Program-made: the position numbers and the translations under genes | The notes under the pieces: generated by a model | The model's input: only the letters and a program-made list of their open reading frames with translations | Databases searched by the model: none | Told to the model about the DNA's origin: nothing | Origin: Desulfobacteraceae bacterium | GTDB taxonomy: Bacteria; Desulfobacterota; Desulfobacteria; Desulfobacterales; SURF-7 | Length of the DNA: 55,431 bases | Direction of reading: 5' to 3' | Assembly (NCBI GenBank): GCA_003599865.1 | Contig: QZKS01000077.1 | Coordinates: 1-55,431 of the forward strand | Part shown: positions 1 through 55,431 of the stretch, in pieces | Numbering within the stretch: the stretch's first letter is position 1 | Layout of the letters: each line of letters begins with the position of its first letter

Positions 1-189
1 TAGTTGGCCGGGCTTAATGGCACCGCTTGTTTCAAAAAGGGGCTTATAAACATCAAGAACCGTTTCCAGAATGGCTTGTGCTTCAAACGGTGAACATTCA
101 AGGCCGGATGCAATTTTATTCAGAAATTGCTGGTCAAGCTGCTTCTGAGCTAATCGGTTCCATTTTTGTAAGGATGTATTATTGATCAT
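1..189 (-). CDS. N-terminal part of a DUF1670-like protein, cut by the window edge
   Basis: An open frame of 63 codons runs from an ATG at 189 to the left edge without a stop, so only the N-terminus is visible. A GGAGG lies six bases upstream of this ATG (196-200), which supports the start. The segment has the wording I associate with DUF1670 proteins: a Leu/Gln-rich start, then CSPFEAQAILETV, and SGAIKPGQ near the edge. The function of that family is unknown to me; homologs often carry a helix-turn-helix further on and occur in many near-identical copies, which would fit a mobile or repeated gene. The rest of the gene is outside the window. Confidence 0.55.
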   Translation of the reverse strand, partial: MINNTSLQKWNRLAQKQLDQQFLNKIASGLECSPFEAQAILETVLDVYKPLFETSGAIKPGQL

Positions 190-220
190 GATGAACCTCC
201 AAGTCGTAAAGAAAGAAGCA

Positions 221-269
221 TTTTCGGCAAACTCCGGTCGGGCTACGCCCTCCCTACGTTTGCCGAAAA
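221..269. repeat. Perfect 12-bp inverted repeat with a nested hairpin
   Basis: TTTTCGGCAAAC (221-232) and GTTTGCCGAAAA (258-269) are exact reverse complements around a 25-base interior. The interior itself contains GGGC-TAC-GCCC, so the whole can fold as a nested hairpin. It sits directly upstream of the DUF1670-like gene. It may be a terminator, or the end of a mobile unit carrying that gene; the sequence alone does not decide. Confidence 0.7.
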
Positions 270-330
270 GATGAGATCGGTTCATCATCATTACACTAAA
301 ATTCTCCTCTTGGCCATATGGCACAATTAT

Positions 331-400
331 AGGGGGGATTAAGGGGGGTGTAATGTTTTCATCGAAAAACCAAGACACCCCCCAAGCCCCCCAAGGGGGG
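331..400. repeat. G-run/C-run inverted repeat
   Basis: GGGGGGTGT (343-351) pairs exactly with ACACCCCCC (375-383). Further six-base G and C runs on both sides extend the pairing imperfectly, and another G6 run ends the element at 400. Such C6-AAG-C6 blocks are typical of dispersed intergenic repeats. Only one copy is present in this window. Confidence 0.5.
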
Positions 401-593
401 AATTTAAATAAAGATCGCTCTTCAAATGCGGTTTACCCCAAACCACCTTAGAATCGCTTGACACCTGCCCTGCATTGTGTAACGTACCTATAACCGACAA
501 AAATCATTCTATTTGTCAACATGTTTCTTTGATCGGCAGGGCCTTCTTTTTTGATGTTAACCCGACATTCACTGGATAGACGGAGGTGTTGCG

Positions 594-2267
594 ATGCAGG
601 AAAAGATCTGGCATAAATCCTATGCAAAAGGTGTCCCCAGGACAATTGACTATGAAAAGATCACCATTTCTCAAGCACTGACGCGGTCGGCCAAAAAATT
701 CCCTTCCAAAACAGCCCTGAATTATATGGGGAAAATCATCACCTACCAACAGTATGATGCCATGGTCAATCAGTTTGCAAGGGTTTTGCTGGATGCCGGT
801 ATTTCCGAAGGTGACAAGGTGGCGGTATGCCTTCCCAACATCCCCCAGGCGTTTATTGCCGATATGGCCATCTTCCGGATCGGGGCCGTGATCGCCCAGA
901 ACAACCCCTTGTACACTGAGAGAGAGCTTGCGTACCAGCTGAATGATTCCGATGCAAAGATCATTGTGACCCTCTCTCTTCTCGTACCCCGGATTGAAAA
1001 AATTCAATCCCAGACAAAAATACAAAAAATTATCGCCTGCCATATCAACTCCTATCTCCCGTTTCCCAAGAAACAGCTTTTTCCGTTTGTCAAAAAAGAA
1101 ATGGTGCGCAAAATTATCCCAACCGAAAATGTGGTTGTTTTTCAGGATATCATTCGAAAATATTCTTCAGACCCGGTGGCGGAAAAAGGCAAGTGGGAAA
1201 ACACCGCGGCATTGATCTATACCGGCGGCACGACCGGAGTCAGCAAGGGCGTCATGCTCACCCATGCCAATTTAAGCTCCAACGTGCAGCAGTTCGCCTC
1301 CTGGTTTCCGGATCTCAAAGAGGGAGAAGAAACTTTGATGGGCAATTTCCCGGTCTTTCATTCCGCCGGATTTACCGCCATTCAGAATTACAGCGCCTGG
1401 ATGGCCCACGGGATCATTCTGGTTCCCCGGCCGGAACCCAAGATCAATATCGAGCTGATCAAAAAATACCGGCCCACATTCCTTCCCGGCGTACCCACCA
1501 TCTTTGTCGGCCTGCTCAATGATCCGGAATTCCGGAAGCTGGATTTTTCCTCCATCAAAGGCTTTTTTTCCGGTGCCGCACCCCTTGCCTCCGATACCAT
1601 CCGTGACCTGAAAAATCTTACCGGCGCCCTGATGTGTGAAGTCTACGGATCAACCGAAACATCCCCCATTGTCTGTGCCACGCCGTGGGGAGGAGCAGTC
1701 AAACCCGGAACCGTGGGATGTCCGGTTCCGGATACCGATATCCGGATCGTTGACAAGGATAATCCGGAAAAGGAACTGCCGGTCGGTGAAATCGGGGAAA
1801 TTAAAATCACAGGGCCTCAGATCATGGCCGGTTATTATAAAAAAGAAAAGGAAACGCACGAGGTCATCAAAGACGGATGGTTTCTGACCGGGGATATCGG
1901 AAAATTCGACGAAGACGGCTACCTGTCCATCATTGACCGGAAAAAGGATATGGTCATCGCCGGAGGATACAATATCTATCCGGTGGAAGTGGACAAGGTG
2001 CTGTTTGAGCATCCCAAAATTCTGGAAGCCTGCACGGTCGGTATTCCGGACAGCTACCGGGGAGAAACCATCAAAGCCTTTATCGTGTTAAAAGACGGGG
2101 AATCCTGCACGCCTGAAGAGGTCAAAGCCTTTTGCAAAGAACGACTGGCGGCGTATAAGATTCCAAAACAGATTGAATTCATCAAGGATCTCCCCAAAAG
2201 CAGTGTCGGGAAAATTTTGCGGAGAGAACTTCGGGACAGGGAAATGGAGAAAGCCGGGCAGGCGTGA
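594..2267 (+). CDS. Long-chain fatty-acid/acyl-CoA ligase (AMP-forming)
   Basis: This 557-residue protein activates a carboxylic acid to its acyl-CoA through an acyl-adenylate. It has the order of ANL-superfamily motifs: the phosphate-binding loop YTGGTTGVSKG (about residue 210), YGSTET (about 351), the WFLTGDIG hinge region, DRKKDMVIAGGYNIYP, and a C-terminal KSSVGKILRREL carrying the catalytic lysine. The length matches FadD-type enzymes. GGAGGTG lies about six bases before the ATG at 594, which fixes the start. Four bases separate it from cmoA, so the three genes to 3959 are likely one transcript. The chain length of the substrate cannot be read from the sequence; a medium- or long-chain fatty acid is the usual case. 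Confidence 0.9.
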   Translation: MQEKIWHKSYAKGVPRTIDYEKITISQALTRSAKKFPSKTALNYMGKIITYQQYDAMVNQFARVLLDAGISEGDKVAVCLPNIPQAFIADMAIFRIGAVIAQNNPLYTERELAYQLNDSDAKIIVTLSLLVPRIEKIQSQTKIQKIIACHINSYLPFPKKQLFPFVKKEMVRKIIPTENVVVFQDIIRKYSSDPVAEKGKWENTAALIYTGGTTGVSKGVMLTHANLSSNVQQFASWFPDLKEGEETLMGNFPVFHSAGFTAIQNYSAWMAHGIILVPRPEPKINIELIKKYRPTFLPGVPTIFVGLLNDPEFRKLDFSSIKGFFSGAAPLASDTIRDLKNLTGALMCEVYGSTETSPIVCATPWGGAVKPGTVGCPVPDTDIRIVDKDNPEKELPVGEIGEIKITGPQIMAGYYKKEKETHEVIKDGWFLTGDIGKFDEDGYLSIIDRKKDMVIAGGYNIYPVEVDKVLFEHPKILEACTVGIPDSYRGETIKAFIVLKDGESCTPEEVKAFCKERLAAYKIPKQIEFIKDLPKSSVGKILRRELRDREMEKAGQA

Positions 2268-2271
2268 CCTT

Positions 2272-2994
2272 ATGCCGAAAGATACGATATACAAAACACC
2301 ACGGAAAAAAGTTCCGCCGTTTGAATTCAATCAGGCGGTTGCGGATGTCTTTGATGACATGATTCAGCGTTCCGTGCCGTTTTATCAGGAGATCATCAAG
2401 CGTCAGGCCGAACTGATCCGGCTTTTTTATCAAAAAAATTCAAAAATTTATGATCTGGGCTGCTCCAACGGCAATCTTGGAATCCATCTGTGCGGCATCA
2501 TGTGCGACCCTTTCAGCATGATTGCCGTGGACAGCTCCAACCCCATGCTGACCGTTTATCAGGAAAAGCTGGCCTCCTGCCCCGGAAAGGAACGGATCAT
2601 CCTGCAATGCAATGATATCATGAATGTCGACCTCGCCGATGCATCGGTCGTCATTCTCAACCTGACCCTCCAGTTTCTGCCCGTGCATCACCGGTATGAA
2701 CTGCTGGAACGGATTTATTCCGCCCTTGTTCCGGACGGTGTCTTCCTGTTTACGGAAAAAATTGTTCATCCGGACGATTCATTTGCGCAGCTCCAGAAAG
2801 ATTTTTATTATGACTTCAAGCGGGAAAACGGATACTGTGAACTGGAGATCAGCCAGAAACGGGAAGCCCTGGAAAATGTCCTGATCCCGGAAACGATTGA
2901 AACACACCTGGCCCGTCTTGAACAGATCGGATTCCGGAAAATGGATGCCTGGTTCAAATGGTTTAATTTCTGTTCCATCCTATGTCAAAAATAA
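2272..2994 (+). CDS. cmoA: Carboxy-S-adenosyl-L-methionine synthase CmoA
   Basis: CmoA converts S-adenosylmethionine and prephenate to carboxy-SAM, the donor used by CmoB on uridine 34 of tRNA. The 240-residue product keeps the family landmarks in order: DMIQRSVPFY near the N-terminus, the SAM-binding YDLGCSNGNLG, VVILNLTLQFLP, then DFKRENGYCELEISQKR and a C-terminal WFKWFNF. A longer frame opens at 2173 but would lie inside the ligase gene, so the ATG at 2272, four bases after the ligase stop, is the sensible start. It overlaps cmoB at its 3' end. E. coli CmoA is about 247 residues, so the length is normal. Confidence 0.95.
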   Translation: MPKDTIYKTPRKKVPPFEFNQAVADVFDDMIQRSVPFYQEIIKRQAELIRLFYQKNSKIYDLGCSNGNLGIHLCGIMCDPFSMIAVDSSNPMLTVYQEKLASCPGKERIILQCNDIMNVDLADASVVILNLTLQFLPVHHRYELLERIYSALVPDGVFLFTEKIVHPDDSFAQLQKDFYYDFKRENGYCELEISQKREALENVLIPETIETHLARLEQIGFRKMDAWFKWFNFCSILCQK

Positions 2995-3959
2995 TGGAAA
3001 ACAATATCCTCCTGAACCGGCTGCTCGGTGATTACGCGGAAATGATTCAGCCGATCCTGGAGAAAAAACAGGCCGAAATCTTCGGCGGGAACATCAAGGG
3101 GAGGAAATACCGGAAAACACTCGAAGCGCTTCCCGAAATCAAACCTTCTTCCATCGATGTGCTTTCGGATCGGGTCCGGATCGGCCGCAAAGAAGACATC
3201 ACACCGGAAGAAAAAAATAATCTTCTTCACTGCCTTAGGCAGCTGAATCCCTGGCGCAAAGGGCCGTTTCAACTATTCGGCATCGATATTGACACGGAAT
3301 GGCGCTCGGACATGAAATGGAACCGCCTGAAAGATCATATCGCCCCCCTTGCCCATAAACGGATTCTGGATATCGGGAGCAGCAACGGATATTACATGTT
3401 TAAAATGGCCTCCCAGCAGCCGGAATGCGTGATCGGAATCGAGCCCTACCTGACGTTCTACTTTCAGTATCATGCCCTGCAGACCTATCTTCAGTTTGAC
3501 AGGCTATGCTGCCTGCCGCTGAAGATTGAAGAAATGCCGGTAATGAAGGAATGGTTTGACACGGTTTTCTGCATGGGGATTCTGTATCATCGCAGATCGC
3601 CCCTGGACATGCTCCTCCGGATTCGATCCTGCCTGAAAACAGGAGGAGAACTCGTCCTGGAAACCCTGATCCTGGAAGGAGATGCCGATCTGGCCCTGGT
3701 TCCCGAAAACCGGTATGCCAAAATGAACAATGTGTATTTTATCCCCACGGTCCCGTGTCTGCGGACCTGGCTTGTCCGGACCGGATTTCACCACATCCGG
3801 TGCATCGACATCACCCGGACGACTTCGGAAGAACAGCACCGGACCGAATGGGTGGATACCGAATCTCTCGAAGACTTTCTGGATGACCGGGATCCGAACA
3901 AAACCGTGGAAGGATATCCTTCACCGGTCCGGGCGATCATTCTTGCCGATGCAAAATAA
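2982..3959 (+). CDS. cmoB: tRNA U34 carboxymethyltransferase CmoB
   Basis: CmoB transfers the carboxymethyl group of carboxy-SAM to 5-hydroxyuridine 34, giving cmo5U in tRNAs that read several codons of a box. The 325-residue frame has the diagnostic block LNPWRKGPFQLFGIDIDTEW (about residues 88-107), the SAM motif ILDIGSSNGYYMFK, then VIGIEP and FDTVFCMGILYHRRSP. The first ATG (2982) overlaps the cmoA end by 13 bases; a second ATG at 2994 shares its A with the cmoA stop (TAATG) and is equally plausible. Either arrangement implies translational coupling. The gene ends just before a strong hairpin at 4026-4053. Confidence 0.95.
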   Translation: MSKIMENNILLNRLLGDYAEMIQPILEKKQAEIFGGNIKGRKYRKTLEALPEIKPSSIDVLSDRVRIGRKEDITPEEKNNLLHCLRQLNPWRKGPFQLFGIDIDTEWRSDMKWNRLKDHIAPLAHKRILDIGSSNGYYMFKMASQQPECVIGIEPYLTFYFQYHALQTYLQFDRLCCLPLKIEEMPVMKEWFDTVFCMGILYHRRSPLDMLLRIRSCLKTGGELVLETLILEGDADLALVPENRYAKMNNVYFIPTVPCLRTWLVRTGFHHIRCIDITRTTSEEQHRTEWVDTESLEDFLDDRDPNKTVEGYPSPVRAIILADAK

Positions 3960-4025
3960 GGGTTACATATGGTCTGATATTACAACAAGTAATCCATTTC
4001 ATCTGAGCAATTTCTGATCGGACAC

Positions 4026-4053
4026 GGAGGACCTTATTCAGCAAAGGTCCTCC
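4026..4053. terminator. Hairpin between convergent cmoB and amidohydrolase genes
   Basis: GGAGGACCTT (4026-4035) and AAGGTCCTCC (4044-4053) are perfect 10-bp arms around an eight-base loop. The hairpin lies between two convergent genes, so it probably acts as a terminator in both directions. T residues are sparse after the stem, so efficiency is uncertain. Confidence 0.75.
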
Positions 4054-4060
4054 TTATCAT

Positions 4061-5731
4061 CTATCCTCTCCGCAGTGTTCTGCCTCCTCTGATGCCGGTC
4101 GCAACTCCATCTTCAATTGAAAGCTCGCCATTAACCAGCAGATGGGTAATGCCTTCCGAGTACTGATGGGGCGATGCAACTGTTGCATGATCCGTAACCG
4201 ACTGTAAGTCTATTACCGCGATATCCGCATAATAGTTAACTGCAATTTTCCCTCTTGCCTTGATATTGAACTTTTCAGCCGGCAGGCTGGTCATGGAACG
4301 TATTGCCTGGCTTAAACTTATCATTTTTCTTTTGATCACATACTCTTTCAGCTTTTTTGGAAATGTGCCGTATGTCCGGGGGTGCGGCATGGTCATTCCT
4401 TTTGGAATTGTCCAGCCGTCTGATGCGGTTATGATATAATCCTTCGGCATCAGGTCTTCCACAATCTTCAGACTCTGAGCATAAAATATCGCCAGCGGTA
4501 CTGTGTCTTCACATACCATATCCACATAGGATTCTTCGGGAGTCCGGCCTTCCATTTCAGCGATTTCCGCTATGGTTTTTCCTTCAAAGTCGCTTTTTTC
4601 CGGATAAAATGTAATATATGTCTTTTCGGGTCCCAGGTAGGTAAATACCTGTGCGATCTCATTCCGGATCTGCTGTTTTCCGTCTCTGGTCTTGAATCTA
4701 TCCGGAACACCGCTGCCGGACAGATATTGATTGGGAAGAAGATAGGTCAGTGTCGTTGAACTCAGGTTATAGGGATATTGATCGGCTGTGATATCCATCC
4801 CTTCCATGCGTGCCTGTTCGATCACATCCAGAAGCTGGTCTGCAGATACATTTTCAAACGGTGCACTGATTTTCAGATGGGATATCTCAACCGGAACTTC
4901 TGCCCGCCTGCCGATTTCAATGGCCTCTTTTACCGCCTCGATCACGCCGATTCTGCCGTCCGGGTATCGTTTTCCGGATTCGTCACGCACATGAGTGGTA
5001 TAGATACCGCCGCATTTCCGGGCAATCCGGGCCAGTTCGATCAATTCCTCTGTTGTTGAAAGAAATCCAGGCGCATACTCCAGCCCGGTTGAAAGCCCCA
5101 CACACCCTTTTTCCATCTCTTCCTGAACCCTGCGCTTCATGGCTTCCTGTTGATTCTGAGTCAGAATCCGAGGCTGGTTGTTGCCAAACAATGCTTCCCG
5201 AATCACGCCATGAGGTGCAAGCTGATAGACATTTGTTCCAAAAGAAACCGAATCCACCAGATCCATCCACTCATTGATATCCGAGTACCCCCACCCGCAA
5301 TTACCGGTCACAACGGTTGTCACACCCTGATATAGATAGTTGTAGTTCCCTTTCCAGCTCGGCATCAGGTATGCCCCGTATCGTTTCCAGCCCGCCTTCT
5401 TGAAAGTAAGGTCACAATGAGTATGGATATCGATAAAACCAGGTGTAATGACCTTCTCATCCGCATCGATCACCGTTGCAGCATCATTATCCAGATCTCC
5501 GATTGCGACAATCCTGTCTCCTTTTATCCCGATATCGGCAAAATACGGATTTGAATTGGTTCCATCATAAATCTGCCCGTTCCGGATCAAAACATCATAA
5601 GCATGCTCCCGGGTGATCTGTATTTGACTGCATCCAACCGCCTGCATGGATACTGACAGCCCAATGGCAGCCACAGCCGTCTGCTGTAAAAAACCACGCC
5701 GGGTCGTTCCCGTTTCATTCGGTTTGCTCAT
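4061..5731 (-). CDS. Exported N-acyl-D-amino-acid deacylase family amidohydrolase
   Basis: The 556-residue protein belongs to the D-aminoacylase/amidohydrolase superfamily, which hydrolyses N-acyl-D-amino acids or related amides at a metal centre in a TIM barrel. The N-terminus is a Tat signal (TRRGFLQQ then a hydrophobic run) ending in a lipobox-like VGCS, so a periplasmic lipoprotein is likely. Metal-site motifs are visible in order: DIHTHCD (about residue 98), a TTHVRDE histidine, EISHLKIS, and a late ASDGWT aspartate. A small beta domain flanks the barrel at both ends. It is transcribed alone, convergent with cmoB. The exact substrate is not evident; recycling of D-amino-acid amides is the family expectation. 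Confidence 0.85.
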   Translation of the reverse strand: MSKPNETGTTRRGFLQQTAVAAIGLSVSMQAVGCSQIQITREHAYDVLIRNGQIYDGTNSNPYFADIGIKGDRIVAIGDLDNDAATVIDADEKVITPGFIDIHTHCDLTFKKAGWKRYGAYLMPSWKGNYNYLYQGVTTVVTGNCGWGYSDINEWMDLVDSVSFGTNVYQLAPHGVIREALFGNNQPRILTQNQQEAMKRRVQEEMEKGCVGLSTGLEYAPGFLSTTEELIELARIARKCGGIYTTHVRDESGKRYPDGRIGVIEAVKEAIEIGRRAEVPVEISHLKISAPFENVSADQLLDVIEQARMEGMDITADQYPYNLSSTTLTYLLPNQYLSGSGVPDRFKTRDGKQQIRNEIAQVFTYLGPEKTYITFYPEKSDFEGKTIAEIAEMEGRTPEESYVDMVCEDTVPLAIFYAQSLKIVEDLMPKDYIITASDGWTIPKGMTMPHPRTYGTFPKKLKEYVIKRKMISLSQAIRSMTSLPAEKFNIKARGKIAVNYYADIAVIDLQSVTDHATVASPHQYSEGITHLLVNGELSIEDGVATGIRGGRTLRRG

Positions 5732-6120
5732 GGATTTGCTCCTTTAAGATTTATCATTCAGGAAAAACATTCGTATTACGTTATCCATAAAAGCCCTTGT
5801 TTGTCAATTCCTTGCGTAATTCCGGGGACAGCATGCTTACTTCAAAAATTTATTGACACGCAATTAGATATGGTGTCCCCCGAATTCGAATTCATTTTCT
5901 TATGATCCTTGACCTTCAAGGAATTGATCTTATCCTATTCTTATATTCTATTAGCGATATGATCTCCGGCCTCCGGTTACTCTCCTCCTTGCTGACCGAC
6001 TGAACAGATTGTCCTGAATGATGTTTGTGACGATTGTTAATAAAATCGCTAATGAAATCATATCATTATATTATACGGCGCGGCAAAATCATACCGTGCC
6101 GATATTGATGGAGGTGTGCC
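5732..6120. other. Intergenic stretch with a palindromic repeat, upstream of usp
   Basis: No gene is visible. The stretch holds a 69-bp palindrome-ended repeat (5818-5886), a TTAGCGAT/ATCGCTAA pair (5951-5958 and 6045-6052) and a GATATGAT/ATCATATC pair (5956-5963 and 6057-6064). The two pairs overlap, so they could only form alternatively. GGAGGTG just before 6121 is the ribosome-binding site of the stress-protein gene. Confidence 0.55.
5818..5886. repeat. REP-like palindromic element, copy 1
   Basis: The ends AATTCCGGGGACA (5818-5830) and TGTCCCCCGAATT (5874-5886) are reverse complements with one mismatch. The interior shares long blocks with copy 2 at 8842-8918, notably TTCAAAAATTTATTGACAC and GCAATTAG. 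A left half occurs again at 17276-17300. Such elements are commonly mobilised by REP-associated tyrosine transposases, and a broken one lies at 28705-29149; linking them is inference. Confidence 0.75.
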
Positions 6121-6573
6121 ATGGAAATTCGAAAAATTCTTTGGCCTACGGATTTTTCAGCAAGCGCAAAAAATGCGCTTGATTACGTAAAGTCGATAAC
6201 GGAAAGATACGGCCCTGAAATTCATGTACTGTATGTTATTGAGGATATTGCACATCACAAGGAATGGTATGGAAAATTTGATCCGGCACATGTTGAAAAA
6301 CTGGTAGAATGGGAAAACCAAAAAGCCGATGAACGGCTGGAGCAAATCTGTTCGCGGCATCTCGAAAATTGCCCGTTATATATTCGGCATATTCGGGTCG
6401 GTGATCCGGCCCAGGAAATCCTCAAGCTGATTGATGATGAAAAGATCGATATGGTTGTGATGTCGACAAAGGGCACCAAAGGACATTTTCAGTTTGGCAG
6501 TGTAGCAGACAAGGTGGTGAAAAATGCAACCATACCGGTCTTGACGATTCCGGTCAACAATCAGTCGGGATAA
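6121..6573 (+). CDS. Universal stress protein, UspA family
   Basis: This 150-residue single-domain protein shows the UspA fold signatures: an N-terminal ILWPTDFSASAKNALDY, a central DMVVMSTKG, and a C-terminal glycine-rich ATP-binding stretch (GTKGHFQFGSVADKVVKNA) followed by PVLTIPV. That G-rich pattern fits the ATP-binding subclass. GGAGGTG precedes the ATG at a normal distance. It is cytoplasmic and is followed 68 bases later by the small cysteine-rich gene on the same strand, so the two may be co-transcribed. The physiological cue is unknown. Confidence 0.9.
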   Translation: MEIRKILWPTDFSASAKNALDYVKSITERYGPEIHVLYVIEDIAHHKEWYGKFDPAHVEKLVEWENQKADERLEQICSRHLENCPLYIRHIRVGDPAQEILKLIDDEKIDMVVMSTKGTKGHFQFGSVADKVVKNATIPVLTIPVNNQSG

Positions 6574-6641
6574 TATAGTGATGTGCATATCAAAAAATAC
6601 AACCCTTCATGACTCACTTTCATGATAGAGGAGGTGATCTT

Positions 6642-6782
6642 ATGAACAATAAATCAAAGGAAAAAGAGTTGGATTGCGGACGTCATTGCCGTTCGGTTAT
6701 CCAAAAATGTCTTGATAGCGGAGAAGACAGATCGGTTTGCGAAATCAAACGCGCAAAATGTGTCTCCTACTGCCCCCAATAG
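6642..6782 (+). CDS. Small cysteine-rich protein (46 residues), unknown function
   Basis: A GAGGAGGTGATCTT sequence, a near-perfect ribosome-binding site, precedes the ATG at 6642; the frame closes with TAG at 6780-6782. The product has six cysteines at residues 12, 16, 23, 33, 40 and 44, giving CX3C, X6, C, X9, C, X6, then CX3C. The N-terminal third is strongly charged (NNKSKEKE). There is no signal peptide, so a cytoplasmic metal-binding, iron-sulfur or redox-active role is possible. I do not recognise the family. A strong hairpin directly follows (6815-6840), so this small gene ends its own transcript, perhaps with usp. That it is translated is inferred from the ribosome-binding site and cysteine spacing. 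Confidence 0.65.
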   Translation: MNNKSKEKELDCGRHCRSVIQKCLDSGEDRSVCEIKRAKCVSYCPQ

Positions 6783-6814
6783 ATAATCCAAACTGTTTCA
6801 ATAAAGTAATAACC

Positions 6815-6840
6815 GGAGGGGATTTTGTGAAATCCCCTCC
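6815..6840 (+). terminator. Terminator hairpin after the small cysteine-rich gene
   Basis: GGAGGGGATTT (6815-6825) pairs perfectly with AAATCCCCTCC (6830-6840) over 11 bp with a four-base loop. It sits 32 bases after the stop and upstream of the aconitase ribosome-binding site, so it separates the two transcripts. Confidence 0.75.
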
Positions 6841-6906
6841 CCCGTTTATACTGAACTTACACGACCGCGATGAATAAAAAATATTTCCGGTAAGGAGGTT
6901 CGAGAT

Positions 6907-8883
6907 ATGGGTATGAACGTGACGCAAAAATTGATCGAAGGCCATCTGGTTTCCGGAAAACCGCTGGCAGGTGTAGAAATTGGTCTGAAAATCGATCAAA
7001 CCCTTACCCAGGATGCCACAGGCACGATGGTTATGCTTGAGCTGGAAGCGATGGGGATCAACATGGTAAAAACGGAGCTTTCAGCTCAATATGTTGATCA
7101 TAATCTGCTGCAAACGGATTTTAAGAATGCCGATGATCATTTATTTCTTCGCAGTGCCTGCCGGAAATTCGGTGTGTGGTACAGCCGTCCGGGGAATGGT
7201 GTAAGCCATCCGGTTCATATGGAAAAATTCGGTATCCCGGGCAAAACATTATTGGGGTCCGACAGTCACTCCTGCGCAGCCGGCGCACTTGGAATGCTGG
7301 CCATGGGGGCGGGAGGTTTGGAAGTTGCGATGGCAATGGCCGGCGAACCTTATTATCTTCGAATGCCGAAGATCCTCGGTGTGCATCTAACCGGACGGCT
7401 TCCGGATTGGGTAAGTGCCAAGGACGTTATCCTGGAGATGCTGCGCCGCCATGGTGTTGCCGGTGGAGTCGGAAAAATCATCGAATATTTCGGGCCGGGA
7501 TTGGAGAACCTTTCGGCAATGGATCGACATGTCATTGCAAACATGGGTGCTGAGTTGGGTGCCACCTCAACCGTCTTTCCTTCGGATGTTACAATAAGAA
7601 CATTTCTGGACCAACAGGAACGCGGTCATTGCTGGAAAGAAATCGTCGCGGATAGCGGAGCTGTTTATGACGAGTTTGATGAAATTGATCTATCCCGATT
7701 GGTTCCTTTGATTGCATGTCCCAGCAGCCCTGGAAATGTTGTACCGGTAGAAGAAGTTGCAGGCAAAGAGATTTATCAGACCTATATCGGCTCCTCGGCA
7801 AACCCGGGTTTCCGTGATTTTGCCATACCGGCACTGATGGTGGACGGACGACGAATTCCGGATCATGTATCGTTTGATATCAATCCTACCTCCCGCCAAA
7901 TTTTGGAAAATCTTGTTGTGAGGGGGTACCTGGAAAAACTGATACGTGCCGGTGCCCGGATCCACCAGGCTGGATGTAACGGCTGTATCGGCATGGGACA
8001 GGCACCGGCGACCGGACGGATCAGCCTGCGTACCGTGCCGCGCAATTTCCCCGGCCGATCAGGAGTCAAGGAGGATCAGGTGTATCTATGCAGTCCGGAG
8101 ACAGCAACCGCATCGGCAATATTCGGAAAAATAACCGATCCCCGGAAAATGGATATGCCCTATCCGGCATTTCAAGAGCCGGCATCCGTTATCATTAACA
8201 ACCAGATGCTGGTTCCTCCGGATTCGACCGATATGTCAGTCGAACTGGTAAAAGGGCCGAATATCAAACCAATGCCCTCCTTCAGTCCGATGCCGGAGAT
8301 TTTGAGAGGACCGGTACTGCTGAAAGTCGGCGACGATGTATCAACGGATGAAATTATGCCTGCCGGAACAAAGGTTCTGCCCTTTCGAAGCAATATTCCG
8401 GAAATCAGCCGTTTTACCTTCGATCGGATCGACCCTTCTTATTATGAAAGGGCAACTGAACTGCACCGGGTGGATTCCATTGTTGTTGCCGGCAGGAACT
8501 ATGGACAGGGTTCCAGCCGCGAACATGCAGTTATCGGTCCCCGATTCCTTGGTGTCAGGATGATTTTGGCCAAAAGTTTCGCAAGGATACATGGACAGAA
8601 TTTATGTAATTTCGGTATTCTGCCGCTTACGTTTTGCGAACAATTGGATTATCATAGAATTGAACAAGGCGATGTTCTTTTGGTGGAATCGATCAAACAG
8701 GCGATATCCATAAAAAGAAAATTTTCCATACAAAATGAAACCAGGAATGAAACCTATCCAGTCGAGCATTCATTAAGCGAAAGGCAAATTCAAATGATTC
8801 TCGCAGGAAGTCGGATTAATGTGGCGCGCCAAAAAATAATCGGGAATTCCGGGGACAGTATACTTAATTCAAAAATTTATTGA
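6907..8883 (+). CDS. Aconitate hydratase (short, single-chain form)
   Basis: Aconitase isomerises citrate and isocitrate through a [4Fe-4S] cluster. This 658-residue protein is the shorter type related to LeuC/LeuD fusions rather than the 850-900-residue AcnA. Cluster ligands are visible: GSDSHSC (Cys123) and GCNGC (Cys357, Cys360). The swivel domain carries GDDVSTDEIMPAG and the substrate-binding GQGSSREHAVIGPRFLG. AAGGAGG (from about 6892) fixes the start at 6907. The last 13 codons come from a palindromic repeat (8842-8918) that also supplies the stop, so the C-terminus is probably a recent tail. It would feed the glyoxylate bypass encoded at 39328-42328. A homoaconitase-like role is less likely but not excluded. 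Confidence 0.88.
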   Translation: MGMNVTQKLIEGHLVSGKPLAGVEIGLKIDQTLTQDATGTMVMLELEAMGINMVKTELSAQYVDHNLLQTDFKNADDHLFLRSACRKFGVWYSRPGNGVSHPVHMEKFGIPGKTLLGSDSHSCAAGALGMLAMGAGGLEVAMAMAGEPYYLRMPKILGVHLTGRLPDWVSAKDVILEMLRRHGVAGGVGKIIEYFGPGLENLSAMDRHVIANMGAELGATSTVFPSDVTIRTFLDQQERGHCWKEIVADSGAVYDEFDEIDLSRLVPLIACPSSPGNVVPVEEVAGKEIYQTYIGSSANPGFRDFAIPALMVDGRRIPDHVSFDINPTSRQILENLVVRGYLEKLIRAGARIHQAGCNGCIGMGQAPATGRISLRTVPRNFPGRSGVKEDQVYLCSPETATASAIFGKITDPRKMDMPYPAFQEPASVIINNQMLVPPDSTDMSVELVKGPNIKPMPSFSPMPEILRGPVLLKVGDDVSTDEIMPAGTKVLPFRSNIPEISRFTFDRIDPSYYERATELHRVDSIVVAGRNYGQGSSREHAVIGPRFLGVRMILAKSFARIHGQNLCNFGILPLTFCEQLDYHRIEQGDVLLVESIKQAISIKRKFSIQNETRNETYPVEHSLSERQIQMILAGSRINVARQKIIGNSGDSILNSKIY

Positions 8884-8918
8884 CACCGCAATTAGGTAGG
8901 GGTGTCCTCCAAATTCCC
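8842..8918. repeat. REP-like palindromic element, copy 2
   Basis: GGGAATT (8842-8848) and AATTCCC (8912-8918) bound the element; the inner arms AATTCCGGGGACA and TGTCCTCCAAATT pair imperfectly. It matches copy 1 at 5818-5886 through most of its length. It overlaps the 3' end of the aconitase gene and separates it from the convergent nitric oxide reductase gene. Confidence 0.75.
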
Positions 8919-8975
8919 CTGAGTAGAAAAGCATTATATCATGGGCACCCCTTTTATTCCCCGGTAGTCCTTTTG

Positions 8976-11240
8976 CTACCCACGCATCTTTGATGATGAA
9001 ACGCTTGTCTTTTTGATAAAGGAAAGCCAGATAGCCCGAATTAAAAAAGCAAACAACAGGAAAGCCCCGGCGGAAAAGATCAGATCCGGAACCAGCCGGA
9101 ACCAGCTTAAGGTCCGAATAACCGAACCGGAGGTGATCTCCGGACTGCGGGCAAACCACAATCCATATTTAACGGCATAGTAAAACTGATAAAATCCGAT
9201 TGGAATCAGGCTGAAAACCATCATGCTCGCCAGACCGATGTTCAAACCCCAGAAACTCCATTTCAGCATGACATCGGACCAGGACATTTTTTTGACGATA
9301 TGACGTACCGAAAAAAGAAGGAGTGAAATCGCCAGCATTCCATACACACCGAAAAGGGCTGCATGGGAGTGAATCGGCGTGGTATTGATGCCCTGCGCAT
9401 AGTACAGAACAATCGGGGGATTGATCAAAAACCCGAACATGCCGGCACCCACAAGGTTCCAGAACGCCACCGATACAAAGAAATAGATCGGCCATTTATA
9501 GGCATAGCCTTGTCCGCCGGTCTGAATCACCCGTAAATTGTGTGCGGCTTCAAATCCGAGCAGGGACAGAGGAACGACTTCCAATGCTGAAAAAACGGCT
9601 CCCAGGGCAATAATCGGTGTTGGCACCCCGGTCCAGTAAAGATGGTGAAACGTACCGATAACGCCGCTGCCCAGATAGAGGAAGATCGTAAAATGGATGG
9701 TTGTCAGTGCAAATTTTTTGCTGACGACTCCAATATGGGAAAGCAGAAAGGCCATGACCACTGTCGCAAAAACCTCGAAAAATCCTTCCACCCACAAATG
9801 GACCACCCACCAGCGCCAGTATTCGGCGTCAGAGAGATGGCTCCCTTTGCCATACAGCAGACCGGCCATGTAAAACAGCGGGATGCTGATGGTGCTGTAC
9901 AAAAGCATATGGGTCATGCCGCCGTTGTCTTTTTCATCGCGAACGGCAGGACGGATGGACCGGAAGACCAGAACCAGCCAGATGATCATTCCGGCAATCA
10001 GGAGCAGCTGCCATACCCTTCCCAGCTCAATATACTCATATCCCTGATGGCCGAGATAAAACCCCTGGTCTCCGAACAAGCCGGCCACGGATAGCCAGGT
10101 GCCGCTTAAGGAACCAAGAACCACGACAACAATAGCGCCAAACAGAACGAGTACCCAGGTCCCCTGACGTTTTGGTTCCTTGCCTACAAAAGGTCCGATA
10201 AACAGACCGGCGGCCAGAAAACAGGTGGCAATAAAAAAAATCGCCAGTTGAAGATGCCACGTGCGCACGGCCGCATACGGTAAAATATCGCCCAGGGGAA
10301 TCCCGTAAAAAAGAGTTCCTTCTACCGTATAATGGGCGGTCACGGACCCCAGACCGATCTGAAGCAGAAACAGTGCGATCGCGGTTACAAAGTACAGCAG
10401 GGTAGCCTTCTGGCTGGGGGTTGGATCAGGTTCCGGTAAATCCTTCACAAGGTCGGTCTCATATTCGTCGCGTCCGATATAGCGCTGATACACAAAAAGC
10501 GAAGCGGCAATGCCGAAAATCAGAAGTATCACACTGACGATGGACCATATCACGAAATCCGGCAACGGTTCATTGCCCACCAGCGGATCATACGGCCAGT
10601 TGGTCGTATAGGTATACTCCCTGTCCGGACGAAGCGTACCGGCCGACCAGGCCAGCCAGGCAAAGAAACCCGATACAAGGCGTCCTTGTTCCTCGGTACG
10701 AACGATTCCGGACTGGAGACCCATCCGTTCATTACCGTTTTTAAAAAGTGTCGTATAGTATTTGGTCAGCGCTTGAAATGCCTCGGCCTGGTACTGGGTA
10801 AAATTCAACAATCCGGTCCCGGCATCATACCGGTTGGTCTTTATTTCCTGCCGGACCAGGGCGCTCAAACGAGCGCGTTCTATGGATTCCAGCCTTTCGA
10901 ATTCAGCTTGAGAGAAGACCTCGGCCTCCACTACCGAAAGGCCGTGATGGCGCGCCGCCAGAAAAAGTCCCATCCGATGCAGAAAATCAGCGGACCAGTC
11001 GGGCGCCAGATAGGAGCCATGTCCCCATATGGTGCCGATATGCTGCCCTCCCCGGCTGAAATAGTAGTTCTGGCCGCCGATGATCTCCTCGCCGGTAATC
11101 AAGGGTTCACCGGAAGGCGTGACAATGATAGCGGGAATCGGAGGTTTTTCCTTGTTGATCAAATATCCCCCAAAAATCAAGACACCGAATGTCAAGGCGA
11201 GTATGAACAGAAATAATGCTCTAAGCTTTGGATTGGTCAT
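8976..11240 (-). CDS. norZ: Quinol-dependent nitric oxide reductase (qNOR)
   Basis: qNOR reduces two NO to N2O with electrons from quinol, in the inner membrane. The 754-residue protein is one chain with the NorC-like periplasmic domain fused to the NorB-like haem-copper core. The N-terminus has one membrane helix, then an extracytoplasmic part (GGQNYYFSRGGQHIGTIWGHGSY). The core shows many membrane segments, with HLWVEGFFEVFA, TFHHLYWTG and HSHAALFGVYGM carrying the haem and non-haem iron histidines and a glutamate. An ATG at 11240 is preceded by AAAGGAGGG and is preferred over an in-frame ATG at 11285 inside the RND gene. It is the last gene of the RND-MFP operon, 19 bases after the pump. 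Alone it suggests NO detoxification or partial denitrification. Confidence 0.93.
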   Translation of the reverse strand: MTNPKLRALFLFILALTFGVLIFGGYLINKEKPPIPAIIVTPSGEPLITGEEIIGGQNYYFSRGGQHIGTIWGHGSYLAPDWSADFLHRMGLFLAARHHGLSVVEAEVFSQAEFERLESIERARLSALVRQEIKTNRYDAGTGLLNFTQYQAEAFQALTKYYTTLFKNGNERMGLQSGIVRTEEQGRLVSGFFAWLAWSAGTLRPDREYTYTTNWPYDPLVGNEPLPDFVIWSIVSVILLIFGIAASLFVYQRYIGRDEYETDLVKDLPEPDPTPSQKATLLYFVTAIALFLLQIGLGSVTAHYTVEGTLFYGIPLGDILPYAAVRTWHLQLAIFFIATCFLAAGLFIGPFVGKEPKRQGTWVLVLFGAIVVVVLGSLSGTWLSVAGLFGDQGFYLGHQGYEYIELGRVWQLLLIAGMIIWLVLVFRSIRPAVRDEKDNGGMTHMLLYSTISIPLFYMAGLLYGKGSHLSDAEYWRWWVVHLWVEGFFEVFATVVMAFLLSHIGVVSKKFALTTIHFTIFLYLGSGVIGTFHHLYWTGVPTPIIALGAVFSALEVVPLSLLGFEAAHNLRVIQTGGQGYAYKWPIYFFVSVAFWNLVGAGMFGFLINPPIVLYYAQGINTTPIHSHAALFGVYGMLAISLLLFSVRHIVKKMSWSDVMLKWSFWGLNIGLASMMVFSLIPIGFYQFYYAVKYGLWFARSPEITSGSVIRTLSWFRLVPDLIFSAGAFLLFAFLIRAIWLSFIKKTSVSSSKMRG

Positions 11241-11259
11241 GACAATATCCCTCCTTTCG

Positions 11260-14200
11260 TTAACTTGTTGCCATCGGTTCTTCATCCGTTATTTTTACCG
11301 ACTTCATCATTTTTATTCTGATTCGTTCAAAGAGCATATAGATCACCGGCACATACACCAGTGTCAGGAACGTGGAAACCAGCAGTCCGGCGATCGCCAC
11401 CACCGCCAGCGGCGACAGCCTTTCCAGTCCGACCGCCATTTCCGCGGCAATGGGCAGCATTCCGGCAATGGTGCTCAGGGCCGTCATTAAAATCGGCCGC
11501 ATCCGGCGGCGGATCGCCTCTTCGACGGCCGTTTGGGTTTTCATCCCACCGGCGCGTGCGGTTTCAATAAAATCAACCAGAAGGATGGAATTGTTGACGA
11601 CAATGCCGGACAGCAGGATCATGCCCATGGCCGCCGGCATGCACAGGTGCCGTTCCAGGAGAAGCATGCCCCAGGGTACGCCGATAAACGCCAGCGGAAT
11701 GGCGCTCATGATGATCAGGGGATGCCGGTAGGACGAAAAGGTGATCACCAGCGAAAAATACAGGAAAATAATGGCCAGCACCATAGACCCGCCCAGGTTG
11801 CCGAAGCTTTCCGTCATTTGCCGGATTTCGCCTTCCTGGCTGATGGTGTATCCTCCGGGAAGTTTGATTTCCGCCAGTATTCCGTCCACCTGGGCCTGAA
11901 GATGGGTGATGGCGGTTTTGGAACGGTAACCCAATACATTGACTACCGGAAAAAGGTTCTGCCGGGTGATTTTAGACTGTTCCCAGACAGGCCGGATATG
12001 AGCGAATTCCTTCAACGGCAGCGTACCGTTTGGTCCCGGAATCTGCAATGTGGATAAATCGGCGATGGTATCCATTGCGGCCTGATCAAAACGAATCCGG
12101 ATACCATAGCCGTCTTCTCCGGGAATACTGAATTGGGAAGTGATCCTGCCGGTGGTAGCCGTCATCAAGGTCTGCGAGATGTCGTTGAGGGAAACCCCGT
12201 AACGGGAAAGCTTGGTTTGATCAAGGACAACCGCAATCTCTCTTTTGGACCAGTCCCAGGAACGGGATATGGATGTCAGCCCCCGGACGCCGTGAAGTCT
12301 GGTGACGACTTCATCCGCGAGTCGGTCCAGAACATGCGGGTCCGGCCCGGAGATCATGACATCAATGGGTGCCGCAATCGAAGAAAGGGGGGTGGCGCCG
12401 TAGTCATACACATTGACGCGCTTCAATCCAAAGAGATTCCGGAATGCCCGGCGCAATTCCTCTTCGATCTCCCAGATGGTTTGCGAACGTTCAAACCGGT
12501 TTTGGAAGTGGACGGTGATCATTCCTTCCTGGGGGGTACGATCCGCGCCGAAGCTGATCACATTGGGTTCCGCCCCCACAATGACGGACATGCGGACGAA
12601 TCCCGGCAATCCCTGAATGATACCTTCCATGTCTTCTACCGTGGCTTCGGTCTGTTCCAGGGTGGTGTTGGGCCAGGTTTGAAATTCGATCTTGACGATA
12701 CCCGTATCCATGGCCGGCATCAGATCCCGTCCGGCCAGCGGCATCTGGCGCAGACTGATCAGCAGCAGACCGAGCAGGATGGGAGACAATAACAATCCCC
12801 ATCTGGAGGCGGCCAGACGAAAACTTACGACAAAAAACTGTTGCACCGGAATCATCCAGAAGTTGCAAAGCCGCTCAAGCAGGACTTCGATTCGATTTGC
12901 CTGCCGGCCGGGTTTCATCAGTTTGGGTGCCAGCAGCGGGATTACCGTAACCGAGACGATATAGGATGAAAGCAGAGCCAGGGAAAGAACGACCGTAAGC
13001 GGCCGGAGGATTTTCTGGGAATAGCCGCCCACAAACATCACCGGCAGCAATACCGTCAGGGTCGTTGCCGTTCCGGCAAAATCAGCCAGAAAAATCTCTT
13101 TGGTACCGTCAATGGCGGCTTGCAGGAGGCTTTTTTCTCCGGGGGCCGCATGCCGGTCGATATTTTCAATCACCACAATGGCATCGTCCACCAGAAGGCC
13201 TACCGCCAGAATGATCGCGGTCATGGTGACGATGTTCAGTTCATAGTTGATGAGCTTCATGCCGGCAAATGTCAGCAGAAACGTAAATGGAATCGATATG
13301 GCGGCCAGCAGGGTTGTCCGCATGCGGGCCAGAATCAGAAAAATAACGGCAACCGTCAGCAGGATGGAGTCCCGCAGGGATGTCAGCAGATTGGATACGG
13401 ATGTATTGATCAGTTCTCCCTGGGTGTCGGCCACCTCAAACAGGAGTTCCGGAAAAGCCGCACGTATTTCCGGAAGGATGTTTTGTAAGGCAGTCAGTGT
13501 GGTCGTGACATGGCCGCCCTCGGCACGAAGGATATTCAGCCCGATGGCCGCCCGTCCGTTTCCATGAAAAAAGGAACGCCGCTGCTGATGGGATGTCGTG
13601 ATATCGGCAATATCCCTAACGTAGACGGAGCTGCCCCCGCTTTGCCCCACAACGATATCCGCCAGTTCATCCCGCCGGGAACGCTCGCCTTCGATTTTGA
13701 TCACAAGCTCATCGGTTTTCCGGATCAGCAGACCGCTCGGGATATTCCGGTTTTGCGCATGGATCGCGGCAGTGACATTATCGATGGAGAATCCGTACCG
13801 GGCCAGCCGATCCGGATGGACTTTTAATATAATCTCCGGCACATACCCCCCGAACACCTCAACATCCGCGATTCCCGGAACCCGGAGGAGTGCTTCCTGG
13901 ATTTCATTGTCGCATAACTGCCGCACCTTGGTCAGCGTCAGGGCGGATTCCGGCCGGGGCGAGACCGCCAGGGTCTGCACCGGCGACGTGGCATCGCTGA
14001 TCCGGAAAATTCGCGGCGGCAGCATATCCATTGGCAGGGAAGGCAGAATGCGGTTTATCGCACTGCTGACGTCCGTCACGGCGGCATCCAGGCTTTTGGC
14101 ATAATGAAACTCCACTTTTATTGCCGCGGTCTCGTCACGGATGGTGGACTTGACGTTTCGTGACTTGTCCAGGGAGGCCATCTCTTTTTCCACCTGCCGG

Positions 14201-14391
14201 GAAATTTTATCCGCCATATCCGCAGCCGATGCCCCCGGCCAGATCAGCAGAATCGATATCTGGGGGTAATTGGCATCCGGGAAAAGATTCAAGGGAAGGT
14301 TTTGAAAGCCGATGAAACCAAATGCCGCACCCAGCAGGATCAAAGCGGTTACCGCATGCGGTTTTTTAAGGTAGGCGGCGATCCAGTTCAT
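11260..14391 (-). CDS. RND-family efflux transporter, inner-membrane subunit
   Basis: This 1043-residue protein is a proton-driven RND pump of the HAE1/AcrB-like superfamily. It has a first membrane helix after MNWIAAYLKKPHAV, the usual duplicated architecture of two large periplasmic loops, and the charged fourth helix with GLLVDDAIVVIENIDRH. A second block near the C-terminus (GIVVNNSILLVDFIETA) is the mirror helix. The ATG at 14391 overlaps the stop of the adaptor gene (ATGA); an upstream in-frame extension would lie inside that gene. The substrate cannot be predicted; no metal-specific motif is evident. Its place between a regulator with an NnrR-like reading helix and qNOR suggests induction together with NO reduction. 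Confidence 0.93.
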   Translation of the reverse strand: MNWIAAYLKKPHAVTALILLGAAFGFIGFQNLPLNLFPDANYPQISILLIWPGASAADMADKISRQVEKEMASLDKSRNVKSTIRDETAAIKVEFHYAKSLDAAVTDVSSAINRILPSLPMDMLPPRIFRISDATSPVQTLAVSPRPESALTLTKVRQLCDNEIQEALLRVPGIADVEVFGGYVPEIILKVHPDRLARYGFSIDNVTAAIHAQNRNIPSGLLIRKTDELVIKIEGERSRRDELADIVVGQSGGSSVYVRDIADITTSHQQRRSFFHGNGRAAIGLNILRAEGGHVTTTLTALQNILPEIRAAFPELLFEVADTQGELINTSVSNLLTSLRDSILLTVAVIFLILARMRTTLLAAISIPFTFLLTFAGMKLINYELNIVTMTAIILAVGLLVDDAIVVIENIDRHAAPGEKSLLQAAIDGTKEIFLADFAGTATTLTVLLPVMFVGGYSQKILRPLTVVLSLALLSSYIVSVTVIPLLAPKLMKPGRQANRIEVLLERLCNFWMIPVQQFFVVSFRLAASRWGLLLSPILLGLLLISLRQMPLAGRDLMPAMDTGIVKIEFQTWPNTTLEQTEATVEDMEGIIQGLPGFVRMSVIVGAEPNVISFGADRTPQEGMITVHFQNRFERSQTIWEIEEELRRAFRNLFGLKRVNVYDYGATPLSSIAAPIDVMISGPDPHVLDRLADEVVTRLHGVRGLTSISRSWDWSKREIAVVLDQTKLSRYGVSLNDISQTLMTATTGRITSQFSIPGEDGYGIRIRFDQAAMDTIADLSTLQIPGPNGTLPLKEFAHIRPVWEQSKITRQNLFPVVNVLGYRSKTAITHLQAQVDGILAEIKLPGGYTISQEGEIRQMTESFGNLGGSMVLAIIFLYFSLVITFSSYRHPLIIMSAIPLAFIGVPWGMLLLERHLCMPAAMGMILLSGIVVNNSILLVDFIETARAGGMKTQTAVEEAIRRRMRPILMTALSTIAGMLPIAAEMAVGLERLSPLAVVAIAGLLVSTFLTLVYVPVIYMLFERIRIKMMKSVKITDEEPMATS

Positions 14392-15500
14392 TGCGATCCT
14401 CCGGAAATCGGAATCACTTGTCCATGTTTGCTCAACTGCAGCAGCATGGATTCCGGACCTGCGGCCAATGGCGTTCCCGGTTCCAGAGCCCCTTCCATCA
14501 CCGCCTGCCCCCGGCTGTTGCCCAGGATGGTAACCGGTATTGGACGAACGGTCCGATTGTCTTGAACCGCAAATACCCATGTTCCGGTTTCTTGTTCCAG
14601 AATGCAGTCGGAAGAGACAATCAGGCCGGTCAATGTCTCAAGAACCAGGTCAACCCCGATGCTGCCGTAGCTTGGCAGGCCAAAGGGCCGGCCGGTAGAA
14701 CGGATTTCGATCGTTGCCAGGCTTCCGCTGGTTATGGCCGGATGGATCCGGTAGACCGCTGCATCGACGGTATTGGAGCCATGAATGAGCGTTGCCCGGG
14801 TATCTTCCGACAACTGCGTAATGGTTTCCAGCGGAACCTGAACCAGAACTTTATAGCCCCGGCCCGGATCCTCGGCCTTCAGTACCGGTGTTCCGGGCAA
14901 CACCATATCCCCGGGGGACTTCAGCCGTGCGGTAATGATCCCGTTCCGGAGGGAACGGATCTGGGTAAAGGACAGGGAAATATCGGCGGCATCCCGATCC
15001 TGTTGCAGACGCTGCATCCGCGATCGCGCCGATTCATAATCAAGATCCGCTTCCTCAAAAGCTTCCTTGGAAACCACACTGGTTGCATACAGCTCTTTGC
15101 GTCTGTCCCGGATTGTTTTTTTGACTTCGTAATTTTTAATGGCGCCTGCCAGTTCCGCTTCCAGCGCCGCTTTCTGATGGATGGACAGGCGATTGTCAAT
15201 TTCCGCCAGCGGTTCACCTGCGGAAAACAAGTCCCCCACATCCTTGTGGATGGACAGAACATAGCCGGTGGTCTGAGCGGACAGGACCGTCTCGACGACC
15301 GGTTCAATGGTTCCCAGGTAGTGTCCGGTAATGTCAAGACTCCCTTTATCAGCTGTTTTGATATGAACGGGAAGCGGATGAACCGCCGGTACGGGAAGGC
15401 CGGCCAGTTCGGATTTGCGATGCCGCAACAGCAGCACGGCGAAAACAATGACGACGATTCCGATCAAAACGGCCATGATGATTTTGGCAGATTGTTTCAT
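14388..15500 (-). CDS. RND efflux periplasmic adaptor (membrane-fusion protein)
   Basis: The 370-residue HlyD-like adaptor links the RND pump to an outer-membrane channel. It starts with a single membrane anchor (residues about 8-25), followed by the lipoyl half-motif region, an alpha-helical hairpin (about 110-180, rich in Glu, Ala, Arg), then a second lipoyl half and beta-barrel. There is no lipobox cysteine. It ends in an ATGA overlap with the pump gene, which implies coupled translation. No TolC-like partner lies in the window. A gap of 195 bases separates it from the regulator gene, so the operon promoter is probably there. Confidence 0.9.
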   Translation of the reverse strand: MKQSAKIIMAVLIGIVVIVFAVLLLRHRKSELAGLPVPAVHPLPVHIKTADKGSLDITGHYLGTIEPVVETVLSAQTTGYVLSIHKDVGDLFSAGEPLAEIDNRLSIHQKAALEAELAGAIKNYEVKKTIRDRRKELYATSVVSKEAFEEADLDYESARSRMQRLQQDRDAADISLSFTQIRSLRNGIITARLKSPGDMVLPGTPVLKAEDPGRGYKVLVQVPLETITQLSEDTRATLIHGSNTVDAAVYRIHPAITSGSLATIEIRSTGRPFGLPSYGSIGVDLVLETLTGLIVSSDCILEQETGTWVFAVQDNRTVRPIPVTILGNSRGQAVMEGALEPGTPLAAGPESMLLQLSKHGQVIPISGGSQ

Positions 15501-15695
15501 ATCAATATAAGGTCCTTTGTAAAAATACGATTATTCCCTTTTCCGAATCACATGAATTTTCTGTAATTTTCATAAAAGATGAACCTACCATAGTGCGATC
15601 CGGGTGGAATGTCTTTGTCCGGGCGCAAATAAAGGTGATTTTATCAAAATGAAAAAAGGCGGAAAAACAGAACGTTTTTTTCAATAAAAAGTAAA

Positions 15696-16403
15696 TCAGC
15701 CGGTTTCAGCAAATTGAACCAGGGCATGGGGATCGGTGACGATGATCGATTCGCGTCCGGATTTGACCCAGCCCCGTTTTTCCCAGCGGCTGATTGTACG
15801 GCTCACGGTAAATAAGGTGGTTCCGGTATAGTCGGCGATATTCTGACGGGAAAGGGGAATATCGATTTTGATACCGTGCGGAACTTTTACGCCCGCCCGC
15901 TGCATGAACCTCAGCAGGGAACGGGCAATGCGCTGATCCACCTGTTCGGTGCAAATTTCCAGATAACGCTGCTGCAATTCATCCAGGCGCTCCAATGCCA
16001 TGCTCAACAGATTAATTGTGATATCCGGATATTGGTGCATCAGGTCCATCATTGCCGGTTTATCCCATAGGGTCAGATTGGTTTCGGCGGCCGCCTCGGC
16101 CGTGACGGGATAGGTCCGGTTCCGAAGAACCGCCACGGCAGCCGTCAGTTCTCCTGGGCCGACATACCGAATAATGGCCTCTTTGCCCTGTTCGTTGAGT
16201 TTGGTCAGTTTCAAACGCCCCTGATTCACCAGAAAACAATTGACTGCCGGATCACCCTGATGAAACAGATAAGCTTTGGCCTGAAGTTTTTTCACCCGAC
16301 CTTTTTGCATTACGAGCGCATACTGGTCAGGGGTAAGCCCGTTAAAGGCTTCAAGGGCAGGCTGTTGAAGTGATGTTCCGATGTCCGTATCCATAAATTG
16401 CAT
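15696..16403 (-). CDS. Crp/Fnr-family regulator with an NnrR/Dnr-like reading helix
   Basis: The 235-residue protein has an N-terminal cyclic-nucleotide-type beta-roll, a long dimerisation helix (about 125-160) and a C-terminal winged helix. The recognition helix reads GTTLFTVSRTISRW. The TVSR pattern resembles NO-responsive NnrR/Dnr proteins that bind TTGAT-type boxes; Fnr itself has ETISR. The Fnr cysteine cluster is missing from the N-terminus, so this is not an iron-sulfur Fnr; haem or ligand sensing is possible. The position upstream of RND-qNOR makes NO or nitrite control of that operon the simplest inference. A TTGAT-N4-ATC site lies about 90 bases upstream of its own start. A second ATG at 16394 could be used. 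Confidence 0.85.
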   Translation of the reverse strand: MQFMDTDIGTSLQQPALEAFNGLTPDQYALVMQKGRVKKLQAKAYLFHQGDPAVNCFLVNQGRLKLTKLNEQGKEAIIRYVGPGELTAAVAVLRNRTYPVTAEAAAETNLTLWDKPAMMDLMHQYPDITINLLSMALERLDELQQRYLEICTEQVDQRIARSLLRFMQRAGVKVPHGIKIDIPLSRQNIADYTGTTLFTVSRTISRWEKRGWVKSGRESIIVTDPHALVQFAETG

Positions 16404-16491
16404 ATCGATTTTAAAAAAGGAAATCCGCTATTGTCGGCATCATCATGCCGTAGACCAACGACTATCAAAAAAAATCTGAAATTACAATAAA

Positions 16492-16505
16492 TTGATTATA
16501 ATCCG
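16492..16505. promoter_or_regulatory. Candidate Fnr/Nnr-type operator
   Basis: TTGATTATAATCCG matches TTGAT-N4-ATCAA at eight of ten positions. It is about 90-100 bases upstream of the Crp/Fnr gene start (minus) and about 215 bases upstream of the outer-membrane gene (plus). It could serve autoregulation. Confirmation needs a binding or expression test. Confidence 0.4.
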
Positions 16506-16579
16506 CGGAATATCCGCCAAGCATGCCGAATTCCGCACAATGAAAATCCTGGCACAAAAATTGAAGATCCCTGTTGGGT

Positions 16580-16605
16580 AATGATGCATCATTTGTTTAA
16601 ACAAA
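16580..16605. repeat. Two overlapping perfect 14-bp palindromes
   Basis: AATGATGCATCATT (16580-16593) and TTTGTTTAAACAAA (16592-16605) are each identical to their reverse complement and share two bases. They lie 115-140 bases upstream of the outer-membrane gene. The spacing and symmetry suggest adjacent binding sites for two regulators or two dimers. Confidence 0.7.
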
Positions 16606-16719
16606 AATCATTCAAACCAACATGAAACAGGAGGAATACGATGTAAACGTAATCGCATTTTTTTAACCCATTATTTAGTGGAATACTAATTCTTTATTTA
16701 ATTTTAAGGAGGATGGAAA

Positions 16720-17232
16720 ATGAAAAAGCTGACCATTATTTTGATCGCGATATCCATGTTGTTTGCCGTTTCGAACGCCATTGCATACCAGAAAGGGAAT
16801 TATGAATTGACACTGGGTGGCAGCGGCTCCAACGACGAAAGTTTTGACGGCGCCGTGTTCAATATTGAAGCCGGTCTGGGATATTTCATAACCCAAAATT
16901 TTGAAGCGGTTTTGCGACAAGGAATTTCATATGCCGATATCCCCGGCGACGACAACTGGAATGGTTCAACCCGTGTATCTTTTGATTATAATTTCGATAT
17001 GGGGAATTGGTTTCCGTACCTTGGTGTCAATATCGGCTATCTATACGGCGATACGGTCGAGGAACAATTTATCGCAGGGCCGGAAGCCGGCGCGAAATTT
17101 TTTGTCAATGAGACCACCTTCATCAACGCAGGCATAGAATACCAGTTTCTCTTCGAAGATGCTGATGAGGCGGATAACAATTTTGATGACGGACGGTATG
17201 TCTATATGTTGGGCATCGGCTTTAAATTTTAA
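16720..17232 (+). CDS. Outer-membrane beta-barrel protein (porin/Opa-like, small)
   Basis: The 170-residue protein starts with a classical signal peptide (MKKLTIILIAISMLFAVSNAIA, cleavage near residue 22). The rest shows alternating beta strands with aromatic girdles and ends in GIGFKF; a terminal Phe is the usual outer-membrane assembly signal. The size fits an eight-stranded barrel of the OmpX/OmpW/Opa group. AAGGAGGATGGAAA precedes the ATG. The upstream region is rich in regulatory-looking dyads. Its role, whether adhesion, stress or small-molecule permeation, cannot be told from the sequence. Confidence 0.85.
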   Translation: MKKLTIILIAISMLFAVSNAIAYQKGNYELTLGGSGSNDESFDGAVFNIEAGLGYFITQNFEAVLRQGISYADIPGDDNWNGSTRVSFDYNFDMGNWFPYLGVNIGYLYGDTVEEQFIAGPEAGAKFFVNETTFINAGIEYQFLFEDADEADNNFDDGRYVYMLGIGFKF

Positions 17233-17578
17233 TCGGCCTTGATCCTTGTTCCGACAACCGTCTGGAATTTCGCGTAATTCCGTGGACACCATACTCAATT
17301 ATTGATAACCGAAAACCTAATTTGATGTAAAAAATCATCGCACGAATCGCAAGAGCAGTTGCACCGGGCTCCATTTTGGAACAATCCATTTTGGAACAAC
17401 TCTAATTGTCAAAATATTATTTTGCTACAATTATGCAGCCGAATTAAAAAGTTGTAATGAAAAACCGGTCAAATTAAAGACACAATCACCTTGACAAGGC
17501 AACCGGTCGCAACAACTATTCTGTTATTCCATACGATCCGTTTAACGATATTCATTCGGAATCCAAAGGAGGTGTCTT
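17233..17578. other. Intergenic stretch with half of a REP-like element
   Basis: No coding frame is evident. It contains the left half of the palindromic repeat (17276-17300), an A/T-rich stretch, and an AAAGGAGGTG ribosome-binding site for the next gene. A TTGACA occurs near 17492 but has no good -10 at 16-18 bases. Confidence 0.55.
17276..17300. repeat. Left half of the REP-like element, partial copy 3
   Basis: The 25 bases differ at four positions from the left end of copy 2 (AATTCCGGGGACA then GTATACTTAATT). The right half is absent, so this copy is eroded. Confidence 0.55.
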
Positions 17579-18328
17579 ATGAAATATATTACCATAATGA
17601 TGATGCTCGCTTTCATGACGGCATCTACAGCCGGCGCATCGGGAATGATCGTGAAATATACGGTTAATGACCGGCCGTATGAAGGTTATTTCATCATGCC
17701 CAAGGCCAAGGCCCCACTGGTGCTGTTGGTTCATGACTGGGATGGGCTGACCGATTATGAGATCAAACGGGCCAATATGCTGGCGGACATAGGATACGCG
17801 GTTTTTGCAGCGGATCTGTTTGGAGCAGGCATTCGGCCTACGGAGGTTGCGGACAAACAGCAGCATACCGGTGCGTTATACAAAGATCGCCGGAAAATGC
17901 GGGAATTGCTTGACGGCGCATTGAAAACCGCCAAGGAGAAGGGGGCTGATACCGGCAATGCAGTAGCCATGGGCTATTGCTTCGGGGGTGCTGCGGTACT
18001 GGAACTGTCGCGGTCCGGAACAGACCTGAAAGGGTTCATTTCTTTTCATGGCGGGCTGGAAACCCCGAAAGGCCAGGACTATTCCAAGGCCAAAGGCAAA
18101 CTTCTGATCCTGCACGGCACGGCTGACGGCAGTATTACCATGGCCCACTTTGCCGCTCTTGCCAATGAATTGGAAACCGCAGGTATTGGTCACGAAATGA
18201 TCACTTACAGCGGTGCGCCACACGCGTTTACCGTGTTTGGTTCCGATCGCTACCGCCAGGACGCGGACCTGAAATCCTGGAAACGGTTTACGGAATTTCT
18301 GGATGAAACCCTGCAAACCGATCGCTGA
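17579..18328 (+). CDS. Dienelactone-hydrolase-family protein, exported
   Basis: The 249-residue alpha/beta hydrolase starts with a signal peptide (about residues 1-20). It has the DLH catalytic triad: Cys in GYCFGG (nucleophile), Asp in GTADG, and His in APHAF. The oxyanion region LLVHDWDGL is also typical. DLH family members open lactones or cleave esters; the real substrate is unknown. GGAGGTG supports the start at 17579. It is flanked downstream by a vapC-like remnant on the other strand and stands alone. It could be a carboxymethylenebutenolidase homolog, but periplasmic members usually have broader substrates. Confidence 0.85.
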   Translation: MKYITIMMMLAFMTASTAGASGMIVKYTVNDRPYEGYFIMPKAKAPLVLLVHDWDGLTDYEIKRANMLADIGYAVFAADLFGAGIRPTEVADKQQHTGALYKDRRKMRELLDGALKTAKEKGADTGNAVAMGYCFGGAAVLELSRSGTDLKGFISFHGGLETPKGQDYSKAKGKLLILHGTADGSITMAHFAALANELETAGIGHEMITYSGAPHAFTVFGSDRYRQDADLKSWKRFTEFLDETLQTDR

Positions 18329-18350
18329 AAGCACGAGCGAAGCGGGATAA

Positions 18351-18401
18351 TGCCTCGACTCTTTCAAATTCACGCACATTATTGGTGACAAGGACAAGCC
18401 C
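18351..18401 (-). pseudogene. Remnant of a VapC-type PIN-domain toxin gene
   Basis: Read on the minus strand, these 51 bases give GLVLVTNNVREFERVEA. This is the C-terminal conserved stretch of VapC toxins (LVTNN followed by REFxRV). A TAA stands directly before it in the same frame and no other vapC part is near, so it is a relic of about 17 codons, not a gene. The assignment rests on the motif only. Confidence 0.45.
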
Positions 18402-18422
18402 TTAGGTAAATTCATAACGGGC

Positions 18423-19118
18423 TTAGCGTTGGTTTCCAAGGATTGATTCTAAAAATAATTTCAAATGGTTGTTGCAATCAGGAACATATTTTGACAATCT
18501 TCTAATGGTATCGGGATCTTGGACATGGGTTGCCGTTTCTTTGAGTTCATGGCCACAATTCAAGATCAATTGTTCGATACTTTGCCGGGTAGATTCAAGA
18601 TGGAACTGAAAGGCAAATACGTTTTCCTGATACATAAAACCCTGATTGGCGCAGGCTTTGCTCTCGACAAAATGGATGGCTCCATCCGGAATCTCAAACA
18701 TATCCCCATGCCAGTGGAATGCATAAAACTCATCCGGCCAGATTGCATCAAACAAGTTATTTTTACTTATTTTTCTGATTGGAAACCAACCGATTTCCTT
18801 GTGCTGATTTGGAAACACGCCTGCACCCAGCACATCAGCGATCAACTGCGCACCTAAACAGATTCCAATAACAATTTTGTTTTGTTTAATGGTCTGTTCA
18901 ATGAATTTCTTTTCCCCCATCATCCAAGGATATTTTTTTTCATCGTTAACCCCCATGGGACCGCCCATGATCATTAAACAGTCAAAATCTTCCTGGGATG
19001 GTAATTTTTGGTTTTGGTATAGTGCGGTGCAGGAAAGATCCATTGATTTATTCACTATCCAATCCTTTATATAGGCCGGTCCTTCAAACGGTACGTGTTG
19101 CAGATAATGAACTCTCAT
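18423..19118 (-). CDS. Class I glutamine amidotransferase (GMP synthase-like)
   Basis: The 231-residue protein is a type 1 glutamine amidotransferase domain. It has the nucleophile elbow GICLGAQLIADVLGAG (Cys), and FQFHLE holding the catalytic His and Glu. The oxyanion strand MGGPMGVNDE is present. It lacks the synthetase domain of GuaA and resembles free-standing GATase proteins such as YfeJ-like enzymes that use glutamine or gamma-glutamyl compounds. The start is set at ATG 19118 because GGGAGATC precedes it; the earlier in-frame start at 19184 would lie in the nap-side intergenic region. It follows the NrfD gene by 102 bases, so co-transcription with the nap unit is possible but weak. Confidence 0.8.
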   Translation of the reverse strand: MRVHYLQHVPFEGPAYIKDWIVNKSMDLSCTALYQNQKLPSQEDFDCLMIMGGPMGVNDEKKYPWMMGEKKFIEQTIKQNKIVIGICLGAQLIADVLGAGVFPNQHKEIGWFPIRKISKNNLFDAIWPDEFYAFHWHGDMFEIPDGAIHFVESKACANQGFMYQENVFAFQFHLESTRQSIEQLILNCGHELKETATHVQDPDTIRRLSKYVPDCNNHLKLFLESILGNQR

Positions 19119-19220
19119 GTTGAGATCTCCCTTACATCCGTTCAATGATGTGTGTTTAGTGTGGGATACGATTCCGTATCCCACCCAACAGCTTATTTTG
19201 CATCTTTGAAAACGTTTTCA

Positions 19221-20468
19221 TCAAGGATGACCCGCTGCGCCGGTCTGCTGTTCAAATCCCTGCTCAATGATCAAGGCCGGTTTGAGCAGAAGGGTAACGA
19301 CCATTATGCCGAAGGACAATATCCCCAGGCTAATGGAGATTTCGATCCAGCTGGGAGCATAATTCACAATTTCTCCCAAAGGCGAAGGCACGAGACCGGG
19401 AACAATCAGCCCCATGCCTTTTTCGATCCAGATTCCCAGAAACAGAAGGATGGCAGCCGGTAAATTGAGCAGCGGATTGTTACGGCCGGGATTGATCATC
19501 AGGATGATTGTCCCGATGATGTTCATGGAAATTCCGGTCCAGATCCAGGGAACCAGAGCATCATAGCCGTTCAATCCAAAAAACAGATAGATGGCGGACT
19601 GACTGTGGTGGGTCGGCGTATAGAATTCTTTGAAAATTTCCGAAAACAGCATCACCAGGTTGATGATCGCCGAGATGATAATGATCAGCCGTAATTTGCC
19701 GAAGACACGGGATTCGATCCGGAATGCGGTAACGGAGTGAATGATTCCCAATACCACACTGATCAACGCCGGACCGGCGGCAAAAGCCGAGGCCAGAAAT
19801 CGGGGGCCCATCAGGGGATTGTTCCAGAAAGCGCGGGCCGGCAGTCCTTCATACAGAAAGGCTGTTACCATATGAATCGCAAAGGCCCAGACAATGGAAA
19901 GAAAAACAAAGGGGACATATTTTTTTTTATCCGGCAGGCGGTTGTGGTAATGGCTGTAGACAATATAAAAAGGGATGAGCGAATTCAAGGCCAGATATCC
20001 GTTCAGGACGATAATATCCCATGAAAGCAGCGACGATGGCCAGTTTAAAATCCCGATACCGGGTATCAGATGCCAGGCTTTCAGCGGATTGCCCAGATCA
20101 ACCAGGATAAACAGCATGCACATGACCAGGGCGCCGACGGCAACCACTTCTCCGATAATGACAACCTTATGCAGGTCTTTATCCTTAAAGACATACGCCG
20201 GCAGGATCAGCATCACGGCGGCGGCGGCGACACCGACCAGAAAGGTGAAGTTGGCGATATAAAATCCCCAGCTGACGATGTCCGACATATTGGTCAGGCT
20301 CAATCCCAGATTGAACTGGAGGAAGTAGGCGTAGACACCGAACATCATGATCAGAACCAGCCCGCACAGGTATAGCTGATAGGAGATTCCTCCGGAGAGA
20401 TCCCAGCGAATGATATCTTTTACAAAAGAAATGATTCCCTGACCGGACGGATGATACTTTTTATGCAT
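19221..20468 (-). CDS. NrfD/PsrC-family membrane quinol-oxidising subunit
   Basis: The 415-residue integral membrane protein has about ten hydrophobic segments, the length and pattern of NrfD-family members such as DsrP, HmeB-like and ActC-like proteins. These bind quinol in the membrane and pass electrons to a periplasmic iron-sulfur partner. Landmarks are SWGFYIANFTFLVGVAAAAV and HMVTAFLYEGLPARAFWNNP, with GLPARAFWN typical of the DsrP subgroup. AAGGAAG precedes the ATG at 20468. It is the last gene of the nap unit, 33 bases downstream of the iron-sulfur gene. It presumably replaces NapC or NapGH as the quinol dehydrogenase feeding NapA; that substitution is inference from context. Confidence 0.88.
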   Translation of the reverse strand: MHKKYHPSGQGIISFVKDIIRWDLSGGISYQLYLCGLVLIMMFGVYAYFLQFNLGLSLTNMSDIVSWGFYIANFTFLVGVAAAAVMLILPAYVFKDKDLHKVVIIGEVVAVGALVMCMLFILVDLGNPLKAWHLIPGIGILNWPSSLLSWDIIVLNGYLALNSLIPFYIVYSHYHNRLPDKKKYVPFVFLSIVWAFAIHMVTAFLYEGLPARAFWNNPLMGPRFLASAFAAGPALISVVLGIIHSVTAFRIESRVFGKLRLIIIISAIINLVMLFSEIFKEFYTPTHHSQSAIYLFFGLNGYDALVPWIWTGISMNIIGTIILMINPGRNNPLLNLPAAILLFLGIWIEKGMGLIVPGLVPSPLGEIVNYAPSWIEISISLGILSFGIMVVTLLLKPALIIEQGFEQQTGAAGHP

Positions 20469-20501
20469 GACGGCTTCCTTTGCAATTTTTTAAACAGCTT
20501 C

Positions 20502-21440
20502 TTAATCGATAAAATACCAGAATTTCGGATCGGTCGCCAAATCTTCCCGAAGGCGAAATACCTTTTTATGCTTCAGGACGAACCGGATTTCACTATCCGG
20601 GTCCAGCAGGTTGCCGAATACCCTTGCACCGGTAGGACAAGCCTCCACACAGGCCGGTAATCTTCCGTTGCGTGTACGCTGGATGCAAAAGGTACATTTT
20701 TCCATTGTGCCTTTGGGGCGGATGCGATTACCCAGATAGTGCTGATTCCGGGTCATCTCGTCCGGAGGAACCTGCGGTTTGTTCCAGTTGAAACGCCGAC
20801 CGTAATAGGGACAGGCGGCCATGCAGTATCGGCAGCCGATGCACCAGTCATAGTCGACCACCACAATGCCGTCCGGTTCTTTCCAGGTGGCTTTGGTTGG
20901 GCAGGCTTTTATGCACGGTGCATTTTCACAGTGGAAGCACTGTACGCCCATATAAAAATGGTGATCCACCGGCACTTCATGGAAGTATTTTCCATTACCG
21001 GATTCCGGTGACATCGCCCCGGGTTCCATTTCAAAAATACGGATGTATTGGGTTTGGGATTGCCGGTCCAGGTTGTTTTCCTTCACACACGCGGCGACAC
21101 ACTCCATAAATCCTTCACACCGGGTCAGGTTAAAGGCATAACCGAACAAAACCCCGTCCACCGGTTTGTGTGTACCCACCTGGATATCAACCTGTTTTTG
21201 AATTTTTGACAGCCGTTCCAGCCGTTCGACGGTTTCTTCTTTTTCCTGCTGCGTCATCAGCCGGTAATGTTTTTTAAAATATTCCTTCCATTGGAGCTGA
21301 AGCGATTCGCTGTTTTGAATCAAACCGCCACAGCCGGTCGCCGAAGCGGCAGCGCTTAGCAGGGCTGTCTGCGCGGCTCGTTTCAGAAACGTCCTTCTTC
21401 CGTATTTTTTTTTATCCACTTTGTTTTTGATGTCATCCAT
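20502..21440 (-). CDS. Periplasmic four-cluster ferredoxin subunit (DsrO/NrfC-like)
   Basis: The 312-residue protein has a Tat signal (GRRTFLKRAAQ, then ASATGCGG), so it is exported folded, with its clusters in place. Four cysteine groups are visible: CEGFMECVAAC, CFHCENAPCIKACP, CIGCRYCMAACP, and CTFCIQ followed by CVEACP. This fits four [4Fe-4S] clusters, as in NrfC, DsrO or TtrB proteins that bridge NrfD to a molybdoenzyme or cytochrome. It lies between the NrfD gene and a tetrahaem cytochrome gene. The GC just before the mature part (TGCG) could be a lipobox. Confidence 0.9.
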   Translation of the reverse strand: MDDIKNKVDKKKYGRRTFLKRAAQTALLSAAASATGCGGLIQNSESLQLQWKEYFKKHYRLMTQQEKEETVERLERLSKIQKQVDIQVGTHKPVDGVLFGYAFNLTRCEGFMECVAACVKENNLDRQSQTQYIRIFEMEPGAMSPESGNGKYFHEVPVDHHFYMGVQCFHCENAPCIKACPTKATWKEPDGIVVVDYDWCIGCRYCMAACPYYGRRFNWNKPQVPPDEMTRNQHYLGNRIRPKGTMEKCTFCIQRTRNGRLPACVEACPTGARVFGNLLDPDSEIRFVLKHKKVFRLREDLATDPKFWYFID

Positions 21441-21449
21441 GCTGTTTTC

Positions 21450-22088
21450 CTATTTGCTTATCGGTGGCGAGTAGGTAGTCGGCCAGCGTTTTTGAAAAAG
21501 AGGAGAATGGGGATTATGGCACGCGGTGCAATTTTTTACGACCCGTTTGCCGGCCCAGTTTGAAACCCGTTTGCCGTGCGCGCCGCCGATCCAATCCTGC
21601 TTCTGACGGAAATGACATTGTCCGCAAAGATCATAGCTGTGATCCATATCGATATTGTCTTTTTCCGCGGTTTTTAAAAAATGGGGGCTGTCCTTAACAT
21701 GGCATGTGGCACAGGCAAGCGGTTTTTCCGCACCGCCATGATCGAGCAGGATATCCCCATGAACCATCTCTCCGGTGCTCTTGGATTTTTCCGGTTTGCT
21801 GTTGTGACAGGCATAACAGGGATAGCGTTCCACCTTGTCCTTGCGGCTTTCGGTCCAAAAATCACCCCCCTGGTATTTCATTTCTACTTTCACGGCCTGC
21901 CTGGGAAGGTTTTGATCCAGTTCATTTTGATTCACATCTTTTGGAAGTGGAGCGGATTGTTTGATTTGATCCAGAAAACTTCCCTGCTCCGAATAGGCAT
22001 CGGCAACCAAACATAGCAAGCCGAATCCCAACAGGATCAGTAGTTTCCGGAGGTATGTGTAAATATTTTTCATCATCGTATGTATCAT
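21450..22088 (-). CDS. Periplasmic tetrahaem c-type cytochrome
   Basis: The 212-residue protein has a signal-anchor (about residues 14-32) and four CXXCH motifs: CYACH, CATCH, CGQCH and CTACH. Additional histidines (HGDILLDHGG, MDHSYD, GGAHGKR) could be distal ligands. It ends with RVVKNCTACHNPHSP. It is a cytochrome c3/c7-like electron carrier, not a NapC quinol dehydrogenase. The gap to the previous gene is nine bases. The start at 22088 has no clear ribosome-binding site; ATGs at 22076 and 22073 are alternatives. Its likely role is transfer from the NrfD-ferredoxin module to the NapB-like protein or NapA. Confidence 0.85.
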   Translation of the reverse strand: MIHTMMKNIYTYLRKLLILLGFGLLCLVADAYSEQGSFLDQIKQSAPLPKDVNQNELDQNLPRQAVKVEMKYQGGDFWTESRKDKVERYPCYACHNSKPEKSKSTGEMVHGDILLDHGGAEKPLACATCHVKDSPHFLKTAEKDNIDMDHSYDLCGQCHFRQKQDWIGGAHGKRVSNWAGKRVVKNCTACHNPHSPLFQKRWPTTYSPPISK

Positions 22089-22097
22089 TGGCCTGTT

Positions 22098-22832
22098 TTA
22101 TTGAATGTTTGCGCTTTCGGATGCTTCCGTACTCCGTTTAAACAGTGTACTCACGGTTTCCGGGACATGACATTGCCGGCAGTTCCCCCGCATGGGATGC
22201 TCCACCCGTATCGGTGTGACAGCTCCGGGCCCCAGATGGCATGCAATGCAGTTCTCACGCATTTGAAGCGCGTGGGGTATTGGAGGTGGTCCCCCCGGAA
22301 GATGGGATCGTCCCAGCAAAGGCGGGGCGACGGTTTGCCAGCCGGTTTCGACAAACAACTCTTCAGTAAGCGGTTTGACGTGGCATTGCCGGCAAGCGGC
22401 TTTTTCCGGATGGGGCGTAACCGGAGTATACCGTTTGAATTCTTTGGCCCAGCCGCCCTTGGCATGGCATGTAAGGCAGCCTTTCTCATCCCTGGCGGTT
22501 AGGGCATGCGGAATAAACGGCGGCGAACCGGCGTACTGCCGGCGGGAATAATACTCATTCAGGGTCCGATCGCTTGAACTCCCATCCATATAGGCCGTGG
22601 TTGTTTGGGAAAAAGCGGCAAAAAGGGATTGCGCCTGGTGATCAACCGCATGCTTTGGAGTTTGATCCGGCGTCTGAATGATTGCCCCTGTCCGGGATTC
22701 CGGCTCATTCGAGAATGCGGACAGCACGATAAGCGGCAGGGCCACCGCACACAGGCCGGCAAACACGAGAAACAGCCTGCCGGGTCCGGCCTGATCAATG
22801 CTATGGGGGTGTTGATTGTTCTCTTTCATCAT
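22098..22832 (-). CDS. Tetrahaem NapB-like cytochrome with two NapB-type repeats
   Basis: NapB normally carries two haems and about 150 residues. This 244-residue protein has four CXXCH motifs (CLTCH, CRQCH, CIACH, CRQCH) and two copies of a NapB-like module: PPFIPHAL...CLTCH...CRQCHV, and PPPIPHAL...CIACH...CRQCHV. A membrane anchor lies at about residues 20-42. The module wording (PPxIPH, then CxxCH, then CRQCHV) is that of NapB, so a tandem duplication is inferred. The start is the ATG at 22832, which overlaps the napA stop as ATGA with GGAG five bases upstream. It most likely delivers electrons to NapA. Confidence 0.8.
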   Translation of the reverse strand: MMKENNQHPHSIDQAGPGRLFLVFAGLCAVALPLIVLSAFSNEPESRTGAIIQTPDQTPKHAVDHQAQSLFAAFSQTTTAYMDGSSSDRTLNEYYSRRQYAGSPPFIPHALTARDEKGCLTCHAKGGWAKEFKRYTPVTPHPEKAACRQCHVKPLTEELFVETGWQTVAPPLLGRSHLPGGPPPIPHALQMRENCIACHLGPGAVTPIRVEHPMRGNCRQCHVPETVSTLFKRSTEASESANIQ

Positions 22833-25144
22833 ACTCGCTCCAATCGGACCGCACACTTTTTATAATCCGGTTGTTTGGATATGGGGCAGAAAGCATCCAG
22901 TGTGACTTCGTTGATCAGGTAGTTCTCATCAAAGAACGGTACAAAAACCATTCCCCGGGGCGGCATGCCCCGGCCGTTGATACTGACCGTCATCACAATC
23001 GAACCGCGGCGTGAAATGATTTTTACCTTGCCGCCGTTGACAACCCCCAGATGGATTGCATCATCCGGATGGATTTCCACATAGGAGTTCGGCATGGCCT
23101 GATGGAGAATCGGCACACGTCTGGTCATGGAGCCGGTATGCCAGTGTTCCAATACCCGCCCGGTATTGAGCCAGAATGGATATTCGCTGTCCGGTGATTC
23201 CGCCGCCGGTTCATAGGGTCTGATCCAGATCCATGCTTTGTGATCCTCGTTACCGTAAAAGTCGAACCCTTCCTGCTTTGCCGCGGGGTCATATTGGGGG
23301 TTGAACCGCCATCTGGTTTCTTTGCCGTTGACAAAAGGCCATTGTACGCCGGGTCTTTTTTTCAATTCCTGATACGGAGCCATGCGGTGCCTTGGGTCAT
23401 CATGGAATCTGGTATATTCATTCCACAGCGACTCAATATACTTTTCCCGGGGCCAGGGGAACTGTTTTTCAAATCCCATCCGCCGGGCCACTTCGATCAT
23501 CTGCCAGGTGATGCACATGGCGTCTCCGGGAGGCGGCACGATTTGCTCAAAATGCTGGGTGCGCCTTTCGGAGTTGCCGAAAAAACCCTCCCGCTCGATC
23601 CACAAGGCCGACGGCAATACTACGTCCGCCACATCATAGGTCGGTGTGGGATAGATTTCGGAAACCACGATGAATCGTCCCTCCTTCAAAGCACCATCCC
23701 GGTAGCGTTTGAGATTGGGCATGGTCACCATGGGATTGGTTACCTGAATCCACATAAACCGGATATCTCCCCGGTCCAGGGCGCGAAACATCTCCACCGT
23801 ATGGTAGGTCGGCTTGGCAGGAATATTTTCAACCGGTACCTGCCAGATTTCGGAAGCCATCTCCCGGTCTTTGGGATTGGTTACGACACCATGGGGCAGC
23901 GCATGGGTCAGTGTTCCCACTTCCCGCACCGTGCCGCAGGCGCTGGGCTGGCCGGTCAGGGAAAAAGGGCTGTTGCCGGGGGTTGAAATTTTTCCGGTCA
24001 ATAAATGAATATTGTAGACCAGGTTGTTGATCCAGGTGCCGCGGGTGTGCTGATTCATACCCATACACCAGAAGGAGGTCACCTTCAGATCCGGGTTGCC
24101 GTAAAGCGCGGCCATGTATTTGATGTCCCGGGCCGTCACCCCGGATATCTTTTCCACCTTTTCCGGCGTGTAGTCTTCTAAAAATTTTTGGTAGGCTTTA
24201 AAATCAACCGTTTCCGCCTGATCCTGAAAGGCGAAGTGGTCCTCGGTGCCATATCCGATGTTGGTTTTGCCTTTGTGGAAGGATACATGTTTGTTGACAA
24301 AGTCCCAGTTCACCCATTTGTTGTGAATGATTTCGTAACAGATGGCATTAGCCACGGCCAGATCGGTTTGGGGTTTAAATAAAATGGATTGATCGGAAGC
24401 TTCACTGGAGCGGGTGGTGCGGGTGGCAAAATCGATAATTTTCACATGGGGTTTGCTTTTCCGGTTGGCCAGCATACGGGAAAACAATACCGGGTGCATT
24501 TCCGCCATGTTGTTGCCCCAGGTAATAAACACATCGGCATGATCGATATCCTCATAGCAACCCATGGGTTCATCAATACCGAAGCTGGTCATGAATCCGG
24601 TTACCGCACTGGACATACATAATCGTGCGTTGGCTTCCACATTATTGGTTCCGATACATCCCTTGAACCATTTGGATGCCGTATATCCTTCGGTAATGGA
24701 CCATTGCCCGGAACCATACACCGCGACCGCATCCTTGCCATGTGCAGTTATGGTGGATCTCATTTTTTCCGCGATCAGATCCAGGGCTTCCTGTATCGGG
24801 GTTTCCACAAAAACATTATTCTTTTTAACCAGTGCTTTGGTGACGCGATCTTTCCCATACAGAATCTGGACCGAGTGATACCCTTTGACACAGCACAATC
24901 CTTTGTTGACGGAGCTGCTGGGATCACCTTTCACGGCGACCGCCCGATTTTCGGATACGCCGATCAACAGGCCGCACCCGGTGCCGCAGAATCGACACGG
25001 GGCTTTTTTCCACGCAATCGATCCGGCCGGCAGATCCTGTTTGAGGATGTTGCCGAACGTTACCCCTGGAAACAGGGACGCGGCGGCCGTCAGGGCACTG
25101 TTCAAGGCCAGGGATTTGATAAATGATCTTCGGTTCATGTCCAT
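22829..25144 (-). CDS. napA: Periplasmic nitrate reductase, catalytic subunit NapA
   Basis: NapA reduces nitrate to nitrite at a bis-MGD molybdenum centre. The 771-residue protein begins with a Tat signal (RRSFIKSLAL at residues 5-14). The [4Fe-4S] ligands are Cys50, Cys53, Cys57 and Cys84 or Cys85. Cys176 in NARLCMSSAV is in the position of the molybdenum-ligating cysteine of NapA. GSGQWSITEGY and DEPMGCYEDI match NapA rather than formate dehydrogenase. The start ATG at 25144 is chosen for its AAGGAG and the signal; an earlier in-frame start at 25186 would put a long extension before the twin arginine. It follows napD by ten bases. Related DMSO-family enzymes are the only alternative. Confidence 0.93.
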   Translation of the reverse strand: MDMNRRSFIKSLALNSALTAAASLFPGVTFGNILKQDLPAGSIAWKKAPCRFCGTGCGLLIGVSENRAVAVKGDPSSSVNKGLCCVKGYHSVQILYGKDRVTKALVKKNNVFVETPIQEALDLIAEKMRSTITAHGKDAVAVYGSGQWSITEGYTASKWFKGCIGTNNVEANARLCMSSAVTGFMTSFGIDEPMGCYEDIDHADVFITWGNNMAEMHPVLFSRMLANRKSKPHVKIIDFATRTTRSSEASDQSILFKPQTDLAVANAICYEIIHNKWVNWDFVNKHVSFHKGKTNIGYGTEDHFAFQDQAETVDFKAYQKFLEDYTPEKVEKISGVTARDIKYMAALYGNPDLKVTSFWCMGMNQHTRGTWINNLVYNIHLLTGKISTPGNSPFSLTGQPSACGTVREVGTLTHALPHGVVTNPKDREMASEIWQVPVENIPAKPTYHTVEMFRALDRGDIRFMWIQVTNPMVTMPNLKRYRDGALKEGRFIVVSEIYPTPTYDVADVVLPSALWIEREGFFGNSERRTQHFEQIVPPPGDAMCITWQMIEVARRMGFEKQFPWPREKYIESLWNEYTRFHDDPRHRMAPYQELKKRPGVQWPFVNGKETRWRFNPQYDPAAKQEGFDFYGNEDHKAWIWIRPYEPAAESPDSEYPFWLNTGRVLEHWHTGSMTRRVPILHQAMPNSYVEIHPDDAIHLGVVNGGKVKIISRRGSIVMTVSINGRGMPPRGMVFVPFFDENYLINEVTLDAFCPISKQPDYKKCAVRLERV

Positions 25145-25154
25145 GGGCGGCTCC

Positions 25155-25397
25155 TTATGGTTTGGAATTGTCATCCACATGACCAAAGGTCATGCTGAGT
25201 GACTGCAATGATTTTATTTTTTTCAGTTTCCGTTGTAATCTCTTTTCACTCTCCTCATCCGGGGTGTCGGTTACCAAAACAAGAATATCCTTTTCCTGTG
25301 CCGCTGCGGCATGACATTCTTCCAAAGCGGAAAGGTGATGCAGGAGATCGGCTTTGGCCCCTGGTTTGGGGTAGGCAATATAACTGAAGACAGGCAT
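25155..25397 (-). CDS. napD: NapD-like chaperone for NapA maturation
   Basis: NapD binds the NapA twin-arginine signal and helps cofactor insertion. The 80-residue product has the NapD-type plan: a first strand MPVFSYIAYPKPG, HLSALEECHAA (the place of the family FPGCE turn), a strand ILVLVTDT, a charged helix, and a last strand SLSMTFGHVDD. The ATG at 25397 is supported by AAAGGA upstream; a longer frame from 25586 runs over the regulatory region and is rejected. It heads the operon napD-napA-NapB-like-cytochrome-FeS-NrfD, with the Fnr-type box about 140 bases upstream. Confidence 0.75.
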   Translation of the reverse strand: MPVFSYIAYPKPGAKADLLHHLSALEECHAAAAQEKDILVLVTDTPDEESEKRLQRKLKKIKSLQSLSMTFGHVDDNSKP

Positions 25398-25532
25398 AAG
25401 TATTCCTTTTAGATATAAGCTGATGGTTGTTTTTCCATAAACCCTCAAATCCTGGTCATATGCGTAAAATTGTCTTTTGATGCGCGGTCGTCCCAGGATG
25501 TTACCATTTAGCATATTAAGTGTGAATCTAAA

Positions 25533-25546
25533 TTGACTTAGATCAA
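25533..25546. promoter_or_regulatory. Fnr/Dnr-type box between nap operon and MetF-MetV fusion gene
   Basis: TTGACTTAGATCAA matches TTGAT-N4-ATCAA at nine of ten positions. Toward the plus-strand gene, TATCCT (25569-25574) lies where a -10 should be if the box is centred at -41.5. Toward napD the box is about 140 bases from the start and no good -10 stands at the same spacing. The NnrR-like regulator encoded at 15696-16403 or another Fnr-type protein may bind it. Confidence 0.7.
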
Positions 25547-25609
25547 AGATTTCTTCATACTCATTGAATATCCTCACTCGAAGCAAACATGATGCAAAGG
25601 AAATCCGTT

Positions 25610-27115
25610 ATGCTCCGTATTTTTAACCATGAAATTCAGAACCCGGATCATTTTGTCGTGACCGTAGAGCTTGTTCCCGCGCGTGAATCCGGCGGAAGAA
25701 CCACCGACACCATTGTGGGGATTGCAAAGGATGCTTTTTCCGACGGCCGCGTCTGCGCGGTTTCCATCACCGATAATCCGGGCGGGAACCCGTCCCTGAG
25801 TCCGGATGTGCTCGGCTATGAAATCTATAAGCACGGGCTGGATGTCATTGTTCATTTTACCTGCCGGGATATGAACCGGATGGGTATGGAAAGCCGCGCC
25901 CTTCAACTGGCCAGGATGGGCATGAAGAACATTCTGGCCCTGACCGGCGATTATTCGGGCAAAGGGTTCGGGGGCCAGGGCAAACCGGTTTTTGATCTGG
26001 ATTCCACCATCCTGTGTTCCCTGCTGCGATCCCTGAACGGTAAGCTGATTGCATCCGGAGATCCGGAAGAATTCTTTTTCGGCTGCGCGGTTTCTCCGTT
26101 CAAGACCACCGAAGCCGAATGCCGCGCGCAATACACCAAGCTGGATCGAAAAATCGAGGCAGGAGCTTCCTTTGTGATCACCCAGCTGGGTTATGATGCG
26201 GAAAAATACAGCGAACTCATGACCGATCATCAACGAAAAGGGCATACTGTTCCGGTGCTCGGCTCCGCCTATCTGCTGAGTCCCCGGTCTGCCGGAGCCA
26301 TGTTCAAGGGCAAGGTCCCGGGCGCTTATCTTTCCAAAGCATTGTATGAAACCGTCATGAAGGAATGGGAAACGCCCCGGCAGGGATTGAAAGCCGCCAT
26401 TGAACGGACGGCAAGGCTCGGCGTGATTTTAAAAGGACTGGGATATCGGGGCATCCATATCGGCGGGGTTCACAAAAGCTTTCATACGGTCGGGGCCATT
26501 CTGGACCGGATGGATGAAATTCAGGTCTCCTGGCAGGATTATCTGCATGAATTCAACCACAACCGCAGACAAACCTACTATATGTTTGCAGACCGGAAGG
26601 CCGATATGAATACGCCATCGACAAAGACCCGCCTGAAAAGCAGGCTGGTCGATTTTTTGCCGTATACGGTATTGCATACCACCCACAACCTGTTTTTTAA
26701 CAAGAACTCGCCTCTGGCGCCGTTTTTCAGAACAGTCGCCGCCATGATCGACCGGAACGGCAAGGCATGGCTGCTGAAACTTCTCCTGGAAGACCCGATT
26801 AAAATTCCGCTTCTATCCTGCCAGGGCTGCGGGGACTGCGGGATTCAGCATGCGGCATTCCTGTGCCCCGAATCCGGATGTCCCAAGCACACCCGAAACG
26901 GACCGTGCGGCGGCAGCCGGGAAGGATATTGCGAAGTCAACCAGGAAAAGCTTTGCATCTGGGTCCGGGCCTATTCCCGGTTGCAATACGGCAGGGCAAC
27001 CGAAATGTTTATACACAAGTTCGTCCCGCCGAGAAATTGGGCACTGAATAAAACTTCTTCCTGGATTAACTTTCATCTTGGGAGAGATCACCAGAAGGAA
27101 ATGGTAAAGAAATAA
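25610..27115 (+). CDS. Methylenetetrahydrofolate reductase fused to a MetV-like cysteine domain
   Basis: The 501-residue protein joins two parts. Residues about 5-320 are a MetF-type TIM barrel (VTVELVPARES, SITDNPGGNPSLSP, ILALTGDYSG), which reduces methylene- to methyl-tetrahydrofolate using FAD. Residues about 395-460 hold nine cysteines (CQGCGDCG, CPESGCPKHTRNGPCGG, YCEVNQEKLC), the pattern of the MTHFR C-terminal/MetV domain, which may bind an iron-sulfur or zinc site. In acetogens these parts are often separate polypeptides. ATG 25610 is chosen because AAAGGAAA is six bases upstream. It is divergent from nap across an Fnr-type box and followed by DUF362. Methionine synthesis or a Wood-Ljungdahl branch are both possible. 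Confidence 0.85.
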   Translation: MLRIFNHEIQNPDHFVVTVELVPARESGGRTTDTIVGIAKDAFSDGRVCAVSITDNPGGNPSLSPDVLGYEIYKHGLDVIVHFTCRDMNRMGMESRALQLARMGMKNILALTGDYSGKGFGGQGKPVFDLDSTILCSLLRSLNGKLIASGDPEEFFFGCAVSPFKTTEAECRAQYTKLDRKIEAGASFVITQLGYDAEKYSELMTDHQRKGHTVPVLGSAYLLSPRSAGAMFKGKVPGAYLSKALYETVMKEWETPRQGLKAAIERTARLGVILKGLGYRGIHIGGVHKSFHTVGAILDRMDEIQVSWQDYLHEFNHNRRQTYYMFADRKADMNTPSTKTRLKSRLVDFLPYTVLHTTHNLFFNKNSPLAPFFRTVAAMIDRNGKAWLLKLLLEDPIKIPLLSCQGCGDCGIQHAAFLCPESGCPKHTRNGPCGGSREGYCEVNQEKLCIWVRAYSRLQYGRATEMFIHKFVPPRNWALNKTSSWINFHLGRDHQKEMVKK

Positions 27116-27192
27116 ATCATACCGGAAGTTTTATGATTTGCGGAAGAGCAAACCCTGAAAGCGCTTGGCATAGAGATCGAGAGGAGAAAAGA

Positions 27193-28659
27193 ATGAAAAG
27201 CAACGGCAAAACCATATCCAAAAACACTGTGATCATCAAACGGTTAGATGCGGATCATGGCCGGGAAACGTTCAAAAACTATCTTCCCCTGAACCGGGAA
27301 ATGGTGAAGGAAATTGGAAAAAAGGTAAAAATGATATTTGACGATCTAGGCGGTTCATCCCTGATCAAATCAAGCCGCGACGTTTATATCAAGCCGAATG
27401 CGGTCGGCAGTAACGCATACGTTTACACCCGCCCCGAGGTTCTTGAGGCCGCGATTCAGTACTGGTTTGCCGCCGGCGCGAAAAATATCTATGTGATTGA
27501 AAACTGCACCCAGGCCAACTGTACCCGCTTTGTGTTCGAGACGATCGGGTACAACGCCGTATGCAAAAAAACCGGCGCCATTCCGGTTTATCTGGATGAA
27601 GGCGATGCAGTGGAATACGATTTTTCCGGAAAAAAATCGGTCGGGAGCGACCCAAAAGGGTATGTGCTGACAAAATTCAAAATGCCCCGTATCATCCATG
27701 AAAAGCTCATCCGGGAAAAGGACGCCAACCTGTATGTGAACATCCCCAAACTCAAAACCCATTCCATGGGAGTGGTGACTTTGGGTATCAAAAACCAGTG
27801 GGGATTTCCGATTCACTGCGACCGCAGTCCCGACCATAATTACAACCTTCCCCACAAGATCGTCGATGTTCTGTCCCATGTTCGCCCTGATGTCACCCTC
27901 ATCGAAGGGGTGGAAGGAACCATTTTCGGACATTATCCGCCGCTGGCCCTGGCTGACCGATGTGTCAGGCCCTTCCGGGTGCTGATCGGCGGGAAGAACG
28001 TGGTGGCTGTCGATATTGTGGGCGCGCGGATTTTCGGAAAGAAGATCCAAGACGTCCCGCATCTGAAGATCGCCCTGGAAAGAAATCTCGGGGATGGCAT
28101 CCAAAGCGAACAGGACATCACCATAACCGGCGATTATTCAACATACGACGACCTGGATATTCTGGATGAATTGTCCCAATACGGCGGTCAATACCCCGAT
28201 GACCTGATTCCGGAATTTCCGAAAGACGTAACCATCATCAAGGGAAAGGAAATGGCCTGCCGGGAAGGCTGTGTGAACAACTCCCTCAGCGTCCTTCAGG
28301 GGATTTACCTCGATCAGCATGGAAAAGGCGGATGGACCATGATCATGGGCAAGGGGTTTGAAAAAGATGTTATTGACAACATCACCGGTCCGGTTCTGGT
28401 AGTCGGTCCCTGTGCCGTAAAGGAAACAGGAAGCAATCTGGTGGATCGACTGGGCGGAAAAAAGGTGTATTTCAGCCGGGAATGCAATGATCTGACAGCG
28501 CTGGTGGAATCCATGTGCCATCTGATGAAGGTCAGTCCCTTCAAACTGGCGCCGCCGATCAATCTCATCAAAGCAGGGTACCTTTTACTTCAAATGAAGC
28601 TGAATAGGAGCAGTGCAAGAATGACCAATCCGTTGGCAAATTTTGTTAAACTCAGATAA
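27193..28659 (+). CDS. DUF362-domain protein
   Basis: The 488-residue protein is a DUF362 member. It carries an N-terminal VYIKPNAVGSNAYVYTRPEV block, then VNIPKLKTHSMGVVTLGIKNQWGF and RPDVTLIEGVEGTIFG, the core of the family. Cysteines occur as CTQANC, and as CREGC near residue 360, but no typical ferredoxin motif is present. The biochemical role of the family is not settled; members often sit beside one-carbon or corrinoid enzymes. GAGGAG before ATG 27193 sets the start, 77 bases after the MetF-MetV stop, so the pair may be one transcript. No membrane segment or signal is seen. Confidence 0.8.
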   Translation: MKSNGKTISKNTVIIKRLDADHGRETFKNYLPLNREMVKEIGKKVKMIFDDLGGSSLIKSSRDVYIKPNAVGSNAYVYTRPEVLEAAIQYWFAAGAKNIYVIENCTQANCTRFVFETIGYNAVCKKTGAIPVYLDEGDAVEYDFSGKKSVGSDPKGYVLTKFKMPRIIHEKLIREKDANLYVNIPKLKTHSMGVVTLGIKNQWGFPIHCDRSPDHNYNLPHKIVDVLSHVRPDVTLIEGVEGTIFGHYPPLALADRCVRPFRVLIGGKNVVAVDIVGARIFGKKIQDVPHLKIALERNLGDGIQSEQDITITGDYSTYDDLDILDELSQYGGQYPDDLIPEFPKDVTIIKGKEMACREGCVNNSLSVLQGIYLDQHGKGGWTMIMGKGFEKDVIDNITGPVLVVGPCAVKETGSNLVDRLGGKKVYFSRECNDLTALVESMCHLMKVSPFKLAPPINLIKAGYLLLQMKLNRSSARMTNPLANFVKLR

Positions 28660-28704
28660 AGGGAGTTTTTCTGGAGTAAGTAAATGAAATACTGAATCTT
28701 TCTC

Positions 28705-29149
28705 TTAAACGCTGAGCCAGAGATGTGTGACGGTGATCGGACAGGCTTTACCGTTATCTTCAATCCAGTTGAAATCTCTATTGTGAGAGCATCCTGCATG
28801 GCCCAAGCGTAATCGCCATTCTTCCGATTTCTCCACCAAACCCGCACGGACCGGATTCAACTCCACATACCGGGTGCAGACAACCAGGTATCGTTCTTCC
28901 ATAATGAATGAAGAAAACCGCCCCAGCCACAAATGACCGCGCCAGCCTTCCCGAAAATTGATCCTCCGGGTTATACCGCCTGTGCGTTTCACCGATGGCG
29001 GCATTCAGCCCCTCCTTGGTCTCAGGGATAGCGATCAGGTGGACATGGTTCGGCATCAGACAATAGGCCCATATCTTGACATGGTATCTATCACACCGTT
29101 CGGCCATCAATTCCAGATAGGAAAGATAGTCTTCTTCAAAAAAAGCAGT
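28705..29149 (-). pseudogene. Broken REP-associated tyrosine transposase (RAYT, Y1_Tnp)
   Basis: On the minus strand the conserved transposase core is legible: AYCLMPNHVHLIAIP, which holds the HxH motif, then GETHRRY in one frame. The continuation TRRINFREGWRGHLW, ARYVELNPVRAGLV-like (here TRYVELNPVRAGLV) is in another frame. One extra base near 28971-28973 joins them. The N-terminus is missing: an in-frame TAA stands just upstream of AFFEEDYLSY, at the spot where the short repeat (29135-29158) lies. The C-terminus after EEWRLRLG is divergent. The gene is therefore dead. Such transposases move REP-like palindromes, compatible with 5818-5886 and 8842-8918. Confidence 0.85.
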
Positions 29150-29158
29150 GCCTTATCC
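29135..29158 (+). repeat. Short direct repeat, copy A
   Basis: TTCAAAAAAAGCAGTG then CCTTATCC matches copies B (30926-30949) and C (33987-34010). The copy lies in the dead transposase, and the sequence upstream does not carry the promoter-like part seen in B and C. It lies 17 bases before the first hip operator. Confidence 0.6.
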
Positions 29159-29174
29159 ATTCGGCGAAATAATG

Positions 29175-29287
29175 TTCCCGATCGGTAATTTTTATACTCA
29201 AAAGAGCCTATACAGCTAATTATATTACCGTTCGGTAATATTTTTCTTGACAAGCACTTCACGGCAGGATATATTCCCGATCGGTAA
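29175..29287 (+). promoter_or_regulatory. hipBA promoter with three operator-like dyads
   Basis: TTGACA (29247-29252), a 17-base spacer and TATATT (29270-29275) form a near-consensus sigma-70 promoter. TTCCCGATCGGTAA occurs at 29175-29188 and again at 29274-29287. Between them ATATTACCG-TT-CGGTAATAT (29222-29241) is a perfect 9-bp-arm dyad. Centres are 50 and 49 bp apart, about five helical turns. The last copy overlaps the -10 and ends one base before the hipB ATG. HipB homologs repress their own operon through such sites. That these are HipB sites is inferred from position and symmetry. Confidence 0.8.
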
Positions 29288-29288
29288 C

Positions 29289-29528
29289 ATGAATACAAGG
29301 AATCCAGAGCAGCTTGGCGCTACTATTCGCGCCAGGCGCAGACAGTTGAAAGTCACCCAAAAGGACTTGGCGTTGACCTGCGGGACGGGTCTGCGCTTCA
29401 TTATTGATCTTGAGAAGGGCAAGCCGACTTGCCAAATCGGAAAAATCCTGCAGGTTCTCCAGGCCCTGGGGCTAAAACTCCAGATTGTCAGCCCTGGCGT
29501 TGACACCGGTCAGGGCCAAAAATCATGA
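29289..29528 (+). CDS. hipB: HipB-like antitoxin/repressor
   Basis: The 79-residue protein is an XRE-type helix-turn-helix (LGATIRARRRQLKVTQKDLAL, CGTGLRFIIDLEKGKP, then QVLQALGLKLQIV), the HipB pattern. It pairs with HipA and represses the operon. The ATG at 29289 is chosen because the TATATT ends only 13 bases upstream and an earlier ATG at 29247 would lie inside the promoter. No ribosome-binding site is visible, so the transcript is probably leaderless or nearly so. The stop overlaps the hipA start as ATGA. Confidence 0.88.
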   Translation: MNTRNPEQLGATIRARRRQLKVTQKDLALTCGTGLRFIIDLEKGKPTCQIGKILQVLQALGLKLQIVSPGVDTGQGQKS

Positions 29529-30781
29529 ATAAACTGATCGTTTATCTGAACACCGAGAGAGTCGGAAGCCTCAAACAAGAAGATAGTGGCTTGCTGCAAT
29601 TCTCCTATGATCAGACATGGCTTGAAAAGCCGAATGCCATGCCGCTCTCCCGTTCGCTGCCACTCCGAAGCGAGGTGTTCCCGGGAAAAAAGACCAGGCC
29701 TTTCTTTGCCGGCATACTGCCTGAAGAGGGTCCACGAGAAAAGATAGCCGAGATCCTCGGGATCAGCCGCACCAATGACTTTGCAATGCTGGAGAGAATA
29801 GGCGGCGATTGCGCCGGTGCTGTCAGCTTGCTTCCTGAAGGCGTTGCGCCGACGTATCCAAAGAATGCCCGACATCTCGAACTGACCGAACCGGAGTTGC
29901 AACAACTCATCGCCAAATTACCTGATCGCCCCTTACTGGCCGGTGCGGAGGGACTGCGTCTCTCACTTGCCGGCGCGCAGGACAAACTACCTGTTATCGT
30001 TCATCAGAACGGGATCTGTCTCCCTCTTGGCGATATGCCCAGCACCCACATACTGAAACCGGAGCCGGATCGTTTTCCGGGACTGGCTGTCAACGAAATT
30101 TTCTGCATGACGCTGTCTCAGGCAGTCGGCTTGAACGCACCCGATACAGAATATCGTCCGATCGGAAGAAAACCGTGCATTCTGGTTCAAAGATATGACC
30201 GGACAAGCGATGAAACCGGCCATACAACCCGGCTCCACCAGGAGGACTTCTGCCAGGCTCTGGGATTTCCGCCGGAGCGAAAGTACCAGGCAGAAGGAGG
30301 CCCGACGATAGGCGACTGCATTTCCCTGCTTCGGGACTGGTCCACTGCGCCTGTTCTTGATATCCCCGACTTCATCAGCGGCCTGATTTTCAATGTGTTG
30401 ATCGGCAATGCCGATGCTCATGGCAAGAACCACGCGTTATTGTATTCCGGCGGCGAGCGACGATTATCTCCCTATTATGATCTTGTCTGCACGCTTGCCT
30501 GGCCTAACCTTTCCAGGAATCTCGCGATGAAGATCGGCGGCTGCGACTCAGTCAATGCCTTCACGATTGGTGACTGGAAGAAGATGGCGAAGAAGACCGG
30601 TCTGAATTGGCCAATGATACGGGAACGAATGGCGGAAAGTTGCCATCGTGTTCTGAACAAGCTCGGCGAGGTTCAGGCACGGACCGGAGAATACAACGAA
30701 TCCATAGCCACACTGCTTCATGAAACCATAAAGGGCCGAGCGGACAGAATGCTTGAAGCGCTTTCCAGGAAAGAGTACTAG
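29525..30781 (+). CDS. hipA: HipA-like serine/threonine kinase toxin
   Basis: HipA kinases phosphorylate targets such as glutamyl-tRNA synthetase and lower growth; some have other targets. The 418-residue protein has the N-terminal subdomain (MNKLIVYLNTERVGSL), the P-loop-like SLAGAQDKLPV, HILKPE, the catalytic NADAHGKNHALLY (Asp and Asn) and SPYYDLVCT (metal Asp). The length is near E. coli HipA (440). It overlaps hipB by four bases, so translation is coupled. All recognised catalytic residues are present, so it is probably active. The relation to the direct repeats on both sides is treated in the findings. Confidence 0.93.
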   Translation: MNKLIVYLNTERVGSLKQEDSGLLQFSYDQTWLEKPNAMPLSRSLPLRSEVFPGKKTRPFFAGILPEEGPREKIAEILGISRTNDFAMLERIGGDCAGAVSLLPEGVAPTYPKNARHLELTEPELQQLIAKLPDRPLLAGAEGLRLSLAGAQDKLPVIVHQNGICLPLGDMPSTHILKPEPDRFPGLAVNEIFCMTLSQAVGLNAPDTEYRPIGRKPCILVQRYDRTSDETGHTTRLHQEDFCQALGFPPERKYQAEGGPTIGDCISLLRDWSTAPVLDIPDFISGLIFNVLIGNADAHGKNHALLYSGGERRLSPYYDLVCTLAWPNLSRNLAMKIGGCDSVNAFTIGDWKKMAKKTGLNWPMIRERMAESCHRVLNKLGEVQARTGEYNESIATLLHETIKGRADRMLEALSRKEY

Positions 30782-30891
30782 CCCGCATATTTCATGAAAT
30801 TTTTCGACATAAAACGATGATCAATCCTTTAAACCGCTTACGACAGTTCGTATTTTTGAAAACGGTACCTATCGTATACAAAACAAAAACT

Positions 30892-30949
30892 GTTGACGCA
30901 GAATCAGCTTTCGCATATACTCTTTTTCAAAAAAAGCAAGGTCTTATCC
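30892..30949 (+). repeat. Direct repeat copy B with a sigma-70-like promoter
   Basis: This 58-base unit aligns without gaps to copy C (33953-34010) with about 12 differences. Its first part reads TTGACG (30893-30898), 17 bases, TATACT (30916-30921). The remaining 24 bases are the motif shared with copies A and C. The promoter points at the PocR-kinase, whose start is about 125 bases away. Confidence 0.75.
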
Positions 30950-31046
30950 TTTTTACCGCCAGCCGAAACATCCTGTTCAGTATTGTCGGACTTATTTTCA
31001 ATCATATTTCGCCTGATCTGTTCAGGCAATGCGGAACCATTGATAA

Positions 31047-33890
31047 ATGAGGGAAGAAATGGATAATTTGGGGCTTTCCGATCTGCTTGATCTGACCATC
31101 CTCCAGAAAATGGCGGATGCACATTACCGGGCAGCAGGCATGCCGATCGGCATCATAGATGCCATGGACGGCTCAGTCCTCGTCGGCTCCGGGTGGCAGG
31201 ATATTTGTGTCAAATTTCACCGCACTGATCCGGTTACGCTTCAGCGCTGCCGAGAGAGCGACAATTATATCAAGGATCACCTTGTCCAAGGCAAATCCTG
31301 CGCCTACAAATGCAAAAACGGCTTATGGGATATCGGCTTACCCATACTGGTGGCCGGACGCCATCTGGCCACCATGTTCCTCGGGCAGTTTTTTTATGAA
31401 GGAGAGACGCCGGATCGAGCCTTCTTCATCCAACAGGCCCATGATTTCGGGTTTGATGTTGATGCCTATCTTTCGGCCCTGGACAGGGTGCCGATCTTCA
31501 GCCGGGAAAAAGTCGATTCCATTCTTGAATATGATAAGGCATTGGTGGGCTTTATTGCTGATCTTGCAGCGCACGCGCTTTTAAAAACCAAGCTGGATGA
31601 GATCATCCGTGAAAGTGAACGAAAATTCCATGCTGTTTTTGATCAGGCTTACCAGTTTCTCGCGTTGTTATCCGTTGATGGTAAGGTGCTGGACGCAAAT
31701 AAAACCGTTTTGAGTTTTGGCGATGTCCATAAAGCAGATGTCATTGGCCTGCCTTTTTGGGAAACGCCCTGGTGGTCGCATTCTCCTGAATCACAGGAAA
31801 ATGTCCGCCTGGCAGTCCGGAAGGCTGCGAAAGGGGAACTGATGCGATTTGAAGCCCCTCACCCCGATTCTGAGGGGCATTTCCACTATGTTGATTTTTC
31901 TCTTAAACCGGTTAAAGATGACGCCGGCAAGGTGATCATGCTGATAGGGGAAGGCCGGGATATTACCGGGCGAAAGCAGGCAGAGGAAGAAATCAGGCGC
32001 CAGGCTGAATTCCTCCAGAGCCTGATCGATGCCATGCCTTACCCGGTCTTCTACAAGGACCTTCAGGGCCGGTATATAAGCTGCAATAAAGCCTTTGAGA
32101 AATTCTACGGAATTTTAAGAGAGCAGATTGCCGGCAAGACCGTATATGAGGTTGCCCCAAAGGAACTGGCCGACGAATACCACCGCACTGATGAAGCGCT
32201 TTTCAGGCATCCGGGAATGCAGATATACGAAGGATGTATCCAGTCAACCGACGGCGTCCGACACACCGTCATGTTCCATAAAGCCACATTTACCGGGCTG
32301 GATGGAGCTGTTGCCGGCCTTGTGGGCGCGGTCGTCGACATCACGGAACAAAAAGAGGCAGAAAAATCCTTACAAGAGAGCGAGGCCAAGACACGCGGCA
32401 TCCTGGACAATATCGGTATTGGGGTGGCCCTTATCAGCCCCGGAATGGAAATTCTCGAACTGAACCGCCGGATGCGCGAATGGTTCCCCGGTATTGAGCC
32501 GGGCCGGCACCCGATCTGTTACCGCTCCTTTAACGACCCGCCGCGCGAGGGGATGTGCGATTACTGTCCTACCTGCAAGACGCTGAAAGACGGTCTGGTA
32601 CACGAAGCCACCACGCAAACGCCCCAGTCGGGAGGGCTGCGCAATTACCGCATCATTTCCTCACCTATTTTTAATGCATCGGGTGAAGTTACAGCCGCCA
32701 TCGAGATGGTCGATGACATCACCGAAACACTTACCCTGGAATCCCGGCTGCGGCAGGCCCAGAAGCTGGAGTCTGTGGGCCGCCTGGCCGGAGGGGTGGC
32801 CCATGATTTCAACAATATGCTAAGCGTGATCCTGGGTCACACAGAACTGGCCATGGCCGATATGGATCCGGCCCAACCCCTCTTTTCCGCCCTTCAGGAA
32901 ATTCAGAAAGCTGCTGAACGCTCCGCTGATCTAACCCGTCAGCTTCTGGCCTTTGCCCGGAAACAGACGGTCACCCCCAGAATTCTCAACCTCAACGAAA
33001 CCGTGGAAGGAATGTTGCGGATGCTGCGGCGGTTGATCGGCGAGGACATCGACCTTGCATGGCTGCCGGGGAAAAACCTATGGCCGGTCAAGCTGGACCC
33101 TTCTCAGATTGACCAGATCCTGGTTAATCTGTGCATCAACGCCAGAGATGCCATCACGGGCGTGGGCAAGATTACCATTGAAATGAAAAATGAAACCTCG
33201 GATCAGGACTACTGCGACGATCATCCGGGATTTATTCCCGGTGATTTTGTCTTGATGGCGGTCAGTGACAACGGCCGCGGTATGGATAAGGATATCCTGG
33301 ACAATATATTCGAACCGTTTTTCACCACCAAAAAAGCCGGTCATGGTACCGGACTCGGACTGGCTACCGTCTACGGCATCGTAAAACAGAATAACGGCTT
33401 TATCAATGTTTATAGCGAACCCGGTCACGGGACGACCTTTAAGATCTATCTTCCCAGGCATGCAACCAAGTTTGAACAATTGCAAAAAGAGGAAAAACAG
33501 CGGACCATTTCGGTTGCCCAAGAGAACGAAACCATTCTCATAGTAGAAGATGAAACCGCTATCCTGGACATGACACGGCAAATGCTGGAAAAATTCGGGT
33601 ATCGGGTGCTGTCCGCCTCAACCCCGGATGAGGCCGCTCGTATGACTAAAGATTATACCGGAGCAATCCACTTGCTGATTGCCGATGTCATCATGCCAGG
33701 TATGAACGGCCGGGATCTGGCGGAAGCTATGATTTTACTCTATCCGGGACTCCGGTGCCTGTTCATGTCAGGCTATACTGCCAATGTCATTGCCCGTCAC
33801 GGCGTGCTGGACAAGGGCATCAATTTCATTCAAAAGCCGTTTTCGATACAGGCACTATCCATCAAGGTACGCGAAGTGCTGGACAGTTGA
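31047..33890 (+). CDS. PocR-PAS hybrid histidine kinase with receiver domain
   Basis: The 947-residue protein is a soluble hybrid kinase. Domains in order: PocR sensor (about 5-185, LSDLLDLTILQKMADAHYRA..), three PAS units (about 195-310, 325-440, 445-560), HisKA with phospho-His in GGVAHDFNNML (about residue 585), HATPase (NLCINARDA, DNGRGMD, GTGLGLATVYG) and a C-terminal receiver with its phospho-Asp in LLIADVIMPGMNG and a conserved Lys in QKPFS. PocR domains bind small organic ligands. No membrane segment is evident. A second ATG at 31059, with GAGG six bases upstream, is the better start by ribosome-binding site. It stands alone between direct repeats B and C; a cognate regulator is not adjacent. 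Confidence 0.88.
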   Translation: MREEMDNLGLSDLLDLTILQKMADAHYRAAGMPIGIIDAMDGSVLVGSGWQDICVKFHRTDPVTLQRCRESDNYIKDHLVQGKSCAYKCKNGLWDIGLPILVAGRHLATMFLGQFFYEGETPDRAFFIQQAHDFGFDVDAYLSALDRVPIFSREKVDSILEYDKALVGFIADLAAHALLKTKLDEIIRESERKFHAVFDQAYQFLALLSVDGKVLDANKTVLSFGDVHKADVIGLPFWETPWWSHSPESQENVRLAVRKAAKGELMRFEAPHPDSEGHFHYVDFSLKPVKDDAGKVIMLIGEGRDITGRKQAEEEIRRQAEFLQSLIDAMPYPVFYKDLQGRYISCNKAFEKFYGILREQIAGKTVYEVAPKELADEYHRTDEALFRHPGMQIYEGCIQSTDGVRHTVMFHKATFTGLDGAVAGLVGAVVDITEQKEAEKSLQESEAKTRGILDNIGIGVALISPGMEILELNRRMREWFPGIEPGRHPICYRSFNDPPREGMCDYCPTCKTLKDGLVHEATTQTPQSGGLRNYRIISSPIFNASGEVTAAIEMVDDITETLTLESRLRQAQKLESVGRLAGGVAHDFNNMLSVILGHTELAMADMDPAQPLFSALQEIQKAAERSADLTRQLLAFARKQTVTPRILNLNETVEGMLRMLRRLIGEDIDLAWLPGKNLWPVKLDPSQIDQILVNLCINARDAITGVGKITIEMKNETSDQDYCDDHPGFIPGDFVLMAVSDNGRGMDKDILDNIFEPFFTTKKAGHGTGLGLATVYGIVKQNNGFINVYSEPGHGTTFKIYLPRHATKFEQLQKEEKQRTISVAQENETILIVEDETAILDMTRQMLEKFGYRVLSASTPDEAARMTKDYTGAIHLLIADVIMPGMNGRDLAEAMILLYPGLRCLFMSGYTANVIARHGVLDKGINFIQKPFSIQALSIKVREVLDS

Positions 33891-33952
33891 CCGTAAGTGA
33901 GCTTGATTTTCGTTCCACAAAACCTATCAAAGTTTGAAAATTTAGCGGATGG

Positions 33953-34010
33953 GTTGACGCACAATCGACCTGCGTATATATTGTTCTTTAAAAAAAGCAA
34001 TGGCTTATCC
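33953..34010 (+). repeat. Direct repeat copy C with a sigma-70-like promoter
   Basis: Same 58-base unit as copy B: TTGACG (33954-33959), 17 bases, TATATT (33977-33982), then the 24-base shared motif. It lies between the kinase gene and a convergent sensor-kinase gene, so transcription from it would run into that gene's antisense strand. Confidence 0.75.
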
Positions 34011-34058
34011 AATATTTAGCAATATTTTCCATTTTGCATCCTTTCCAGAATATGAGGC

Positions 34059-37000
34059 CTATGTCCTCTTTTCTTTCCGCCGGTCCATATTGGGAATAAT
34101 TACGCGAAAAATGCTGAATTCTCCCGCTTTGCTCTCCACCTCGATGCGACCCCCCAACCCCATAACCAGGTCATGGCAGACATACAACCCCAGCCCCGTT
34201 CCCTCGACCGGCGGTTTCGTGGAAAAAAAGGGATCAAAAATATTATTCATATTTTTTTCATCGATGCCGCAACCATTGTCCTGCACTTCGATAATGGTAT
34301 GATCCAGCCAGGTGCGACCGATGGCGGCGCTCAGTCTTATCCAGGAATCCTCTTTATCCGCTGCCTGGGCGGCATTAATCAACAGGTTGATCAATATCTG
34401 CTCCAGTGCGATGGGATCGGCGTGGATCCGTGGAAAATCCGCCGGGATATTCACCGTAAAGGATTTAACCGTTTTTTTGACTTTTGCGCGACAAATGGAA
34501 AGAGCCTTTTCCGCCACGGTTGTCAAGTCGACCTGTTTTCCATTGCCTTTATATTGGGTCCGGGAGAACTCCTTCAGGCTGGAAACGATAGCGCCGATTC
34601 GTTCCGAACCGTGCTCAATATTGCCGATCAGCCTGAAAATATCCATGCGGAAATCCGAGTAGGACATGTTGAATAATTCCAATTCAGGATTCGCCTTGCT
34701 GTCATCATCGATCATCCCGATCAATTGTTCGATATATTCCTTCAGGATGGGAGTATTGAAAGTGATAAACGCGTTGGGATTGTTGATTTCATGGACGATG
34801 CTGGACACCAGAACACCCAGAGAGGCCAGCTTCTCGTTTTGAATCATTCGTTTTTCAAAAATCTTTCGCTCGGTGATGTCGTTGATTCGATAGATGATCT
34901 CGGCCGGTTCGCCATTTTTTTGATATATAGGGTAGATAAACACCTTTTCGTCCCGGAGGGGGTCCATGAAACCTTTCCGTTCGAAATTCATGTCCTCGGT
35001 TTTAAAAACCGCCGCCTGAATTCGGCAGCCCTTGCAAAGATTCGATTCGTCCTTGAAAGCCTTGTAACAGAATTCGCCGATGATTTCCCGCGTCTCCGTC
35101 AAACCGAAATACGCGATCGCGCTTTTGTTCAGCACCTTCACCCGCATATCCTTGTCCAACAACACCAGGGGGTCCGAGATCCCATCAAAAACCGCCTGAA
35201 GCATTTCCTTGCTTTTCCGCATCCTCGCTTCGGCTTGGTGACGCTCTTCGATTTCCCGCGAGAGTTGTTCGTTGGAAAGAGTCAGGGCCTGAGTGCGCTC
35301 CAGCACCCGTTGCTCCAATTTATCATGGGCTTCTTGCAGTTTTTTTTCATTTGTCGTCAGGGCCGAGAGGGTTCTTGAATTTCGCAAGGATACGGCCGTG
35401 AGTTCCGCAAAAGCGGAAACTTGACGAACATCCTCGTCGGTGAACCCGCCCGGTTTATTGGAAACCCCTAAAATGCCGAGGACTTGGTTATCGAGCTGGA
35501 TGGGTGCGAACAGGACGTTGTCCAAACGGACATGGTTTTTGGGAAGGTATTTAACCCAATGACTTACCGAAAAATCATTTTCGTAAACGGTTTTTTTGAG
35601 ACTATATGCCTGTTCCCGCAATCCCCGGATGGGCATGGGCAGCTCCGGATCAACCCCGCAGGGCAGGCCGCCGGATTCCAGAAACAGGACTTCATTCTCC
35701 ATGCCGTCCGCGGATAAGATCGCGACATACCCCGCCTTGGCATTGATGAGGGAGCGGCAGATGTCGAAGATCCGTCGGGCTGCTTTCGTGAAATCGGTAT
35801 GATTGAGAACCGCCTTGGAGCCTTCCAGCAAAGCGGATACTTCCTCGGACCAGCGCCGGGATCGGCTCAATGCATTTCGGAGATTTTCCTCCGCCGCGCG
35901 TTCCTGGGTCTGGTCGCGGAAGACCAGTACGACGCCGATGATTGCGTCCTGATCATCGCAGATGGGCGCGCCGCTGTCGGCAATGGGGCGCTCACTTCCA
36001 TCCAAGGCGACAAGCAGGGTATGGTTGGCCAGATTCACCACCTCTCCTTCCCGCAGGACGCGGTGCACGGGATTCTCCACTTTAATACGGGTCTTCTCGT
36101 TGATGATCGGAAATACGTCATCAATAAATTTTCCGCAGGCGGTGCTTTCCGACCAGCCGGTGAGTTCCTCGGCCACCCGGTTCATCTGCCTAACCCGGCC
36201 CTCCTTGTCCGTGGTGATGACCCCGTCGCCGATGCTGTAAAGAGTGATCCGGAACTCCTCCAGGGTATCGCTGCGTTTCCGCTCCGTCCGGAACAGTTCC
36301 CGGTAAAGGGCGGCCTGGCGTTGCCGATGGCCATACGCATTGATCACAACTGCAAAAACGACGAAGAGAATCACGAAGACGAGGGTGACCCATCCCCGGT
36401 AACGCGCCTCGGCCAGGATTTCCCGGGTGTCCACCTTGACCACCATGAACCAACGCGAGCCGGGAACCGGGCGCAGGTCGGCCAGCACCTTTTCGCTGCG
36501 GTAGTCATTTCCTTCGAACCGCCCCTGCTTGCCCAGCACCGCCTGTACGGCCGGAATATCGGTGCGGGTGAGCGGGTAGGTCAGACTAAGGGCGCTCGCG
36601 GGTCGGTGACGGAGCTCGTTCAGAAAAAGCACGTTCCTGCCCTCCCTGCGCACCAGCAGCGACTCGGCCGTTTGGCTAGGAATGGGCCATGAACGAATCA
36701 AGGGATACAGTAAATCATCCATTCTGCTTCGCAGTACCAACACGACCACGGGGCCGCCTGCAAGGTTCGGCACCGGTGACAGGGTATCAAGATAGGCCTC
36801 GCCGTTCGGGCCCCGAAAACATTCACCCAGCAAGGCCTTGCCTTCGGCAACGGCTTTTTCCAGCTCTTCCGTTATGGGAGGGATTGAATGTTCTTCTTCC
36901 GGTCGACTCGAAATCAGAATGTGGCCGTTCAAGTCGCATAACAGCACTTCGGCATAGAGATGCTCTTTTTCCACCAGGTTCAAGCGAGCTTGTAAATCCG

Positions 37001-37280
37001 CCTGCATATCCCGGACGAACGGATTACCGAGCCAATCCGTCACCGCTTTTTGAAAATAAGGGCTTTTCGTCATCAAGCGGGCATCGGCAAGGCGTTCCCA
37101 TCGCCATTGCCGGATTTGCCCGACTTTGAGTTCGGCGACAGCGGCGATTTCCTGATATTTCCGGTCCCGAATATAGCCGGCTTCATACCGATAATAAGCC
37201 AATCCACCGGTTATAATCCCCAAAACGATCAGGAGCATCCAAAACCAGTTGCGGATGTTTGTAGTACCCGCTTTTTTCAT
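34059..37280 (-). CDS. Membrane sensor histidine kinase with Cache-like, PAS and GAF domains
   Basis: The 1073-residue protein has a membrane helix at about 10-28, an extracytoplasmic sensor loop of about 270 residues (double-Cache-like), a second helix at about 297-316, a PAS domain (about 335-455, ITLYSIGDGVITTDKEG), a GAF domain (about 480-650), a coiled coil (about 655-715), a second PAS with CYKAF and CKGC cysteines, then HisKA with phospho-His in SSIVHEINNPNAF and an HATPase (DNGCGID, GTGLGLYVC). The start is ATG 37280 because AAGGTGGG stands upstream; GTG at 37289 is possible. It ends 23 bases from nothing obvious upstream except aceK, which it follows on the same strand (22-base gap), so co-transcription with aceK is likely. 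No receiver gene is adjacent. Confidence 0.9.
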   Translation of the reverse strand: MKKAGTTNIRNWFWMLLIVLGIITGGLAYYRYEAGYIRDRKYQEIAAVAELKVGQIRQWRWERLADARLMTKSPYFQKAVTDWLGNPFVRDMQADLQARLNLVEKEHLYAEVLLCDLNGHILISSRPEEEHSIPPITEELEKAVAEGKALLGECFRGPNGEAYLDTLSPVPNLAGGPVVVLVLRSRMDDLLYPLIRSWPIPSQTAESLLVRREGRNVLFLNELRHRPASALSLTYPLTRTDIPAVQAVLGKQGRFEGNDYRSEKVLADLRPVPGSRWFMVVKVDTREILAEARYRGWVTLVFVILFVVFAVVINAYGHRQRQAALYRELFRTERKRSDTLEEFRITLYSIGDGVITTDKEGRVRQMNRVAEELTGWSESTACGKFIDDVFPIINEKTRIKVENPVHRVLREGEVVNLANHTLLVALDGSERPIADSGAPICDDQDAIIGVVLVFRDQTQERAAEENLRNALSRSRRWSEEVSALLEGSKAVLNHTDFTKAARRIFDICRSLINAKAGYVAILSADGMENEVLFLESGGLPCGVDPELPMPIRGLREQAYSLKKTVYENDFSVSHWVKYLPKNHVRLDNVLFAPIQLDNQVLGILGVSNKPGGFTDEDVRQVSAFAELTAVSLRNSRTLSALTTNEKKLQEAHDKLEQRVLERTQALTLSNEQLSREIEERHQAEARMRKSKEMLQAVFDGISDPLVLLDKDMRVKVLNKSAIAYFGLTETREIIGEFCYKAFKDESNLCKGCRIQAAVFKTEDMNFERKGFMDPLRDEKVFIYPIYQKNGEPAEIIYRINDITERKIFEKRMIQNEKLASLGVLVSSIVHEINNPNAFITFNTPILKEYIEQLIGMIDDDSKANPELELFNMSYSDFRMDIFRLIGNIEHGSERIGAIVSSLKEFSRTQYKGNGKQVDLTTVAEKALSICRAKVKKTVKSFTVNIPADFPRIHADPIALEQILINLLINAAQAADKEDSWIRLSAAIGRTWLDHTIIEVQDNGCGIDEKNMNNIFDPFFSTKPPVEGTGLGLYVCHDLVMGLGGRIEVESKAGEFSIFRVIIPNMDRRKEKRT

Positions 37281-37302
37281 ATGTCCCACCTTTTTTCAAG
37301 AA

Positions 37303-39045
37303 TTATGTCCTGAAAAGATACGGAAACCTTTGATTCTCATCATACGGAAAAATGTGGATGTCGGTATTGGTCTCCAGTTTGGCCTGAATCTGTTTCCAAT
37401 ATTCCGCGTCAAATAGATCGCTGTGGGTACTTGCGAACAATTCCTTGAACTCTTCCGGGAAGGTCATGAAACTTCTGAATTCTTCCGGAAACACATCATT
37501 CTCGCCTATATGAAACCAGGGTTTGTTCATAAATTCTTCCTCATCATTTCGAGAGGGCGGCATTTTTCGAAAATTGAAATCCGTAAGAAGACCGATTTCA
37601 TCATAATCATAGAATACAACTCTGCCATGCCGGGTTACGCCGAAATTTTTTAAGAACAAATCACCCGGGAAAATATTGGTGGATGCCAGATCCTTGACCG
37701 CCTTGCCAAAGTCCAGAACAGCTTTTCGCGCCGCCTTGATATTGGCTTGTTTTAAAAAGATATTCAGTGGTGTCAATCGTCTTTCGACATAAAGGTGCTT
37801 GATGACAATATGGTTTGAATTGATAATCAGTTGACTGTTGGCCTTTTCCGTCAATTCTTGGAAAAGCGTATCGGAAAGTCGGGATTTATCGAATTTGAGG
37901 TGAGAAAATTCCTGGGCATCGATCAATCGACCCGCACGGTCATGACGAAAGACAAGTTGATACTGTTTTTTGACCGCAGCGGCAGTGCTGTTTTTGGGAT
38001 AGTCGAATTGATCCCGGATCACTTTAAAAACAACATTGAAAGAGGGGATGGTAAAGACGATCATCACCATCCCTTTGTCACCATACGCGAGCTCAAATTT
38101 GTCATCTGTCAGATCCAGGTTTCGGGATAGTTCTCTGAAAAGTTCCGCCTTCCCATGTTTGTAGAAACCAAGGGATGTATAAATTTCGGAAAGGCGCTTC
38201 ATGGGAAGTATGGTTTTTAAAAAGTTCACCAACTCGGTGACATTTTCAATATCCACATGAAAATAGGAACGGGTGAAACTGAACAATATACTGAGTTCCG
38301 TATCGGTCAGAAGAACAGCATCAACGGACACGCGATTATTATTATTTAAAAGCGCGATGCCCAGGGGAATGATTGAACCGCCCGCACGAATACGCCCGAT
38401 TATATAGGCTGCTTTGTCGCGGTAAAAAATCGAATTGATGATCTCGATGCGTTGAATTCGTATGCTGCCGAACTCCGCACGTAAATGGTCTTCAATGACG
38501 GTGGTCACCCGGTTTGCATCCCGTTCAACATCTTGAAAGTCAAACAGGTTTGTATATGACCGCAAGATATTGAGAATCATGACAGGTCTGAAATAAATAT
38601 CGTCTTCCGGAATATGGACCGTACTCACCGGACAATACCGATCCTCAATGGATGGTATCAAAAAATCAGGAGCTGTAAATTCTGTCTTCGGGTTCACGCC
38701 GATTGTGGAAAAGATATGACGTGTCACGGAATTGAAAAAGGTTTCCGCCGGCTCAAAGTCTTCCCTGTGGGTTACCATTTTCGCAAATGCCTGTTTCACT
38801 TTTTCCCAGAAATCCACCGACTGAAAAAATGGTTGCGAATTTTGCCCTATATCCTGTATGGTTTCATTGACTATGTGGGTATAGATATCAAGACGTTCCA
38901 ACGTATCTTTTTCAAACCCTTTCCAATCCATTTCTCGAAAACGCTTATGGGAACGTTGCGTGATCTGAAAAAAACGCCTCTGGTGCTCTTGAAATGCTGC
39001 GAAAATTTTTTCAGCAAACCAAAGGGGCTTTCGATTGTGTCTCAT
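37303..39045 (-). CDS. aceK: Isocitrate dehydrogenase kinase/phosphatase AceK
   Basis: AceK phosphorylates isocitrate dehydrogenase to divert isocitrate into the glyoxylate bypass, and removes the phosphate again. The 580-residue protein is close to E. coli AceK (578). The N-terminus LWFAEKIFAAFQEHQRRFFQITQ aligns in plan with the E. coli start. The ATP-site block AYGDKGMVMIVFTIPSFN and VVFKVIRDQF is diagnostic, and NIFPGDLFLKNFGVTRHGRVVFYDYDE carries the catalytic/metal Asp and Asn. ATG 39045 is preferred over a TTG 39 bases upstream because it matches the family N-terminus. It is divergent from aceB across a 282-base region with a tandem motif. Confidence 0.93.
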   Translation of the reverse strand: MRHNRKPLWFAEKIFAAFQEHQRRFFQITQRSHKRFREMDWKGFEKDTLERLDIYTHIVNETIQDIGQNSQPFFQSVDFWEKVKQAFAKMVTHREDFEPAETFFNSVTRHIFSTIGVNPKTEFTAPDFLIPSIEDRYCPVSTVHIPEDDIYFRPVMILNILRSYTNLFDFQDVERDANRVTTVIEDHLRAEFGSIRIQRIEIINSIFYRDKAAYIIGRIRAGGSIIPLGIALLNNNNRVSVDAVLLTDTELSILFSFTRSYFHVDIENVTELVNFLKTILPMKRLSEIYTSLGFYKHGKAELFRELSRNLDLTDDKFELAYGDKGMVMIVFTIPSFNVVFKVIRDQFDYPKNSTAAAVKKQYQLVFRHDRAGRLIDAQEFSHLKFDKSRLSDTLFQELTEKANSQLIINSNHIVIKHLYVERRLTPLNIFLKQANIKAARKAVLDFGKAVKDLASTNIFPGDLFLKNFGVTRHGRVVFYDYDEIGLLTDFNFRKMPPSRNDEEEFMNKPWFHIGENDVFPEEFRSFMTFPEEFKELFASTHSDLFDAEYWKQIQAKLETNTDIHIFPYDENQRFPYLFRT

Positions 39046-39192
39046 ATTAGAGGTGTTCAAAGTGTCCCCATTTTTTTTCAGCAATACACATTGGTACCAA
39101 TGGCGCTTGCCAATACCCCGAATGATAAGGAAAAGTTAGGTATTGTGTCAAGCTTTCGTGAGCCGGAATTTTTTTATTTCGAACGGTCTGAA

Positions 39193-39219
39193 TTTTGCAA
39201 AGCAAATTGCAAAGCAAAA
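39193..39219. promoter_or_regulatory. Tandem TTGCAAAGCAAA motif upstream of aceB
   Basis: TTGCAAAGCAAA occurs twice head-to-tail (39195-39206 and 39207-39218), with a further TTTGCAA at 39261-39267. The sites lie in the divergent aceK-aceB region. TTTGCAAA-like operators are used by RamB/ScfR regulators of glyoxylate-cycle and acetate genes in other bacteria; the match here is a candidate by motif and location. Confidence 0.55.
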
Positions 39220-39327
39220 TAGTATTATCATGTGCTTTGAAAAGTGCAAGTTTATTTGGTTTGCAATAACCCATCCTGGATTTTTTCAGGAATCGATGGA
39301 CAATAAACGCGGGAAAGGAGCATTGAT

Positions 39328-40926
39328 ATGGACGCAGTTGAAATTGTCAGTGGCGTCACCGTTCATGGTTCGATAACCGGGGCATTTGAGGAAATTCTCA
39401 CGCGCGAGGCCATGACATTCATCGGAACGCTTGCCCGCAAATTTGAGAACCGGCGTGTTGAATTGATGCAGCGACGGAATCAGGTTCAGCGGGAAATTGA
39501 TAGCGGGAAGTTGCCTGATTTCCTGAAAGTCACGGAAGCAATTCGAAAAGCGGATTGGAAAATTGCGCCCATACCGGATGATTTACAGGACAGGCGTGTT
39601 GAAATTACCGGCCCGGTAGACCGGAAAATGGTCATAAACGCCCTCAATTCAGGGGCCAAAACCTTTATGGCTGATTTTGAGGATTCCCATGCCCCGACTT
39701 GGGAAGGGTGCATTGAAGGGCAGATCAATTTAAGGGATGCCATTGTTGGAAAAATTGAATATACAAGTCCGGAAGGAAAGCACTATCAACTGCAAGGTGA
39801 CCCGGCATTACTGATTGTCCGTCCTCGCGGATGGCATTTGGTTGAAAAACATGTTTTTGTGGATGGGAAACCCATTTCCGGAAGTATTTTTGATTTTGGA
39901 TTGTATTTTTTTCACAATGCCATACCACTTTTGGATAAGGGCAGCGGGCCGTATTTTTACCTGCCCAAGATGGAGAGTCATTTGGAGGCCCGTCTGTGGA
40001 ATGATATCTTTGTTGATGCACAGAAAATGCTCAACATAGCACAGGGGACCGTCAAGGCGACCGTACTGATTGAAACCATTATGGCGGCCTTTGAGATGGA
40101 TGAAATCCTGTATGAGCTAAGAGATCATTCAGCGGGATTGAATTGCGGCCGGTGGGATTATATTTTCAGTTTTATCAAACGGTTTAAAAATGTACCCGGT
40201 TACATATTCCCGGATCGGTCGCAAATTACCATGACCAGTCATTGTATGCATTCCTATTCCCTGCTGGCGATAAAGACATGCCATAAAAGAGGCGCCCATG
40301 CCATCGGTGGAATGGCCGCACAAATTCCCATAAAGGAAAATGCAGCGGCCAATGAGGCGGCACTGCAAAAAGTAAGGGAAGACAAGATCCGAGAAGCCAA
40401 AGATGGTCATGATGGCACTTGGGTGGCTCATCCGGGGTTGGTGCCGCTTGCCCGGGAACAATTTGATAAAGAAATGCCGGGTCCCAATCAGATTCATCGT
40501 CTTCGGGATGATGTACGGATTTCGGCGAAAGATCTGCTGCAGGTTCCGCAGGGGACGATCACAGAAGAAGGGTTGCGCACCAATATCAGTGTCGGTATCC
40601 AATACATGGCGGCATGGCTTTCCGGAAATGGCTGCGTACCTTTAAATCACCTGATGGAAGATGCGGCAACCGCAGAAATTTCCAGAACCCAGGTCTGGCA
40701 GTGGGTCCATCATGAAAAAGGAGTATTGGAGGACGGTCGCAAGGTGGATGTGAATTTGTTTCAAAATGTCATGCGGGAAGAATTATCAAAAATTCATGAC
40801 AGTGTTGGCGATTCACGATTTGAAGTCGGTAATTACGCGAGAGCTGCCAAAATGTTCGAAGAAATTGTATTGAATGATGATCTGGAAGAGTTTCTGACAT
40901 TACGCGCATACGATCAGACTCTATAG
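39328..40926 (+). CDS. aceB: Malate synthase A
   Basis: Condenses glyoxylate with acetyl-CoA to malate, the second bypass step. The 532-residue protein is the AceB type. Motifs in order: [15 protein letters not shown] (about residue 112), [60 protein letters not shown] and a late [18 protein letters not shown] with the catalytic Asp. AAAGGAG is directly upstream of the ATG. It heads the line aceB-aceA-pntAA-pntAB-pntB. Length matches E. coli AceB (533). Confidence 0.96.
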
Positions 40927-40987
40927 AGCTGATCAGAAAAGAGCCGATGACGCAAAAACCATCAAATGGTTGAAAGGTACGGGAACG

Positions 40988-42328
40988 ATGAAAACAATTG
41001 AAGAACAAGCCATAGAACTGGAAGAGAAGCTGTCCTGCCATATGATCGATAATAATGAAATTGATGATCTTGAAAATGAATGGAAACGTGATCCGCGTTG
41101 GAAAGGAATTACAAGACCCTACACGGCATCGGAAGTGTTGAACCTGAGGGGTACCTTAAAACTGGAATATACGTTTGCAACCGCAGGCGCAAAACGTTTA
41201 TGGCGGTTGCTGAACACCGAAGACTACATTGCCGCGTTAGGGGCTTTGACCGGCAACCAGGCCGTTCAGCAGGTTGAAGCAGGACTGAAAGCCATCTATG
41301 TCAGCGGGTGGCAGGTGGCGGCCGATGCCAACCTGGCCAACGAGATGTATCCCGACCAGAGCTTGTATCCGGCGAACAGCGTACCAACGGTTGTTCAAAG
41401 AATCAACAACGCCCTGCGGCGGGCCGACCAGATTCAGGTGTTGGATTGCAGATCCAAAGGACCGTATTGGTTTGCGCCGATCATTGCCGATGCGGAAGCC
41501 GGATTTGGCGGGCCATTAAATACGTATGAATTGATGAAGGGTATGATTGATGCCGGTGCGGCCGGGGTTCATTTTGAGGATCAGCTTTCATCTGCGAAAA
41601 AATGCGGACATATGGGCGGCAAGGTTCTTGTGCCGACCCAGGAATTTATAACAAAACTGATTGCGGCCCGAATGGCGGCCGATGTTTGTGGTGTCCCGAC
41701 CATCTTGATTGCGCGGACAGATGCGGATGCAGCTAAATTATTGACCAGCGATATCGATAAGCGGGATCGGCCTTTTTTGTTGAAGGGTATGGACCGGTCT
41801 TCCGAGGGCTTTTACTATATATCGAGCGGCGTGGAATCAGCGATTGCCAGGGGATTATCCTACGCGCCTTATGCTGATATGATCTGGTGTGAAACATCCA
41901 AGCCAGACCTCGGACAGGCCAGGAAATTCGCAGAAGGTATCCATAAGGAATTTCCGGATAAGCTTTTAAGCTACAACTGCTCCCCGTCTTTTAATTGGAA
42001 ATCAAACCTGGATGATGGAACCATCAAGAAATTTCAGCAGGAGTTGGCAGCCATGGGATATAAATTTCAGTTTGTCACCCTGGCGGGATTCCATACCTTG
42101 AATTTAGGCATGTTTGACCTGGCGAGCAGTTATCGTGAACAGGGGATGATGGCTTATGCAAAGTTCCAGCAGGAGGAGTTCCGGCAGGATAAGGCCAAGG
42201 GGTATATGGCTACAACCCATCAGAAATTTGTGGGTGCCGGTTATTTTGATCGCCTGATGGATTCGCTGACAAGAGGGCTCTCTTCGGTATCGGCATTAAA
42301 AGGATCAACGGAAGAAGATCAATTTTAA
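40988..42328 (+). CDS. aceA: Isocitrate lyase
   Basis: Splits isocitrate to succinate and glyoxylate. The 446-residue protein has [17 protein letters not shown] with the catalytic Cys, an upstream [32 protein letters not shown], and [14 protein letters not shown] 40988 is preferred; a TTG 18 bases upstream would give six extra residues. It lies 61 bases after aceB and 43 before pntAA on the same strand. Length is close to E. coli AceA (434). Confidence 0.96.
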
Positions 42329-42371
42329 CGGGGTATCGAGCCCCCCAAATTTTCAAAAGAAGAGGCATGTA

Positions 42372-43559
42372 ATGAAGATTGCTGTTCCCAAAGCTCCCTG
42401 TCCGGATGAGTGCCGCGTCGCATTGGTACCGTCCCTTGTGCCGAAGCTGATGAAGGCAGGCCATACAGTCATGATCGAGAATAATGCCGGTCAAGCAGCT
42501 GGATTTCCGAATGAACACTTTCAGAAAGAAGGGGCGCGCGTAGCGGAAAACCGGCGTACCCTGTTGGAGGAGGCGGATGCGGTTTTCATGGTGCGGGATC
42601 AGAGCTTGTTCCCTTCCCAGCCCCCTGCTATGATCGAACCCTATCATGAAGGTCAAATATTGATTGGTTTTTTTAACCCGCTGATGGAAATCGACAAGGC
42701 CAAATCACTGGCACAAAAGAAGGTGTCGGCTTTTGCAATGGAACTGATTCCGCGAATATCGCGGGCACAAAGCATGGATGCGTTATCATCCATGGCCGGC
42801 CTGTCAGGGTACAAAGCGGTTTTACTGGCGGCCAATGCACTTCCCCGGATTTTTCCGCTCATGATGACCGCCGCCGGTTCACTTGCACCGGCCAAGGTTT
42901 TTGTGGTGGGGGCGGGTGTTACCGGCCTGCAGGCATGTGCCACCGCGAAAAGATTGGGGGCCCTGGTATCTGCGTATGATGTGAGGCCGGTGGTTAAGGA
43001 ACAGGTGGAGAGTGTCGGAGCGCAATTTATCGAATTTGATTTAGAGACGCAATCCGCAGAAGATGACAAAGGCTACGCTGTCGCCCAGAATGATGCCTTT
43101 TATGCCCGGCAGCGGGAGGAGATGGCCAAGGTGCTTGCGTTGCATCATGTCGTGATCACAACCGCCGGTGTTCCCGGAAAAAAAGCGCCGATATTAATCA
43201 CCGAAGAGATGGTTCGCGGCATGGAGCCCCATTCGGTTATTGTTGATGCGGTTGCCGATTTGGGTGGAAACTGTGAGTTGACCGAACCTGGTCGGACCAT
43301 CGTAAAATATGGTGTTACCATTATCGGCCCGGTAAACCTGCCGTCGACCATGGCCTATCATGCCAGCCAGCTTTTGGCCAAGAACATCACTTCCCTGTTC
43401 GGTCATATTACCGACAAAGATGGCGGTCCTATGATTAACTTACAGGAGGAGATCACCGTGGAAGCGTTGTTATGCCACCAGGGAGAGATTATCAATGCCA
43501 GGGTAAGAGAAGCCGCTGGTTTGCCGCCGATTGAACTGTCCCCTCAAACAAAGAAGTAA
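42372..43559 (+). CDS. pntAA: NAD(P) transhydrogenase subunit alpha, part 1 (PntAA)
   Basis: Domain I of the proton-translocating transhydrogenase, which binds NAD(H) in the cytoplasm. The 395-residue chain shows MDALSSMAGLSGYKAV, the Rossmann VFVVGAGVTGLQACATAKRLGA and VIVDAVADLGGNCELT. In E. coli this domain and the next are one polypeptide; the three-gene split seen here is common in many other bacteria. AAGAGG precedes the ATG. It lies seven bases before pntAB. Confidence 0.95.
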   Translation: MKIAVPKAPCPDECRVALVPSLVPKLMKAGHTVMIENNAGQAAGFPNEHFQKEGARVAENRRTLLEEADAVFMVRDQSLFPSQPPAMIEPYHEGQILIGFFNPLMEIDKAKSLAQKKVSAFAMELIPRISRAQSMDALSSMAGLSGYKAVLLAANALPRIFPLMMTAAGSLAPAKVFVVGAGVTGLQACATAKRLGALVSAYDVRPVVKEQVESVGAQFIEFDLETQSAEDDKGYAVAQNDAFYARQREEMAKVLALHHVVITTAGVPGKKAPILITEEMVRGMEPHSVIVDAVADLGGNCELTEPGRTIVKYGVTIIGPVNLPSTMAYHASQLLAKNITSLFGHITDKDGGPMINLQEEITVEALLCHQGEIINARVREAAGLPPIELSPQTKK

Positions 43560-43566
43560 AGGAAAA

Positions 43567-43848
43567 ATGATGGATATTATCATGCTGCTGACGATTTTTG
43601 TTTTGGCCCTGATGGTCGGTATGGAAATCATAACCAAGGTCCCGCCCACGCTGCATACTCCCTTAATGAGCGGGACCAATGCGATCAGCGGGATTATTCT
43701 TGTCGGAGCGCTTACCTCTGCAAAGTTTGGTAATCCGGTAATGACGAATATTCTGGGATTCACAGCCATCATACTGGCAACAGTCAATGTTGTTGGCGGT
43801 TTTTTGGTCACCGATAGAATTTTAAAAATGTTTCGGAAGAGGGATTAG
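43567..43848 (+). CDS. pntAB: NAD(P) transhydrogenase subunit alpha, part 2 (PntAB)
   Basis: A 93-residue membrane subunit with three hydrophobic stretches, among them IIMLLTIFVLALMVGMEI and NAISGIILVGALT. It forms part of the proton channel of domain II. AAGGAA lies immediately upstream of two consecutive ATGs (43567 and 43570); spacing favours the second slightly. A frame opening at 43531 overlaps pntAA and is not used. It is followed six bases later by pntB. Confidence 0.92.
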   Translation: MMDIIMLLTIFVLALMVGMEIITKVPPTLHTPLMSGTNAISGIILVGALTSAKFGNPVMTNILGFTAIILATVNVVGGFLVTDRILKMFRKRD

Positions 43849-43853
43849 ATCAT

Positions 43854-45245
43854 ATGACGAGTTCACTGACCAATATCTTCTACCTAATTGCTTCCGTATT
43901 ATTAATTTGGGGTCTAAAAGGTCTTACCCATCCACGTACAGCCCAGCGGGGAAACGCAATGGGCGCCATGGGCATGTTTGTTGCGGTTCTCACCGCATTG
44001 GTGACGGAGACGGATTTGCATTGGGGATATATCATTGCCGGTGTGATCATTGGCGGCAGCATCGGTACTTATCTGGCACTGAAAATTGAGATGACCGCCA
44101 TGCCGCAACTGGTTGCCTTGTTTAACGGACTTGGCGGCGGGGCTTCCCTGATTGTGGCAGCCATAGCAATGCTTCCTGCAATCGATGCTGATTTTTCCGC
44201 ACCCGGATTGTTACTCCCGGTAGCGGTTGCCTCCGTTGTTTCCATTGTTATTGGTGCGGTTACTTTGTTGGGCAGCCTGATTGCCTTTTTAAAACTGCAA
44301 CGGATATTACGCAAGACCGTGGTCCTGCCGGGGCAGCAGGTTATCAATGGAGTAATGGCAGCCGCGGTTATCGTTTGTATGATTACGCTGATAGTTCATC
44401 CAAGCCCTGAGATTCTGTGGGGACTGATTGCTCTTTCCGCCCTTTTGGGGGTCTCTCTGGTAATACCCATTGGTGGTGCGGATATGCCGGTAGTGATCGC
44501 AGTTTTAAATTCCTACTCGGGATTAGCTGCCTGTGGCGCCGGGTTTGTCCTTAACAACAATGTACTGATTATATCCGGATCACTGGTCGGCGCTTCCGGA
44601 ATGGTATTGACCCGCATTATGTGCCGTGCGATGAATCGATCGTTTCGAAACGTTATTTTTGGAATATCCATGGGCGGGAAACAGGTGGATCAATCCGATG
44701 ACATATACCAGGGGAAAATTAAATCCACATCCGCCGATGAGATCGCCATGATTCTCGAATCTGCAAGGCGGGTGGTTATCGCCCCGGGATATGGCATGGC
44801 AGTGTCCCAGGCCCAGCACGCCGTCCGTGAGCTGACCAATCTGCTGGAAGGTAAGGGGATTGAAGTCGAGTTTGCCATTCACCCGGTGGCCGGTCGCATG
44901 CCGGGGCATATGAATGTTTTGCTTGCCGAAGCAGATATCAGCTACGATAAACTGAAGGATATGGATGATATCAACCCCACGTTCGCCCAGACCGATGTCG
45001 CAATTGTTATCGGTGCCAATGATGTGGTCAACCCCACAGCGCGAAAACCCAGTGGCAGTCCGATAGCCGGCATGCCCATTCTGGATGTTGACCAGGCCGC
45101 CACGGTAATCGTCATCAAACGCTCCTTAAGCCCGGGGTTTGCCGGGATTGCCAACCCTTTATTTGCAACGGATCATACCCTGATGTACTTTGCGGATGGA
45201 AAAAAGGGCGTGAATGAGATTAATACCGCTCTGAAAGAGGCATAG
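43854..45245 (+). CDS. pntB: NAD(P) transhydrogenase subunit beta (PntB)
   Basis: The 463-residue protein has about nine membrane helices (rest of domain II) and then the NADP(H)-binding domain III. The soluble part has VIAPGYGMAVSQAQ, AIHPVAGRMPGHMNVLLAEA, and VIGANDVVNPTA, all characteristic. It completes a membrane transhydrogenase that makes NADPH from NADH at the expense of the proton gradient, or the reverse. It ends the plus-strand line started by aceB, 16 bases before the convergent sulfite reductase gene. Confidence 0.95.
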   Translation: MTSSLTNIFYLIASVLLIWGLKGLTHPRTAQRGNAMGAMGMFVAVLTALVTETDLHWGYIIAGVIIGGSIGTYLALKIEMTAMPQLVALFNGLGGGASLIVAAIAMLPAIDADFSAPGLLLPVAVASVVSIVIGAVTLLGSLIAFLKLQRILRKTVVLPGQQVINGVMAAAVIVCMITLIVHPSPEILWGLIALSALLGVSLVIPIGGADMPVVIAVLNSYSGLAACGAGFVLNNNVLIISGSLVGASGMVLTRIMCRAMNRSFRNVIFGISMGGKQVDQSDDIYQGKIKSTSADEIAMILESARRVVIAPGYGMAVSQAQHAVRELTNLLEGKGIEVEFAIHPVAGRMPGHMNVLLAEADISYDKLKDMDDINPTFAQTDVAIVIGANDVVNPTARKPSGSPIAGMPILDVDQAATVIVIKRSLSPGFAGIANPLFATDHTLMYFADGKKGVNEINTALKEA

Positions 45246-45260
45246 GACAAAAACATCCCT

Positions 45261-46040
45261 TTATCCCAAAAAATCCGGATCATGGTAAATTTCGGCAAAC
45301 CGTTTTCCGGCCGTGCTGTTTTGCTTATAGAAATCAATGCATTTTTTGACGACGGCCAGGACTTCCTCTTCATTGAATATGCCGGGGATTTCACTGGCCA
45401 GCCGGGGATGCCGCCCCAGTTTCCCGCCAAGCAGAATCCGGAATCCTTTCTTTTCCTCGTCAATGGTTCCGGTCGGGCATACGCCGATGCATTTGCCGCA
45501 CTTCACACAGCGCTGAAAATCAATTACAGCGGTCTCCTCCTCTGCTTTGATCTGAATCGCATTCTCGGCACAGGCCGATTCGCACATACCGCAATTGCTG
45601 CAGGGGATTTCCGTAATCATGGGCAGGGACGCGCCGATAATCCCGATATCCTTGATCTGGGGCTGGGAGCATGCATTGGGGCACTCGGAAATACCAGTCC
45701 GGAATTCATGATGGAATTTGAGATTCCCCGGAACGCTTTTCCGCAGGAATCCGAGGATATCCTCCTTCTCGAACAGTTCCTCCATTCTTTTCAGGAGGTT
45801 TTCACTCATGACAATCCGGTTGGGGCAGCCGTTCTGCCCGAAACAGGTATCGGCCTGATAGCCCTTGACTTCGGAATCCATACCCGCAACAAAGCGCGCC
45901 CGGGTCTTCTCCACCTCGGTCATGGTGATGATGGTTTTTCCTTCAATGGCGGCTTCCTTCTCAATCCGGCCGATCACCTTTTTCCGCACAAAAAAGGGAA
46001 CTTTTTTCACCGCCGCTTCTGCTTCCGGGCTCCATTTCAT
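45261..46040 (-). CDS. Small siroheme sulfite reductase-type protein with two ferredoxin clusters
   Basis: The 259-residue protein resembles the low-molecular-weight assimilatory sulfite reductase of sulfate reducers (about 220 residues) but adds a ferredoxin part. Cys66, Cys72, Cys120 and Cys124 (CFGQNGC and CPNAC) match the siroheme/[4Fe-4S] ligand pattern. Cys147-157 (CSNCGMCESAC) and Cys178-188 (CVKCGKCIGVC) are two [4Fe-4S] motifs between the two siroheme half-domains, as in anaerobic sulfite/nitrite reductases. AAGGA precedes the ATG; cysK ends nine bases upstream. The cysteine-synthesis context makes assimilatory sulfite reduction the best guess; nitrite reduction is possible. The electron donor is unknown. 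Confidence 0.82.
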   Translation of the reverse strand: MKWSPEAEAAVKKVPFFVRKKVIGRIEKEAAIEGKTIITMTEVEKTRARFVAGMDSEVKGYQADTCFGQNGCPNRIVMSENLLKRMEELFEKEDILGFLRKSVPGNLKFHHEFRTGISECPNACSQPQIKDIGIIGASLPMITEIPCSNCGMCESACAENAIQIKAEEETAVIDFQRCVKCGKCIGVCPTGTIDEEKKGFRILLGGKLGRHPRLASEIPGIFNEEEVLAVVKKCIDFYKQNSTAGKRFAEIYHDPDFLG

Positions 46041-46049
46041 GGCTGGTCC

Positions 46050-46982
46050 TTATAACTCCTTGGATACAAAAAGATCCGTACTGATATAGCGCTCACCGGT
46101 GCTGGGAAGGATCACGACAATCCTTTTGTTCTTGGCATCCTCCCGCCGGGCAACCTTGATGGCAGCACAAACAGATGCGCCGGAGGAAATCCCGCACAAG
46201 ATCCCTTCCGATTTTGCCAGCATTCTGGCGGTCTCAAACGCTTCTTCATTGGTGACCGTGACAACATCATCAATAATAGACTGATCCAGAACGTCCGGAA
46301 CAAACCCGGCGCCGATTCCCTGGATTTTATGGGGTCCGGGTTTTCCGCCGGAGAGGACAGGCGAGTCGGCAGGTTCCACCGCGATTGCCTGAAACCCCGG
46401 TTTCCGTTTTTTGATCATCTGGGATATGCCGGTGATGGTTCCGCCTGTCCCCACTCCGGAAACCAGGATATCGACGGTTCCTTCCGTATCGTTCCAGATC
46501 TCTTCGGCTGTTGTTTTCCGGTGAATCGCAGGATTTGCCGGATTCCGGAACTGATCCGGCATGAAGCAGTTGTCCCTGGCCGAACTGATCTCTTCCGCTT
46601 TCCGGATGGCCCCTTTCATCCCGTCTTTTCCCGATGTCAGGACCAGCTCCGCGCCCAGATGCGCAAGCAGTTTCCTGCGCTCCACGCTCATGGTTTCCGG
46701 CATGGTCAGGCACAATTTATATCCCTTCTCGGCACAGATAAAGGCAAGAGCGATACCGGTGTTTCCGCTGGTCGGCTCGACAATCAAGGTTTCCCGATTG
46801 ATGAGAGAGGCTTCCTCCGCAGCCTTGATCATGGAACCGGCGATCCGGTCCTTTACACTTCCCAGCGGGTTAAAAAATTCCAGCTTTGCCAGAATCTCCG
46901 CATGAATTCCGCTACCAAGCTTATTCAGCCGCATCATGGGAGTGGAACCAACAGTATCACTGAGCTTTGAAAAGATGTTCAT
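46050..46982 (-). CDS. cysK: Cysteine synthase (O-acetylserine sulfhydrylase)
   Basis: Joins sulfide to O-acetylserine with pyridoxal phosphate. The 310-residue protein has the PLP lysine in [15 protein letters not shown], the substrate loop [12 protein letters not shown], the phosphate loop [11 protein letters not shown], and a C-terminal [14 protein letters not shown] 46982 with AAAGGAGAG upstream is chosen; a frame from 47063 overlaps the serine acetyltransferase gene. Length and motifs match CysK rather than cystathionine beta-synthase, which needs an extra domain. Confidence 0.95.
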
Positions 46983-46993
46983 AGGACTCTCCT

Positions 46994-47944
46994 TTACTTG
47001 TAAATCAGCTTTGGCTCTTCCATCAGCACCTTGGTATCCGGCGGGATTGATTTGGTGATCCATACATTTCCGCCGATGACCGAACGTGTTCCGATGATGG
47101 TATCCCCTCCCAGTATCGTGGCTCCGGAATAGATGATGACATCATCCTCAATGGTAGGATGGCGTTTTTTCCCGCGGAATCTTTCCCCGGCCTGCTGCGG
47201 CAGGGACAAGGCACCGACGGTCACGCCCTGATAGATGCGGACGTTTTTACCGATCTCGGCTGTTTCGCCGATAACGACTCCTGTTCCATGGTCGATGACA
47301 AAGCCCTCGCCAATACTTGCTCCCGGATGGATGTCAATTCCCGTAACACTATGGGCATGCTCGGTCATGACCCGGGGAAGCAGGGGAACCTTGTGCTCGA
47401 ACAATTTGTGTGCCACCCGTTGCACCGTGGTGGCAAAAATCCCCGGATAGCTGAATATGATTTCATCATGGCTCAGTGCTGCCGGGTCCCCATCAAAAGT
47501 CGCCTTGACATCGGACGCCAGGACTCTCCGGATTTCCGGTATGGAGTCCAGTACGGCAAGGGCGATCTCCTGCCCCTTCTCACTGCATTCCGAGCACTCG
47601 CTGTCATACCGGAAGCAGTCATGCCGGATGCTGTTTGCGATCTGTTCGGATAACATGTCAAACAGCAGCGAAACGGTCTGGCCCATGTTATACTTCAGAT
47701 TGACCGGGTCCACCTTGCCGGCTGAAAAGTATCCGGGAAACAGAATCTGTTTGAACTTGTCAATAATATCCACAACCGACTGATTGGACGGAATGGGATC
47801 ATAATCAATGTGCGTATAGCACTCCTTGTCGCTGCAATTTGCGATAATCTTCTCTGCAATCTCCGGAAGTCTTTTCCGGTACGATGAAAAAGCATCTGCT
47901 TCCGTTCTGCACAACTGTTCATTCATTTTATCATGATGTCTCAT
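46994..47944 (-). CDS. cysE: Serine O-acetyltransferase (EpsC/CysE type)
   Basis: Makes O-acetylserine from serine and acetyl-CoA. The 316-residue protein has an alpha-helical N-terminal part and a left-handed beta helix with hexapeptide repeats ([60 protein letters not shown]). The DHGTG histidine and aspartate are catalytic residues in the family. An unusual insert CSECSEKG (about residue 118) adds cysteines. It lacks the short C-terminal tail ending in Ile that docks on CysK, ending PKLIYK, so complex formation is uncertain. GAGGGAA supports the ATG at 47944. Confidence 0.92.
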
Positions 47945-47966
47945 GGTTCATTCCCTCATTGGATTG

Positions 47967-48599
47967 TTATTTTGCCGATTTCCCTTTGCCGATCATAAAA
48001 ATTCCATATGTGGCAAACAGGTTGGGATAGTGTTTCACAATATCCCCATTCCGATTCCCGTCACGCAGGACAATCGCCGCCTCTTTCAGTATGCCGAACT
48101 TCAGCTTTGTCGTAAACTTTCGAAAATCCTTTATGCTCAGCACGCGGATGTTCGGGGTGTCATACCATTCGTAGGGAAGCTCTCTGGTAACCGGAACGTT
48201 TCCGGAAAAAAGCAGCTGCATCCGGATGCGCCAGTGACAGAAATTGGGAAAACTGACAATCCCCTTTTTTCCGATTTTCATCATGGCGCAGATCAGGCTT
48301 TCCGGTTCATATACCTGCTGCAAGGTCTGGCTTAAAATCACATAATCAAAATAATCATCCGGGTAGTCAAGGATCTCTTCATTGATATCTCCCTGCAGAA
48401 CCGAAAGCCCCTTTTCAATGCAGGTCCGGACCCTTTCCTCCTTGATCTCGATACCGGTCTCTTTCACTTTTTTATGGGTTTTCAAATAATGCAGCAGTTC
48501 GCCTTCTCCGCAGCCCAGACCCAAAACCCGTGATTGAGGCTGAATCCATGAGGCAATGATGCCAAGGTCATATCGTGTATTCTCAGCTTCCGATATCAT
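47967..48599 (-). CDS. metW: MetW-like methyltransferase-fold protein
   Basis: MetW accompanies MetX in many proteobacteria and is needed for full methionine synthesis, though its reaction is not clear. The 210-residue protein has a SAM-fold motif [15 protein letters not shown] (the usual D after L is replaced by G), [37 protein letters not shown] and [20 protein letters not shown], all typical. ATG 48599 overlaps the metX 3' end by 17 bases. The altered glycine may affect SAM binding. Confidence 0.92.
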
Positions 48600-49755
48600 G
48601 AAAAACTCCTTCCAGAAAACCACGTATCAGGTTGGTTAGTCTTTCATTGGGCAGCAGAAAAGCATCATGGCCGCAATTGGCCTCGATTTCGCAGAAACTG
48701 ACATCGATTCCATTCTTTTTCATTGCCTTCACCATGGTCCTGGACTGGTATGTAGGGTAGAGCCAGTCCGAAGTAAAGGAAATCACCAGAAATTTTGCCG
48801 GAACTCCCGAAAATGCCTTTACCGGAGAACCTCCGCCGTGCTGCTGCTCCAGATCAAAATAATCCGCTGCCTTGGTGATATACAGAAAGGAATTGGCATC
48901 AAACCGTTCAACAAACTTGGAGCCCTGATACCGCAAATAGCTTTCCACCTGAAAATCTGCCTTGAAGCCATAGGAAAAATCACTCTGGTCCTGAAGCCTT
49001 CTGCCGAATTTCTGCCGCATGGACTCATCCGACAGGTAGGTAATATGACCGATCATCCGGGCAACGGCAAGCCCCAGATCCGGTTTCCTGCCGGAATAAT
49101 AATGCCCGTTGCACCAGTTGGGATCCGCCATGATGGCCTGTCTTGCCACTTCATTAAAGGCGATGGCCAGAGCCGAATGCTTGGTTGTGGTTGCCAGCGG
49201 AATGGCCGAACGAACCATTTCCGGATATCGTACACACCATTCCAGAACCTGCATGCCGCCCAGGGAACCTCCCACGACCGACAAGATTCTGGTAATTCCC
49301 AGATGCTCCATCAACTTCTTCTGGGCCCTGACCATATCACCGATGGTCAATACCGGAAAATCCGTTCCATACGGTTTTCCGGTTTCCGGATTCAGGGAGG
49401 AAGGACCGGTGGAGCCCATGCACCCCCCCATAATATTGGAGCAGATCACAAAAAAACGATTCGTGTCAATTCCCTTTCCCGGCCCGATCATGCTGTCCCA
49501 CCATCCGGGTTTGGCATCCTCGGGTGAATAAACCCCCGCCATATGGGAATCGCCTGTCAGGGCATGAAGCACCAGGATGACATTTGTCCGGTCCGGATTC
49601 AAGGTACCGCAGGTTTCATAGGCGATCGTAACCGGACCGAATGGGACACCGTTTTCCAAAATCATTTTTTCAAATGATTCCGCAAAGGTAAAAAATCGCC
49701 TGGTTACCCGGCCGACACTTTCACCCCGCGGGTCATGCTCGATATACTCACTCAT
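48583..49755 (-). CDS. metX: Homoserine O-acetyltransferase
   Basis: Acetylates homoserine for methionine synthesis. The 390-residue alpha/beta hydrolase has [10 protein letters not shown] (oxyanion), the nucleophile Ser in VGGSLGGMQ (about residue 166), an Asp in FTSDWLYP and the His in NCGHDAFLL, the MetX triad. [14 protein letters not shown] is also typical. It overlaps metW, so the two are coupled. An XRE regulator gene lies 32 bases upstream on the same strand. Some members use succinyl-CoA; the residues seen do not decide between donors. Confidence 0.95.
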
Positions 49756-49787
49756 TTCACAGCCTTCTCAGTGGATATGGAATGATT

Positions 49788-50192
49788 TTATTCGGAAGAT
49801 TCCTCGATAAACGAAAATCCGGCGCACATCACTTCACAGGTTTTGCAGACATGAATTTTGTCTTTCCATGTTTTGTGAGCGTATCCGGCACATATCGTTC
49901 CATTGATAAACCAGCACAGCTTACCGGCCTTGAATTCCCAGGCCGGACAGTGATACTTGAGTTCTTTCGGACATTTTTTGATCACCCAGCATTGTTTTTG
50001 AGGATTTACCTCCTGAAAGACCCTGGACAGCATAAACAGCAGTTGTCTTTCAACGTGAGCCGGAATCGTACGCCAACCCTGTTCATAGCTGTGCACGGCT
50101 TTTATGGACACCCCCAGAAGCTGCGCCATCTGCGCCTGGGTTTTGCCCAGTTTTTTGCGAAGGCTCACAAACGTATTTCGTTTCACAACCAT
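49788..50192 (-). CDS. XRE regulator with cysteine-rich C-terminal domain (two-CW-like)
   Basis: The product of about 134 residues has an XRE helix-turn-helix (FVSLRKKLGKTQAQMAQLLGVSIKAVHSYEQGWRTIP) and a tail with nine cysteines in pairs (CWVIKKC, YHC, LCWF, ICAGY, VCKTCEVMC). Such tails follow helix-turn-helix domains in several deltaproteobacterial regulators and may bind a metal or an Fe-S cluster. The frame opens earlier (GTG 50237, ATGs at 50219, 50213, 50201). The ATG at 50192 just after GGGGAGA, or a GTG at 50186 with better spacing, best fits a protein starting VKRNTF. It is 32 bases upstream of metX and probably heads that operon. Confidence 0.72.
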   Translation of the reverse strand: MVVKRNTFVSLRKKLGKTQAQMAQLLGVSIKAVHSYEQGWRTIPAHVERQLLFMLSRVFQEVNPQKQCWVIKKCPKELKYHCPAWEFKAGKLCWFINGTICAGYAHKTWKDKIHVCKTCEVMCAGFSFIEESSE

Positions 50193-50220
50193 TCTCCCCA
50201 TATTTCCATTCATTGTCATG

Positions 50221-50237
50221 GTGGTGTTAAATACCAC
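50221..50237. promoter_or_regulatory. Operator-like dyad upstream of the XRE gene
   Basis: GTGGTGTTAAATACCAC is a near-perfect palindrome with GTGGT/ACCAC arms and a TT-A-AA core. It lies just upstream of the XRE coding start, the usual place for autoregulation. Confidence 0.5.
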
Positions 50238-50252
50238 ATTGTAGCATAAAAA

Positions 50253-50283
50253 ATTCTAGAGCATTCCGAAAAGCATTTGTCAA
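50253..50283 (-). promoter_or_regulatory. Candidate sigma-70 promoter of the XRE-met-cys operon
   Basis: On the minus strand TTGACA (50283-50278) precedes TAGAAT (50258-50253) at a 19-base spacing, or TCTAGA at 17. The -35 is perfect and the -10 is weak. The dyad at 50221-50237 lies just downstream, in position to block transcription. Confidence 0.4.
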
Positions 50284-50359
50284 CAGGAAATAGAAAGGTT
50301 GTCCCTGAGGGAGAAGATTCGTAAACTCATACCTGGTATTGATTATCATTGAAAATGAT

Positions 50360-52147
50360 TCAAAACTCAAGTTTTTTCCTTACCGGGCCGTCATCCCGGG
50401 ATCGCATCTGCTGCATATCATAAAGAGATGGAACCGTAATACCCGGACGGTTGAGCCCCTCAACCGTCATCCATTCATTGCGCCTGTCTTCCGTCCGGTT
50501 CCCGATGGTGATGATCCGATTCTCCTTGCGTATGATCCCGATATAAAATGCCTGGGGTAAGTGTTCATACATGGTTTCAAACGTTTTGGATGATGTGCTT
50601 ACATAGGTGTCCGCCTGGATGAATGAATCCCCTTTATATTCTCCATAACCGTCTATCCGGCCGGGCGCCGTAATGTTCCAGAAAACATTCCGGACACCGG
50701 CATGGGGGAGAACACTCAGATCGCCTCCGGGAGAGACATAGAACCCGTTCATCTTCTCGAACAGATTTTCATACGGGAAAATGCCATGAAAATCGATGAC
50801 ACTGTCCGTCGCCGACGCAGGGCCCCTTCCCTCATAATGGGCCTTACAATCGGTAAAAACGTTCCCTGCTGCCATCATTTTCACCGTTACCGGGTGAACC
50901 AGCCGTGCGTAAAAATTGATTCGCTTAACCAGGTTGTCATTACTCCAGCCGATGGTGATGCCGGCATGCCCTTCATGCCCTGTAAAACAGATATCCTGAA
51001 TTGTCCATTGTGCGGAGCGGCTCAAAATGATCCCCTGAGTCATATTCCGGAAGGTAACATCCCGGACCCATCCGTCCACGGAAGAGCTGATCCATATCCC
51101 GCCCCAGAGGTAATCCTGTTCCCTGGCTGTCCGGATGACGGTTCCATCCGCTCCCTCATGAGGTTTGTGGTGCCGGTAATTTCCCGGCCAGGCGCTCTCA
51201 ATCCGCAGATGTTCAATCCCGACACCATGCAGGCCTTGGAACGAATAAATTTTGGGGGTATAGCGGAGAAATTGATCGAATCTTGCCGGTCGTGTCAGCC
51301 GAACGGTCCGATGATCAATCACTTTTTCAATACCGGCAATCCAGGAATGTTTCCGGGAGAGCTTGCCGAAGGTATGCGACTGATCCGGGACAAATTGAAA
51401 AGGAAACGTCAACTGAGCGGAAATATCCGCCTTATCCGGTAATGGTTTTTCCGGATCGATCAGCGGGTCGATACATTCCATGACCAGAATCTGACCGTTG
51501 GAAAGTCTGCTTGTATCCGAAACCGTGATATCCGTCTGCCCCCTTGCCGCATTTCGGGTGAAGACAGCCAGCTCGCCGGTGTCTTCCGAACCCATGACCG
51601 CAATGGCCGTATAGTGCCTTGCCTCTTTTTCAGCCGGCACACTCCCAAGTCTTCTGATCGACCCGTCCCGTCCGGGTGATCCCATGAAAAGAACGGTTCC
51701 GGAAGCACCGGAGCCCTGACCGCGGAGAATGACATGGCTATGGGTGATCTGAAGAAAGGGGGAATCCGGCTTTTGGTGAACCTCATATCTTCCCCTGGGC
51801 AGAAATACAACACCCCCGCCGGCAGCACCTGCAGCTTCCACAGCCGTCTGAATCGCCGCCGTATCCTCTTGCCCATCGTCCGGAAATGCGCCGAACCGCG
51901 GCTCAGTGACATTGAATATCGGCTTCCCGGTTTCCGGAATCGGTTGATTTCCCATCCGGTATCCGGCACGGGAAAAATCAGGCAGATTCCGGCCGGCAGG
52001 ACCATGCTCCAGATACTCCCTTAAGACCGTAGGTGTCCATTCCATTCCGGATCTTCCGTTTTCCGGCCAGACAAGAAAAATCATCATCCATACCGCTATC
52101 CATCCTGAGACGGTTTTTCGACGGTTTTTATAAAAATGATATCTCAT
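50360..52147 (-). CDS. Secreted right-handed beta-helix protein (pectate-lyase-3-like)
   Basis: The 595-residue protein has a signal-like N-terminus (residues about 12-28) and the FGAFPDDGQEDTAAIQTAVEAA block that starts Pectate_lyase_3/GH28-like beta-helix proteins, followed by GGGVVFLPRGRYEV. Later segments (GIWISSSVDGWVRDVTFRNMTQGIILSRSAQ) show the turn repeats of the helix. Such proteins act as polysaccharide lyases, hydrolases or epimerases. I cannot assign catalytic residues or substrate. GGGAG precedes the ATG. It is divergent from the MBOAT-SGNH pair across 196 bases, and shared function in an exopolysaccharide is a reasonable inference. Confidence 0.75.
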   Translation of the reverse strand: MRYHFYKNRRKTVSGWIAVWMMIFLVWPENGRSGMEWTPTVLREYLEHGPAGRNLPDFSRAGYRMGNQPIPETGKPIFNVTEPRFGAFPDDGQEDTAAIQTAVEAAGAAGGGVVFLPRGRYEVHQKPDSPFLQITHSHVILRGQGSGASGTVLFMGSPGRDGSIRRLGSVPAEKEARHYTAIAVMGSEDTGELAVFTRNAARGQTDITVSDTSRLSNGQILVMECIDPLIDPEKPLPDKADISAQLTFPFQFVPDQSHTFGKLSRKHSWIAGIEKVIDHRTVRLTRPARFDQFLRYTPKIYSFQGLHGVGIEHLRIESAWPGNYRHHKPHEGADGTVIRTAREQDYLWGGIWISSSVDGWVRDVTFRNMTQGIILSRSAQWTIQDICFTGHEGHAGITIGWSNDNLVKRINFYARLVHPVTVKMMAAGNVFTDCKAHYEGRGPASATDSVIDFHGIFPYENLFEKMNGFYVSPGGDLSVLPHAGVRNVFWNITAPGRIDGYGEYKGDSFIQADTYVSTSSKTFETMYEHLPQAFYIGIIRKENRIITIGNRTEDRRNEWMTVEGLNRPGITVPSLYDMQQMRSRDDGPVRKKLEF

Positions 52148-52240
52148 TTTGATCTCCCTGATGGTTCATCCCCCTTGAAATGGGAAAAAAAGTATATCCG
52201 CCTTCCCGGTTCCAATGTCAAATGATTATTGATTTTCCGT

Positions 52241-52269
52241 TTGACATAACCAGTACGGCAATCTATATT
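52241..52269 (+). promoter_or_regulatory. Sigma-70-like promoter of the MBOAT-SGNH unit
   Basis: TTGACA (52241-52246), a 17-base spacer and TATATT (52264-52269) match the consensus closely. The start of the MBOAT gene is 75 bases downstream. Confidence 0.75.
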
Positions 52270-52343
52270 TCCTTGCCTCCGGTCAGGGATCATAACTATA
52301 ACCGGAATGGCTAACCGGTTGCCTTACTATCATATCGACAAAC

Positions 52344-53786
52344 ATGATCTTCCATTCCCTTCCATTTGCTGTTTTTTTCCTGATTACCATCGGCATCTAT
52401 TATTCCATCCCTCAACGATTTCGATGGATCATGGTTCTGGGGGCCAGTTATTATTTTTATATGTGCTGGAAGCCCGAGTACATTTTTCTTCTTTTCGGAT
52501 CGACCCTTGTAAACTACCTGACCGGCCTCCGGATGTCCGTGATTTCCGAACCCCGAAAGCGGAAACACTATCTCTGGTTCAGCATTTTCTTCAATCTCGG
52601 CATGCTTTTTTTCTTTAAATATTTTAATTTCTTAAGCAATACCGTCACGGAACTCTTCCGCGCATGCAATATTTTCCATGATCTGCCCCTGTTTCATGTC
52701 CTGCTGCCGATCGGCATTTCCTTCTATACTTTCCAGGCGCTTGCGTATTCCATTGATGTATATAAAGGACATACCCGGGCAGAGCGCCATCTGGGGATAT
52801 TCGCCCTGTTCCTGGCATTCTGGCCCCAGCTGCTGGCCGGCCCCATCAACCGGGCCCATCTTCTGATGCCGCAGCTCAGAAAAGAACACCCATTTCATTA
52901 CCAAAGGGTGACGGACGGCCTGAGGCTCATGCTGTGGGGACTGATCAAAAAGGTCATGATCGCTGATCATCTGGCTGTTTATGTCAACCGGGTCTACAAT
53001 CATATCGACGATTACCAGGGCATCCCCCTGATGATCGCCACCGTATTTTATACCGTTCAGATATATTGTGATTTTTCCGGATATACGGATATGGCAAGGG
53101 GAGCGGCCAGGGTCATGGGATATGACCTCATGGAAAATTTCAATCGTCCCTATTTTTCAAAATCCTTCCGTGAATTCTGGCAACGCTGGCATATTTCTCT
53201 TTCCACATGGTTTCGGGATTACCTCTATATCCCTTTAGGCGGAAACCGGGTTGCAGAATGGCGGTGGCACGGCAATCTTTTCATTACCTTTGTACTCAGC
53301 GGGCTGTGGCATGGTGCGAACTGGACCTTTGTGATCTGGGGTGCTCTTCATGGCTGTTTTCTCATCCTGGAAAACATGACCGGAAACTTTCAGAAGCGTT
53401 TGGCGGACATTCTGTTTCCGGATACGGCATCCAAATGGAACCATGCGGTTCAGACCGGCATCACCATGTCCATGGTATGCCTGGCATGGGTGTTCTTTCG
53501 GGCCGATTCCATAACAGATGCTTTTTCCATCCTCCGTAAAATGTTCCTGATCGATCCCGGACAGACAGGAATCGATGTTGTGGATGGGTATTCTCTTCTA
53601 TTCATGATTTTCATGATCCTGATGTTGTTTGTGGTGGAGCTGTCAGAGGGCAAGGAAAAAATTCATAAGGCGGTCGGCCGCCTATCCCTTCCGGTACGCT
53701 GGGCGATTTACACCGGTTTTTTTTGGGCGGTTCTGATCATGAGTATTTTTGGCGTGAAACAGGAATTCATCTATTTTCAGTTCTGA
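52344..53786 (+). CDS. MBOAT-family O-acyltransferase (AlgI/DltB-like)
   Basis: The 480-residue membrane protein has about ten hydrophobic segments and starts MIFHSLPFAVFF, as AlgI proteins do. The conserved LPIGISFYTFQALAYSIDVYKG, FCDFSGYTDMARG-like (here YCDFSGYTDMARG), NFNRPYFSKSFREFWQRWHISLSTWFRDYLYIPLGGN and the catalytic His in SGLWHGANWTF are present. AlgI-like proteins move acetyl groups across the inner membrane onto polysaccharide or other acceptors through a periplasmic partner. No ribosome-binding site is evident. The gene is 25 bases upstream of the SGNH protein gene, the expected partner. Confidence 0.93.
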   Translation: MIFHSLPFAVFFLITIGIYYSIPQRFRWIMVLGASYYFYMCWKPEYIFLLFGSTLVNYLTGLRMSVISEPRKRKHYLWFSIFFNLGMLFFFKYFNFLSNTVTELFRACNIFHDLPLFHVLLPIGISFYTFQALAYSIDVYKGHTRAERHLGIFALFLAFWPQLLAGPINRAHLLMPQLRKEHPFHYQRVTDGLRLMLWGLIKKVMIADHLAVYVNRVYNHIDDYQGIPLMIATVFYTVQIYCDFSGYTDMARGAARVMGYDLMENFNRPYFSKSFREFWQRWHISLSTWFRDYLYIPLGGNRVAEWRWHGNLFITFVLSGLWHGANWTFVIWGALHGCFLILENMTGNFQKRLADILFPDTASKWNHAVQTGITMSMVCLAWVFFRADSITDAFSILRKMFLIDPGQTGIDVVDGYSLLFMIFMILMLFVVELSEGKEKIHKAVGRLSLPVRWAIYTGFFWAVLIMSIFGVKQEFIYFQF

Positions 53787-53811
53787 TGAATGGAAAAGTC
53801 ATTGTTTAAGG

Positions 53812-54771
53812 ATGCGCGGTATGCAGGGGAGACATTTCATCTTAAAAATCATCCTGTTCGGATTTCTGAATTTCGCAATTTCAACGGGGCTTCTTCTGTA
53901 TTTCTCAGGCCAGTACCGGAATCTTCATCTGTCATATGACGAGAGTGAATCAAATCTTCTGGTAGTGGGGGAAAAACAGCATTATCCGGTTGTTCTCCTG
54001 GGAACATCCAGAGGGCGGGTTTTTTCCCGGGACGGGAATCATGCCATGGTGGAACGGATACTGGGGAAAAAGGTCGCCAATCTCTCCAAAGGAGGAGGCG
54101 GCGGACTGATGCCGGCGGAGCTTCATCTTTCCTATTTCTACAGCAGGGGGAATACGGCGGATCATGTGATCTATCTGATAGACCCCTGGGTGTTTTTTTC
54201 CGCCATCAACAATGAAGACAATGATTTCTTCCTCAGGGACGAACCGTTTGAACTGTTCATTCTCTGGAAACTGATCGCCGACCGCTACCCTTTGGACCGG
54301 ATTTCCTCATACCTTCAAATGATTGCCGTAACCGACTGGAGAAATATCTCCCGTTATGCCGCTCCGGGATTGACGGAAGGCACACTGAAGAAAATTGACG
54401 CCGTAAAACTGGAGGAAGCGCGGCAGCATTATCAGGAAAAATATGATCTGAAAAATTTTGAAAAATACGCCCGCAGGGTGGATGCTATCAATCAATTGGT
54501 TCGAAAAAACCGCGGACAGATCACGTATGTGATGCTTCCCTTGCTCTTGCCTGATTTTCCGGGACTTCCCGCAGTGGACAAGCTGCTCACAGAAACCGCA
54601 TCCCGGAAGAACGGTATGATGTATTACAATTGCGCCTCATGCATGCAGAATAAAGAATTTTATTATGATCACATGCACTTCAACAAAAACGGAATCCATT
54701 ATTTTGTACAGAATTGTCTGGTTCCGATCCTCCAAAAAGAAACACCGGCCATGGACGGCATTTCTTTTTGA
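53812..54771 (+). CDS. Membrane-anchored SGNH-hydrolase-like protein (AlgX/AlgJ-like role)
   Basis: The protein of up to 319 residues has an N-terminal membrane anchor (about residues 10-30) and an SGNH-like plan: LLGTSRG with the nucleophile-position Ser (about residue 65) and DHMHFNKNGIHYF near the C-terminus, which supplies the Asp-x-x-His pair. Such proteins accept the acetyl group from an MBOAT partner and place it on an exported polysaccharide. The glycine run KGGGGGLM is unusual. ATG 53821, with AAGGA eight bases upstream, is preferable to ATG 53812. The stop is three bases from the stop of the convergent gene. Cysteines at NCASC could form a disulfide. Confidence 0.78.
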   Translation: MRGMQGRHFILKIILFGFLNFAISTGLLLYFSGQYRNLHLSYDESESNLLVVGEKQHYPVVLLGTSRGRVFSRDGNHAMVERILGKKVANLSKGGGGGLMPAELHLSYFYSRGNTADHVIYLIDPWVFFSAINNEDNDFFLRDEPFELFILWKLIADRYPLDRISSYLQMIAVTDWRNISRYAAPGLTEGTLKKIDAVKLEEARQHYQEKYDLKNFEKYARRVDAINQLVRKNRGQITYVMLPLLLPDFPGLPAVDKLLTETASRKNGMMYYNCASCMQNKEFYYDHMHFNKNGIHYFVQNCLVPILQKETPAMDGISF

Positions 54772-54774
54772 TAT

Positions 54775-55431
54775 TCATGCTTTGCGTCTTTCCAGTATTT
54801 CGCCTCTTGTACTGACGACAATCACTTCCATGGGGATCGTTTTTCCGGCTGCGGCCATCCCCTTTTTCAGAATCACCGGAAGCCCGGAGCAGCAGGGGAC
54901 CTCCATAATGACGCACCGGATGCTCCGTATATCCGCAATACGAAATATCTCCGCAAACTTATTAATATAGGCCTCAGGCTTGTCCAGTTTGGGGCATCCC
55001 ATCATGACGGTCCTGTCCTTGAGAAAATCCGCATGAAAGGAAGGGAAGGAAACCGAAACACAATCCGCTGAAACCAGAAGATCCGCACCCTTTAAAAAAG
55101 GCGCCGTCGGCGGAATCAGACTGATCTGAACCGGCCAGTTACGCAAAGCCGATTGCAGCGATACCTGGGAGGTTGGCCTGTTCGCTGACCGGCAGGGAGA
55201 GGCAGGCGCATTAAAATGCTGAATCTTCGTGGAAGGACATCCGCAAGGCATGGAGGAAGTTAATTTCTCTTCCGCCTCTTTTTTTGCCAGATGCTCCTCA
55301 ACCGCAGCTTCATCAAAATCATCCGCTTCCCGTTCGATAATCTTCAATGCGCCTTCCGGACATTCCCCAAGACAGGCTCCCAGACCGTCACACAGGTTGT
55401 CGGAAATCACCTTTGCCTTCCCGTCTATGAT
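54775..55431 (-). CDS. Ferredoxin-like iron-sulfur protein, N-terminus cut by the window edge
   Basis: The frame is open from the right edge to a stop at 54775; its start lies outside the window. It begins IIDGKAKVISDNLCDGLGAC and continues CLGECPEGAL, one [4Fe-4S]-type motif. A charged linker and CGCPS follow, then a domain with scattered Cys (ADCVSV, MGCPKLDKPEAY, MEVPCCSGLP). This plan, a single ferredoxin motif with a cysteine-rich domain, occurs in proteins annotated as 4Fe-4S-binding in deltaproteobacteria; the function is unknown to me. A GTG at 55410 is in frame but is probably internal. Confidence 0.75.
   Translation of the reverse strand: MIDGKAKVISDNLCDGLGACLGECPEGALKIIEREADDFDEAAVEEHLAKKEAEEKLTSSMPCGCPSTKIQHFNAPASPCRSANRPTSQVSLQSALRNWPVQISLIPPTAPFLKGADLLVSADCVSVSFPSFHADFLKDRTVMMGCPKLDKPEAYINKFAEIFRIADIRSIRCVIMEVPCCSGLPVILKKGMAAAGKTIPMEVIVVSTRGEILERRKA

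Follow-up and report, generated by a model that had tools for sequence, protein, structure and literature searches.

Repeats flanking a PocR-PAS hybrid kinase gene in a Desulfobacteraceae bacterium are very probably isolated ends of an IS91-family transposon

Three direct repeats, A, B, and C, lie around a hipBA pair and a PocR-PAS hybrid histidine kinase gene in a 55,431-nucleotide stretch of DNA from a Desulfobacteraceae bacterium, the whole of which is called the window here. Copies B and C are very probably isolated 3' ends of a rolling-circle transposon of the IS91 family, corresponding to its origin (oriIS-like), and copy A is probably a scrap, some 21 bp long, of such an end. The source transposons belong to a clade that occurs in the Desulfobacterales and in other anaerobes. 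The core shared by the repeats, A6-7-GCA-N4-CTTATC(C), was left without an explained function in the initial annotation and is best read as the transposon terminus. The parts of this reading that come directly from the sequence are the repeat family, the end common to intact IS91-type elements, the boundaries, one transposase remnant in the genome itself, and the position bias of the copies.

The repeats and the neighbouring genes

The initial annotation placed A at 29135-29158, B at 30892-30949, and C at 33953-34010 in a shared orientation, which is correct, and the repeat is real: B and C align without a gap over 58 bases with 46 identities, and their flanks are at chance (16/60 identical upstream, 17/60 downstream). 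Copy A had been equated with the final 24 bases of B and C; it matches each at 21 of 24 positions, but the part derived from the element probably covers only about 29138-29158. A search of the window with the core pattern at up to 3 mismatches gave 4 matches, those in A, B, and C being exact; in 100 shuffles the average was 0.24 and no shuffle exceeded 3.

Copy B extends from 30889 to 30952 on the forward strand as a putative solo oriIS-like end, with a predicted promoter (-35 TTGACG at 30893-30898, -10 TATACT at 30916-30921, 10 of 12 positions to consensus) and the terminus CTTATCC at 30943-30949. Copy C, a second putative solo oriIS-like end on the same strand (33952-34012), features a predicted promoter with TTGACG at 33954-33959 and TATATT at 33977-33982, also at 10/12. 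Model R1 scores B at 68.7 bits (E 1.9e-18) and C at 61 bits (E 4.7e-16); both copies are among its training sequences.

A hipB-like antitoxin gene (29292-29528, forward strand, predicted start codon; HTH_3 26.4 bits, cut-off 23) and a hipA-like toxin gene (29525-30781, forward strand; HipA_C, Couple_hipA, and NCBIfam couple_hipA) lie between A and B. The PocR-PAS hybrid histidine kinase gene (31047-33890, forward strand; Pfam PocR, PAS, HisKA, HATPase_c, and Response_reg) starts 94 bp after copy B. A GAF-PAS histidine kinase gene identified by Pfam (34059-37289, reverse strand) faces copy C with its 3' end, and its DNA similarity to relatives begins at 34056-34059, at the stop codon of the gene.

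A genome-wide family of repeats

The search of the genome and of relatives that had been proposed in the initial annotation revealed a family that lies beside unrelated genes on many contigs. The genome itself contains 16 strong copies, and three congeneric genomes contain 36-54 matches each. In a full copy, a near-consensus sigma-70 promoter (TTGACR-17-TATAnT) precedes the fixed end A6-7-GCA-N4-CTTATCC. The promoter is present in many members of the family and absent from some; with a search pattern that is free of the promoter, 14 of 18 hits with at most 1 mismatch nonetheless carry it. Across twelve positional pairs the -35 hexamer is kept at 71 of 72 bases, and several copies are common to the same locus in different species. 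A TATC-rich motif follows within 30 bp of the end in 15/64 copies, compared with 2-9/64 in eight control windows, a difference that is only suggestive of TATC-rich tails. Locus L099 features a separate REPIN-like palindrome.

The gene context was classified with a relatives' set that took in 60 of 65 further listed places in the genomes G001-G003, copies with identical first 60 bases being counted once. Among the 75 copies that could be classified, 59 lie ahead of a gene on the same strand, 48 of them within 200 bp, so that many may act as promoters; the remaining 16 face a convergent gene. The initial annotation had named two outcomes that would speak against its reading of the repeats as an array. 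The first, that the unit is only a promoter upstream of unrelated genes, agrees with the 59 copies and not with the 16. The second, that identity outside the promoter elements is at chance, is at odds with the conserved end beyond the hexamers that is common to complete transposons.

No clean uninserted site was found when the window and four loci (L093, L089, L098, and L041) were compared with relatives among the first 40 candidates per genome (32 for G003 in one comparison), or when individual loci were compared with one another. At the miaB locus similarity begins about 30 bp past the end, and at the glpK locus it ends at the stop codon, with a different neighbour in G001.

The link to IS91-type transposons

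The repeats of G001 and G002 include longer ones, which share their 3' end, differ in their 5' boundary (about -50 to -375), and reach into the C-terminus of an IS91-type transposase. In the genome itself a Y2_Tnp fragment (C8:100508-100801) adjoins a copy of the element (C8:100339-100402); this is one transposase remnant of the clade, compared with 16 strong copies of the end. Intact transposases of the clade are followed by TTGAC 167-183 bp after the stop codon at 7 loci and by the core about 200-260 bp after it. IS91-type elements of Smithella, Desulforudis, and other lineages of anaerobes terminate in a similar end. Membership of the IS91 family was determined with the proteins of L183 and L218, which score above the cut-offs for Y2_Tnp and for Zn_Tnp_IS91, the N-terminal zinc domain, and reach 175.5 and 164.7 bits with NCBIfam transpos_IS91 (cut-off 125). 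The terminus AAAAAGSRA-N3/4-CTTATC is common to B, C, and the intact elements; further upstream, B and C have diverged.

Evidence on the exact boundary is divided. L183 ceases to match L182 and L207 at one single base, CTTATCAA; however, the alignment of L183 with L201 continues past the proposed end, which counts against it as the boundary. Insertion next to a target tetranucleotide, without duplication of the target, is a trait of the IS91 family, and the CTTATC string could be either a target or the terminus.

Nineteen transposase rows were eligible, having at least 50% identity, a match that extends to the C-terminus, and 300 bp of DNA downstream. The origin end lies 3' of the transposase gene in 9 of them by pattern, to which inspection by eye adds L222 and alignment adds L201; pattern, eye, and alignment gave no such end in the other 8. 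In 4 of 11 pattern hits downstream of transposases the core is found without a promoter at that place. Among the 291 genomes of the order, the element is found in 69, the transposase in 56, and both in 28 (Fisher p 1.2e-6, uncorrected for kinship); 41 of the 69 genomes bearing the element have no transposase match. A search of the window's contig with Y2_Tnp gave no match; no IS91-type transposase was found in the window, and none, nor a remnant of one, beside B and C.

The proposed end comprises an outward sigma-70 promoter followed by a fixed terminus, and the transposase would be expected to nick there or close by. Solo ends may arise through one-ended transposition, in which the origin stays fixed while the far boundary varies, or through loss of the remainder of the element; the fixed 3' and variable 5' boundaries would fit one-ended transposition and, equally, decay. 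The ends would be mobilised in trans, and the promoter of a settled end could drive the next gene. Copy B may thus drive the PocR hybrid kinase gene, and copy C, which has no close gene on the same strand, is probably idle or antisense. It is possible, although clearly less probable than the general reading, that the 66-90-bp origin end is a self-standing micro-element copied in trans, which has carried a near-consensus promoter to some 16-50 places in the genomes of this genus and, domesticated before many unrelated genes, has given rise to a common set of promoters made from transposon ends.

Alternative explanations

Copy A is joined to the remnant of a REP-associated (Y1) transposase (RAYT) gene, an open frame on the reverse strand (28778-29110) whose 5' part is gone. 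The remnant scores 22.8 bits with Y1_Tnp, just missing the cut-off of 23, and 19.9 bits with NCBIfam REP_Tyr_transpos, far below the cut-off of 80. The DNA resembles stretches of relatives (G001:C34, 81%; G002:C85, 85%) as far as 29138, where the first A in the core lies, and the G001 stretch reads like a RAYT gene. Because RAYT-like similarity reaches 29138, the likeness of A to B and C upstream of this position is probably RAYT sequence. RAYT genes encode an FFxEDY-like stretch that yields TAGTCTTCTTC-A-rich sequence on this strand, which makes some of the match expected, and copy A as a whole could be a chance match within a diverged RAYT gene, unrelated to B and C. This is doubtful, since copy A (29138-29158, forward strand) has an exact core, A7-GCA-N4-CTTATCC, without a -35 hexamer, and its GCA and CTTATCC lie past the point where RAYT similarity ends. 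Additionally, model R1 matches 29126-29160 with positions 30-64 of 66 (29.9 bits, genome-wide E 2.5e-6, although the RAYT stretch supplies part of this score). Copy A is probably a scrap of a transposon end joined to the truncated RAYT gene at a breakpoint.

Under a host-regulon explanation, a sigma-70 promoter would be combined with a transcription-factor site or an RNA element lying within the first 20 transcribed bases; the unit would have no relation to transposons, and IS91 elements would only have captured a copy. The frequent position before same-strand genes, mostly within 200 bp, and the copies at loci shared between species are in its favour; however, the copies that face a convergent gene, the fixed 3' end with varying 5' boundaries, the lack of an Rfam family, and the closing of IS91-type elements by this end in other lineages are against it, and it has very little probability.

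The initial annotation proposed an array mobilised by recombination, in which repeats separate cassettes. The tracing of the repeats to a mobile element agrees with this proposal, but mobilisation of the hipBA and kinase units as cassettes is not supported. A modular array, in which a gene and the repeat that follows it are mobilised by recombination or by rolling-circle capture at the repeats, would draw on rolling-circle replication from the origin end, which would take along upstream DNA. In one comparison of G001 and G002, 1424 bp with a gene lie directly upstream of the end in one genome and 8 bp in the other, and no DNA match to hipBA is listed in G001, G002, G003, or G006 among the first 40 candidates per genome. 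This single indel is explained equally well by deletion, however, and no second copy of either the hipBA or the kinase unit with such ends at its borders turned up. The stretches from A to B and from B to C are not borne out as mobile units: A is only a scrap, and hipBA has its own promoter-like site, TTGACA-17-TATATT (29247-29275, forward strand; putative function), surrounded by three operator-like palindromes (29175-29188, 29225-29238, and 29274-29287). Copy C is directed into a convergent gene at its 3' end, and the element recurs by unrelated genes scattered over many contigs. No evidence was found that hipBA or the kinase gene had moved as cassettes, and this explanation has very little probability. 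Since the repeats look like old, isolated, promoter-bearing ends, dispersed and possibly reused promoters are likelier than borders of a cassette array.

The view that the repeats are not attC-like is upheld: B (z -0.54 and -1.13) and C (z 0.10 and -0.05) form no stable hairpin in an attC-type folding test, only L182 reached z -2.09 among 8 folds, and an attC-type site was rejected for want of a stable fold. A riboswitch or structured leader was rejected as B and C lack a folding signal and Rfam gave no match in the window and only a tRNA (L013) at 17 element loci, and a REP/REPIN unit of the neighbouring RAYT was set aside by eye because the element has no REP-type palindrome.

Comparison with known systems

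Mobile promoters in prokaryotes, reportedly described by van Passel, Nijveen, and colleagues, are said to be promoter-sized repeats scattered upstream of unrelated genes. The present repeats are likewise promoter-sized and lie before unrelated genes, but a source can be named for them in an IS91-type transposon and its end. Integron attC arrays also feature short repeats that separate unrelated genes, whereas the repeats studied here have no stable fold, contain an internal sigma-70 promoter, and are spread over many contigs rather than one array. The family did not appear among the matches listed for literature on the core string, IS91 in Desulfobacter, or mobile promoters and IS91.

On the reading given here, a repeated promoter family gains a source in transposon origin ends, which far outnumber the transposase in the genome itself and in 59 of 75 cases are placed where a promoter could be of use. 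If confirmed, this would allow the reuse of transposon ends as promoters to be tested in a group of sulphate reducers. A further lesson is that such repeats can pass for cassette borders or riboswitch-like leaders.

The oriIS region of ISCR1 (PMC6218425) has two outward sigma-70 promoters of weak consensus, which increase the expression of the gene that follows; they lie within 232 bp of a complete element that neighbours resistance genes. The likeness is an IS91-related origin end with outward sigma-70 promoters, and the difference is that here one near-consensus promoter lies in solo ends of 66-90 bp without a transposase. For IS801 of Pseudomonas syringae, one-ended fragments of 229, 360, and 679 nt were obtained in a transposition assay, and most natural fragments were judged to be rearrangements (PMC3189936). 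IS801 shares the fixed right end and variable left end, but the conserved part here is shorter, older, and of higher copy number. The components are thus already known, as outward promoters in ISCR1 and one-ended fragments in IS801, and the high-copy solo-end form is a variant of them.

Repeats A, B and C

Repeats A (29135–29158), B (30892–30949) and C (33953–34010) lie in the same orientation around hipBA and a PocR-PAS hybrid kinase gene. B and C are identical at 46 of 58 bases and their 60-bp flanks at only 16/60 and 17/60, which bears out the repeat proposed in the initial annotation. Of the final 24 bases of B and of C, A has 21 in common with each; the observation on A holds except that the shared part upstream of 29138 is probably RAYT (REP-associated transposase) gene sequence, since DNA similarity to stretches of two congeneric genomes, G001 and G002, extends as far as 29138. 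In a pattern search of the window, the exact core (A6–7-GCA-N4-CTTATCC) was found in A, B and C only.

A full copy features an upstream stretch, often of ACATRTYGCRTA type, then TTGACRCACAA, a 17-bp spacer and TATAnT, followed by a pyrimidine-rich stretch, A6–7, GCA, four variable bases and CTTATCC. From the promoter spacing, transcription should start at the A-tract, and the core would then be the first transcribed bases.

The repeat family

The genome of origin (5.0 Mb, 100 contigs) was searched with the core alone, allowing up to two mismatches, which gave 19 forward and 16 reverse matches compared with 3 and 5 for a reversed control. A promoter, TTGACR plus an AT-rich −10 in roughly the same position, accompanies 14 of the 18 matches with at most one mismatch, although the search pattern held no promoter sequence; the exceptions are A, L009, L012 and L013. 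L009 (contig C36, 44263–44287) is a second core-only copy, of 25 bp, and adjoins sequence that by eye resembles an IS91-type transposase in its C-terminal part.

R1, a 66-position sequence-only model, was trained on 16 rows, the 14 promoter-bearing matches and two 2-mismatch matches (L020 and L024), with the other fifteen 2-mismatch matches and the four promoterless ones omitted. R1 has 52 matches in the own genome at E ≤1; the 16 below 1.5e-11 are the training copies, which match by construction, and the remaining 36 are weaker. Three congeneric genomes have 53, 54 and 36 matches (E ≤0.01). With the own genome counted, a match is present in 23 of 40 genomes searched and, at E ≤1e-4 with stricter filters, in 69 of 291 genomes of the order.

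Probable relationship to IS91-type transposases

Most likely, the core forms the terminus of an IS91-family element's origin end, because a similar end follows intact transposase genes and longer repeats run into transposase sequence. Many copies in G001 and G002 form the 3′ portion of longer repeats. These have the 3′ end in common, their 5′ boundaries range from about −50 to −375, and the longest continue into an IS91-type transposase at its C-terminus. Matches to the IS91-type transposase domain, Y2_Tnp, lie directly upstream of elements on G002 contigs C53 and C152, and in the own genome a fragment of this domain is present some 105 bp upstream of the copy at C8:100339–100402. Searching for the transposase yielded 41 loci in named genomes; of the 291 genomes of the order, 56 had a match. 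Past the stop of intact transposase genes, TTGAC is found at 167–183 bp in seven loci and the core at about 200–260 bp, for example in Smithella, Desulfobacterales CG23 and Desulforudis.

The core occurs within 700 bp in 11 of 43 transposase rows examined, seven with the promoter too; the four without it count against an IS91 end. Under identity and downstream cut-offs chosen after the rows were seen, 19 rows were eligible (identity ≥50%, C-terminus reached, 300 bp of downstream DNA), and the end was found in nine by pattern, in L222 by eye and in L201 by alignment, and by none of these in eight; at ≤43% identity, conditions otherwise equal, it was found in 0/8. L207 has the end despite 39% identity in its best row and a C-terminus that is not reached. 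L183 (Smithella) and L185 (Syntrophaceae) have a 1693-bp element in common (94%), and the matches of L183 to L182 and to L207 break off at one common base, at CTTATCAA; its alignment with L201 extends beyond that base. The L183 and L218 transposases score above the cut-off of the NCBIfam IS91 model.

End and transposase are both present in 28 genomes of the order (Fisher p 1.2e-6, a statistic that ignores kinship); 41 of the 69 genomes with the end have no transposase match, which counts against the IS91 assignment. So do the lack of a Y2_Tnp match on the window's contig, the single transposase remnant of this clade in the own genome versus 16 strong copies, the 6 of 16 own copies that face a convergent gene, and the failure to find an empty site for the window and selected loci among the matches listed in relatives. 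According to PMC3189936, IS91-family transposition begins at the right end and may end at other ter-like sites, leaving one-ended fragments.

At L181:5246–5350, and likewise in L222 and L218, the element end is succeeded by imperfect tandem copies of its terminal bases (TTATCC or TTATCAAT type); this signal is weak among 64 genus copies.

Gene neighbourhoods and position of the copies

The proposal that hipBA and the kinase are mobilised cassettes was not supported. One G001/G002 comparison has 1424 bp and a gene directly upstream of the end in one genome and only 8 bp in the other, a difference that rolling-circle capture or deletion would give; no comparable gain or loss at an end was found for hipBA or the kinase. 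hipBA has no DNA match among those listed in four relatives. Separately, in L099 a palindromic, REPIN-like insert some 140 bp long occupies the stretch from about 150 to 14 bp before the element and is missing at the equivalent place in G001.

A TTGACA-17-TATATT site belongs to hipBA itself, and three TTACCGNNCGGTAA-type palindromes, probable hipBA operators, precede hipB (29175–29188, 29225–29238 and 29274–29287); six of the seven TTACCGNNCGGTAA-type strand matches in the window at one mismatch (0.93 expected) lie there.

The PocR kinase gene begins 94 bp past B. C is faced by a GAF-PAS histidine kinase gene (34059–37289, minus strand) whose stop codon is 45 bp away. A response-regulator-like gene, labelled by eye, follows the nearest DNA match to this kinase in G001, G002 and the congeneric G003 and is found neither in the further relative G006 nor at that place in the window. 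C is likely to mark a rearrangement point, because the window is without this gene that G001–G003 have there.

Position was classified for 89 copies (16 own, 73 from G001–G003), with mechanical gene calls and the same locus in two species counted separately: 59 have a same-strand gene downstream, no more than 200 bp away in 48 cases; another 16 point at a convergent gene, 11 overlap an open frame, and for the other 3 a contig end was too close. Twelve positional pairs, with L111 a member of two, are identical at 71/72 bases of the −35, 65/72 of the −10, 146/168 of the core, 532/744 upstream and 638/780 downstream. This conservation is support for promoter use, not proof, because the copies were found with a promoter-rewarding model. 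Nine of the 16 convergent copies, in a tally that includes one locus from two species (as L156 and L158), end ≤10 bp from the facing stop codon (for example L002, L010, L011, L106, L120 and L134), as if insertion had supplied or abutted it.

Comparison with known systems

In the transposase promoters at L183:1154–1267, L185:2446–2559 and L182:22–106, a GAACGYACGTTC palindrome lies in the −35/−10 spacer. GAAC-N4-GTTC is the LexA box of some bacteria, and the GAACGYACGTTC palindrome resembles it. ISCR transposases are described in a 2026 paper (PMC13393415) as being under LexA control via another box type. ISCR1 has functional outward promoters at its origin end, according to PMC6218425. The full copies described here are alike in having an outward promoter at the putative origin end, in their case one predicted from sequence.
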